From the IMG/VR virus record IMGVR_UViG_3300000117_000075, positions 1 through 38,687 of that record: a stretch of DNA of 38,687 nucleotides. The stretch is one strand, 5' to 3'. The position numbers and the translations under genes were made by a program. How positions within the stretch are numbered: position 1 is the stretch's first letter; every line of letters begins with the position of its first letter. Source of the DNA: a virus. The notes under the pieces were generated by a model. That model saw only the letters and a program-made list of their open reading frames with translations. It was not told where the DNA came from and did not search any database. This document shows, in pieces, positions 1-38,687 of this stretch.

Positions 1-3000
1 CATTCCAAGCAAGGCTAGATGATAACGCAGCGAGCAAAACATTCCAAACCTTCGATACCATAAATACGCTAATTGACTTTTCTATACTAAGTACTAAAGA
101 AGCAGATGGAAAAACACTAATAGAAATTGCTCCGCATATGCCTCTAACTTTAGGAAGAGTAGATATCAATTTTGCAAATACACAAGATACTACCTTTACA
201 GATTTAGGGGCTTGCACTACAGGTACTTCCGGTAACACTTATTTTACAATTGATAAAGACGCAGGAGGAGGAACTACTACTAGTGATGCCCTACTTTCTA
301 CTACTGCTAGTCCTAGAAAATTACATAATAAACCAGTTTATGCCAACGGTGTTTTCTTAGGTAAAATCATTACAGTGACTCTTCATACAGACCACGATAC
401 AATTTATGTTTACTTGGATAGGAAACTAACTTCCACTATTAGCACTCACACCATACAGATTTTAGCAGAGAGTACTTTCTTAGAGACAGGAAAACTAACT
501 CATGAATTGGCTTTACTAAATGCTGGACATTTACATACTGGAAAAATAATATCTTTGCTAAGTCCCCATGTTAATGAAGACAGTACATACAAAACCCTGT
601 CTATGAATTACCCACTCTATTACGATGATATGGCTGAAGAGTTTTATTATTCTGAAAAATACGGTTCTCCTTATTTTAGAATAATAAATTTAGAAAAAGG
701 AAACTATAATAGAATTAATACTACTAGCACTACTGACATAAAAGATGTTTCTGAGTATTATTTAGAAACCGTAAGCAAAGTTCCATATTACGCCAGTTCC
801 TATAGATTTGGATTAGGAAACTACATAGAGAATTGGAGCGAAGACTATCCTATTATCGGAGTTGGTAAGACGGGAGAGAATGCTGCTCCGCATTTTAGTA
901 CCCACTTACTTCCCGAATCTAGAGGAAATACTTCCGTATATGGTTCTAGATTTTTCGATTCTAATTTAAGAGCAGAAAATGTTGCCCTAACAAGAACTCT
1001 GTTTACTCACGACCCAAGCGTAACCAATACAGTGGCAGATGTAGCGGGTACTCATGAGAATGTATTTACTACCAAAGACCATTTAGACTTATTAGACTAT
1101 AAGATATCTAGAATGTTTCTTTTTAGTACTTCTGACCTACATCCTTATTCTTCTGAACGAAAGGACAGTCTAATGTATAGTGGCCAGACTAGAGAAATTT
1201 CTAATTATAATTTCTTTGCACTGGAAGCCCCTATAGAAACTTCTTCTTCGGATATTAAGGAAAGTACCATCGGTAAAACTAATACACTAACATTAAACGA
1301 TTCTAATTACACTTCTAGTTCTATTATCTCTGCCGATAAAACTATTTCAGAATTAAAGAGATTTTCTTTAATGAGATTAACCGAAGTAGTTTTCGATTGG
1401 GCTTTCAATCAAATAGACCCCGAAAATATAATTTCTAAAGACAGAGTTTTACCCCAATTCAAGTATTCGGCTTTCGACTTTGATACTCTAGGTACTTTGT
1501 TTGCAAGTACTTCTCAAGTCGCTACGGGAGATTACAACGATTATACGGTGGCTGGCTGTTCTTATAATAATGGAACTACCATAACCCATTCTTCTAATAC
1601 ATCAATAAAAGCAGGAATGCCAGTTAGCGGGGATGGAATACCAACCGGTGCTACTATTGCTAGCATTACCGATGCTACTCATTTCGTACTATCTTCTTCT
1701 ACTACTGGAGGGAGTAAGAGTAGTCAGACTCTAACCTTCGGTTCTTATATTGCAACAGATACTTCTGTAAATCCTAATACCTTAACAGGGCAGAGAGAAA
1801 TAATAGCAGATTCCGATGGAAGATATATTGGGGAGGTAGCCGCTACAGAAGGAAGCAGCGGTAGTTGGAAAATAGTCCTAATGGATAAGGCTAGAAAAAC
1901 AAATGGTACGGCTTATTTTGCTGGCACTTTGTATGCTTTAGGAACTATGAGAAATGCTGACGGTTCGGCTACCAGTAGGGTTTCTACTATACGGGGGCAT
2001 GGAAAGGAAGATACATTTGTCCAACTTAGAAAGGAACCACATATGATGAAGTCTATAATCGTAAATGATGTTGGGTCTGGACATTATGGTGACGGAACCT
2101 GTGCTTGGAGTAGGCAGAACACTGTAGTTCTAGACCAAGGCGGCACTATTAATGGATTTAAAACATTTAATTCATATCTTCCTATTGATTTTGATGCGGC
2201 TAGCATTTTAGGAGACACTAGCCAGTCTGCATCAGGTATTAGTGACCATCCCTTCAAACTATTTGAGTTGTTTCATGGAAGTTTGGGCGAGCCCGATAAT
2301 AGCGCACCTGCTGGAAACGAATGTTTGTATAATCCATTTCTACCTATATTTTTAGACCGGTTTGATGTTGAAGAAGGTGGAGGCAGTTTGGTTTCAAAGG
2401 GAACCGTTGCCGGTGCTATTAGTTCTATAGCCTTTAGAAGTTCCCAAAGTTCTTCTACCCCGTTTTGCCTAGTTGGAATGGGAATACTAAACGACTTTGC
2501 CGAGCACGAAGACGGAGTGGGCTCTCACGCAAATAGAACATATGCGAAAGATGCAGATGGGGTAATGTTGGGATTCAAGCCCCGTTTATATCTTACTTCT
2601 TCTGCAACCAATACTAATAAAGCGGCTGGAAATAGAAATGTGTATAGTTATGTTATTGATTTAGATACTGATATAACTAGTATAACTTATTTTGATGAAG
2701 ATGACACTTCGGGTACTGCTGATTCAGTAGCCTTCGCTAATATAAATAGAAAATCTCTAAGATTAATGAATGATTTAACCGGATGTTATTTGGTTTCAGA
2801 AAAAGGGAAGTACTACGATGAGAATTTTACTGTCCAAACATATTCCAGTCTATTAGCAAACACTCCTTCACTAAACGAACAAACTCCTAATGTCATAGCG
2901 TATGTAATTTCTCACGAAATAGACACTACCAATTCTACTGAAAGACATATCTTAACTTTAGATACTGCAATAGTTACCGATTTTTACAGAATAATGCAGC

Positions 3001-4430
3001 CTAATCATGTGTGCTTTTATAGTCACTCACCTAATAAAATTAGGTTGAATACTCTATCATCCGCATACACTAAAGTTAGTGGAGAAGATAATTGTTATGA
3101 CCCTAGCGAAATCAATTCTTATATGGTTAGGAATAAAAGTGGAGGTCGCTCCTTTACTAGATTCCATAACACAGGAGGTAAAGAGGCGGCTCTTTCTATG
3201 TATGTCGCATTAGATATGGATGCCCAGTCTGATTCACAGTGGGTCTTGCAGAGATTCCCCGATAAAATGGAAAGTTTACTTACTCCTAATAGTGACTTAA
3301 CGGTGGCTGTCTCTGATGGAGATAATGTTTACAAGACTTCTATGACCTATACTGATAATGGAGACGATATAGGGCATTTCCTATCCTTTGATAAGATGGA
3401 AGAAACTTTGGGGGTAGCATCTATTAGTGAACCTATCACACTAACCGTAAACGGACAAGTATCTGCTGCTGCTAAAAGAGGAATGATTGGTAGCGTTGTA
3501 GACATTTGCTACGAGGGTACTGATTTAATCAACGACCTGCTAGAAACAAATGATATAGAATTCACTTCTGAAGATAGCGACTTCCCATATTTCTTAGCAC
3601 CAAACTATAAGGGGATTGATTTATTTTCTGCAATTAACTTAATTCTATCTAAAAAAGATATGGTCTTAATCGAAGACCCGTCTGCTTCCTCAACATACGA
3701 AATAGCAGATTCTACTTTTAAATTAGTAAATAATACTAGTGAACTAAACTACCCCAAGGTAACACTTAGCGATAATGGAGACTACCAAATATACGAATAT
3801 AATAAAGTTAAATCTGTATTTGATTTCTATAACGAAGTGATTGTTTATGGTAAAGTACACAAGGGCTCTAGAAAGGATTTGAGAAGCATAAACAAACTAG
3901 GTAGGAAAACCCTAGAAGTATATGAATCTGAATTAACTTCTCAAGAGGCAGTAAATAAAAGGGCACTGGAATTGCTAAGGCTACATTCCTCTGACAATGT
4001 TAGACTAAATATTACAGTTGGCCATAATAACATTAGTCAATTACAGGCCGGAGATATAATCAATGTAGAACTAACTAGGGAAGGCATAGAACTAGACGAA
4101 TACATTGTATTACAAATAGAACATACTTTTACTGGTATGCTTAAATTAGAACTAGGCAGATTTACAAAACAATTGGAGGATAGATTTGCTGAATTACTTT
4201 CAGATAATAAAAAAATACACGCAGATATTAGGGCTAAAGAATTTGATGAAAGGGCGATAACCTTTGATATATTAGATTCCCTTGATATTAAAGTTAGCAA
4301 ACTTTTAGTTAGAAGAATAAACTCAGACGGCTTGACTCTAGGATTCGGGGCAGCCCTAAATACTAGTACCACCCCAATGGGATTCAATAGCGGTGCAACG
4401 ATTGACAATTTAGTGGAGGAAGAATATTGA
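1..4430 (+). CDS. Large tail/baseplate hub-like protein (5' end outside window)
   Basis: The reading frame is open from base 3 with no stop before the first ATG at 138, and the upstream residues read as ordinary protein, so the gene starts outside the window; at least 1475 residues are present. It is rich in Ser, Thr, Asn and Asp with many predicted beta segments. The last 250 residues (about 3770-4430) look like a phage tail hub or late-control domain: a stretch on residue re-ordering per segment, then 'LQAGDIINVEL' and 'EYIVLQIEHTFTG', typical of baseplate hub proteins. Around 1540-1740 there is a small domain with 'GDGIPTGATIASI' that recurs in the fibre gene. It sits directly upstream of two tail genes. 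Virion tail role is an inference from size, composition and neighbours; no enzymatic motif seen. Confidence 0.7.
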   Translation, partial: FQARLDDNAASKTFQTFDTINTLIDFSILSTKEADGKTLIEIAPHMPLTLGRVDINFANTQDTTFTDLGACTTGTSGNTYFTIDKDAGGGTTTSDALLSTTASPRKLHNKPVYANGVFLGKIITVTLHTDHDTIYVYLDRKLTSTISTHTIQILAESTFLETGKLTHELALLNAGHLHTGKIISLLSPHVNEDSTYKTLSMNYPLYYDDMAEEFYYSEKYGSPYFRIINLEKGNYNRINTTSTTDIKDVSEYYLETVSKVPYYASSYRFGLGNYIENWSEDYPIIGVGKTGENAAPHFSTHLLPESRGNTSVYGSRFFDSNLRAENVALTRTLFTHDPSVTNTVADVAGTHENVFTTKDHLDLLDYKISRMFLFSTSDLHPYSSERKDSLMYSGQTREISNYNFFALEAPIETSSSDIKESTIGKTNTLTLNDSNYTSSSIISADKTISELKRFSLMRLTEVVFDWAFNQIDPENIISKDRVLPQFKYSAFDFDTLGTLFASTSQVATGDYNDYTVAGCSYNNGTTITHSSNTSIKAGMPVSGDGIPTGATIASITDATHFVLSSSTTGGSKSSQTLTFGSYIATDTSVNPNTLTGQREIIADSDGRYIGEVAATEGSSGSWKIVLMDKARKTNGTAYFAGTLYALGTMRNADGSATSRVSTIRGHGKEDTFVQLRKEPHMMKSIIVNDVGSGHYGDGTCAWSRQNTVVLDQGGTINGFKTFNSYLPIDFDAASILGDTSQSASGISDHPFKLFELFHGSLGEPDNSAPAGNECLYNPFLPIFLDRFDVEEGGGSLVSKGTVAGAISSIAFRSSQSSSTPFCLVGMGILNDFAEHEDGVGSHANRTYAKDADGVMLGFKPRLYLTSSATNTNKAAGNRNVYSYVIDLDTDITSITYFDEDDTSGTADSVAFANINRKSLRLMNDLTGCYLVSEKGKYYDENFTVQTYSSLLANTPSLNEQTPNVIAYVISHEIDTTNSTERHILTLDTAIVTDFYRIMQPNHVCFYSHSPNKIRLNTLSSAYTKVSGEDNCYDPSEINSYMVRNKSGGRSFTRFHNTGGKEAALSMYVALDMDAQSDSQWVLQRFPDKMESLLTPNSDLTVAVSDGDNVYKTSMTYTDNGDDIGHFLSFDKMEETLGVASISEPITLTVNGQVSAAAKRGMIGSVVDICYEGTDLINDLLETNDIEFTSEDSDFPYFLAPNYKGIDLFSAINLILSKKDMVLIEDPSASSTYEIADSTFKLVNNTSELNYPKVTLSDNGDYQIYEYNKVKSVFDFYNEVIVYGKVHKGSRKDLRSINKLGRKTLEVYESELTSQEAVNKRALELLRLHSSDNVRLNITVGHNNISQLQAGDIINVELTREGIELDEYIVLQIEHTFTGMLKLELGRFTKQLEDRFAELLSDNKKIHADIRAKEFDERAITFDILDSLDIKVSKLLVRRINSDGLTLGFGAALNTSTTPMGFNSGATIDNLVEEEY

Positions 4431-4768
4431 TTACCGATGAAATGAAAGCAGAAGTACTTAGTTACATAGAAAGCACATTAGCCGCTAGCGCACAAATAGG
4501 TTACGGTGGAAACTCAACTAGCCCTAGGTCAACTACTTTAGATGTGCCTAGCGGAGCAACTGTAACAATAGCAAAGGAAAAATCAAATCTAAATGTTTTA
4601 GAAATAAAAGTTACTTGTGCTGGTAGCAACATTACTGGAAAAGTAATAAGAGAGTTGGGCATATTTAAGACAAGTAGCGAGATGATAGCGAGGGTCAATT
4701 TCGATGGAGTCGGCCCATTTACAGCATCCGAAACTTTAGAACTATTCTTAACAATAGAGGTGAACTAA
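4427..4768 (+). CDS. Small tail-associated protein, TTG start
   Basis: 113 residues. The start is TTG at 4427, overlapping the TGA of the upstream gene; GGAGGA at 4415-4420 sits six bases before it, which favours TTG over the ATG at 4442. The C-terminal half, with 'IRELGIFKTSSEMIARVNF' followed by a beta strand ending 'LFLTIEV', resembles the small beta domain of phage tail fibre or baseplate wedge proteins in which a motif of the form EIGLF..G.LIAR is followed by an aromatic strand. Next gene begins one base after its stop. Likely a fibre attachment or baseplate periphery protein; exact role not known. Confidence 0.65.
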   Translation: MITDEMKAEVLSYIESTLAASAQIGYGGNSTSPRSTTLDVPSGATVTIAKEKSNLNVLEIKVTCAGSNITGKVIRELGIFKTSSEMIARVNFDGVGPFTASETLELFLTIEVN

Positions 4769-4769
4769 A

Positions 4770-7316
4770 ATGGTTAATACAACAAACCCGCACTACATAA
4801 CACAAAATGCCACAGGTACAAGTTTAACTCAGCCTGTAGATACAGTAGACTTCCCACATTCGGGACTAATCAAGGCACTGAATCAGATGGCGGCAGGGAA
4901 TGTAGTAGTAAAAACTGGTACGGATTTTGACATAAATCAAACGGGCAGTAATCTAGTTGTAGCGGCTGGAAAAATACTAAGGAATGGGGAATATCATGCT
5001 GTCGGAACTAAGACTTTTGCTGATAGTGCATTAACCACTACTTATGCTAAAGGCTATCATTTGCTAGTAGTGGCCGATGGAAGAGAAAGTGGAGAAACTG
5101 TAAATGAATTATATCTAAGGCCACCAGCCGCTAACGAAAGAGTTCCGGAATTCAAACTCGGAGATACTATTGTTGCAATGATAGAATACTCTAGTGGGAC
5201 TTCCGCCGGTTCTAGATTAATTCAATACTTTACTACAAATAAAGAATCTAATAGTTTGAGTATTGCTTATGGTGTTGGTTCTGACCCAAATAAGATTTAT
5301 ACTCCTACTGCTAGTATAACCGGTGCGGCAACAGGAACTACTATTACTAATACAGTGGGCGATTTTACAATAGATAACCAAGATACTAATGACCAAATAA
5401 TTTTACAATTAGGTACTGATACTGATGCTACCGCAGTAGTAATTAAAGACGATAGTGGAAATAATAAATTTGTAGTTACGGGGGATGGAAAAACTCAAGC
5501 AAAGGATATTTTAGAAGTAGGTACTGATTTGAAAATGTCTACTTCTTCTGATGATGCTATTATAGAGAATGTAACCAGTAATAAAGATATTATTTTCAAA
5601 GCAAACGATGGTGGTGTTGTTACCGAAGTAATGAGAATAGATGGTTCATCTTCAAGAGTGGGTATTGGGGCAACAGCACCCACAGCAAAATTAGAAGTTA
5701 GTGGAGATACGGCAATTTCAAGAAGTTCTGATTCAGGACAAACAAGAACATTAAGTATCGAAGGGGCAAGAAACGCTGCGGGTACGGATTATGCAAGAAT
5801 TGATTTAGAAAATTATGATTCTCACGGCCCTACTTCTTATGTCGGTGCAAGAATTAGCGCAGTTAATGATGCAGATGGAGTTAATGATGGAAGTTTAGTA
5901 TTATCTACTGCTAATGCTGGAACATTAGCAGAAAGAATGAGAATTGATGATGAAGGGAATATTGGTATTGGAACTGATACCCCTACAGCATTACTGCATC
6001 TTAAATCAGCAAACTCCCTAGAACCAAGATTGCTCATTGAAAACACTAATACTGATGAGGATGAACCTTCGTTAGTATTGAGAAAAAATAGTCCAACTCC
6101 TAATGCACTCACAAATCCAGCATCATTTACTGACGCTACTTGTGATACTAACCATACATCGGGATTATCTGATGGTTCAAGCACAAGTGTTAGACATATT
6201 ACACATGTCGCTAATGCCAACATTGTTGTAGGTTTAACCGTTACAGGAACAGGTATTCCTTCAGGTAGCACAGTAACAATAGTAGCAATTAACAACTCTA
6301 CTTGTTTTACAATTAGTCATGACACTGACGCTACAAATACAAACACCACTCTAACTTTTGAAAGTTCAGAAATAGATGATATAGGTATAATTAGGTTTGA
6401 AGCAGAAGATAGTACCGGTGTAAATACTCTTTATGCTCACATTCTCGTAGAATCAAGATATGTAACAAATGGTCAAGAAGGAGGGAAGTTTAATTTTAAT
6501 GTAATGCACCAAGGCAATTCAAGAAGATTGCTTTTAGTTCAAGGCAGTAGCACTTCTTCCGGTAGTGTTCATGTTAATGATGGACAATACGATGTTGATT
6601 TCATAGTTGAAGGTATGGGAGATACTTCTCTGATTAGAACAGATGCAGGTAACGATAGAGTTGGTATTGGAACAAGTCTTCCCAAAAATAAACTACAACT
6701 TTCTCATACTGGTGCTGATGGTCTTAATGGACTAATGATTGTAAGAGAAGATACTACAACTACTGATGGAGATTTATTGGGAGGTATTGGTTTCGATTCA
6801 ACAGATGGAAATGTCCCTTCGTCTGTTTTAGAGTCTTCTGCTTTTATTTCCGCTAATGCAACTGAAGACCACGGAACCGGAGATAAAGGAGGTAATCTTA
6901 AATTTGGAGTATCTTTAATAAATGAAAATGATGATGTTGTTTCAACAGAGTTAGCAAATGTAGGGCCACCTGACACTACTGCTAATGCTACTACTCATGC
7001 TGGACTTAATTCTAGAGTAACAACCGCTATTGTGGCGGCGGCTACTTATGCTCCTACTATTGGAGATTCAGGAACATTAGTTATATTTGAACATGCTAAC
7101 TCTAATTTAACTTTACCTTCTATTAATAATGACACAAGTGTAGGAGTCCAATTTACTGTATTTAATGAAACTGGTTCTGCCATTAGCGCACAAATCGCTG
7201 TTTCTAATTCGGCTACTATTAATGGCGGTGCGGCTTCCGCTTTAGATGATATAGACTCCTATAAAGCGGCTACATTTGTTTGTAGTGGAAATAATACTTG
7301 GATAAGAATTGGGTGA
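4770..7316 (+). CDS. Tail fibre / receptor-binding protein with repeated GIGT head motifs
   Basis: 848 residues, start preceded by AGGTGAAC. The N-terminal 150 residues form a likely attachment region. Three copies of a motif of type R(I/T)D...(V/I)GIG(T/A)..P...L follow (near residues 290, 395 and 630); this motif is widespread in phage tail fibres and trimeric endosialidase-like adhesins. A domain with 'GTGIPSGSTVTIVAI' (about residues 455-540) is also found in the large upstream tail protein. The C-terminus (about 760-848) ends in a beta-rich domain finishing 'NNTWIRIG', like fibre tips that bind the host surface. Asn, Ser, Thr and Asp are abundant. Host recognition is an inference from family resemblance and position. 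Confidence 0.8.
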   Translation: MVNTTNPHYITQNATGTSLTQPVDTVDFPHSGLIKALNQMAAGNVVVKTGTDFDINQTGSNLVVAAGKILRNGEYHAVGTKTFADSALTTTYAKGYHLLVVADGRESGETVNELYLRPPAANERVPEFKLGDTIVAMIEYSSGTSAGSRLIQYFTTNKESNSLSIAYGVGSDPNKIYTPTASITGAATGTTITNTVGDFTIDNQDTNDQIILQLGTDTDATAVVIKDDSGNNKFVVTGDGKTQAKDILEVGTDLKMSTSSDDAIIENVTSNKDIIFKANDGGVVTEVMRIDGSSSRVGIGATAPTAKLEVSGDTAISRSSDSGQTRTLSIEGARNAAGTDYARIDLENYDSHGPTSYVGARISAVNDADGVNDGSLVLSTANAGTLAERMRIDDEGNIGIGTDTPTALLHLKSANSLEPRLLIENTNTDEDEPSLVLRKNSPTPNALTNPASFTDATCDTNHTSGLSDGSSTSVRHITHVANANIVVGLTVTGTGIPSGSTVTIVAINNSTCFTISHDTDATNTNTTLTFESSEIDDIGIIRFEAEDSTGVNTLYAHILVESRYVTNGQEGGKFNFNVMHQGNSRRLLLVQGSSTSSGSVHVNDGQYDVDFIVEGMGDTSLIRTDAGNDRVGIGTSLPKNKLQLSHTGADGLNGLMIVREDTTTTDGDLLGGIGFDSTDGNVPSSVLESSAFISANATEDHGTGDKGGNLKFGVSLINENDDVVSTELANVGPPDTTANATTHAGLNSRVTTAIVAAATYAPTIGDSGTLVIFEHANSNLTLPSINNDTSVGVQFTVFNETGSAISAQIAVSNSATINGGAASALDDIDSYKAATFVCSGNNTWIRIG

Positions 7317-7320
7317 TTAA

Positions 7321-7758
7321 ATGGGGCTACATTGGCAATTTGGTGTTGTTCAAAATGCTTCAGGTTCTCCTTTAGCGGCTGAAATCGTTATAGATGGTTC
7401 TGCCCCTTTAGTTGATTTAGTAGAACATGCTGTACCTGCCGGTAGTGGGGCATTTGTTACTGGTATTAGCGGAGTCCCAATATGGGATATTTCAGTAGTT
7501 GCTACGGGTGGAAGCGGTAGTTATACCTATTCTTGGCAACACGGAGAAGTTCGTGATGTTAATAATGTATTCAGCGTTAGTTCTGCTGGAACAACAAATG
7601 CGGCTAGATACAATACATTGCGTATTGCTGGAACAATTCCGGCTAGTGCTTCTGACCCACCAAATGACTGTCTTTACGAACTTACATGTACGGTAGATGA
7701 TGGCGTTGATACCGTACAAGCAACTATCCAATGTGCGATAGTTGCTATTCCACTATGA
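7321..7758 (+). CDS. Small Ig/PKD-like structural protein
   Basis: 145 residues, starting four bases after the fibre gene stop with the upstream GGTGATTAA acting as ribosome binding site. The middle has 'VVATGGSGSYTYSWQ' and later 'LTCTVDDGVDTV', a pattern typical of PKD or other Ig-like beta-sandwich domains, which decorate capsids and tails in many viruses. No signal peptide, no catalytic motif. As the last gene of the rightward structural block it is likely a minor virion protein or fibre accessory. The fold call is from pattern only. Confidence 0.6.
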   Translation: MGLHWQFGVVQNASGSPLAAEIVIDGSAPLVDLVEHAVPAGSGAFVTGISGVPIWDISVVATGGSGSYTYSWQHGEVRDVNNVFSVSSAGTTNAARYNTLRIAGTIPASASDPPNDCLYELTCTVDDGVDTVQATIQCAIVAIPL

Positions 7759-7800
7759 TTAGTGCCAAGTGCCAAGGTTAAAAATGGCACTGTTTAATCA
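7757..7800 (+). terminator. Hairpin terminator of the structural transcript
   Basis: Directly after the last plus-strand stop, AGTGCCA occurs twice in tandem (7761-7767, 7768-7774) and can pair with TGGCACT at 7785-7791; outer arms GATTA (7757-7761) and TAATC (7795-7799) are also complementary. A T-rich stretch follows to about 7860. It lies at the convergent end of the rightward block. Confidence 0.55.
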
Positions 7801-7890
7801 GATTGGATAAGTTATTTTATATGTAAAAAATATTATTTTAGTATATTATCCTAATAGATTTAAAATCGCATATTCTGAAAAAAACGCTAT

Positions 7891-7937
7891 AAAAAAAATG
7901 AGCCGAAGACCCACTCGTTAAAGTGAGCCCTCGACCC
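7891..7937 (-). terminator. Strong wobble-rich hairpin plus U-run ending the minus-strand transcript
   Basis: Read on the minus strand, arms 7937-7922 and 7915-7900 pair over 16 consecutive positions around a six-base loop (7921-7916), and eight U residues follow (7898-7891). Five of the pairs are G.U, which are valid only in minus-strand RNA; on the plus strand they become A-C mismatches. It lies eight bases beyond the last minus-strand gene, so it should end the whole leftward transcript. Confidence 0.75.
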
Positions 7938-7944
7938 ATTAGTA

Positions 7945-8094
7945 TTATTTTTTGTCTGACCAAATTCCTCTACAGTCTCGACATTCCCAAAGTTTTTGTT
8001 TGTCATTCGACCCCAAGTAAAAACCCTGCATACGCTTCGCTATAGTAAGCGAGCCGCAGTACCTACATTTTTTCTTAAGGCCCACGCTTATCAT
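7945..8094 (-). CDS. Small zinc-ribbon protein
   Basis: 49 residues, the last gene of the leftward block. Two Cys pairs, C10-x2-C13 and C38-x2-C41, with a basic N-terminus and 'RGIW' after the second pair, form a zinc ribbon. It overlaps the upstream membrane peptide gene by 20 bases and ends just before the terminator. Many such micro zinc-binding proteins occur in this genome; nucleic acid or protein binding is likely, the exact job unknown. Confidence 0.6.
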   Translation of the reverse strand: MISVGLKKKCRYCGSLTIAKRMQGFYLGSNDKQKLWECRDCRGIWSDKK

Positions 8095-8227
8095 CTTCCC
8101 TCATTAGTCGTGCTAGATACTCTTCGACGCTAGAATCCGATAGTTTAGAACCACCGAATGCTGCGAAGAATAGTAGCGTTACGACTACCAAGAAAATGAT
8201 TAGACCAAACCATTCTAGTGTGTCCAT
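8075..8227 (-). CDS. Small single-span membrane protein
   Basis: 50 residues. Residues 6-24 are a hydrophobic helix ('FGLIIFLVVVTLLFFAAF'), followed by an acidic and basic soluble tail ('SVEEYLARLMREDDK'). The ATG overlaps the stop of the exonuclease gene as TAATG, which supports translation. Likely an inner-envelope membrane peptide; function not recognised. Confidence 0.6.
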   Translation of the reverse strand: MDTLEWFGLIIFLVVVTLLFFAAFGGSKLSDSSVEEYLARLMREDDKRGP

Positions 8228-8820
8228 TACCAATCAACTCCTAATTCCAAAAATTCTTCTTTCTCTGTAGAGAAGGCTTTTACAAATCCATTATCTTGAC
8301 CATACTTCCATAGGTCATAAACCAATTGCGTGTCCTTCAAACAATACTCCACTACTTCGGTATGGTTTCCCTGTTTCCAAAGTTTAGGAGCGTCTGCGCT
8401 TTCCATTAACTTAGCATCGTCTAGGGAACACTTCACAAGATTTTTTAATTGGAATCTTTCTCCATGTCCCTTTACCAAGAGTTTACTAGTATCAATGTAT
8501 TTTTCTTCTTTGAGATATTTATGAATACAAAAAATATCCATAGAATCTCTAAGAATAGGTAGGTCAAATGCCCCTATATTATGACCCAACAACGACCCAC
8601 CCTTTTGCAAGTGGTCATCTAAGTCATACTTTAGTTGAGATAGTGGCTTAGTTTCTACACCGGATTTAGCAAATGAATCTACTGGCTCATCTACATATAC
8701 CGTACCGCTATTCCCATCCCAAGTAGCCACCGTAGAAACCTTAAACATGTGAGTGTTGCCGAAGCCCCCTATCTCATAAGACATATTTTTGGTTTCTAGG
8801 TCAATGGCTAATACCGACAT
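8227..8820 (-). CDS. DEDDy 3'-5' exonuclease
   Basis: 197 residues from the ATG at 8820, which has GGAGTGAT just upstream; a longer GTG-initiated frame exists but places that site inside the gene. The RNase H-like exonuclease signature is complete: D7-x-E9 in 'AIDLET', 'GHNIGAFDLP' with D86, and Y159-x3-D163 in 'YCLKDTQLVYDLW'. Such DnaQ/PolB-exo-like enzymes remove 3' nucleotides from DNA or RNA. The polymerase in this genome keeps its own exonuclease motifs, so this is an additional enzyme, perhaps for repair, RNA primer removal or host DNA breakdown. Confidence 0.8.
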   Translation of the reverse strand: MSVLAIDLETKNMSYEIGGFGNTHMFKVSTVATWDGNSGTVYVDEPVDSFAKSGVETKPLSQLKYDLDDHLQKGGSLLGHNIGAFDLPILRDSMDIFCIHKYLKEEKYIDTSKLLVKGHGERFQLKNLVKCSLDDAKLMESADAPKLWKQGNHTEVVEYCLKDTQLVYDLWKYGQDNGFVKAFSTEKEEFLELGVDW

Positions 8821-8825
8821 TCCTA

Positions 8826-9062
8826 TCACTCCTTTGCTTTAGAAGGGGTGGCCCAAAGTTTAGCAAGTTTTTCTGCTTGCTCATCTTTAGGTTCTTCCTC
8901 TACATCGGTTCTTCGCTTTAGGAATACTACTATGTTTGTGTTTGCTACAGCAATCATAGAAGAACATTCCCAGCCCTCTTCTCCATAAGTATTCAATGCC
9001 TCTATAATGACCTTCGGCCCTTTAGAAACATCGAACACTAAAAAGTGGTTTTCCCAATTCAT
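8826..9062 (-). CDS. DUF4177-like small protein
   Basis: 78 residues. The segment 'LNTYGEEGWECSSMIAV' followed by a strand ending 'VVFLKRR' is the pattern of DUF4177 proteins, small alpha/beta domains of unknown function common in phages and bacteria. A charged tail follows. It overlaps the helicase gene upstream by four bases (ATGA). Confidence 0.55.
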   Translation of the reverse strand: MNWENHFLVFDVSKGPKVIIEALNTYGEEGWECSSMIAVANTNIVVFLKRRTDVEEEPKDEQAEKLAKLWATPSKAKE

Positions 9063-10498
9063 TCATTTTCATCTCCTTTTTTTAACCTAACAAATACTGA
9101 ACGGCTAACGGTGTCGATTTGAAATCGACTTTCAATGATTTTCCAATCCCTATAACACTGCGCCCTAGATATTCCCTTGGTTTGAACCTTTTCGAATAAC
9201 TTGGGTTTACTGACATAGCCATCACTTTTCGCCTCTCCGCTTTTCACCATTTCTTGATATTGTTGTATGAATACAACGGACTTGTTTTGAACCAAGGCCG
9301 ACTTCTGTATCTTTAGGCTTCGTTCTAGCCACTCTACCAATGTGCTATAACATTGTTGGGTCAAAATATATGCCTGACGAACATGGGTTGGCGTTACTAC
9401 AAACTTTCTTTCCGCTATACAGCATAGCACAGATAGTTTAAGGAGTTGAACATTAATTCTAGTCATAAAGTTCTGAGCGATTTCTCTAATCTCCGGTCTA
9501 GAGGACTTAATATATTCTCTCATTTTCATATATTCGTTTATTAGAGCATCTGCGAATCCGTCACTATAAGTAATAGTACTAAAGGGGTCTTCTCCTACTT
9601 CTAAGAACCTTGCCTTTACATCTTTGTAAAGAGTAAATAATGCCTTTGCAAATCTCTCTGTATCTACCTCGGTAACTTCTCTTTTACCCGATTGCTTCAG
9701 TTGTAACATTCTCATATCATGCTGTTCTTCTTCCGGAACTTCTCTAACATAGACCAGCATTCTTTGTAGAACCCCTTTTTCTGCTATTACAGATTTAAGA
9801 TGTTTAGGAATATAAGTGGTAGCCCAAACTGAACGCTGGCACATACATTCCATCAAATGCCCTTCTTTTAACTTCTTAGTAATTACCCAAGACTCTCCTT
9901 CCAAGGTGTTCATTAGAGTGTTTAGATAAACAATGATATTTTCTTTATGCTGACTCTGTTTAAATACACCGGAGTATTCGAATTCATCCCAATGCGCTAA
10001 ACCATTTCCTTCTAAAGAGCCCGACCTTCTTTCAAATACAGGTTCGTCATTTTCATCTAACTCTTTCAGCCTTTCGTAGAAACCAATTAAAGCGGCATCT
10101 GTATATTCTACAACATCGAAATTGTCATATTTTTTAGGAATATATACTTCGGAAGAATCAGTTCCTCCTGTTCCCTCAAAGTCATTTATTTTCTTATGTA
10201 GGGATTTACTTACCGGCCCCATAAAATTCCATAGAGTGCTTTTACCTGTACCGGATGTCTGCATCCAACAGAAATGTATTCTGCTATCTTCAGTGTTCTT
10301 TCCCCTAGGTATTCTAATAAAGTCTTTAGTAATTTGACCAAGTAAAGAAAAGAAAGAAGCCATAGCCGGAATATCATTTTTATGAGAAACCGTTAGTACT
10401 GTCTTCTTCCAATCTTCTACCACTCTAGGCATTTTTTCTTCTAGCGCAACCCCGTAGTATTCTTCGGGGATTTCTATTTCATCATCATCATAATTCAT
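9059..10498 (-). CDS. Probable replicative helicase (P-loop ATPase, DUF3987-like)
   Basis: 479 residues; start ATG overlaps the XPF-like gene stop, with AAGGTGA upstream. Walker A 'TSGTGKST' is at residues 81-88 and a Walker B-type 'AHWDEFEYSG' with D171-E172 follows about 85 residues later. The C-terminal 90 residues look like a winged helix. The arrangement resembles DUF3987/primase-helicase C-terminal proteins used by mobile elements. Because the window shows no MCM or DnaB and this gene lies in a run with primase and nucleases, it is the best candidate replicative helicase. ATPase call is firm; helicase role is inference. Confidence 0.6.
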   Translation of the reverse strand: MNYDDDEIEIPEEYYGVALEEKMPRVVEDWKKTVLTVSHKNDIPAMASFFSLLGQITKDFIRIPRGKNTEDSRIHFCWMQTSGTGKSTLWNFMGPVSKSLHKKINDFEGTGGTDSSEVYIPKKYDNFDVVEYTDAALIGFYERLKELDENDEPVFERRSGSLEGNGLAHWDEFEYSGVFKQSQHKENIIVYLNTLMNTLEGESWVITKKLKEGHLMECMCQRSVWATTYIPKHLKSVIAEKGVLQRMLVYVREVPEEEQHDMRMLQLKQSGKREVTEVDTERFAKALFTLYKDVKARFLEVGEDPFSTITYSDGFADALINEYMKMREYIKSSRPEIREIAQNFMTRINVQLLKLSVLCCIAERKFVVTPTHVRQAYILTQQCYSTLVEWLERSLKIQKSALVQNKSVVFIQQYQEMVKSGEAKSDGYVSKPKLFEKVQTKGISRAQCYRDWKIIESRFQIDTVSRSVFVRLKKGDENE

Positions 10499-11190
10499 AT
10501 TTTCACCTTACCTTCATTGTTTAGAACTTTAATTATCCTCTCGGCGACGACTGTTCCAATGCCGTCTATTATTGTCAATTCGTGAGGCCTTTGCTCCCCT
10601 ATTTCCATAATCGAGCCAAACTCTTTAATGAGTTCCTTTGCCTTTTTGATTGATACGCCTTTTATGCTTGTTAGTAAATCTAGTCTCAAATCATCCGTTG
10701 TAATTCGTTTGAAAACTTCTGGTCTTATTACTTCCCTTTCTATTGGTTTCATTTTGCATATTGCCGTTATTATTAGTGATGCTTCTTTTTCTGTAGGAAC
10801 CCAAAATGCTTTACAATCTGTATCTAATGTAATTCTCCCTATGGCCCCTAAAAACTTGTTATTCAACATTACCGCCCTAGCAGAAGGGGGCAACTTAGAT
10901 TGACTATTTTCCATTATGTTATTAATGCCTTCGGATAAACTACCGTAGATAATAACAACATTGGTCTTGTAATATCTATCCATATTATCTATTTGAGTCC
11001 AAATTCTTTTACTCATAACTGAACCAATAAAATCCACTACAGACTTTGCTTCAAAGCAAACATCATCGAAAACATAATCTCCAATCTCAAGCCATTTCTT
11101 TTCAGTTTTTATGTTTAAAGACTTGGCCTTACTTTCTACTAGGTCTACTAGAAGAGAACCTTTCTTTTCTCTACTGTCTATCACTAGCAT
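10495..11190 (-). CDS. XPF/Mus81-type (ERCC4) structure-specific endonuclease
   Basis: 231 residues from ATG 11190, preceded by GTGATTTTA. The N-terminal nuclease domain has 'VIDSREKKG' (D5, R7, E8), 'GDY' (37-39) and 'FEAKSVVDF', which matches the ERKxxxD motif with the arginine replaced by alanine (E47-A-K49, D53). Residues about 165-225 carry two helix-hairpin-helix motifs ('IKGVSIKKAKELI', 'IDGIGTVVAERII'). This layout is that of archaeal XPF/Hef dimers that cut branched DNA at forks or recombination intermediates. The R to A change in the core motif is unusual. A 28-residue PIP-box peptide gene lies immediately upstream, which would suit a PCNA-linked nuclease. Confidence 0.85.
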   Translation of the reverse strand: MLVIDSREKKGSLLVDLVESKAKSLNIKTEKKWLEIGDYVFDDVCFEAKSVVDFIGSVMSKRIWTQIDNMDRYYKTNVVIIYGSLSEGINNIMENSQSKLPPSARAVMLNNKFLGAIGRITLDTDCKAFWVPTEKEASLIITAICKMKPIEREVIRPEVFKRITTDDLRLDLLTSIKGVSIKKAKELIKEFGSIMEIGEQRPHELTIIDGIGTVVAERIIKVLNNEGKVKI

Positions 11191-11257
11191 TAAAATCACT
11201 CAACTTAGTTTGCCCTTCCATAATTAATCCAAAATCATCTAATGTTAATTGCTTCAT
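11171..11257 (-). CDS. Micro-ORF, 28 residues, with N-terminal PIP-box
   Basis: ATG at 11257 overlaps the stop of the upstream 43-residue gene (ATGA) and the frame runs 28 codons, ending inside the first codons of the XPF-like gene. The peptide starts 'MKQLTLDDFGL', fitting the PCNA-interacting motif Q-x-x-(L/I/M)-x-x-(F/Y). It may act as a free PCNA ligand or, by translational coupling, deliver ribosomes to the nuclease gene. Too short to be sure it is made. Confidence 0.45.
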   Translation of the reverse strand: MKQLTLDDFGLIMEGQTKLSDFNASDRQ

Positions 11258-11385
11258 TCAAACCACTCCAAACTTGCTTTAGCCTTGCGAATATATTCCT
11301 GAGCCTTCTCAGGATTACCATTCATTGCTTCTTCTAATGCGTTATCTAAACATATGCTTGCATGTGTTAATCTATCTATATTCAT
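11254..11385 (-). CDS. Small helical protein, 43 residues
   Basis: ATG at 11385 overlaps the primase stop as ATGA, with GAAGTGAAAG upstream. The sequence reads as two amphipathic helices ('LTHASICLDNALEEAM' and 'PEKAQEYIRKAKASLEW') around 'NGNP', a helical hairpin. Function not recognised. Confidence 0.5.
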   Translation of the reverse strand: MNIDRLTHASICLDNALEEAMNGNPEKAQEYIRKAKASLEWFE

Positions 11386-12428
11386 TCTTTCACCTCATGT
11401 GGGTATCTCCAGCATTTACCAATGCAATACCCTTCGGGAATCAACTTTGTTTTACAATGCGGAGCAGTATATTCTCCAAACACTGTAAAGCGAGCATGTT
11501 TCCTAGTCTCTCCTTCGTCCCAATCAAGCCAAACATCATCATGAGTTTCGGCTATCCATTTAATTTCCTCTACGACTTTATCTAATATATCTTGCTTTTC
11601 AGAATTACTTAGTCCTTTACTACAACCGGACAGTAAATCCCTGTACCAAGATACTAGATATGCTCTAGCCATATGACTAGGATTCTCTACCATAATTGCA
11701 CTATGCAAGCAGGGAAGAATAGGTAGCCTACCCTTGAAAACGGTAGCCACTACTTCTCCTTCTACTGACTCTAATGGCTTAGACTTGGGCCAAGATATTT
11801 TTTCCTTGCCTGTTATCCTCTTAGGTATGAGCCTAGGCCGTTCTGCTAATTTCAGTATGTGGGAAATTCCCCTAGCCAAATCCTCATAAAAGATGGGAAT
11901 ACAATAGTACGGAATACCTGCTTCGCTTCTACTTGACATATTTACAGTATTAGGTACTCTTCGTAGTCTAGTAGATTGCCCCACCCTGTCGTCTAAGGTA
12001 ATTTCGTAATTGGTATTATTCTTTAGATACTTTTTAATTATTCTAAAGTAGGCTTGGATGTCACGAATATTATCCGTTGGCTCGCCATATAAAAATAAAT
12101 GGAAGCCTCTTCCGGAAAAGAAACAAGAATGTTGTATGTCATTAGTAATCACATATTCCATTACCATCTTCAAGTCTTCGAAGGCATTGTCCAAATCTTC
12201 TCCGTGGGCATCAAAGTCTAAGAAAATCCTATCTAGAATTACGCTAGAATCAACTTTAGCCATCTCGCTAAAATGCTCAAAATCATAGACAGTAGTATAA
12301 ACATTAGTGCGATTATTCTGCGCCCTTACAAACGCAGTATATTCACTCTTCGTTCTTACTATCTTTCTTTTCATCTGAGGAGCGTTCTTTATGTGGCTTC
12401 CCGCCCACACTTCTCTCGGAAATTTCAT
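11382..12428 (-). CDS. Archaeo-eukaryotic primase, PriS catalytic domain fused to PriL Fe-S domain
   Basis: 348 residues from ATG 12428 (GGTGATAACA upstream). The N-terminal half has the AEP catalytic set: 'IFLDFDAH' (D71, D73), 'SGRGFHLFL' (H110) and, after 'TLDD', 'RLRRVPNTVN'. The C-terminal 115 residues match the PriL iron-sulphur domain: 'LPCLHSAI' (C240), then 'PHCKTKL' (C325), 'GYC' (C335) and 'GKC' (C339), giving four spaced cysteines for a 4Fe-4S cluster. Archaea normally make PriS and PriL as separate proteins; a single-chain form is known from Nanoarchaeum. It would synthesise RNA or DNA primers for the polymerase encoded upstream. Confidence 0.88.
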   Translation of the reverse strand: MKFPREVWAGSHIKNAPQMKRKIVRTKSEYTAFVRAQNNRTNVYTTVYDFEHFSEMAKVDSSVILDRIFLDFDAHGEDLDNAFEDLKMVMEYVITNDIQHSCFFSGRGFHLFLYGEPTDNIRDIQAYFRIIKKYLKNNTNYEITLDDRVGQSTRLRRVPNTVNMSSRSEAGIPYYCIPIFYEDLARGISHILKLAERPRLIPKRITGKEKISWPKSKPLESVEGEVVATVFKGRLPILPCLHSAIMVENPSHMARAYLVSWYRDLLSGCSKGLSNSEKQDILDKVVEEIKWIAETHDDVWLDWDEGETRKHARFTVFGEYTAPHCKTKLIPEGYCIGKCWRYPHEVKE

Positions 12429-12714
12429 TGTTATCACCAAACCTTATTGTTGCTTTTCCTAGCATATCTTTTATTTTACCTGCGACTTCTCCTCTTAGAT
12501 GCGTCATAACTACTTCTCTAAACGCATCTTCAAAGGCCATACCGATGTAAATTTCATGGACATGACTTTCTCTAATCAATTCAAATCTTTCAGATAGTTT
12601 CATTTCGGAATACAATTCTAAAGATAAAACTTCTATTGTATTCTTTAAATCGGATATTTGATTAAATGTCCAATCCCTAGAAATTACTTTTGCTTCTATT
12701 AATAAATCTATCAT
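12343..12714 (-). CDS. Unknown 123-residue protein overlapping the primase start
   Basis: The start overlaps the stop of the preceding C2H2 gene (ATGA). The last 86 bases overlap the primase gene in another frame, which makes the C-terminal 28 residues charged and low in complexity ('HKERSSDEKKDSKNEE'). The first 95 residues look helical ('FNQISDLKNTIEVLSLELYSEM', shortened here in two halves by a turn). No family recognised. The stretch outside the overlap would otherwise be an unexplained 290-base gap. Confidence 0.6.
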   Translation of the reverse strand: MIDLLIEAKVISRDWTFNQISDLKNTIEVLSLELYSEMKLSERFELIRESHVHEIYIGMAFEDAFREVVMTHLRGEVAGKIKDMLGKATIRFGDNNEISERSVGGKPHKERSSDEKKDSKNEE

Positions 12715-12872
12715 TCCTCATCACCCATCATTGTATCATCACAATCTTGTTGAGTCCAACCATGCGCCGCCTTCATATGTGCGCTAATAGTTTCTCTATT
12801 GTTTGACATTATAGTATGGCATCCACAAATATACGCATACATACAAAGATACATTGGTTTTTTTTCACTCAT
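12711..12872 (-). CDS. Small C2H2-like zinc finger protein
   Basis: 53 residues, ATG at 12872 preceded by GTGATTAA at the end of the nuclease gene. C16-x-C18 and H32-x4-H37 ('SAHMKAAHG') give a C2H2-like finger with an unusually tight Cys pair; C10 could replace one of them. Acidic tail. DNA or protein binding is likely, target unknown. Confidence 0.55.
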   Translation of the reverse strand: MSEKKPMYLCMYAYICGCHTIMSNNRETISAHMKAAHGWTQQDCDDTMMGDEE

Positions 12873-12876
12873 TTAA

Positions 12877-13770
12877 TCACACCCATGTATCTTCTTGCGC
12901 CGAATCACAAATACCAAAGTAACTACAGTGAGCGCATGTTTTGTAGAAAAACTTAGCAGGGAAATTCTTACGCTCGTAGGCATAAATCAATCTAGCGATA
13001 CTTTTCATCATAGCGTTCATGGAAGTCTTCTTCACTTCTTCGACATAAATATAATTCGATATTGGATAGTACCAAGACCAATGCGTTACCGGAACATTCG
13101 ATTCCAGTCCCGCTTGCTTCAGAACTTCTTCACTGGCATTGTCTATCATTAGTTTATAGAAGGCCATTTCCTTTCTCATGCTAGAAACTTTCCCATCTGT
13201 CCACTTACCAGTTTTAAATTCCATAGGAATATATCCATTTCCTTCTTGAAAGACCCTATCAATAATTCCCTGTAGGTGGACTTTGTAATCTCTCCTAAGA
13301 AGGTATTTGGGGTCAGTTTCCGCACTAATTACAATCTCACAATCAAACTTACCTTCGTTACACGCTGGAAGAAATTCTTCTAACTTATCTTCTGTCTTTG
13401 CTTCCGAGAATCTATTCGCTTCGAAAGAAGCAATAGAAACATATTCGTCAAAGTATTCATCTACTGGAAAAAGACTAGTACAGTAATCTACTAACTCATC
13501 ATGTGATAGAGTCTCTGCTTTAGCAATACTAAAGTCATTAAAGAAATCTTCTCTAGCATTATGCATTACAGTACCCTTTCGCATTGCTTCGCTTTGGTCT
13601 TGCGGTAGTCTTTGTATATATCCAAATTCATATTTCTTGGGACACCAAAGATGCGACATCATAGAAGATTTTGTAATCTTCAGAATCGGCTCATCTTCGT
13701 TCTCATAATCATCAGCATTCCACTGATATGTATATTCATCCATATTTTTAATCTCTTCTTCATAATTCAT
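12877..13770 (-). CDS. Cas4/RecB-like PD-(D/E)XK nuclease with Fe-S cluster motif
   Basis: 297 residues from ATG 13770, with GGTGGTAATA upstream at the end of the polymerase C-terminal gene. Motifs in order: C43 in 'LWCPKKYEF', H70 in 'MRKGTVMH', D171 in 'GIIDRVF', E184-x-K186 in 'MEFKTGK', then C279-x2-C282-x5-C288 near the C-terminus ('CAHCSYFGIC'). One early plus three late cysteines is the Fe-S arrangement of Cas4 and AddB nucleases. Such enzymes resect DNA ends 5'-3' and, in viruses, serve recombination-dependent replication or end processing. No cas genes are nearby, so a CRISPR role is unlikely. Confidence 0.82.
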   Translation of the reverse strand: MNYEEEIKNMDEYTYQWNADDYENEDEPILKITKSSMMSHLWCPKKYEFGYIQRLPQDQSEAMRKGTVMHNAREDFFNDFSIAKAETLSHDELVDYCTSLFPVDEYFDEYVSIASFEANRFSEAKTEDKLEEFLPACNEGKFDCEIVISAETDPKYLLRRDYKVHLQGIIDRVFQEGNGYIPMEFKTGKWTDGKVSSMRKEMAFYKLMIDNASEEVLKQAGLESNVPVTHWSWYYPISNYIYVEEVKKTSMNAMMKSIARLIYAYERKNFPAKFFYKTCAHCSYFGICDSAQEDTWV

Positions 13771-13772
13771 TA

Positions 13773-14657
13773 TTACCACCAATCATCAAAACTTGTTTGC
13801 ATTCTACCTGTTCGGATTGAATCTGTATTCCAACCCATAGCCCGATAGATAGGCTCTGCTTTTTTTATTATTACATTTCCGTAATATGCTAAGTCCGGCA
13901 CTACATCTTTAAAATCTTCAAGCGTAGTAGCCGAAAAATACTCGGCCGACTTTAATTCACCCGTCAATGGGTGAGTGAATGTGTCGCTTGCTCTTACCTT
14001 CATAAATAAATAAGAGTCATCGTATTCCATGTTGAGTTTTTCCCTTCCATATAGGACTCCTCCTACTCCTTCCCCGAAGGAAGGCTTCTTATTCTGCAAA
14101 GTAACGAAGTTTTCTTTCAAGACTCCGCATTTTTCGCAATAATCTATAGCATAGCACTCCTTTACTTCGTATTTCTTATTACAATCCGGACATTTTACAG
14201 AAAATCTCTCTACCTTAAGCCTACTTCGCTTAATTATATCCACTTTATCAAAATCGCTATTTATTATCTTAGTGTACTTTGCATTAAGCCACGAATTTAT
14301 TTCTTTGAAGGTGTGGTCGTTAAGCCACATCTCTAAAACCTTAATCTGAACGCCTTTAGCCAGTGGAGTTTCTGAAATCCTCTTCGCAGTGAAGCCAGTC
14401 ATAGTGAATTCCGGTTCTTCTAACTCATATCCGTCTTTCCATGAAATTAAACCGGCGTTTCTATTTTTAGTAGAGCCAACTCCCAACCTAGAGAAGTATT
14501 TCTCAAACTCTAAGGTCACTGGATGCTCTCCTAATCCTAGTAGGTTAGGGAAGGATTCTCTAACATGTAGATTAATTTCCTGTACTACTTCTTTTCCTCT
14601 TTCAATAGAATCCATTTTTACATAGATTGAATCAGTGTGTCCATATACTACTTTCAT
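13773..14657 (-). CDS. polB-C: DNA polymerase family B, C-terminal fragment (motif C, palm and thumb)
   Basis: 294 residues. It begins four residues before motif C, which reads 'YGHTDS' where the family has Y-x-D-T-D-S; the second, essential Asp is D9 but the first is His. The thumb region follows ('LEFEKYFSRLGVGSTKNR', 'GFTAKRISETPLAKGVQ'), with a four-cysteine cluster 'CPDC...CEKC' near residues 155-178. The extreme C-terminus 'QTSFDDWW' fits a PCNA-interacting box. The matching N-terminal part is encoded 2.5 kb upstream on the same strand; joined end to end they give one uninterrupted family B polymerase. The gene start ATG overlaps the stop of the 110-residue gene, and translation of the half appears independent. 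Confidence 0.88.
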   Translation of the reverse strand: MKVVYGHTDSIYVKMDSIERGKEVVQEINLHVRESFPNLLGLGEHPVTLEFEKYFSRLGVGSTKNRNAGLISWKDGYELEEPEFTMTGFTAKRISETPLAKGVQIKVLEMWLNDHTFKEINSWLNAKYTKIINSDFDKVDIIKRSRLKVERFSVKCPDCNKKYEVKECYAIDYCEKCGVLKENFVTLQNKKPSFGEGVGGVLYGREKLNMEYDDSYLFMKVRASDTFTHPLTGELKSAEYFSATTLEDFKDVVPDLAYYGNVIIKKAEPIYRAMGWNTDSIRTGRMQTSFDDWW

Positions 14658-14986
14658 TCTTCTTCACCTATCCTAAATGCCTTAGATTGCTGTTTTGAGA
14701 AGGGCTTAGGTTTCCCATCAATAGTAATAAAAAAATTTTTATGTCTACGCCTACATTCCCATCCTCTTTCCAATAGTCTTCTTTTAGTGACGCAGTTTTG
14801 GAATCTTTTCTTGGGGTAAGTGCCGTACTGAATAATATGGTGTCGGCTTAATTGAACATATTTATCTATAACAAAACAGGTCAAGTCTTCTAACCATATT
14901 TCATCTACAGTGAGTTCCGATAGAACTATGTCTAAACTAGCATCTGCGATTTTCCAATCTAGAGATTTAATATTCCCCCTTCCCAT
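14654..14986 (-). CDS. Unknown 110-residue basic protein
   Basis: Start ATG at 14986 in TAATG with the upstream gene's stop and GGCGGTGAAATA before it; a longer frame to 15016 lacks such a site. The centre is strongly basic ('CVTKRRLLERGWECRRRHK') and a beta hairpin 'FFITIDGKPKPF' follows. This could be a winged-helix or other nucleic-acid-binding domain. Lies between the polymerase halves. Confidence 0.6.
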   Translation of the reverse strand: MGRGNIKSLDWKIADASLDIVLSELTVDEIWLEDLTCFVIDKYVQLSRHHIIQYGTYPKKRFQNCVTKRRLLERGWECRRRHKNFFITIDGKPKPFSKQQSKAFRIGEEE

Positions 14987-15273
14987 TATTTCACCGCCGA
15001 TATTCGCCAAAGACACACATCCATACCGTTACCACCTATGCTTTTCTCCCTAGACATACCAGCCTTTTCAAAGAAGGGATATTTATTTAGGGTTTGGGCA
15101 AGAGTCTGTCTACTAGGGCAATTGACTAGGCGTTTGCCAGTTGTGCCAGTTTGCTCTAGCAATCTACAATATATCTGATGAGTCGTTAAGACCGACTCTT
15201 CTCCTTCTTCAAAAGCCCTAATGATTCTACGACAATTTTTATTCATATTAAAATACGCTTTATTTTCCTTCAT
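14986..15273 (-). CDS. Probable winged-helix protein, 95 residues
   Basis: Start ATG 15273 with GTGATATT upstream. A helical region 'LTTHQIYCRLLEQTG' is followed by 'CPSRQTLAQTLNKYPFFEKAG' and a final strand 'MDVCLWRI', the usual order of helix-turn-helix plus wing. DNA binding is likely by fold pattern; target unknown. Located between the polymerase halves. Confidence 0.55.
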   Translation of the reverse strand: MKENKAYFNMNKNCRRIIRAFEEGEESVLTTHQIYCRLLEQTGTTGKRLVNCPSRQTLAQTLNKYPFFEKAGMSREKSIGGNGMDVCLWRISAVK

Positions 15274-15277
15274 AATA

Positions 15278-15454
15278 TCACAACTTGTGTACGAACCACT
15301 GTTCATTGGTAGATAAAAATTCTTGTATCTCTAAGATAGCATTCCACATTTTTGTATTGTTATGGTTCTGCTCTATCTGATAGTTTAAATCCATCTCTAA
15401 TGCCTTTACCCTGTTCTTTAGATTAACAATTTCTTCCTTTAATTCTTCGCTCAT
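15278..15454 (-). CDS. Small coiled-coil protein, 58 residues
   Basis: Start ATG 15454 overlaps the upstream stop (ATGA) and has GGTGATATT before it. Residues 3-30 show a heptad pattern ('LKEEIVNLKNRVKALEMDL'), likely a short dimeric coiled coil, then a Trp-containing tail. Function unknown. Confidence 0.55.
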   Translation of the reverse strand: MSEELKEEIVNLKNRVKALEMDLNYQIEQNHNNTKMWNAILEIQEFLSTNEQWFVHKL

Positions 15455-15582
15455 AATATCACCGTTACTATTGTTATAATGGTTGCTATGTTTACGATAT
15501 TTACCATCATCAATATCTTATTACTTTTTGCTATCATAGCCAGCAATTCTTCTAGGAGTTCATTGGTTTTATCCATCATCAT
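15451..15582 (-). CDS. Small membrane peptide, 43 residues
   Basis: Starts at 15582 in an ATGATGATG run overlapping the upstream stop. A short acidic N-terminal helix ('TNELLEELLAMIAKS') precedes a C-terminal hydrophobic span of about 18 residues rich in Ile and Val ending 'ITIVTVIL'. Tail-anchored membrane peptide; function unknown. Confidence 0.5.
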   Translation of the reverse strand: MMMDKTNELLEELLAMIAKSNKILMMVNIVNIATIITIVTVIL

Positions 15583-15731
15583 GTTTTCAACTCCGATTCT
15601 ATTCCTACTATCTCCGCCTTGCGCTTTAGATTATTCATCATAGAAATTATCTCGCTAATTTCTTCTAGAGAAACTTCCCAAGTTTCTTCTGAATCATAAT
15701 CTACTTTCACTGTAATGTATTTGGTTTTCAT
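15579..15731 (-). CDS. Unknown 50-residue protein
   Basis: ATG 15731 overlaps the stop of the two-span membrane gene (ATGA), and the preceding GGAAG could act as a weak ribosome site. A beta hairpin 'KYITVKVDYDSEETWEVSL' is followed by a charged helix with two internal Met. No family recognised. Confidence 0.5.
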   Translation of the reverse strand: MKTKYITVKVDYDSEETWEVSLEEISEIISMMNNLKRKAEIVGIESELKT

Positions 15732-16003
15732 ACTTCCACACCTTCCTCTTCACCCAGTAGTCCTAGAAAATTTAGAGTCATAGCCAATAGTAATACAGGC
15801 GGTAACAGTACAAATACCACGAAGAAAACTATTACTTTAGTAGTAATGCTAGATGGTTCTTCGCCTTGAGGGGTAATAAAGGATGCCTGTATTGCCGGTA
15901 TAAGAAACCAAGCCAAATACGCCGCTAATAATGCAACTAAAATTCCTTCCTTGCTAGTGGCCCATTCTACTAAGCCATAATATGCTTCTAAATTAAACTC
16001 CAT
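15728..16003 (-). CDS. Two-span membrane protein, 91 residues
   Basis: Two hydrophobic helices: 'GILVALLAAYLAWFLIPAI' (about 20-38) and 'VIVFFVVFVLLPPVLLLAMT' (about 57-76), separated by a short polar loop 'TPQGEEPSSITT'; acidic C-terminus 'GEEEGVEV'. Overlaps the next gene upstream by 11 bases. One of several membrane proteins placed between the polymerase halves; role unknown. Confidence 0.6.
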   Translation of the reverse strand: MEFNLEAYYGLVEWATSKEGILVALLAAYLAWFLIPAIQASFITPQGEEPSSITTKVIVFFVVFVLLPPVLLLAMTLNFLGLLGEEEGVEV

Positions 16004-16199
16004 CTTTAATCCTCCATTCTGTCTTACCTGCTCTTTCTATATTGTCCATCCTAGTAAGAATATATCCTATGCTTCTACTATTACCTGCGAACTTAGTTCC
16101 GTAAATTTCTATCATATGTACTCTCAGCATATGGGAAGTAAATGGCTGGGGCATATTGTGAACTTCAACTTCTATTCTATTTCTTAGAAATGTATTCAT
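15993..16199 (-). CDS. Unknown 68-residue protein
   Basis: Starts in ATGA with the zinc-ribbon gene. Contains 'VEVHNMPQPFTSHML' then 'SIGYILTRMDNIERAGKTEWRI', possibly a small alpha/beta domain. Its 'HNMPQP' resembles 'HNMAQP' in the unknown gene at 26666-27064, in both cases followed by a stretch ending 'SIGYL' or 'SIGYI'. Function not recognised. Confidence 0.5.
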   Translation of the reverse strand: MNTFLRNRIEVEVHNMPQPFTSHMLRVHMIEIYGTKFAGNSRSIGYILTRMDNIERAGKTEWRIKDGV

Positions 16200-16324
16200 A
16201 AATGAACCCCCTTCATAATTGGTTGAAAGTAATACCTGCTATTACAGGTATCGCAACGATAGCCACCCTTACTTAACCAATTGCCGTAGCCTTCTATTTC
16301 TTTTTCACATAGTTTACATTTCAT
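16196..16324 (-). CDS. Small zinc-ribbon protein, 42 residues
   Basis: Begins inside the downstream copy of the 19-base repeat that bounds the HNH gene (ATG at 16324 overlapping TGA). C3-x2-C6 and C24-x2-C27 form a zinc ribbon ('CKLC', 'CDTC'). Ends in ATGA with the next gene. Confidence 0.6.
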   Translation of the reverse strand: MKCKLCEKEIEGYGNWLSKGGYRCDTCNSRYYFQPIMKGVHL

Positions 16325-16339
16325 ACTTCCATCTCCTTT
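16321..16339. repeat. 19-base direct repeat, downstream copy bounding the HNH gene
   Basis: Identical to 16806-16824 (tcatacttccatctccttt on the plus strand), 485 bases apart. This copy contains the HNH stop codon and the start of the next gene. Confidence 0.85.
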
Positions 16340-16809
16340 ACCAAATCACTATTTAATTTCGCCCACATATCGAAGCAATGTACTTTATCTAAACTGTCTT
16401 CTTCAGGAAGAGTGTAGTTTTCATCAAACAAAACATAGGCTGCATTCTTTGCAGAACGGATAATTCTATCTAATATCAGAAAACGATTAAACGCATCTAA
16501 ACAATAAACGGCATTGTACGCCCCTTTTGAATAAAACTCTTTTTTTAGTTCGAGCCATATTTCATATTCTTTACCCCATAAGTTTTCGCTTTCAGCATGA
16601 CATGGCTTACATAATAAATGTATATTTTCTATTTCATTAGAACCATCGTGTTGTAGGGGCTGAATATGTGCGCCATCAACTATAACATCTTCGACTCCAC
16701 AAGCCATACAAGCATATCTTTCAACACCATAATGTTTAGCAATTTTATCTTTTGCTGGTTTATTGAATCCTTTTGAACATTTTTTATATCTATTATTATT
16801 ACTTGTCAT
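16321..16809 (-). CDS. HNH endonuclease (homing-type) between polymerase halves
   Basis: 162 residues. The HNH-treble clef is clear: C34-x2-C37 ('CMACG'), 'DGAHIQP' with H48, N62/H64, then C67-x2-C70-H71 ('LLCKPCHAE'). A basic N-terminus ('RYKKCSKGFNKPAK') may contact DNA and the C-terminal 80 residues are helical. Such enzymes nick or cut DNA at specific sites and often spread by homing. The gene starts and stops inside two identical 19-base repeats and lies at the break in DNA polymerase, a favourite homing target, so a homing or gene-splitting role is likely by inference. Confidence 0.85.
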   Translation of the reverse strand: MTSNNNRYKKCSKGFNKPAKDKIAKHYGVERYACMACGVEDVIVDGAHIQPLQHDGSNEIENIHLLCKPCHAESENLWGKEYEIWLELKKEFYSKGAYNAVYCLDAFNRFLILDRIIRSAKNAAYVLFDENYTLPEEDSLDKVHCFDMWAKLNSDLVKEMEV

Positions 16810-16824
16810 ACTTCCATCTCCTTT
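16806..16824. repeat. 19-base direct repeat, upstream copy bounding the HNH gene
   Basis: Identical to 16321-16339. Contains the stop of the membrane zinc-finger gene and the start of the HNH gene. A degenerate relative lies at the end of the polymerase N-terminal gene (17203-17227, sharing 13 bases, ttccatctccttt) and an 11-base piece at 15728-15738. Confidence 0.85.
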
Positions 16825-17210
16825 GGGTGTCGCATCATCATATGTATTTCCAATGCTTGGTGGCTAAAATAAGCCTCTTCGCATACTTTACAATAGATTC
16901 TTTCCTCTATTGATTTCTTAAGCATCCTTTCTTTTCGCTTATTGCTTTTTATTGCTAATATCTTATTACGAATGTTAGAGTCTATTTGAGAAGTCCCCCC
17001 AAAAGGCCATGTTTCCAAAGTAGCAAAGACTAGCCTTGATATTGGGAACTTTTCCTTTACAAAAGGATATAACAATAAATCAAAAGGCAGTAATACAACT
17101 AATGTCGCTATGACTAGTACCGCCATAAATATGTATATGGCGACATTAACCATAAGACCAAAAATAATAAGAAGTGCCGCAATAGCAAATAACCCTATAA
17201 TTACTTCCAT
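16806..17210 (-). CDS. Membrane protein with C-terminal C2H2 zinc finger
   Basis: 134 residues. Two hydrophobic helices occupy residues 3-45 ('IIGLFAIAALLIIFGLMV' and a second span to 'LLLYP'), then a basic linker, then a classical C2H2 finger near the end: C107-x2-C110-x12-H123-x5-H129 ('CKVCEEAYFSHQ' onward). Ends 'KEMEV', the same residues that end the HNH protein, because both stops lie in the repeated junction sequence. It starts one base after the stop of the polymerase N-terminal fragment. Could anchor DNA or the replisome to the membrane; that is speculation. Confidence 0.65.
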   Translation of the reverse strand: MEVIIGLFAIAALLIIFGLMVNVAIYIFMAVLVIATLVVLLPFDLLLYPFVKEKFPISRLVFATLETWPFGGTSQIDSNIRNKILAIKSNKRKERMLKKSIEERIYCKVCEEAYFSHQALEIHMMMRHPKEMEV

Positions 17211-17211
17211 C

Positions 17212-18933
17212 TTATTCCATCTCCTTTGCCTTAAACGCTGCTAATCTAATTGCTTCTCTTGCACTCGCTGTAATACTTTCTGCCAAAGTTACATTCGACC
17301 AACCGAATCCAGCAAAGGCGAGAATACCGTAGAAACTCGCAGATAATCTTTTTACTGCCATTTGGTTATTGTACCACTTAACATACTCAGAATCATTGTT
17401 CTGCCCTTTGGCTTCTTTCATCCTTGCCTTATATTCATTACGCAATTCTTTCAATTCTAAGACCGCAGTTGGTAATAATCCTAACTTATCGGTTTTGAAA
17501 TAAACCATGTCTTCTGCATCGCTTATGCTGAAGTCCTTCGGCGTAGCAAGATTCGCCCCGAATTCAGTGGGGGTATCGCTAATAGTTTCGAAAGAAATGT
17601 TGCGGGCCAATATCATTGAAGGATAGAGTCCAGCGAAATCAAATGCTGCCACGCCATGATGTAGGCCATTAGTCCCTTCACTTAGAGGGTCATAGACCAT
17701 AGCACCTTGGTAGGATAAACTTTCTTTACAGTTCTTACAAGTCTTTGCTTTCTTAAGATTGACTGTATTGCAATTAGAGCAGATTCTATTCTTTGGCCTA
17801 ATTCCAGTGGGGGCTTTCCATGTGGCATTCCTCATAAAATATATTCCTCCCATGTGGCTAGCATAGAAACATGCGTCGAAGGGCGCAACTAGTAATCTTT
17901 GTAGTGCAAGAATAGCCTCGCTACAATAATTAGTTTCGTCAATCTCTACCATTAGTTCTACATCTATCACTGCATATTTCAGATATGTTTGCGTATCTTC
18001 TAACCACCCTCTACGATAGAATTCATTTGCATCCGGAAACTTTTCCGAGACAAGTTTATTTCTACCCAATACATTTTCAGAAACATAGTTTAGACTTAGC
18101 GATGGTAGCGTTCCTCTTTGGGAATCATTCCATTGTCTCTCAAATGCCAAATCTAAATTTAGGCAAATCCTACCAGCAATGGGCTGGGAGATTGGAGAAT
18201 ATCCTTCCTCCGCTTTAGTAAATCTAAAGCCGGTCTTAGTAGCAAATACATTAGACACTCTTCCTACCGGAGATAGTTTTAGTGGATTAACTCTCAATGC
18301 ACAGCATCTATCAATAAGTTTAGGCAAATCGAACTTTAGACCAAACCATGCAATTAGCATATCGGGGTCTTTCTCTACCATTGTATTAATGAAAGATTCA
18401 AGCATTTCTCTTTCGGTATTAAAAATAAATCTAACTCCTGTATCAAAAACAGTATCTAATGGCGCATCAATAGGAAGCCATACCCATTGGTAATACTTCT
18501 CATCATAATTATCATACATTACAATAGTAGTAATTTCATCATGATGTTCTCCGCCCTGTTGCCATTCCATATCCCAATACCATTTACGCATTTTGTATTC
18601 CGGTATCTCTTTTAGATTATCTATGGCGTATCTATGGTGGTGTCTTACATCTGCTTCCCAAGTCTGAATAAACATATCCTTTGCATTTCTAACATCGTCT
18701 GCTTGCTCGACATATACTTTCTTTAGTTTAGTCCCTTCTAGAGAAAACCATTCTCCACTCTCATACTCAAATTCTCTCTTGACATATTTAGAAGGCCTGT
18801 AAAATCTAATTTCCCTATGGGAATCATCTACAAAAAAATATGGGCGATGGGTTTCCACCTTCCATTTCTTTTCTCCTTCTTCTCGCCAAGAGAGAAATAT
18901 ATTTTTATTATCTCTCATGGTGGATATAATCAT
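17212..18933 (-). CDS. polB-N: DNA polymerase family B, N-terminal fragment (exonuclease, motifs A and B)
   Basis: 573 residues from ATG 18933 (a TTG-initiated frame three codons longer also exists). Exonuclease motifs: Exo I 'WYWDMEWQ' (D121, E123), Exo II 'FGLKFDLP' (D202), Exo III 'YAVIDVEL' (Y320, D324). A four-cysteine zinc ribbon lies between exonuclease and palm (C385, C388, C399, C402). Motif A is 'DFAGLYPS' (D432) and motif B is 'KRLSASFYG' (K528), with Ala in place of the usual Asn. The protein stops 38 residues after motif B ('FKAKEME'), exactly before motif C, which is carried by the gene at 13773-14657. PCNA lies immediately upstream, overlapping slightly. The two products must associate to form an active enzyme, as known for the split PolB of Methanothermobacter. 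Confidence 0.9.
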   Translation of the reverse strand: MIISTMRDNKNIFLSWREEGEKKWKVETHRPYFFVDDSHREIRFYRPSKYVKREFEYESGEWFSLEGTKLKKVYVEQADDVRNAKDMFIQTWEADVRHHHRYAIDNLKEIPEYKMRKWYWDMEWQQGGEHHDEITTIVMYDNYDEKYYQWVWLPIDAPLDTVFDTGVRFIFNTEREMLESFINTMVEKDPDMLIAWFGLKFDLPKLIDRCCALRVNPLKLSPVGRVSNVFATKTGFRFTKAEEGYSPISQPIAGRICLNLDLAFERQWNDSQRGTLPSLSLNYVSENVLGRNKLVSEKFPDANEFYRRGWLEDTQTYLKYAVIDVELMVEIDETNYCSEAILALQRLLVAPFDACFYASHMGGIYFMRNATWKAPTGIRPKNRICSNCNTVNLKKAKTCKNCKESLSYQGAMVYDPLSEGTNGLHHGVAAFDFAGLYPSMILARNISFETISDTPTEFGANLATPKDFSISDAEDMVYFKTDKLGLLPTAVLELKELRNEYKARMKEAKGQNNDSEYVKWYNNQMAVKRLSASFYGILAFAGFGWSNVTLAESITASAREAIRLAAFKAKEME

Positions 18934-18938
18934 ATTAT

Positions 18939-19682
18939 TCAACTCACATGCGGGGCACGAATTAATCTTCTATCTTCTCCAACTAATAATAGTGGGAAGT
19001 CGTCTCTAAGGTAGACATTGATTTTACCATCAAAGAACTTGTGTAGAGGGCCAGACCATTCTACTACAGCCGCATCTCCACTGGCATTAGATATTGCCAT
19101 TGATTCTAGATAGCGATTAGAGGCAGATGTCTGACTGCTAATTACTGCTGCTTCTTCTGCGTAATCTAAACGATAGACTCCACTTTTAATTAATTCACAT
19201 AATCCCATTGTTTTCTTAAAGTCCTCGGAATGTATTGTGAATACTGCTTCGTATTTAGAAGGGCCGAACATAAACAATGTTTCCGGTTCTTCTTCATAAC
19301 TAACATGTTCTAGCATTCCCTTTATTCTAGTAATTGCATTCATATTAGAATGGGTAATGATTCTTGGGACTATTACCTGCTGGGAATTACAAGAAACCTG
19401 TAGGGTATCTTCTGCAACAAAACTACAGACTCCGCTAAACTTCTTTACGAAGGGAAGTAGATATTTTGCATCGAAGATAAAATCACCATCCTCTTCTCCA
19501 TCCACTTCTAAATTAATATTTAGAGATAGAGTAGAGTCGGCATTCCATAGTTCTAGCAAGTTACCTTCTAGAGAAATGTAGATAGTATTATCCAAACTGC
19601 TGTTTGTTACTCCGTACTTACCCTTTCCTTGAATGTCGTCTAATGCTCTTTCTAGTATTTTATTATCAATGTTAAATTTCAT
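18939..19682 (-). CDS. pcn: PCNA-like sliding clamp
   Basis: 247 residues, the usual PCNA length. The N-terminus 'LERALDDIQGKGKYGVTNS' and 'NLLELWNADSTLSLNINL' match the first clamp domain, and the C-terminus 'VYLRDDFPLLL' (about 222-233) then 'RLIRAPHVS' corresponds to the PCNA end of type DFPLKL...YLLAPRIE. It encircles DNA and tethers polymerase, ligase and nucleases. Overlaps the RecA-like gene by four bases and precedes polymerase. C-terminal PIP-like boxes are found on the polymerase fragment and a micro-ORF. Confidence 0.82.
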   Translation of the reverse strand: MKFNIDNKILERALDDIQGKGKYGVTNSSLDNTIYISLEGNLLELWNADSTLSLNINLEVDGEEDGDFIFDAKYLLPFVKKFSGVCSFVAEDTLQVSCNSQQVIVPRIITHSNMNAITRIKGMLEHVSYEEEPETLFMFGPSKYEAVFTIHSEDFKKTMGLCELIKSGVYRLDYAEEAAVISSQTSASNRYLESMAISNASGDAAVVEWSGPLHKFFDGKINVYLRDDFPLLLVGEDRRLIRAPHVS

Positions 19683-20521
19683 ATCTTACCCTCTTTTAAT
19701 TCCGGTACTCCGTCCCATACTACCTTGGGTGCTGCACCACTTCTAACAGTCCAAATTTTACCTACTAGATTTCCGTTAGTTCTGCTACCCAGCAGTTCTG
19801 CTAGGTAGTGCATTTCTCCCTTAATCTTTTTTCTAGAGCAATGTATTTCCTGTTCTAGTTTTCCACCCCAATCTCTCCAAGCCGGTATCATACCAACAGG
19901 CGAATTGTCTTGGTACTTTTCAGTCTCGTGGGTAATATAAATTACATCGCAATTTAATTGGAATACTGCTTCCATTAGGAAGTAGAAGGTTTTGTTTCTA
20001 GCACCATACATAAACGGCATGATTTTAGTTACTACTCTAGGATTAGGATTTACCTTCAACATGCAAGAATCAAACCAAGAATCCACTCCATCGAAAACGA
20101 ATACAGGTTTTTCTCCCGCTTCTATCTTTCCTCTAACATAGTTAATAAATAATAGAGAATTTTCTTCGCTCTTATTAATATCAACAATATTATCCTTGTT
20201 CATTTCGATAGGGCAGAAAACTTCTATTCTATCTGTAGAGTCGTGACATTCATGCCATGTAGAATCTACACCCTTATCCCAATCTAAAGCATATATCTTT
20301 CTATCGGGGAAATCTAAAGCAATGCCTGTCTTCCCAGTTTTGGGTTCTCCCCAAATACCTAGAACTAATCGAGAGTTTTTACTCTCTCGCTTTTTCTTCA
20401 TATACTCTGCAAAGGAAGAATTAAACTCTTCCTGCTTTTTACCAAAGATTGTTTTCTTCTTAGCATCAGCAGTTTCCTTTGCTTCTTCCATAACTTCTTT
20501 TTTCATTTTAGTTAAACTCAT
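19679..20521 (-). CDS. RecA-fold ATPase, Sak4/AAA_24-like
   Basis: 280 residues from ATG 20521 (AGGTGGTAAAT upstream). Walker A 'GEPKTGKTG' is at about 58-66, preceded by 'RLVLGIW' and followed by 'FPDRKIYALDWDKG', the pattern of phage AAA_24/Sak4 proteins. Walker B is 'VFVFDGVDSW'; a later 'VIYITHETEK' is a sensor-like strand. Sak4 proteins are RadA/RecA-core ATPases that stimulate single-strand annealing together with the viral SSB, and the SSB-like gene is two genes upstream. Charged coiled N-terminus of 50 residues. It could instead be a RadA paralogue. Confidence 0.75.
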   Translation of the reverse strand: MSLTKMKKEVMEEAKETADAKKKTIFGKKQEEFNSSFAEYMKKKRESKNSRLVLGIWGEPKTGKTGIALDFPDRKIYALDWDKGVDSTWHECHDSTDRIEVFCPIEMNKDNIVDINKSEENSLLFINYVRGKIEAGEKPVFVFDGVDSWFDSCMLKVNPNPRVVTKIMPFMYGARNKTFYFLMEAVFQLNCDVIYITHETEKYQDNSPVGMIPAWRDWGGKLEQEIHCSRKKIKGEMHYLAELLGSRTNGNLVGKIWTVRSGAAPKVVWDGVPELKEGKI

Positions 20522-20762
20522 ATTTACCACCTATTTCATATTCTGTAAAGTCTATTTCTTGACCACGGAATTTTGTCCAAATTCCCATTATTTCAATTGC
20601 CATTTCTTTAGTACTAAGGAACCTTATTTCCTTCTGCCCTAAATGCAACTTCAATAGAATTCCGTCGTCGTTCTGTCTCCATGTAATAAATTCCACAAGG
20701 GATAAGTCTGCCAAATAACTGCCAGCCTTCATTACATATCTTTCATCTATTAATTCACTCAT
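20508..20762 (-). CDS. Unknown 84-residue protein
   Basis: First gene after the 108-base intergenic region. Short alpha/beta protein with 'LVEFITWRQNDDGILLKLHLG' split by a turn and an acidic C-terminus ('GQEIDFTEYEIGG'). Ends overlapping the RecA-like gene start by 14 bases. Function not recognised. Confidence 0.55.
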   Translation of the reverse strand: MSELIDERYVMKAGSYLADLSLVEFITWRQNDDGILLKLHLGQKEIRFLSTKEMAIEIMGIWTKFRGQEIDFTEYEIGGKYEFN

Positions 20763-20875
20763 TATAATTCCTCATTAAAAACATGGGCTTCGCACCCACT
20801 CGAATATCATTCTTTTCCCATTAGAATATATTTACACTAATTGTTGAAGAGGCGTAATCCCCTTTGGAACTCAAC
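20763..20875 (-). promoter_or_regulatory. Intergenic control region between SSB-like and RecA-like operon parts
   Basis: This is the longest gap in the minus-strand block, where most genes overlap. A hairpin spans the end of the SSB-like gene (arms 20871-20875 and 20843-20847, with an inner five-pair stem with one G.U). A TATA-like AAATATATT at about 20825-20833 follows, which in archaea would place a transcript start near 20800, just before the second hairpin and the next gene. Promoter call is tentative. Confidence 0.4.
20784..20798 (-). terminator. Internal hairpin plus U-run (terminator or attenuator)
   Basis: On the minus strand TGGGT-GCGAA-GCCCA forms a five-pair stem (one G.U) followed by TGTTTTTAAT. 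Its context (CGAGTGGGT before, CA then T-run after) resembles the main terminator at 7891-7937. It lies 22 bases before the 84-residue gene. Confidence 0.5.
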
Positions 20876-22082
20876 TAAACCAATCGTCGTTGGCTTCTTC
20901 AGTCTGCTCAATTTCTACAGGAGAGCCAACTCTTTCTACAACTAGAAGTCCCGATACATTAATTGTAACTGGTTCCGGCCCGTCGTCTCCTTGTCTTTGA
21001 GAAGTTCTTCCAATAACAATAATGTTACTTCCTATACCAAAATCAATTCCGATATGTTCGGGAACCCAACATGTAGTCATGTTATTTCCACCTTCATAAT
21101 CGAACTCTGCATTTAAGTCAGTAATGTTTAGGACACGGTTTCCATTTCCAAATGGAGTCATGTTCATATTACAAACAGTACCGTCAGTAATAACATATCT
21201 CTGTTTTACCGGAAGCATTGCTAAGTTAGCATGTTGCCTATCAATATCTACAAGTTCTGCAATCTTATCAGAAAATACTTCTGTAAGAGTAGAAACATAA
21301 TCGAAGTTAGACATATCCCTGTAGTCTGAATTCTCAGGGTCTAGGTTTTCATTCATTACTAGGCTAGCCTTAGTAACTTCAGTATAACCATAAATGTCAT
21401 CCGATGTTTCATTCTTAATTACAACCATGTGTAGATACTCGAAACAATTTGGTGCAAATTCTAGACAACCATCTTTCTTGTAAGAAAAGAAATACGGTTT
21501 CATTTCTGTACTGTCTCCAACCATACCATAGAAAACTCCGGTTCTACGGAATTCTTGTGCTGGTAGTGGTTTTCCAAAGTTGCGGTTTGTCCCACCGTTA
21601 GGATAGCGGTCAGTAGCATCTAAAGGAATAATAGTATTCCCATCAATTTCTTCTGCGCCTTCGGGTAGTGACTTAACGATTCTTTCTTGGTAATCGCCCT
21701 TGAACACTCTAAGGATTTTCCATCCACCGTCAGTTTCTTCAGCAGTTGCAATTAGCCCTGCTTCTAAAGCCGCATCCGGATTTCTACCGTATTCTTCCTT
21801 AGCCTTGTTTCTGTTCCAAACCATAGTGTCTCTAGGAGACTCTAGTGAGATAAAGAAACCAAATGCCTTCTTGGACAATTGGTTATTTCCCCCACCACTA
21901 GGTTTAGATTTCTGCCTACGGCTTTGGGCAACATGGCTTCGCCATAATCCTAAACCGATTGGGCTTTGGGCATCTACCCCGTTCTCTCTGCAAATATCTC
22001 CATACTTGGTCAGTGCATCTTCAACACTAAGACCTAGAAGACTTGCTCCTTGCTCTACTTCGTTTTTCGTTTTTTCATCCAT
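20871..22082 (-). CDS. Probable single-stranded DNA-binding protein
   Basis: 403 residues. No database-level match can be recalled, but the layout fits a viral SSB: a helical N-terminus with a basic linker ('SRRQKSKPSGGGNNQ'), a long beta-rich core, a strand 'VTINVSGLLVVERVG', and an acidic C-terminal tail ending 'EEANDDWFS', like the acidic, aromatic-tipped tails of SSB and gp32 that recruit partners. It sits between RFC and the RecA/PCNA/polymerase genes. AGGAGG precedes the start. SSB assignment is inference from position and tail; it could be another replication accessory factor. Confidence 0.55.
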   Translation of the reverse strand: MDEKTKNEVEQGASLLGLSVEDALTKYGDICRENGVDAQSPIGLGLWRSHVAQSRRQKSKPSGGGNNQLSKKAFGFFISLESPRDTMVWNRNKAKEEYGRNPDAALEAGLIATAEETDGGWKILRVFKGDYQERIVKSLPEGAEEIDGNTIIPLDATDRYPNGGTNRNFGKPLPAQEFRRTGVFYGMVGDSTEMKPYFFSYKKDGCLEFAPNCFEYLHMVVIKNETSDDIYGYTEVTKASLVMNENLDPENSDYRDMSNFDYVSTLTEVFSDKIAELVDIDRQHANLAMLPVKQRYVITDGTVCNMNMTPFGNGNRVLNITDLNAEFDYEGGNNMTTCWVPEHIGIDFGIGSNIIVIGRTSQRQGDDGPEPVTINVSGLLVVERVGSPVEIEQTEEANDDWFS

Positions 22083-22100
22083 TTTCAGATTCCTCCTTTT

Positions 22101-23012
22101 TCATATTAATTGTCCTACCATCCATGAGAGTAAAACTCTCGGTGTCATAGTAGTAGACCGGTATTCACTTTCTCCTATCACTCTCAAAAATTTGTATTTT
22201 ACATTTCCATCTAAAGTAGCATTGATAATAACATCATGCAAAGAAACACAAATATCCTTGACGGTTTTACCGTCGTATAGTAAGTTGTGTAGTGTTGTAA
22301 GAATGTCAGTATTTTTATTGATAAGTTCATTAATTATATTTTCATATTCCTGTAGTCCTTCTTGGACTTGTACCTTCAGTGGTTTGTCAGATGCAATTGC
22401 CGCCTGTAACTCGGTGATTGCTCTCCTTAAGTCACCTCCATAAACACCTATAAAGCCCTGCATCTCGGACTCGGTTGGCCTGTTAGGTATGTTCTCCTTG
22501 TCCAAAATGTCCATTAAAATTGAACCGACTACTGCCGGTACAAGAGGCTTGAAGTGATAGTTTGCACACCTACTTTGTAGTGCGAATATAATTTTAGTTC
22601 TATCATTACAAGTAATAATAAATCTAACATTGTCTGAATATCTTTCCATAATTCTTTTCAATGCGTTTTGTGCATCGTTGGTCATTCCATCCATTTCATC
22701 TAATAGAATTATTCTGAATGGAACATTACCAAGTTTACCGCTTTGGGCAATCTCTTTGATTTTAGTTCTAACAGTTTCTAATCTTCTATCGTCAGAAGCA
22801 TTAATCTCAAAGAAATTATCTAGTGCATTTTCACCAAGTAATGTTTTTGCTAGGGCTAAACCTGCCGCAGTTTTACCTGTACCGGAAGTACCGTAAAACA
22901 AAACATTTGGCATGTTCTGTAATTCTACCCAATTCTCCGCATCCATTACGAAGTGTTCCTGTCCTTTTATTCCGCTTAGTAAAGCGGGCCTATATTTCTC
23001 AGTCCATAGCAT
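22101..23012 (-). CDS. rfcS: Clamp loader small subunit (RFC-S)
   Basis: 303 residues. Starts 'MLWTEKYRP' as archaeal RFC small subunits do. Walker A 'GTSGTGKT' (41-48), Walker B 'LLDEMD' (D105, E106), sensor 1 'IITCND', and the clamp-loader 'SRC' motif (147-149) are all present; 'GGDLRRAI' is the sensor 2 region. A C-terminal helical collar follows. It opens PCNA and loads it on primed DNA using ATP. No clear large subunit is in the window, though a second P-loop ATPase lies one gene upstream. Confidence 0.93.
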   Translation of the reverse strand: MLWTEKYRPALLSGIKGQEHFVMDAENWVELQNMPNVLFYGTSGTGKTAAGLALAKTLLGENALDNFFEINASDDRRLETVRTKIKEIAQSGKLGNVPFRIILLDEMDGMTNDAQNALKRIMERYSDNVRFIITCNDRTKIIFALQSRCANYHFKPLVPAVVGSILMDILDKENIPNRPTESEMQGFIGVYGGDLRRAITELQAAIASDKPLKVQVQEGLQEYENIINELINKNTDILTTLHNLLYDGKTVKDICVSLHDVIINATLDGNVKYKFLRVIGESEYRSTTMTPRVLLSWMVGQLI

Positions 23013-23412
23013 CGTTCATCATTACTCCGTCTTTTACATTTACATTTCTTATTACAACACTAGGTTGCTGCTGTTCCCTAAACACAGGAACTTCTTTTAT
23101 TACTTCTATTTCCCTAAGCACTTCGACTTCTTTTATTACTTCAACTTCTCTTACATCGGCTCTCATTTGAGCATACCAAAACTGAGGATAGTAGAACATA
23201 TAATAGATTAAAGGAAATCCTGTCGTGTGAGTTATCAATGTTAGCCAGAATAATAATTCTGTAAAGTCTCCATCATGATACCCGTTATTCATTTCTATTA
23301 CTAATACAATATAGAATAGAAATATCCAAAGGTTTATCACAAAAAATCCTGCTAAAGACCTCATTCTTATTTTATCAATATCAATCGTTTTTCTTTCCAC
23401 GCATTCCTTCAT
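22999..23412 (-). CDS. Membrane protein with repeated Val/Glu coiled tail
   Basis: 137 residues from ATG 23412 (GTGAT seven bases upstream; ATG 23415 also possible). Two hydrophobic helices ('SLAGFFVINLWIFLFYIVLV' and 'LLFWLTLITHTTGFPLIYYM') are followed by a short repeat of the form (V/L)(R/K)E(V/I)EV, four times in residues 83-107, then a Gln-rich segment. The tail is likely an amphipathic strand or coil for oligomers. It lies between two ATPase genes of the replication block and overlaps both; perhaps a membrane anchor of the replisome, which is speculation. Confidence 0.6.
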   Translation of the reverse strand: MKECVERKTIDIDKIRMRSLAGFFVINLWIFLFYIVLVIEMNNGYHDGDFTELLFWLTLITHTTGFPLIYYMFYYPQFWYAQMRADVREVEVIKEVEVLREIEVIKEVPVFREQQQPSVVIRNVNVKDGVMMNDAMD

Positions 23413-24256
23413 CATAATAATCACTTAACTTACTTATTTTTATTTTAGGTTTAGATTTTCTTATCTTCTTTTCACCAAGACCGAGTAATCTACACTCACT
23501 ATTGTTTAGTTTGGTTTTAGCCCAACGGCTAAAGTCTTCATCTTTACATAATTGGCGAAGAAGTCTTTCGTCTCCGCTTCTTAGTTTTAACCTTCTACAT
23601 AGAGAAGGTATTTTGGAATATGCTTTGCGTTTAGGAAATGCTGGCCTACTGTAATTCTTACCTATGTAAGCATATGCTAACACTTCGTAAAAGTAGTTCA
23701 GTGGCCACTTTCTCTTAACGACTCCATCTGCGAATATCAATCTATTCGGGTGGATGTTTTCTACAAGCCAAGACATAATCTGCGTGTCTGCTGGCCTGTT
23801 AATTTTTAATAACTTAGCAACTAAGTTCCTATCACTTTGCTTCATGTATTCCATTACTAAAGAGAATGTATCTCTTTCCAATGAAAGGGGTTCTTCGCAT
23901 CTAGGTGCTAGTTCCTTAATCTGTTCTCTTAGGTATTGTTTGTTTCCTGCTCTCTTGAACTTAACCTTATTCTTAATATCAGCAGGAATACTTTTTTGAT
24001 TCAACGAAGTCATTACCACTTTACCGCCATAGTTTCTAAGAACATTTAGTATCTCGTCTTTCTTCGGCTTGTAGTGTATGTCTTCTATTATTATTCCTCT
24101 TTCCTTCGGTAGCGATTTAATATCAAGTATTTCCATATCATTAGCGTAGTAGATAATAGCATCTTCAAACATCTCCTTTGCCATAGTAGACTTACCGCTT
24201 CCATTCTTTCCGGTAATTACTATAGTTCTATCTTTATTCATATTGGTTAGTCCCAT
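23381..24256 (-). CDS. P-loop ATPase, possible clamp-loader partner
   Basis: 291 residues. Walker A 'GKNGSGKS' (16-23), Walker B-like 'GIIIEDI' (54-60) and a sensor 1-like strand 'VVMTSLNQ' (80-87) make a compact ATPase core of about 130 residues. The rest is helical and basic, ending in a Lys/Arg-rich tail. Clamp loaders pair a canonical small subunit with a divergent large one; the position next to RFC-S and the helical C-terminus would suit that, but no RFC-L box is recognised. Could also be an unrelated AAA+ or kinase-like ATPase. Confidence 0.55.
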   Translation of the reverse strand: MGLTNMNKDRTIVITGKNGSGKSTMAKEMFEDAIIYYANDMEILDIKSLPKERGIIIEDIHYKPKKDEILNVLRNYGGKVVMTSLNQKSIPADIKNKVKFKRAGNKQYLREQIKELAPRCEEPLSLERDTFSLVMEYMKQSDRNLVAKLLKINRPADTQIMSWLVENIHPNRLIFADGVVKRKWPLNYFYEVLAYAYIGKNYSRPAFPKRKAYSKIPSLCRRLKLRSGDERLLRQLCKDEDFSRWAKTKLNNSECRLLGLGEKKIRKSKPKIKISKLSDYYDEGMRGKKND

Positions 24257-24654
24257 TAAATCAATCCCTTTATTTTTAATATTTCATCTAGTCCACTAAG
24301 GCTAAGATGTCTTTTATCATTCATTATATTTATTACGGTTCTGAAGTCCGGCCACTGATTTCTTGCATCAGAATATTCCGGAGGAATTATATTGCTTATA
24401 ATAACTAAATCCTTTATTCTAGAAATAGTTAGTATTGGTTTCTGTCTTAGTTTAGACTCCCTTTCTTTGATGTGGCACTTAACATTATATTGTAATAGAG
24501 TTCTTTTAATTTGATTAAGGAAATCCAATTCCCCTCTAATCTGAATCTTAGGCCTTACTTGATATCCCAATGTACTTCTATAGTCTGATTCTATTCTAAC
24601 ATCACAATTAGCAACGCCGATAAAAATGCCAACCATAACCTCTTTACTAAACAT
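24256..24654 (-). CDS. LAGLIDADG-like endonuclease-fold protein
   Basis: 132 residues, ATG 24654 with GGTGACAAATT upstream. The N-terminal helix 'VGIFIGVANCDVRI' followed by 'GYQVRPKIQI', then 'FLNQIKRTLLQY' and 'PILTISRIKDLVII' reproduces the alpha-beta-beta-alpha-beta order of a single LAGLIDADG domain. The catalytic acidic residue usually closing the motif is replaced by a Cys-Asp pair shifted by one. It could be a homodimeric homing endonuclease or a domesticated DNA-binding protein. It stands free, with no intron or intein seen around it. Confidence 0.6.
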   Translation of the reverse strand: MFSKEVMVGIFIGVANCDVRIESDYRSTLGYQVRPKIQIRGELDFLNQIKRTLLQYNVKCHIKERESKLRQKPILTISRIKDLVIISNIIPPEYSDARNQWPDFRTVINIMNDKRHLSLSGLDEILKIKGLI

Positions 24655-25009
24655 AATTTGTCACCTGTCCCGTACCTAAACACTCACTCTTAAATCTAAG
24701 AAAATTTAAACCCTCTAGCATAATCTCTATGATATATTCCGAGAGTTCACAATTTGCAACAACTACTGTTACATTATTTCCCCTGTAAATGTTTAGGGAC
24801 TTGGCTTCTTCTTCATCTATACCCTTAGAAAATAACATCATTGGTGGGTCTACTCCTCTTGATAGAAGGTGGATTTTAACCCCGCCTCCTACAAACTCTA
24901 TTTCTTCATCACTTATGTCACCATAAACCATAAAGGAATAAGTGTTCACTCTTTCGTATTTCTCGCACCAAGTCTGTATTTCGGGGTCTAGCATTATATC
25001 AAAATCCAT
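24647..25009 (-). CDS. Unknown 120-residue protein
   Basis: Overlaps the ligase stop by 11 bases and the LAGLIDADG-like gene by eight. Mixed alpha/beta with 'SFMVYGDISDEEIEFVGGG' and 'NNVTVVVANCELSEYIIEIML' patterns. Acidic. No family recognised. Confidence 0.55.
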   Translation of the reverse strand: MDFDIMLDPEIQTWCEKYERVNTYSFMVYGDISDEEIEFVGGGVKIHLLSRGVDPPMMLFSKGIDEEEAKSLNIYRGNNVTVVVANCELSEYIIEIMLEGLNFLRFKSECLGTGQVTNYV

Positions 25010-26534
25010 TCATAGTCTGAATTACATCTGATACTGTATTAATATCTGCTACATATTTATCTTCTCTTATCTTTACTATTCGGGGAAACCTTAGACCAAT
25101 ATCTCCCTTACTATTTCTTGAGATTAAATCGGCAGTAACTTCTATTACCACCTTTGGTAAGAATAAATAAGTATCTCCCTTATATCCCTCTACCAATGTT
25201 CGTAACTTATTTGTTAATACAAACATTTCATTTTCTGATAGTCCAGTTCCTACAGAACCTATGTTCATGAAACCATCTTCACTCTTTACTGCTATATCGA
25301 AAGAAGCAAAGAATCCTGCCCTAGCCCCTTCTCCGTATCTAGCAGAAGTAATCACTACATCTAAATCAATTCTAGGAGGCTTATACTTAGCCCAAGAAGT
25401 AGAACGCTTGGCTGACTCATATTTATGGTTAGCATCTTTAACAATGATTCCTTCGAACCCATCATTAATTGCAATGTTATAGAATGCTAAAACATCACCA
25501 CCCTTTTCCATTCTATGTGCTTGGTCGGGTATCATTGACATCTTTTCTAGTCTTTCATGATAGGGCAAATCTGTAAGAGTTTCTCCACCCACCATTAGAG
25601 CATCAAAGGCCACCCATCTTACAGGGCAATCCTGTACTGCTTTAGCATGGTCTTTTGAGTGAACCCTAGTTCCCATCCTTTTGTGTTCCGCAGGGCTACC
25701 GTCTTCCTTAATCGGATAGATTTCACCATCTAGAATACAATCGACACTGTAATTTTTTACAAGATTCACTATGTCTGAAAATTGTGGGGTTACGATTCTG
25801 CCTTTTCTATTGAAAACAATAACACTCTCGCCTTTTCTATGGACTTGATATCTATTGCCGTCATATTTATAATCGACAATCTTATCTCTGGGCCACTTTT
25901 TCATAGGAATTTCTTTTGCTAGCATTGGTTTTAGAAACTTACCATGCTGCAAAGAACATGACGGTTCTTCTTTCATCTCATAATATCTAGTAGTCACTTG
26001 AATAGAATTAAAATTAGTATGGTGTTTAACTTCTGATAATTTTTTACCATAAGCCTTAGCCAACATCTTTTGAACATTGCCAATGTTTATACCATTTCTA
26101 GGAACACCTAGCCAATATTTAACGAACCATTTTCTTTCCAATGAAGACATAGAATTAAAGGACAGGCTAAAGGTATTAAATTCACTAGAGTCTATCCCCT
26201 TACATTCTATCTGTAGTAGTGAAAGTACTTCGCCCAAACCTATTTCGGTTTCTGATGTTTGGCTACTATCTAAAGAATAAATAGCATCGCCCAAATCATT
26301 TAGTGCGGCATACATTGAATCAACTTCATCCTCAAATATATTCAAGGCCCTCGCTATCCACTTCTTAGCCTTCGACAGTCCTATGTTATTACTTTCATAT
26401 TCCATAGAAAGAATAGAAAATAGGGCTGGCCTATTTTCGAATTTCTCTAGTTCTTTGGAAACTAAAGCCTGTTGTTGTGTTGGAGTTTTGTAGTTCGTCG
26501 CTTCTAACAGTCTCGCTAACTTCTTCATCGTCAT
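24999..26534 (-). CDS. lig: ATP-dependent DNA ligase
   Basis: 511 residues with GGAGTGAT before the start. The N-terminal 200 residues are the helical DNA-binding domain ('LERKWFVKYWLG', 'LAKAYGK'). The adenylation domain has motif I 'KYDGNR' with the lysine nucleophile K223, motif III 'ILDGEIYP', 'VAFDALMV', motif IV 'GFEGIIVKD' and motif V 'SWAKYKPP'. The OB domain follows, ending 'GLRFPRIVKIREDK' (motif VI). It seals nicks, joining Okazaki fragments together with PCNA. All key residues are present. Confidence 0.95.
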   Translation of the reverse strand: MTMKKLARLLEATNYKTPTQQQALVSKELEKFENRPALFSILSMEYESNNIGLSKAKKWIARALNIFEDEVDSMYAALNDLGDAIYSLDSSQTSETEIGLGEVLSLLQIECKGIDSSEFNTFSLSFNSMSSLERKWFVKYWLGVPRNGINIGNVQKMLAKAYGKKLSEVKHHTNFNSIQVTTRYYEMKEEPSCSLQHGKFLKPMLAKEIPMKKWPRDKIVDYKYDGNRYQVHRKGESVIVFNRKGRIVTPQFSDIVNLVKNYSVDCILDGEIYPIKEDGSPAEHKRMGTRVHSKDHAKAVQDCPVRWVAFDALMVGGETLTDLPYHERLEKMSMIPDQAHRMEKGGDVLAFYNIAINDGFEGIIVKDANHKYESAKRSTSWAKYKPPRIDLDVVITSARYGEGARAGFFASFDIAVKSEDGFMNIGSVGTGLSENEMFVLTNKLRTLVEGYKGDTYLFLPKVVIEVTADLISRNSKGDIGLRFPRIVKIREDKYVADINTVSDVIQTMNGF

Positions 26535-26679
26535 ATTTTATCACTCCATTTATTATTATTATCATTTCCTTTATCAGTTGTTTTTCTTTATCATCAAAAG
26601 GATATAGTACGCTATTGTTTTTATTATTCGCTAATTTGGTTAATTTACTACCAATACGAATCCATTCATTCCTCTTCAT
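26431..26679 (-). CDS. Unknown 82-residue protein overlapping the ligase start
   Basis: ATG 26679 with GGTGTAGTGG upstream and a 14-base overlap with the previous gene. The first 48 residues are a plausible helical protein ('KQLIKEMIIIINGVIKYDD'); the rest, in overlap with the ligase, is polar and low in complexity. Without it there would be an unusual 131-base gap. Weak candidate. Confidence 0.45.
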   Translation of the reverse strand: MKRNEWIRIGSKLTKLANNKNNSVLYPFDDKEKQLIKEMIIIINGVIKYDDEEVSETVRSDELQNSNTTTGFSFQRTREIRK

Positions 26680-27064
26680 CCACTACACCTTCTTCAGTAG
26701 GGTTGTCACCTTTCATCTTAGTAACTAACCCGTTAGTTATCTCAAGATTTATCCTAGGTATGTTCATAATCATATTGTTTAAAACTTCTATGATATCTTC
26801 TCTACCTGCTGCTTGTGCGCCATCTGCCAAATATGCTAGATATCCGATAGACATTGGCTGGGCCATATTATGTATTTGGCCAGCCCCAGTACGCATTTCC
26901 CAATAGTAGACAAATGAACCCTTTATTGCTTCATTATTAGTTCTAACCTTGGGCCATGATTCTTTAAACTGGCTAAGGACTTCTCCCTTGAGTTTCTTCT
27001 CTATTCTTTTAGTCCAAGCAACAAATTCCTTGTCGTCTTTGTATATTTTAATTATTTTCCACAT
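26666..27064 (-). CDS. Unknown 132-residue protein
   Basis: Contains 'SFVYYWEMRTGAGQIHNMAQPM' in two parts and 'SIGYLAYLADGAQAAGRED', then 'IIEVLNNMIMNIPRINLEI' and an acidic tail. The combination of short conserved-looking motifs with HNM.QP is shared loosely with the 68-residue protein at 15993-16199. No family recognised. Confidence 0.55.
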   Translation of the reverse strand: MWKIIKIYKDDKEFVAWTKRIEKKLKGEVLSQFKESWPKVRTNNEAIKGSFVYYWEMRTGAGQIHNMAQPMSIGYLAYLADGAQAAGREDIIEVLNNMIMNIPRINLEITNGLVTKMKGDNPTEEGVVDEEE

Positions 27065-27272
27065 CTAAATCAGCCTCTCTTAGTATTCTAGTTAGTATCG
27101 CATGTACTCTAGTCGCTTCTTCTAGATTCATCCTAATGCCTTTCTTTGTAGGCTTATCATTAGAATACCATCTAAAGTCTACCACTTGTTTCTTCCAGTA
27201 TTCTCCGGAATATATCTGTATTTCATCTGTAGCATTTCTAGCCACCCTTCCTTGTAATGTTAAATCACTCAA
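27048..27272 (-). CDS. PC4-like single-stranded DNA-binding transcription cofactor, TTG start
   Basis: 74 residues. The start is TTG at 27272 with GGAGGG seven bases upstream; no in-frame ATG precedes the conserved part. The core 'VVDFRWYSND' then 'KPTKKGIRMNLEEATRV' matches the PC4/YdbC pattern of a strand VDIR.Y, a loop with P(T/G).KGI.L and a following helix. PC4-fold proteins bind melted DNA and assist transcription or replication; with the viral TFB this suggests control of transcription. Assignment is by pattern. Confidence 0.6.
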   Translation of the reverse strand: MSDLTLQGRVARNATDEIQIYSGEYWKKQVVDFRWYSNDKPTKKGIRMNLEEATRVHAILTRILREADLDVENN

Positions 27273-27669
27273 TCATTAACCCTCCTTTAAATTTCTCTAA
27301 GTCCTTTCTTGAGATGAAATATCTAGGAGACTCTAAGGAATCCAATCTATTAACAACCCAACAAGCACCGCCCAAACTAGATATCTGAACTATTTCATAT
27401 TGGCCATCTTCGACCTCTACTATTTCCCTCGTTTGTATTTCGGGGGTTAGCCCATACATCCTAGTGAGTTCTCCCGCTACTTCGTGTATGTTATCAATTA
27501 CATACTTGATGATGTGCGCCCTTTGAATTGGTATCTTCGGGGCGACTTCTATTTTCATCTTACCTGTATTGCTACACACCTTACATTTATTGCCGCTACA
27601 TATAGGACATTTAATTTCTGCTGCATATGGCGCAGGTAAAGTTACGGTGACGGCCCTCTTCTTGCTCAT
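27265..27669 (-). CDS. Zinc-finger protein with DnaJ-like cysteine motif
   Basis: 134 residues. 'CPICSGNKCKVCSNTGKM' (residues 21-38) carries C-x2-C and a second C-x2-C with Gly residues, similar to one half of a DnaJ zinc domain (CxxCxGxG). The rest is an alpha/beta domain with 'HIIKYVIDNIHEVAGEL' and 'SPRYFISRKDLEKF'. Close to the GroEL/ES genes, but a chaperone role is not shown. Overlaps both neighbours by a few bases. Confidence 0.55.
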   Translation of the reverse strand: MSKKRAVTVTLPAPYAAEIKCPICSGNKCKVCSNTGKMKIEVAPKIPIQRAHIIKYVIDNIHEVAGELTRMYGLTPEIQTREIVEVEDGQYEIVQISSLGGACWVVNRLDSLESPRYFISRKDLEKFKGGLMIE

Positions 27670-27779
27670 TTTTCTCTCCTCTGAACCGACATAGTACCGT
27701 CTTTGTTTTTAGTTAGAATGGTCATAGAGCCATCTGTATAAACAATAGTCATTCTTTCGATTGTTTTGTCATCGAACAT
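27666..27779 (-). CDS. Micro-protein, 37 residues
   Basis: ATG in TAATG with the upstream gene, stop in ATGA with the downstream gene. A beta-hairpin-like sequence 'ERMTIVYTDGSMTILTKN'. Only the coupled start and stop support it. Confidence 0.45.
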   Translation of the reverse strand: MFDDKTIERMTIVYTDGSMTILTKNKDGTMSVQRREK

Positions 27780-27934
27780 TAGTCTTCCTCCTTAAATAAA
27801 AGGACACCGTGTTCCATGCAATATCCACCTTCAATCATTTTTTTTACCCAAGTCGGTTGTTCTCCGATTGTTATCAAACTGTTCTTAAGTATTTTTTTCT
27901 TACATCCTTCGTATTTACATTTAGCCCATTCCAT
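27779..27934 (-). CDS. Small zinc-finger-like protein, 51 residues
   Basis: ATG 27934 follows GGAGGAATAAAT at the end of groEL. C6-x4-C11 and C39-x2-H42 give a CCCH-type zinc site ('CKYEGC', 'CMEH') around 'TIGEQPTWVKKMIEGG'. The arrangement resembles short zinc-binding phage proteins that cap a helix. Function unknown. Confidence 0.55.
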   Translation of the reverse strand: MEWAKCKYEGCKKKILKNSLITIGEQPTWVKKMIEGGYCMEHGVLLFKEED

Positions 27935-27936
27935 AT

Positions 27937-29433
27937 TTATTCCTCCGGTAATAATACTGCTACTTCAGTGGTAAGGAATAGCATTGCAATAGACATGGCT
28001 ACAGAAAAACTACTCTTTGTAACTTTAACGGGGTCGATGATTCCGTCTTCTAACAAGTCTACATATTCTCCCTTTACTGCATTCCATCCTTGATTGTCTT
28101 GTAGTAGGCGAACCAACGGTACATGCCCGCTAAGAATTAATTGAGGAGCCTTTAGAGAATCAATAACAATTCTATTCAATTCTACATTTCCATCTAATTC
28201 TTTAGAAGCATCCCATAAAGCCCTTCCAGCACCCAAAACAATTCCTTCTTGTAAAGCGGCCTTTGTTGCATTTAGAGCATCGTCTAATCTTTCTTTAGTT
28301 TCACGCATTTCCATACTCGAACCTGCACCTACAGTAATTACTGCTACTCCTCCTTGTAGTCTGCTAAGTCTTTTCTTGATTCGCATTCTATCATAGTTGG
28401 TTTCTATTTCTTCGTAGCGGCTTTTCAGAGACGAAATCTTATCTGATACATCTCCTTCTCCTCCGACTAAAGTAGTATTGCTAGAAGTAATTATTGCCTT
28501 CTCGCAAGTACCTAAGTCTTCAATAGTAGCAGAAGTAATATCTGAATTATTCTCGTCACTGAATACCTTTCCACCTAACAGAGAAACAATGTCTCCCAAT
28601 TCATCTAGTTGAGCATCGCCGAAATTAGGAGCGGTTACTACACATGCTTCTATTCTACCCTCTACGATATTCATAATCATATTGTTTAGCGCAGGGCCTT
28701 GAATACTTTTACAGAATATAAGAACGGGCTTTCCTTTAGAAGAAGCCAATTCTAGTATTGGTAATAAGTCTGAAAAGTTACTGATGTTTTTATTGGTAGT
28801 GAGTACAAGCGGATTCTTTAGTTCGCAGATTCCCGAAGGGTCGTTTGCCATAAGGTGACTGAAATATCCTTCGTCTACTTCTAGTCCCTCTTTAACTTCA
28901 TAAGAAGTTTCTAATTGGTTTCCTTCTTCTACAGTTATTACTCCATCCTTACCTACATGAGATAATACTTCTGCAATCAATTTACCCATTCTAACATCGT
29001 TATTAGATGCAATAGTGGCGACATCAATTATAGTTTCATCTGTAACTTCTATCGCTTGGTCTGATAAACTGTTTAGAACAGCATTCCTAATGCTCTCCAT
29101 CTCTAATCTAAGATGGTGCAAGTCTGTTGCATCTAGTTCTGCTAAACCATTACACAATGCTTGAGCAATAATACAAGCGGTAGTAGTACCATCACCTGCA
29201 TTTTGTTGTGCTTGCATTGCAAGATTCTGAACCATCTTAACCCCTAAACTAACATAGGGGTCGGGGTGAGAAATATACTTGGTAATGGTAACTCCGTCAT
29301 TAATAATGACAGGAGGATTACCTTGTAAGATAACCGTCTTTGCTTGTGGGCCAAGAGTAGGTTTTACTGTATCTGCTACTAAGTTAATTCCCTGTAGTAA
29401 TTTTTCCTTTACTTCTTTACCATGTATAATCAT
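27937..29433 (-). CDS. groEL: Group I chaperonin (GroEL/Hsp60)
   Basis: 498 residues against about 548 for E. coli GroEL; the Gly-Met tail is missing and small deletions occur. Equatorial ATP site: 'AGDGTTTA' (D81), with the second catalytic Asp in 'LDDALNATKAA' (D385). 'GYFSHLM', 'ISNFSDLLPILE' and 'APNFGDAQ' line up with GroEL apical and intermediate segments, and 'VTVGAGSSMEMRE' leads to 'GIVLGAG'. It is the bacterial, not the archaeal thermosome, type. The GroES-like gene overlaps its start by four bases. It probably folds virion proteins in the cytoplasm, as virus-encoded chaperonins of some giant phages do. Confidence 0.95.
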   Translation of the reverse strand: MIIHGKEVKEKLLQGINLVADTVKPTLGPQAKTVILQGNPPVIINDGVTITKYISHPDPYVSLGVKMVQNLAMQAQQNAGDGTTTACIIAQALCNGLAELDATDLHHLRLEMESIRNAVLNSLSDQAIEVTDETIIDVATIASNNDVRMGKLIAEVLSHVGKDGVITVEEGNQLETSYEVKEGLEVDEGYFSHLMANDPSGICELKNPLVLTTNKNISNFSDLLPILELASSKGKPVLIFCKSIQGPALNNMIMNIVEGRIEACVVTAPNFGDAQLDELGDIVSLLGGKVFSDENNSDITSATIEDLGTCEKAIITSSNTTLVGGEGDVSDKISSLKSRYEEIETNYDRMRIKKRLSRLQGGVAVITVGAGSSMEMRETKERLDDALNATKAALQEGIVLGAGRALWDASKELDGNVELNRIVIDSLKAPQLILSGHVPLVRLLQDNQGWNAVKGEYVDLLEDGIIDPVKVTKSSFSVAMSIAMLFLTTEVAVLLPEE

Positions 29434-29660
29434 TCAACCACCCCGTAAATATAATCTATATCAATAACCCAATAGTCGCCACTCTTATGTGCAACCTTGT
29501 TAATATCAAAGTGTATCTTATCTCCAACCTTTAGTCCGTTGGTAACTTCTTTCATCTCAAATAAAACGGTTCCTTTATCTAGGCTCTCGCTCTTTATTCC
29601 ACTAGCACTTTCTTCCACTAATGGGAGAAAGGCAACCCATTTCCCTATCGTTTTAATCAT
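29430..29660 (-). CDS. groES: Minimal GroES-like cochaperonin
   Basis: 76 residues against about 97 for GroES. The strand order fits the family: 'KTIGKWVAFLPL' (roughly the LHDRVIV strand), a short polar loop with 'SASGIKSES' in the place of the mobile loop that binds GroEL, 'GTVLFEM', 'LKVGDKIHFDIN' (VGD.V.F), and the ending 'YWVIDIDYIYGVVE' matching the ESDILAIVE end. The roof hairpin seems deleted. Identity is strongly supported by its position, four bases overlapping with groEL. It would cap the chaperonin chamber. Confidence 0.72.
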   Translation of the reverse strand: MIKTIGKWVAFLPLVEESASGIKSESLDKGTVLFEMKEVTNGLKVGDKIHFDINKVAHKSGDYWVIDIDYIYGVVE

Positions 29661-29839
29661 TTAGCCAACTCCCAATTATTAATTAGATGATACCCGTTCC
29701 ATCTTGTATCGTTATTTAGCACAAAAATTGTATATTTTTTGCTTCCCCTAGTGAACTTTTCGATTGACTTAACTGTAGCCTTAACGCCTAGATGTATATT
29801 CTGTAATGCGTCACCTTTTTTTAAAGTCCCTAAGTTCAT
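29657..29839 (-). CDS. Unknown 60-residue beta-rich protein
   Basis: Coupled by ATGA to both neighbours. 'LKKGDALQNIHLG' then 'TVKSIEKFTRGSKKYTIFVL' reads like an SH3-type or KOW-like small barrel, and an 'NDTRWNGYHL' motif follows. Not recognised further. Confidence 0.5.
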   Translation of the reverse strand: MNLGTLKKGDALQNIHLGVKATVKSIEKFTRGSKKYTIFVLNNDTRWNGYHLINNWELAK

Positions 29840-30108
29840 TCTTCTTCACCTAACTTAAATCTATTCAACCGTGCTACTTGGCAACATAGTCTAATCTTTT
29901 GAGTAGATTCTAAATTCCAAAAGGCATCATCTTTCCAGCCTAACTTGATTTCAATGTATCTGCACAATTCTCGCCTAGACATATTTTGAAAATCTTCGTC
30001 TATAGGAGTCCCTAATACTTCTCTAGTATCATGGTCTAGAAACTTATCCAAGAAAACATACACCCTTCCCATTAAACCAATTAGTTTTCTAACCGTCCAT
30101 TGTATCAT
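29836..30108 (-). CDS. Unknown 90-residue helical protein
   Basis: Start set at ATG 30108, with GGAGGA seven bases upstream and ATGA coupling. Helical: 'WTVRKLIGLMGRVYVFLDKFL', shortened by a turn, then 'MSRRELCRYIEIKLGW'. Acidic end 'GEEE', a tail common to proteins of this region because of the shared stop-start junction GAAGAATGA. Function unknown. Confidence 0.55.
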   Translation of the reverse strand: MIQWTVRKLIGLMGRVYVFLDKFLDHDTREVLGTPIDEDFQNMSRRELCRYIEIKLGWKDDAFWNLESTQKIRLCCQVARLNRFKLGEEE

Positions 30109-30362
30109 ACTATTCTCCTCCAAACATTCTTTTTTCTCATGCCTACTTCGCATTTAGTAAAGTGGTTAGATATTCTTAGTAGGTAGGCCATGCCCTGCAT
30201 TGTAGGAATAAACGCCATAGTCTGATGGCGGTAACTACTTCTATCTTTAACAGGCCCTATTAGTTTTTTCAGAATATCTATCGCTTGGTCAGAAGTCAAT
30301 TCTTGCCCGACCTCCGTTGCTTCTAGAAGTTTCTTCTCCATTCTTCTGTGCCTAAGTTTCAT
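30105..30362 (-). CDS. Unknown 85-residue basic protein
   Basis: Basic ends ('MKLRHRRMEKK', 'MRKKNVWRR') flank a helical core 'ELTSDQAIDILKKLIGP' and 'TMQGMAYLLRISNHF'. Coupled by ATGA on both sides. It may bind nucleic acid; no family recognised. Confidence 0.55.
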   Translation of the reverse strand: MKLRHRRMEKKLLEATEVGQELTSDQAIDILKKLIGPVKDRSSYRHQTMAFIPTMQGMAYLLRISNHFTKCEVGMRKKNVWRRIV

Positions 30363-30952
30363 TCCTCTTCCCCCTGCTCTAGTCTAAGTAATTCTTCTGC
30401 ATTTATGAGTTCGTGTTCTGTAATAAAATCGTAGTCTAACAGAATTTCTCTAAGTCTTTCGTAATCAATCGGAATGACTGAAGAAGCACTTGGCATTACT
30501 GAATCATATTCCCAACTCTGAACTCTCTCAAAACGGTAGTCGTTATAAATCATCAACTGCTTCGGACTTATATTATTCCAACGACCATAGTGCCCCTCTC
30601 CACCCACTACTATTGCAGATTTCATCATAGGTTCCCAAATAGAAACCGTACTAATATCAGTACTGCTAAAATAGGCGGAACCGAATGGGTGCGTATGAAT
30701 CCAACATTTGATGGGAAGTTTCATTCCTACTGGGTCTACTTTAAAATCAACATATCCAGCAGTACCACTACTAATATGTAGTCTGTCATTACCATCAATG
30801 ACTACCTGTACTTCCAGTTTTGGAAGTATTTCTGTAGAAGACTTCCATATTTCTGATAGGAACTTCGCCGTAACTTCAGGATTTAATTCCCATTCAGATA
30901 CAATCCCAACTTTGTAATCGGGGCCTAAATCATCATTCATCATTTCAGTCAT
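30359..30952 (-). CDS. JAB/MPN (JAMM) metalloprotease, likely Ubl-removing
   Basis: 197 residues. The JAMM zinc motif is exact: H86-x-H88-P, then seven residues to S96, x2, D99 ('HTHPFGSAYFSSTDIS'), after a strand 'IKCWI'. The upstream catalytic Glu is likely in the preceding beta region (E41 or E47). Residues 110-140 complete the fold ('SAIVVGG', 'QLMIYND'). Such enzymes cut isopeptide bonds after a ubiquitin-like C-terminus or process Ubl precursors. The E1-like gene overlaps its start by four bases and a Gly-Gly ending Ubl gene is 3.3 kb upstream. 'RWNNISPK' in this protein recurs as 'NWNNLSPK' in the 419-residue protein of the cluster. Confidence 0.88.
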   Translation of the reverse strand: MTEMMNDDLGPDYKVGIVSEWELNPEVTAKFLSEIWKSSTEILPKLEVQVVIDGNDRLHISSGTAGYVDFKVDPVGMKLPIKCWIHTHPFGSAYFSSTDISTVSIWEPMMKSAIVVGGEGHYGRWNNISPKQLMIYNDYRFERVQSWEYDSVMPSASSVIPIDYERLREILLDYDFITEHELINAEELLRLEQGEEE

Positions 30953-31503
30953 ACATTTACCACCTTAAAAAGCCCAACATCTTCAGCATTGAACCATCTT
31001 TGAATCCATTCTGCCGCCATTCCAGCAATTGCCACTTGCATAAAGTGAACATTTTTATTACTTCCATCCCAAGAATCTCCTTGACAAGAAAAACTTCCAT
31101 CCGGCCCAGCCAACATAGTGTCCCACATATCCGGACTAGAGTCCGAAGATATAAACGCAGCATTGCGGCCTTGTGCTCTTAGGTCTAGCCAATTAAAATT
31201 ACTTCGGTACATGGTTCTCCTAAGACTTAGATTATCTACGCAAGATATAACCAAATCGAATCCTTCCATTTGCTTAGTAGTTAGAATTTTATGCGGTATG
31301 CAGGTTGTTAAATTAAACCTAGTGTGCATCACTGATGCTTTATTATCCCCAACATCCTCTTTGCCGTAATTCTGATACGGTATATTTTTCATTTCTACTA
31401 TGTCGGGGTCTGCTACTGTAATAGAATACAGTCCCGTCTTCTTCAGAAGCGGAATTAGAAAACTTCCAATTCCACCTGCGCCTATAATTAATACTCTTCT
31501 CAT
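30949..31503 (-). CDS. E1-like adenylyltransferase (ThiF/MoeB family)
   Basis: 184 residues, only the adenylation domain. Rossmann nucleotide loop 'IIGAGGIGS' (8-13), 'DPDIVEMKNIPYQNY' (the D.D.VE..N..RQ motif with Tyr in place of Arg), and 'ISCVDNLSLRR' (conserved DN...R). C88 and C140 ('FSCQGDSWDG') are candidate catalytic cysteines. E1 proteins activate the C-terminal Gly of a ubiquitin-like protein with ATP. It is immediately followed by the JAB gene. Could alternatively serve sulphur transfer, but no molybdopterin or thiamine genes are here. Confidence 0.88.
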   Translation of the reverse strand: MRRVLIIGAGGIGSFLIPLLKKTGLYSITVADPDIVEMKNIPYQNYGKEDVGDNKASVMHTRFNLTTCIPHKILTTKQMEGFDLVISCVDNLSLRRTMYRSNFNWLDLRAQGRNAAFISSDSSPDMWDTMLAGPDGSFSCQGDSWDGSNKNVHFMQVAIAGMAAEWIQRWFNAEDVGLFKVVNV

Positions 31504-31504
31504 T

Positions 31505-31702
31505 TCAATTCCTCACAATTATTTTTCTTTCTACAAGTTCATTGTAGTTTTCCATCCAACTAACTAGAACCTTACTGGCTTCTCTTCGATTTAAACCGTA
31601 TGCTTCTTGCAGGTAGGGAGAAGCACCAAACATATTGGTTACTCCACTTTGTCTAAGTTCTTCTAAATATACATAATATTCATACCATTCTTCTTCTATC
31701 AT
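31505..31702 (-). CDS. Small helical protein, 65 residues
   Basis: Between TFB and E1, coupled to TFB by ATGA. The sequence 'YYVYLEELRQSGVTNMFGA' then 'PYLQEAYGLNRREASKVLVSWM' is a compact helical motif that I recall as frequent in marine phage genomes without assigned function; it reads like a helix-turn-helix. Confidence 0.55.
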   Translation of the reverse strand: MIEEEWYEYYVYLEELRQSGVTNMFGASPYLQEAYGLNRREASKVLVSWMENYNELVERKIIVRN

Positions 31703-32529
31703 TTTATCATTTCTCCTATTGTTTTTCCACTAATTTGTTTTAGGCTATTATAACCTAACATCTGTAATATCTTCTTTGCTTGAATACGGATTGTAGAAAC
31801 ATCGTATCCTGTTTTTTCTGACAACTCCTTTTGGGTTATCTGCATTAGATTAGCCTTTGCCACTATCATACAAACAGCAGCACAATATGTTCTGCCCTTG
31901 GTAAAATTGCTTGCCTCTAGGATGGGCTCTAACATTATGTGCATTTCTTGACATAGCGTAATAAATTCAGCACTATCATAAATAGCCCTAGAAGTTTTAT
32001 CTAACATCGAAACCGTATTGTCTCTAGCATATACACTAGAGTTACCAAAGTGCTTTGCTATTGCCCTAGTTAGGCGGTTGACCTTTCTCATATCACATTC
32101 GAATTCCTTTCTAACTTCTCTAAGTTTGATAGGTATTCCGTTTTCTTTCAGAACATAATACACTAATGCCGTTGCCCTAGTCTCGTAACTATATTTATTA
32201 CTAAACACATGCCCTCTAAATAAAGAAATATAGCATTCTTCTACTCTATCTCTTAGAGGATGATTGGTAGCAATAGACGATAGAACTAGATTACAATATA
32301 CCAACCCTGTCTGTATGTTAGTTTCAGAAGCATCGTATCTGTTTCTGTTAGTGGTTCCTAAAGTATTCCTAAAGGTAGACTCTCTAACTACCTCTCCGGA
32401 TGGGTTGAATTGCGAAACGCTTTGTTCAAACAATTCGGTTATTTCAACCAAGCCGCAATCGTCGCAGATTCTTTCTCCCATTACTTCATCAAAACTAAAA
32501 TTATTATTTCCACACTCTATACATGTCAT
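31699..32529 (-). CDS. tfb: Transcription initiation factor TFB (TFIIB homologue)
   Basis: 276 residues. N-terminal zinc ribbon C3-x2-C6 and C22-x2-C25 ('CIECG', 'CDDCG'), a B-reader/linker region with 'SGEVVRESTFRNTLGT', then two cyclin-like repeats: one around 'RDRVEECYISLFRGH' to 'VNRLTRAIAKHF' and one around 'EASNFTKGRTYCAAVCMIVAKA', ending with a helix-turn-helix 'QKELSEKTGYDVSTIRIQAKKI'. TFB bridges TBP and RNA polymerase; the viral copy probably redirects host polymerase to viral promoters. It sits within the Ubl/E1/JAB cluster, overlapping the 419-residue gene by four bases. Confidence 0.92.
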   Translation of the reverse strand: MTCIECGNNNFSFDEVMGERICDDCGLVEITELFEQSVSQFNPSGEVVRESTFRNTLGTTNRNRYDASETNIQTGLVYCNLVLSSIATNHPLRDRVEECYISLFRGHVFSNKYSYETRATALVYYVLKENGIPIKLREVRKEFECDMRKVNRLTRAIAKHFGNSSVYARDNTVSMLDKTSRAIYDSAEFITLCQEMHIMLEPILEASNFTKGRTYCAAVCMIVAKANLMQITQKELSEKTGYDVSTIRIQAKKILQMLGYNSLKQISGKTIGEMIK

Positions 32530-33785
32530 AGTAATCGACCCAAGTCGTTTTTAATTAAATCTTCAAAGTCTAATCGGTTCTTACTCATATCCCTTTCATT
32601 GAGATAAGAGTTAATCGTACTAACTAAACGAATAGTAGCACTATCATTCATGAAAGCGAATCCTCTAGCCACCATTTGGTCGCCTACGCTAGTAGCCCCA
32701 TTAAAATTCATATTATCTACACATATAGGGCCAGCCCATCCGTAATGATAAGTGATTTCGAAGACATCTATCCATTCTCCACTCTCATTTTCTGTTTGAC
32801 CGACTTTTATCCTTGTAGTGAATCTCTGCCAAATATATGTCTGTACCGATTGGGTACTTTCTTGGTTGCTAGACTTCCTAATCTTCCAATCATACGAATT
32901 ACCCCTAATAAATAGCCACTCGTTATTATTTGAGCCTACTGTCTGCTTATCAGTTCTAAAATAATGCTTCCCCTTAATGACCTTTTCATGTCTCTTTGGT
33001 TTGATTATTGCCCCTTCTTCTTCAACATGATAGAAGAAAGTCTTCGGGAAATTTTCACATATTTCCTCAACTAATTCCTTGGCTCTCCTTTCCACTATAT
33101 CGCTAGTTCTGTTTTGTGAAAGGAACGCCTTCATCAACTTTAATTCTGATTCGCTAGGCTCTCTTTCCATTAATTTACAAAATAACATTTTAGGCGAAAG
33201 GTTATTCCAATTGCCTCTTCTACTTCCATCCCTATACGAATTAACAAAGGTCACTAAATCCTTTTGGGCTATTTCTCCCCACACCGAATCGGAAACTTCT
33301 ATTGCATATTTGGTAGAGCCTATTTTTTCTACATTTAATCTAACCTCAACCTTATTGTAGTTTTCATAGAAATGGTAAGGGGCCCTATTCTCAATAGCAT
33401 AAGAGATAGGCTCCGGAACTTCCATATTAGTAAACAAAAGACTTAGCAATTTAGAAGAATCCGTCTCGCCCACAGCAGCACTGTAGGCAACTCTAGCCAA
33501 GGCCGAAGATATTAATTTCAGACTATGGCTCTTACCCATGACATAATACTTACCATCGTATTTTACATGTATAGGCAACCCACCTATAGTAAGAACAGTT
33601 TCCCATTCCCCATAGTTTTTCTTTAACTGTCTAGAAAAGAGATTAGTTAGGCTCGTATGAATAGGGTCGCCTTTGGTCTGAACTCTTCCCGATACTTCTC
33701 GGCGCATTGGTAGGACTAGGCCCCCATCTGAAGTTATTTCTGTTATTAGAGTACTTCTGTCTGTATTTACTATTGTTATTCTCAT
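32526..33785 (-). CDS. Unknown 419-residue protein of the Ubl cluster, possible E2-like domain
   Basis: Starts at ATG 33785 with GTGATAAA upstream. The N-terminal 110 residues are beta-rich ('LVLPMRRE', 'TIGGLPIHVKYDGKYYVMG'), the middle is helical, and the last 130 residues include 'YGWAGPICVDN' with C355, which recalls the G-x-(I/V)-C-(L/V)-(D/G) active site of ubiquitin-conjugating enzymes and of the PRTRC protein B (Prok-E2_D) group. No HPN triad is visible. The gene neighbourhood of Ubl, E1 and JAB makes an E2 role attractive, but the protein is longer than usual and the similarity weak. Function should be considered unknown. Confidence 0.45.
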   Translation of the reverse strand: MRITIVNTDRSTLITEITSDGGLVLPMRREVSGRVQTKGDPIHTSLTNLFSRQLKKNYGEWETVLTIGGLPIHVKYDGKYYVMGKSHSLKLISSALARVAYSAAVGETDSSKLLSLLFTNMEVPEPISYAIENRAPYHFYENYNKVEVRLNVEKIGSTKYAIEVSDSVWGEIAQKDLVTFVNSYRDGSRRGNWNNLSPKMLFCKLMEREPSESELKLMKAFLSQNRTSDIVERRAKELVEEICENFPKTFFYHVEEEGAIIKPKRHEKVIKGKHYFRTDKQTVGSNNNEWLFIRGNSYDWKIRKSSNQESTQSVQTYIWQRFTTRIKVGQTENESGEWIDVFEITYHYGWAGPICVDNMNFNGATSVGDQMVARGFAFMNDSATIRLVSTINSYLNERDMSKNRLDFEDLIKNDLGRLL

Positions 33786-33789
33786 TTTA

Positions 33790-33957
33790 TCACATCATAT
33801 ATGTATTATTACTTAAATTATTATCACAATTATCGTGTATTTCTTTCTTCATTTCTTCGGGTAAGACTAACTGCTTACCACATATTCTGCACTTAGTCGC
33901 TATTCTTTTCTTGTACGACCAAGCACTAGGAGTATAATTGGGGTCTTTGTCTTTCAT
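33790..33957 (-). CDS. Small zinc-ribbon-like protein, 55 residues
   Basis: ATG 33957 overlaps the upstream stop (ATGA). C23-x2-C26 ('CRIC') and C44 with nearby H41 ('IHDNCD') make a possible zinc site; a polar Asn-rich tail 'NNLSNNTYMM' ends it. Fills the gap between the gene pair. Confidence 0.5.
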   Translation of the reverse strand: MKDKDPNYTPSAWSYKKRIATKCRICGKQLVLPEEMKKEIHDNCDNNLSNNTYMM

Positions 33958-34214
33958 TTTAAAGCCTCATAGTATTCTATTGCTTCTATTCTTTCGGGTA
34001 TGTTCTTTGCCATCCATTCGAAGAATCCCATCTCAACTGCTTCCGGAATGTCCCATAGGCATTCTCTAAATACGGAAGTAATTGCAAATATCTTTTCCTT
34101 TGGAGAGTTATCTAAAGAGATAACCAACTCCATTTTAGTCCTGTTAACAGGGCTAAGTTCCTCGATGAAAGTTTCAATCACCGATATACATTGCCTTTCA
34201 TTTTTAAAAAACAT
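33954..34214 (-). CDS. Unknown 86-residue helical protein after the Ubl gene
   Basis: Start taken at ATG 34214 (GGGGTTGT upstream). A 12-codon longer version from ATG 34250 has GGGAGGG before it, but both that site and start lie in a stable hairpin (34233-34262). Sequence is helical with 'QCISVIETFIEELSP', 'KIFAITSVFRECLWDIPEA' and 'GFFEWMAKNIPERIEAIEYYE'. Single Cys in the first helix. Not recognised. Confidence 0.55.
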   Translation of the reverse strand: MFFKNERQCISVIETFIEELSPVNRTKMELVISLDNSPKEKIFAITSVFRECLWDIPEAVEMGFFEWMAKNIPERIEAIEYYEALK

Positions 34215-34232
34215 AATACAACCCCAAGGGAA

Positions 34233-34262
34233 GGGAGAGTAGTTTCCCATTACTACCCTCCC
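34233..34262 (-). promoter_or_regulatory. Stable RNA hairpin downstream of the Ubl gene
   Basis: On the minus strand the arms GGGAGGGTAGT and ACTACTCTCCC pair over 11 positions (one G.U) around an eight-base loop AATGGGAA that contains an ATG with its ribosome site in the stem. It begins 17 bases after the Ubl stop. It could weaken transcription, protect the Ubl mRNA 3' end or gate translation of the next gene. No long U-run follows directly. Confidence 0.55.
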
Positions 34263-34278
34263 TATTTACTTAGTTATT

Positions 34279-34479
34279 TCAACCGCCGACGATAGCCGGA
34301 GTTAAAACAACCGATTCGACATCATCCCAGTTAACAGATGAAATGTTCTCTCTCGATACCATTTCTCCGTCAATAAATACCCAATCCGTAGGGTGGGTAT
34401 TAATCTGCTCTATTACTTCACTAGCCACTAGGGATAGTGATGTATGTCCTGTCTCATTCAAAATTGTTAAACTTATCAT
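34279..34479 (-). CDS. Ubiquitin-like (ThiS/MoaD beta-grasp) protein ending in Gly-Gly
   Basis: 66 residues, ATG 34479 with GAGGTGA seven bases upstream. A short beta-grasp: first strands 'MISLTILNE' and 'TSLSLVA', helix 'SEVIEQINTHP', then 'DWVFIDGEMVSREN' and final strands 'VESVVLTPAIVGG'. The 'V.(I/L)(D/N)GE.V' stretch and an exposed C-terminal VGG are the marks of ThiS, MoaD and prokaryotic Ubl proteins such as PRTRC protein C. The Gly-Gly is the true C-terminus, so no processing is needed before activation by the E1-like protein. Conjugation is likely but a sulphur-carrier role cannot be excluded. Confidence 0.7.
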   Translation of the reverse strand: MISLTILNETGHTSLSLVASEVIEQINTHPTDWVFIDGEMVSRENISSVNWDDVESVVLTPAIVGG

Positions 34480-34535
34480 TTATCATTCACCTCTTCTATT
34501 TTTTTTAGTTCGCATTACCTATTAAAGCCCTGCGT

Positions 34536-35687
34536 TTAGTATTCGGGTTTGCCACCCGAAGCCAATATATTGTCAATTATTTGACTAGCCTCTCTCTGAC
34601 CTAACTCTCCTACTTCTCCTTCATATCCAAGCCTTACCAAATATCTCTGTTGCTTGTATGTAGATGGAGTATCTTCGCCCTTGATAATCTTATCAAGGGT
34701 TTGTAGTTGCTGGGCCGAAAGATGGGGTATGTGGCCATAGCCTCTAGTAACCCTTTCCCTCATGTCCCCGACGAAATTCTTCTCCCAAGTAGTCATATGG
34801 TCGGTAGATATATTGTAAAAGTCCGGAAGTCCGTAGTATTCACAAACCTTAGCAAACATTTCTCTTGCCAATCTATCCTTATCTTCTCTTAACATAGTAT
34901 ATTGCGCCGCTCTAAGAGATTCTCTCTTTTCCTTTAGAGACATTAAGACATCCAATTGCATATCTTCTATCTCACATTGCTGCTTATACTCTCCTATTCT
35001 AAGATTGAATAGAACCAAATCCTGCCATAGTTTCTCGGTAGGATATCCCCTAGTGTTTATCTGCGCTTTGGGATTGTCGGGATGATTCCATCTCCAAACA
35101 ATTGATGCCATAGTGTGGCCATCTTCGCCATAGTTTCCTTTACCTGCTTTCCTTATCGCAGTAACAGGTCGCCTAGTTTGTACCTTAGCATCGTATTCCC
35201 ACTTTAGAACTCTAACATTTACTCTGACATCATATTCTTTAACGGCTTCAAACATTTCAGTAAAATGCTCTCCATGTTTATGCCACCAAGCGGTTTGCAT
35301 CATAGAAGCAACTCTTACCTTCATCCATTCATCAATCATTTCATCAGTAATCATCTCTTCCTGCATTCCAGTAGATAGTGCTATCTGCTTTAGAATATGG
35401 TAGGAATTAATATGGTCGGAACCAACTAAAATCATTTCTCCATTTTCAGTATTTTCTACTTCAAAGTGATATACAATCCTATGTCCACAAAGACATTCGC
35501 CCTTTCTATCTTCCCACCATTCGGGGACTTCGATATCTCCCCAGTAAACTTTACCGGTGGCAATCCATTCTTTACAAGCCTCTTCATAATCATCTGCTAC
35601 AGATAAATCAACCATCCTCTCGATTAGTTTCCTATCATATCTTCCAGTACCTAATTTTCTCTTAGGTTTAATTAGTAATTCATCCAT
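34536..35687 (-). CDS. Unknown 383-residue protein with Cys motif and TxxQ helical tail
   Basis: Start ATG 35687 in TAATG with GAGGTGG upstream; a longer frame to 35708 is less likely. The region near residue 70 reads 'CLCGHRIVYHFEVENTENGE' then 'ILVGSDHI', a CxCG...IVGSxCI type motif known from small viral proteins (the second Cys is Asp here). The C-terminus has 'PSTYKQQRYLVRLGYEGE' followed by 'EASQIIDNI', a helical T..Q..YL..LG motif found at the end of various phage DNA-metabolism proteins. The middle is helical with many Trp. DNA-related role suspected; not established. Confidence 0.6.
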   Translation of the reverse strand: MDELLIKPKRKLGTGRYDRKLIERMVDLSVADDYEEACKEWIATGKVYWGDIEVPEWWEDRKGECLCGHRIVYHFEVENTENGEMILVGSDHINSYHILKQIALSTGMQEEMITDEMIDEWMKVRVASMMQTAWWHKHGEHFTEMFEAVKEYDVRVNVRVLKWEYDAKVQTRRPVTAIRKAGKGNYGEDGHTMASIVWRWNHPDNPKAQINTRGYPTEKLWQDLVLFNLRIGEYKQQCEIEDMQLDVLMSLKEKRESLRAAQYTMLREDKDRLAREMFAKVCEYYGLPDFYNISTDHMTTWEKNFVGDMRERVTRGYGHIPHLSAQQLQTLDKIIKGEDTPSTYKQQRYLVRLGYEGEVGELGQREASQIIDNILASGGKPEY

Positions 35688-35869
35688 TATTTTCCACCTC
35701 TTATACAACTCTTATGTCTTATTTCTACTTCCCCTTGTTTTTTAGGAATGATACATACGCAGGAAGGACAACTTGGCCCCCTGCATTTATCACAACTAGT
35801 AGAGCCTTGGGTTTTCTTACATTCGATACAAGTACCGAACTTACTTTCCATTTTATGTAGTGCTACCAT
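35687..35869 (-). CDS. Small zinc-binding protein, 60 residues
   Basis: GAGGTGAATAATA precedes the ATG. Seven cysteines: C14-x2-C17, C26-x2-C29, C34-x2-C37-x-C39 ('CIECKK', 'CDKC', 'CPSCVC') make one or two zinc knuckles, with a basic C-terminus. Probably nucleic acid or protein binding. Confidence 0.6.
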   Translation of the reverse strand: MVALHKMESKFGTCIECKKTQGSTSCDKCRGPSCPSCVCIIPKKQGEVEIRHKSCIRGGK

Positions 35870-35871
35870 TA

Positions 35872-36105
35872 TTATTCACCTCTATCCATTATCTCGTATT
35901 GGTATTGCTCTCTCAAATAAGCATCTAACATCTCTGTTAGTTTCTTTGGGAATACTTCAAAAATCCCAGCAATTGTTCCTCGCTGCAAACATAGCCAAAG
36001 CCTATGATAGTTGTTAATCAATATCTCCGGACTTCCGTTTGCGTTCTCTTTAATAATTACCGCAGGTAATTCTTCATCATCTATTATTCTAAATTCTACT
36101 TCCAT
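35872..36105 (-). CDS. Unknown 77-residue protein
   Basis: Alpha/beta: 'VEFRIIDDEELPAVIIKE' then 'YHRLWLCLQRGTIAGIF' and a C-terminal helix 'LTEMLDAYLREQYQYEI'. Spaced tightly with neighbours. No family recognised. Confidence 0.55.
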   Translation of the reverse strand: MEVEFRIIDDEELPAVIIKENANGSPEILINNYHRLWLCLQRGTIAGIFEVFPKKLTEMLDAYLREQYQYEIMDRGE

Positions 36106-36106
36106 T

Positions 36107-36382
36107 TTAATCCCTCATTAAATTCCATATCTCTTCTATATCTTTGTGCATTAATGCACCTTCTTTATTTTCAATTACCGTCCTAACTAATACACCGCTA
36201 ATAGTAGTGAGTAGTTCCTCACTAGGTTCACTAATAAGTATTTTAGTAATCTTCTCTTGCATTTCTATTGCGTACATTTCTTCAGAAAGGCAATCCCAAC
36301 AATCGTCATAAACAAATCTCTCTGTCGCATGGCAAAAGGTTTTGATAAAGTTGTTACCTTTACATTCTCTACATTCAATCAT
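36107..36382 (-). CDS. Small zinc-ribbon protein, 91 residues
   Basis: C4-x2-C7 ('CRECKGN') and C28-x2-C31 ('CWDC') with C17-H18 between give a zinc ribbon; the last 50 residues are helical ('EEMYAIEMQEKITKILI'). Its ATG lies in the second copy of the 21-base direct repeat that bounds the next gene upstream. Confidence 0.6.
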   Translation of the reverse strand: MIECRECKGNNFIKTFCHATERFVYDDCWDCLSEEMYAIEMQEKITKILISEPSEELLTTISGVLVRTVIENKEGALMHKDIEEIWNLMRD

Positions 36383-36394
36383 TCAATCATCTCC
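36374..36394. repeat. 21-base direct repeat, downstream copy
   Basis: Perfect copy of 36514-36534 at a distance of 140 bases; on the minus strand it starts GGAGATGATTGAATGATTGA and contains ribosome site, stop and start of adjacent genes. Confidence 0.85.
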
Positions 36395-36522
36395 TTATCC
36401 ATTAAATAGCAATCTGTTTTACAAGTAGGACAACCTTTCCCAATACCATCCCCATCTTCAAACATCACTAAATCTTCTTCTTCTCCTTGCCAGCCGCATT
36501 TATTACAAGTTACTTCAATCAT
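36379..36522 (-). CDS. Small zinc-ribbon protein, 47 residues
   Basis: C6-x2-C9 ('CNKCGW') and C31-x2-C34 ('CPTC') with C38. Both the start (ATG 36522 overlapping TGA) and the stop lie in the 21-base repeats at 36374-36394 and 36514-36534, so the gene reads as a cassette. It ends 'EMIE', the same as the gene before it, for that reason. Confidence 0.62.
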   Translation of the reverse strand: MIEVTCNKCGWQGEEEDLVMFEDGDGIGKGCPTCKTDCYLMDKEMIE

Positions 36523-36534
36523 TCAATCATCTCC
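36514..36534. repeat. 21-base direct repeat, upstream copy
   Basis: Perfect copy of 36374-36394. Holds the end of the gene at 36519-37160 and the start of the 47-residue zinc-ribbon gene. Confidence 0.85.
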
Positions 36535-37160
36535 GTATTAGTACCAAATATTTCATTACTCTTTTTTATTTCAGAATTTCTCATATTCTTGTAGTGGTCT
36601 GCTGGCCACCAAGGAGGAGCCCTGCCATTTTTCCAAGTTGCAAATTTCCATTTACCTTGTAAATAATAGTGTCTATAACTTTCTATAACAAAGTTCCATG
36701 TATTCTCTTGGGGACTTAATCGGTAATAGTCATCCATAGCAATTGTTACCGGAGTTAATTCTTTACAAGTAAAATCGTGACTTCTAAGCAACTTACCGTA
36801 ATCGACAACATCAAGAATCCTATCATAAGAACCATGCCTTTTACCATATCTAAAAGTAAATTCTTCGCAAAGGGCCTTACCATGTGCTAGTAGCCAATTG
36901 AAATTATCTAAAGACTTCCTTGCCCAAATGGTACTAGGATGATTTAACATAGCCGGTTTCATTAGTCTAGAATTAATCATTTTATGATATATCTTTAGTT
37001 CCGCCAATGATGGTTCATAGCGACATTCAGAAATAAACCTCATGTAGAGTATATTAGTATGTAGCATTTGACATGTTTCAGTCGGCATTTTTACTACATG
37101 CTTGTCTAGCATTTCTTGTGCTGATTCTCTTGGGCATTCTGATAGTGCAAATATATTCAT
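36519..37160 (-). CDS. Conserved marine-phage protein, 213 residues (possible DNA glycosylase-like)
   Basis: Start at ATG 37160 with AGGTGAATAAA upstream. It opens 'MNIFALSECP' and has 'DKHVVKMPTETCQML', 'HPSTIWARKSLDNFNWLL' and 'FTFRYGKRHGSYD'. I recall this set of motifs (MNIF..., CDKHVVKM...E.AQ.L, HP...W...S..NY.WL) in many marine phage proteins, sometimes linked to pyrimidine-dimer glycosylase-type folds; the biochemical role is uncertain. Ends 'PPWWPADHYK' and an acidic tail. Confidence 0.6.
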   Translation of the reverse strand: MNIFALSECPRESAQEMLDKHVVKMPTETCQMLHTNILYMRFISECRYEPSLAELKIYHKMINSRLMKPAMLNHPSTIWARKSLDNFNWLLAHGKALCEEFTFRYGKRHGSYDRILDVVDYGKLLRSHDFTCKELTPVTIAMDDYYRLSPQENTWNFVIESYRHYYLQGKWKFATWKNGRAPPWWPADHYKNMRNSEIKKSNEIFGTNTEMIE

Positions 37161-37161
37161 T

Positions 37162-37509
37162 TTATTCACCTTTTAAATTATTAAATTCTGGGAAATGCTT
37201 GTCAATTAAGTAAGCACAAGCATCCCAAACTTCTAGTTGGTCTTTGTAGTATTCTACACACTGCTCTCTAGATTGTGGCTGATGTTCAAAATAACCATAA
37301 TAGGAAAGGTATTTTGCCGCCATAGTTAATTGTGATTTGGTTTTACCTTTGTTTAGATTATGGATGTAAGGTATTCCTCTCCATCCTATCTTTTCTACTA
37401 GAGAAGAAATTGCTTCGTCTCTACCCATAATAATCGGAGCAACATTTACCTTCATGGCAATGATACCGCTTCTTCTTAGACTAGGTACAAATTCTTTTCC
37501 AAAACTCAT
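37162..37509 (-). CDS. Unknown 115-residue protein
   Basis: Coupled by ATGA to the gene before. Basic and helical: 'RDEAISSLVEKIGWRGIPY', 'LTMAAKYLSYYGYFE', 'WDACAYLIDKHFPEF'. No family recognised. Confidence 0.55.
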   Translation of the reverse strand: MSFGKEFVPSLRRSGIIAMKVNVAPIIMGRDEAISSLVEKIGWRGIPYIHNLNKGKTKSQLTMAAKYLSYYGYFEHQPQSREQCVEYYKDQLEVWDACAYLIDKHFPEFNNLKGE

Positions 37510-37772
37510 TCCGAATCAACACCGTCTAAAGGTTCGGGTAGCCATTCTTTAGGACAGCCTTCTCTAACCGCTTGTCGGATTGCTTGGTTAAAACACGGTT
37601 CGAACTTCTCATGTGTTTTAATTACTAAGTGATTCCAAGTATCGCCCCAGCAAACTGTTACTCTCCAACCATGCTTAGTTGGATAAACTGTTAGTAGTTT
37701 CCTAGTAGCCCAATCTTGGTCAGGTAATCCGTACTTCAATCCTTCTCCTTCTTTCCATATTATATCAGTCAT
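37506..37772 (-). CDS. Unknown 88-residue protein
   Basis: Beta-rich with 'LLTVYPTKHGWRVTVCWGD' and 'HLVIKTHEKFEP', then a helix 'NQAIRQAVREG' and an acidic end. Coupled by ATGA to the next gene. No family recognised. Confidence 0.5.
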   Translation of the reverse strand: MTDIIWKEGEGLKYGLPDQDWATRKLLTVYPTKHGWRVTVCWGDTWNHLVIKTHEKFEPCFNQAIRQAVREGCPKEWLPEPLDGVDSE

Positions 37773-37774
37773 AT

Positions 37775-37990
37775 TTATGCCTCCAATTCTGTTTCATATT
37801 CAATCTTAAATTCCCATGTGTGAAAAATATCATGGCCCCCAAGGAAACCACCTGCTTCTCTAATCGGCCCGATAAATCTAGCCGCACAAACTTGACAATA
37901 AACCATTACAATTCGTTCATCAATTAGTGTACCATTGTCTCTTTCAATAGTTACTATATTGCCAATATCATCTTCTGTATATTTAGTCAT
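37775..37990 (-). CDS. Unknown 71-residue protein with CxxC
   Basis: GGTGAGAGTAG precedes the ATG. 'VYCQVCAARF' carries one Cys pair, followed by 'GGHDIFHTWEF', where His residues could complete a metal site. No family recognised. Confidence 0.5.
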   Translation of the reverse strand: MTKYTEDDIGNIVTIERDNGTLIDERIVMVYCQVCAARFIGPIREAGGFLGGHDIFHTWEFKIEYETELEA

Positions 37991-38261
37991 CTACTCTCAC
38001 CCAGTAAACTGTTCCATGCTTATATTTGGAATAATTCCACCTAACATAGTTAGGGCTCTTAATCAATAGCCTAGTCATTTTCCTAGGTATTGGAATCATT
38101 TTCATTATGTGCCCTTTTTTATTAGGAGTTATTGCCACCATTCTAGCAGCATCAGTTCCACTAAAGGGGAGCGAAGTATCTAAATCACTTCTTTCTAGTG
38201 CGTCTAACCAATTCGCTTCTTGTCTAGTTACTCTTCCTAGTCTCTTTGCTCTACCACTCAT
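37983..38261 (-). CDS. Unknown 92-residue basic protein
   Basis: Start at ATG 38261, one base after the upstream stop and with GGTGAT seven bases ahead; a longer frame to 38306 would overlap the previous gene by 44 bases. Basic N-terminus 'MSGRAKRLGRVTRQE' and C-terminal 'YSKYKHGTVYWVRVDD'. Possibly nucleic-acid binding; no family recognised. Confidence 0.55.
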   Translation of the reverse strand: MSGRAKRLGRVTRQEANWLDALERSDLDTSLPFSGTDAARMVAITPNKKGHIMKMIPIPRKMTRLLIKSPNYVRWNYSKYKHGTVYWVRVDD

Positions 38262-38262
38262 A

Positions 38263-38505
38263 TTAATCACCATCTCTATATCTTTGATAGGCTTCTTCAT
38301 CTGCATTACTCTTCATCCTTTCATGGTCTACCCAATCAAAATAATCGGCTGCTATTCTTTCTACTTCTTCCCTAACAAAATCAACTGCATCTTCGGGACT
38401 ATCTACTAGAGATTCTAACAAGTCTGTCAGTTCTGCTTTATTCATGTGGTCATTCATCAAACTATATGCGGAAGTATATCCGCAAAATATCAATACATCT
38501 TTCAT
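38263..38505 (-). CDS. Unknown 80-residue acidic protein
   Basis: GGAGAAATAAAT precedes the ATG. Helical and acidic: 'KAELTDLLESLVDSPEDAV' and 'EEVERIAADYFDWVDHERM'. No family recognised. Confidence 0.55.
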   Translation of the reverse strand: MKDVLIFCGYTSAYSLMNDHMNKAELTDLLESLVDSPEDAVDFVREEVERIAADYFDWVDHERMKSNADEEAYQRYRDGD

Positions 38506-38507
38506 AT

Positions 38508-38687
38508 TTATTTCTCCTGTTCAAAAACTAAGGGAGGAATCCATAATGGATTAAACTCCCTGCTTAAATCATCTTCGCAACTGTCACAACAATTGCCCGC
38601 TATTGACGAAATCTCTTCGCCCTGTATAAATCTTATCTCGATTCTCTTAGTAGAAAGAAGACCGCACTTGCTACATTTAGGCAAGTC
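38508..38687 (-). CDS. Zinc-ribbon protein, 5' end outside the window
   Basis: Open frame from the window edge for 59 codons. 'CSKCG' and 'CCDSC' give two Cys pairs about 30 residues apart, a zinc ribbon. It ends five... a few bases before the next start, sharing the GGAGAAATAAAT ribosome site. Start not visible. Confidence 0.6.
   Translation of the reverse strand, partial: DLPKCSKCGLLSTKRIEIRFIQGEEISSIAGNCCDSCEDDLSREFNPLWIPPLVFEQEK

Follow-up and report, generated by a model that had tools for sequence, protein, structure and literature searches.

The window (the whole stretch of DNA that was analysed, 38,687 nucleotides, positions 1 to 38,687 of IMG/VR record IMGVR_UViG_3300000117_000075) carries three genes in succession on its minus strand, encoding proteins of 216, 47 and 91 aa in that order, and a repeated sequence at the two junctions between them:

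36519 to 37169, minus strand: upstream gene, 216 aa, of the Pyr_excise / phrog_624 family (PF03013, E 7e-8; phrog_624, E 4e-50)
36514 to 36534, minus strand: repeat copy 1, at the upstream junction, where a ribosome-binding site, the stop codon ending the 216-aa gene and the start codon of the 47-aa gene come together; in the relative G2 (IMGVR_UViG_3300046167_000451), which is empty, it directly adjoins the left flank
36379 to 36522, minus strand: inserted 47-aa Cys-rich gene (ORF, MIEVTCNKCGW..KEMIE*), missing from G2 and from the relative G3 (IMGVR_UViG_3300030202_002193); a 91% identical gene lies in L011 (IMGVR_UViG_3300030116_006501)
36374 to 36394, minus strand: repeat copy 2, at the downstream junction, where the 47-aa gene ends and the 91-aa gene begins; the L011 gene has the same tail, GATAAGGAGATGATTGAATGA
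36107 to 36382, minus strand: downstream gene, 91 aa (MIECRECKG..), directly adjoining the 216-aa gene in G2, G3 and L312

The repeat, GGAGATGATTGAATGATTGAA on the minus strand, is present in two exact copies whose starts lie 140 bases apart, and the match extends to 25 bases at 96% identity. The initial annotation had described a perfect 21-base repeat bounding the gene, and the repeat is indeed exact at both borders. No further copy of the 21-mer was found in the whole window record, and the expectation from shuffled sequence was 0.01 matches with up to three mismatches allowed. On the minus strand each copy reads GGAG, then ATT GAA TGA (the last codons of the upstream gene) and ATG ATT GAA (the beginning of the next gene). 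The 216-aa protein ends ..EMIE*, the 47-aa protein begins MIE and ends ..KEMIE*, and the 91-aa protein begins MIE. That the ribosome site, stop and start are inside each copy, as had been claimed, could thus be read directly from both copies and the ORF ends. By sequence, AAGGAGATGATTGAATGA contains a stop codon in all three frames.

The 47-aa protein has the CxxC pairs C6/C9 and C31/C34, plus C38, and both pairs are kept in both homologues, so that two CxxC knuckles are present. Because of these cysteines the earlier label of a zinc ribbon is a reasonable one for the predicted protein. Pfam and PHROG profiles gave weak matches only, none clear and none to a nuclease family, and the AlphaFold model was mediocre (pLDDT 74.7), with rubredoxin-like folds matched at E about 1, none significant. 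A tblastn search of isolate phages with the 47-aa protein gave no match. The 47-aa and 91-aa proteins both begin MIE and both have an early CxxC, as would be expected if a neighbouring Cys-rich gene had been duplicated in tandem and had then diverged. However, tblastn of the 47-aa protein in the window matched only itself and not the 91-aa gene, and the 47-aa gene exists elsewhere, in L011, with its own flank. Paralogy with the 91-aa neighbour was rejected for lack of a sequence match, and we regard an origin by tandem duplication as highly improbable.

The window encodes a family B DNA polymerase (DNA_pol_B) split in two genes (13773-14657 and 17212-18942, minus strand), an RFC-like AAA/Rep_fac_C protein, a Cpn60_TCP1 thermosome, an ATP-dependent DNA ligase, an ERCC4 nuclease and a TFIIB-type zinc ribbon, along with a weak tail-fibre match. 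Archaeal-type replication genes together with a chaperonin, the combination of magroviruses and the tailed viruses of Poseidoniales, are therefore both present. This gene content points to a magrovirus-like archaeal tailed virus, and the host of these marine viruses is probably archaeal. Close relatives of the window were found only in IMG/VR. One of them, G1 (IMGVR_UViG_3300000115_000195), carries the 47-aa gene; its identity to the window is 99.99% across 18.9 kb, so the two count as one witness and not as independent ones. G2 is 91-97% identical to the window along the aligned blocks, mostly 94-97%. Elsewhere in the window, positions 23074-23145 hold two adjoining 36-base copies, 81% alike, within a 141-aa gene (22999-23424) that is missing from G2 and G3. 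Further single-gene differences from G2 lie at gene borders at 27779-27934, 12711 and 37160, where the end matches are short.

The initial annotation had suggested looking for strains lacking the unit, and such strains exist. G2 is an exact empty site, with the left flank, one repeat copy and the right flank (..ACTAATACGGAGATGATTGAATGATTGAATGTAGAG..) and the 140-base unit gone; the join shows one mismatch across 71 bases between the window and G2. The more distant relative G3 is also empty at the junction, with GGAGATGATTAAATGATTGAATG, and L312 is empty with the 216-aa and 91-aa genes directly adjacent and a different overlap (a diverged junction). The 216-aa gene probably had the 91-aa gene as its original neighbour. 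At the same junction L017 (IMGVR_UViG_3300025151_000059) has an unrelated 63-residue gene, MIDTDKYEG..LLEVIE*, between 15-base repeats of TGATTGAATGATTGA. In the tree of the 216-aa protein the window and G1 group with G2 (100/99) and L017 groups with G3 (94/97); the deeper forks are poorly resolved. Since each pair consists of one filled and one empty member and the inserts are different, the alleles are most simply read as two separate gains at one junction. The junction 3' of the 216-aa gene is a turnover hotspot, with a different next gene in most relatives. We weighed against this the possibility that the 47-aa gene was there from the start and that G2 and G3 lost it by deletion between the repeats, an event that would yield exactly the G2 sequence. 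With G2, G3 and L312 empty and another insert in L017, that history would need several independent losses and another gain, and the homologue search found no other relative with the 47-aa gene at the 216-aa/91-aa junction; we hold it to be distinctly unlikely.

A donor-like copy allowed the two joins to be compared. L011, a distant virus, encodes the 91% identical 47-aa protein in an unrelated context, with a MIDTDKYE gene on one side and an RFC gene on the other. The end of the L011 gene, ATTTAATGGATAAGGAGATGATTGAATGA, matches the window through the tail, with the same GATAAGGAGATGATTGAATGA followed by the RFC gene; its start reads GGAGGAAATTGAATGAACGAAGTGAC, as against GGAGATGATTGAATGATTGAAGTAAC in the window. 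The tail being common to both copies and the start being different, the tail would belong to the 47-aa gene itself, and codon 2 at the left join would be that of the resident junction. With codon 2 excluded, the two genes differ by four silent and three replacement changes, too few to prove selection. On the left-hand side L011 matches the resident junction over a short stretch, ATTGAATGA, or over no more than GAA should L011 be the actual donor. From this comparison the right-hand repeat probably arrived with the gene and the left-hand repeat was resident. Our main reading, to which we give a probability of about 0.72, is that recombination between junctions brought in the 47-aa gene, with the resident junction on the left and the gene-borne tail on the right.

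The initial annotation had named a second gene, an HNH gene, as having the same geometry:

16321 to 16809, minus strand: HNH gene, 162 aa, between copies of AAAGGAGATGGAAGTATGA, with 19 exact bases at both junctions (PF01844, E 1.5e-7)
16806 to 16824, minus strand: repeat copy at the HNH gene start, exact 19 bases
16321 to 16339, minus strand: repeat copy at the HNH gene end, exact 19 bases

The repeats bear out the geometry, but G2 lacks the HNH gene only as part of a three-gene block (16199-17218), together with its 134-aa and 42-aa neighbours. For this reason the HNH gene fits the pattern without being a clean single-gene event and is a weaker example.

Endonucleases raise the question of target-site duplication, in which a staggered cut (for example by a homing-type HNH enzyme acting in trans) would be followed by insertion and by repair that copies the 21 bases. 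The repeats are direct, the insertion is precise, and HNH and other endonuclease-like genes are found at the other hot junction, behind PolB. Against it, repeats at the various sites range from 10 to 27 bases and their sequence differs by site, where a transposon-like duplication would have a constant length, and the right-hand tail is already on the gene in the unrelated virus L011, so the right copy was probably not made by duplication. On these two grounds a fixed target-site duplication was rejected, and we consider duplication of the target unlikely overall. The L011 gene already having the tail argues for homology-assisted insertion at a translation junction. Between the two processes first suggested, duplication or recombination, the comparison thus favors recombination with a gene that carries a matching tail.

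Ribosome-site and ATGA composition might by itself make junctions alike, and we aligned RBS-ATGA junctions and recorded how long their exact matches are at most. The window has 210 such junction pairs, and the two with the longest repeats, of 21 and 19 bases, both bracket single genes. For the relatives we used an unbiased set of loci, chosen only by RFC, PolB or 390-aa homology and not by junction motif, and took non-adjacent RBS-[AG]TGA junction pairs for comparison. Repeats of at least 12 bases were found at 13 of 235 single-gene brackets and 32 of 3424 non-adjacent pairs (p 2.6e-6), those of at least 15 at 9 and 8, respectively (p 2.5e-7), and those of at least 18 at 5 and 1. The enrichment persisted when homologous junctions were collapsed (9/179 against 6/2886 at 15 bases or more). 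Pooled enrichment over all loci is biased, many loci having been picked by the motif, and our claim rests on the unbiased set only. In control regions of T4, P-SSM2, HGTV-1 and KVP40, none of 30 gene brackets had a repeat of 10 bases or more, a number too small to call the effect special to this group. Long repeats also went with gene presence and absence: an empty allele was found in a relative for 4 of 7 testable brackets with repeats of at least 12 bases and for 20 of 165 with shorter ones (p 0.008).

These counts bear on convergence, in which selection on the ribosome site and ATGA coupling would make junctions alike without recombination. GGAG..ATGA is common to most junctions, and distant junctions can be alike, as at two gene starts of the window 15 kb apart (14657 and 29839), which have 18 exact junction bases in common. 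The likeness is nevertheless concentrated at single-gene brackets and tracks the presence of the bracketed gene, and we judge convergence improbable. Because of the enrichment at single-gene brackets, shared composition does not explain the repeats; chance and shared composition were rejected on the shuffles and the junction-pair statistics. The initial annotation's own refuting test therefore left its proposal standing, and the bracketing repeats of 12 bases or more that it had asked for in related genomes are enriched.

We then considered recombination between junctions as a general route. Joining the flanks of the filled allele gave the empty allele with 0-2 mismatches in window/G2, L084/L081, L099/L177, L136/L146, L133/L105, L147/L149, L169/L165, L030/G2 and L062/L060; in the pairs other than window/G2 the exact repeats are 10-18 bases long. 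L201/L205, an independent pair of a different lineage, shows a 22-base junction, AAGGAGATGATTGAATGATTGA, around a 66-aa gene. Two junctions are hot, the one 3' of the 216-aa gene and the one 3' of the N-terminal PolB piece, which is followed by 79 different genes in the set. At the latter border the next gene is different in most relatives, and several of these genes are endonuclease-like. The insert of L036 ends with the same 24 bases as PolB. However, among 114 distinct gene-scale indels in 158 loci, boundary repeats reached at least 12 bases in 10 and at least 15 in 6, and were shorter than 12 in 104. The general way of gaining genes at ATGA junctions that was first proposed is supported within this limit: gain at a junction repeat is a recurrent route and not the usual one. 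A second junction type was also seen near the 216-aa homologue in L216, L218, L232 and L249, where consecutive unrelated genes have a common VEVTA* tail (GGCGTGGAGGTGACGGCGTGA). In a group that is more divergent, VEVTA* closes both the homologue of the 216-aa gene and several of the genes that follow it.

The L017 insert at the window-type junction is a MIDTDKYE gene, and its start is widespread. The sequence GAGATGATTGAATGATTGA occurs in 28 IMG/VR stretches, mostly followed by CACAGACAAATACGAA, and an RFC relative (34-93% identity) is present in 23 of the 27 records tested (the GAGATGATTGAATGATTGA set plus L011, L017 and L019). With any codon allowed, a MIDTDKYE start was found in at least 120 stretches of viral DNA, where it precedes many different bodies, often in arrays, in loci of 33-55% G+C. 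Codon choice within it is nearly fixed: in 165 distinct copies, which are related and not independent, ACA is used in 164, TAC in 160 and GAA in 156, against 36, 54 and 60% usage in the same loci. The best match of the 40-base adaptor in isolate phages had an E of 0.6. In the series L184-L315 (e.g. L274, L193, L191, L185), small-gene arrays have starts (MIDTDKYEGH) that are nearly identical in DNA and bodies that differ. L315 (NZMJ01000078.1, a 'Maricaulis' MAG, 9.3 kb) has four MIDTDKYE starts within 1.7 kb and is probably a mis-binned virus contig. We tentatively raise the possibility, doubtful as it is, that these viruses have in common a standard DNA adaptor at gene borders for the shuffling of single genes, which recombination might maintain or a viral enzyme might recognise, and by which small genes would be exchanged as coupled units. 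A conserved regulatory role would also explain the fixed codons.

Gain by recombination between junctions could have proceeded as follows. Genes in these archaeal-type viruses are packed in such a way that the ribosome site, stop and start needed for one gene lie within the closing codons of the gene before it. An incoming gene with the tail GGAGATGATTGAATGA would pair with the resident GGAGATGATTGAATGATTGAA between the 216-aa and 91-aa genes, and short-homology recombination would join it at the resident junction. The repeat pair would then consist of the resident junction (left) and the tail brought by the gene (right). Because the newcomer has a copy of the junction, where one gene ends and another begins, on either side, both neighbours would stay intact, and the new gene would be translationally coupled at once. 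The empty, filled and differently filled alleles, the same tail on the L011 gene and the enrichment of repeats around single genes are observed; we infer the direction of transfer, the functional coupling and the enzyme used, for which a viral exonuclease-like gene (PDDEXK) is a candidate only.

Several known systems resemble this arrangement in part. Our searches of the literature on gene cassettes and on Poseidoniales found nothing relevant, and a text search of a magrovirus survey found no mention of repeats, overlaps or cassettes. To our knowledge, boundary sequences are usually absent from mosaic borders. For the short conserved boundary sequences of mosaic phages, homologous recombination at module borders has been proposed, as cited in PMC3029335. 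Short homology at a gene border serves a module swap in those phages, as it would here; in our case, however, the border lies within coding sequence, at the overlap of ribosome site, stop and start, only one gene makes up the module, the repeat persists on both sides, and an empty allele is available for comparison. The Start Associated Sequences (SAS/ESAS) of cluster K mycobacteriophages and cluster EF Microbacterium phages are likewise a well-conserved motif at the ribosome-site position, repeated before many unrelated small genes and sometimes holding the upstream stop codon (PMC3203893, PMC7302621). SAS is one asymmetric 13-base motif used genome-wide, with a proposed role in translation initiation (PMC3203893, PMC7302621), whereas the repeat here is junction-local, varies between junctions, takes in the start codon and surrounds genes that some relatives have and others lack; in the window the 21-mer is found at the two ends of one gene and not at many starts. 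Homing endonuclease genes at phage gene borders (PMC10448857, PMC2993671) also show precise single-gene gain at a fixed border, as with HNH behind PolB here. The HNH gene does match a nuclease family, but neither the 47-aa nor the 63-residue insert is recognisable as an endonuclease gene, and it is the junction itself, not long flanks, that provides the homology. Integron gene cassettes depend on an integrase and attC/attI sites, whereas the repeat here holds the ribosome-binding site, stop and start.

It has long been asked how phages and archaeal viruses acquire single genes while their densely packed operons stay unbroken. With empty, filled and differently filled alleles and a donor-like copy in hand, the join can be read base by base at this junction. 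The junction that secures translation would also supply the homology; this would account for the ability of new small genes to be expressed on arrival. If the adaptor reading is true, small genes would be interchangeable among these viruses as coupled units.
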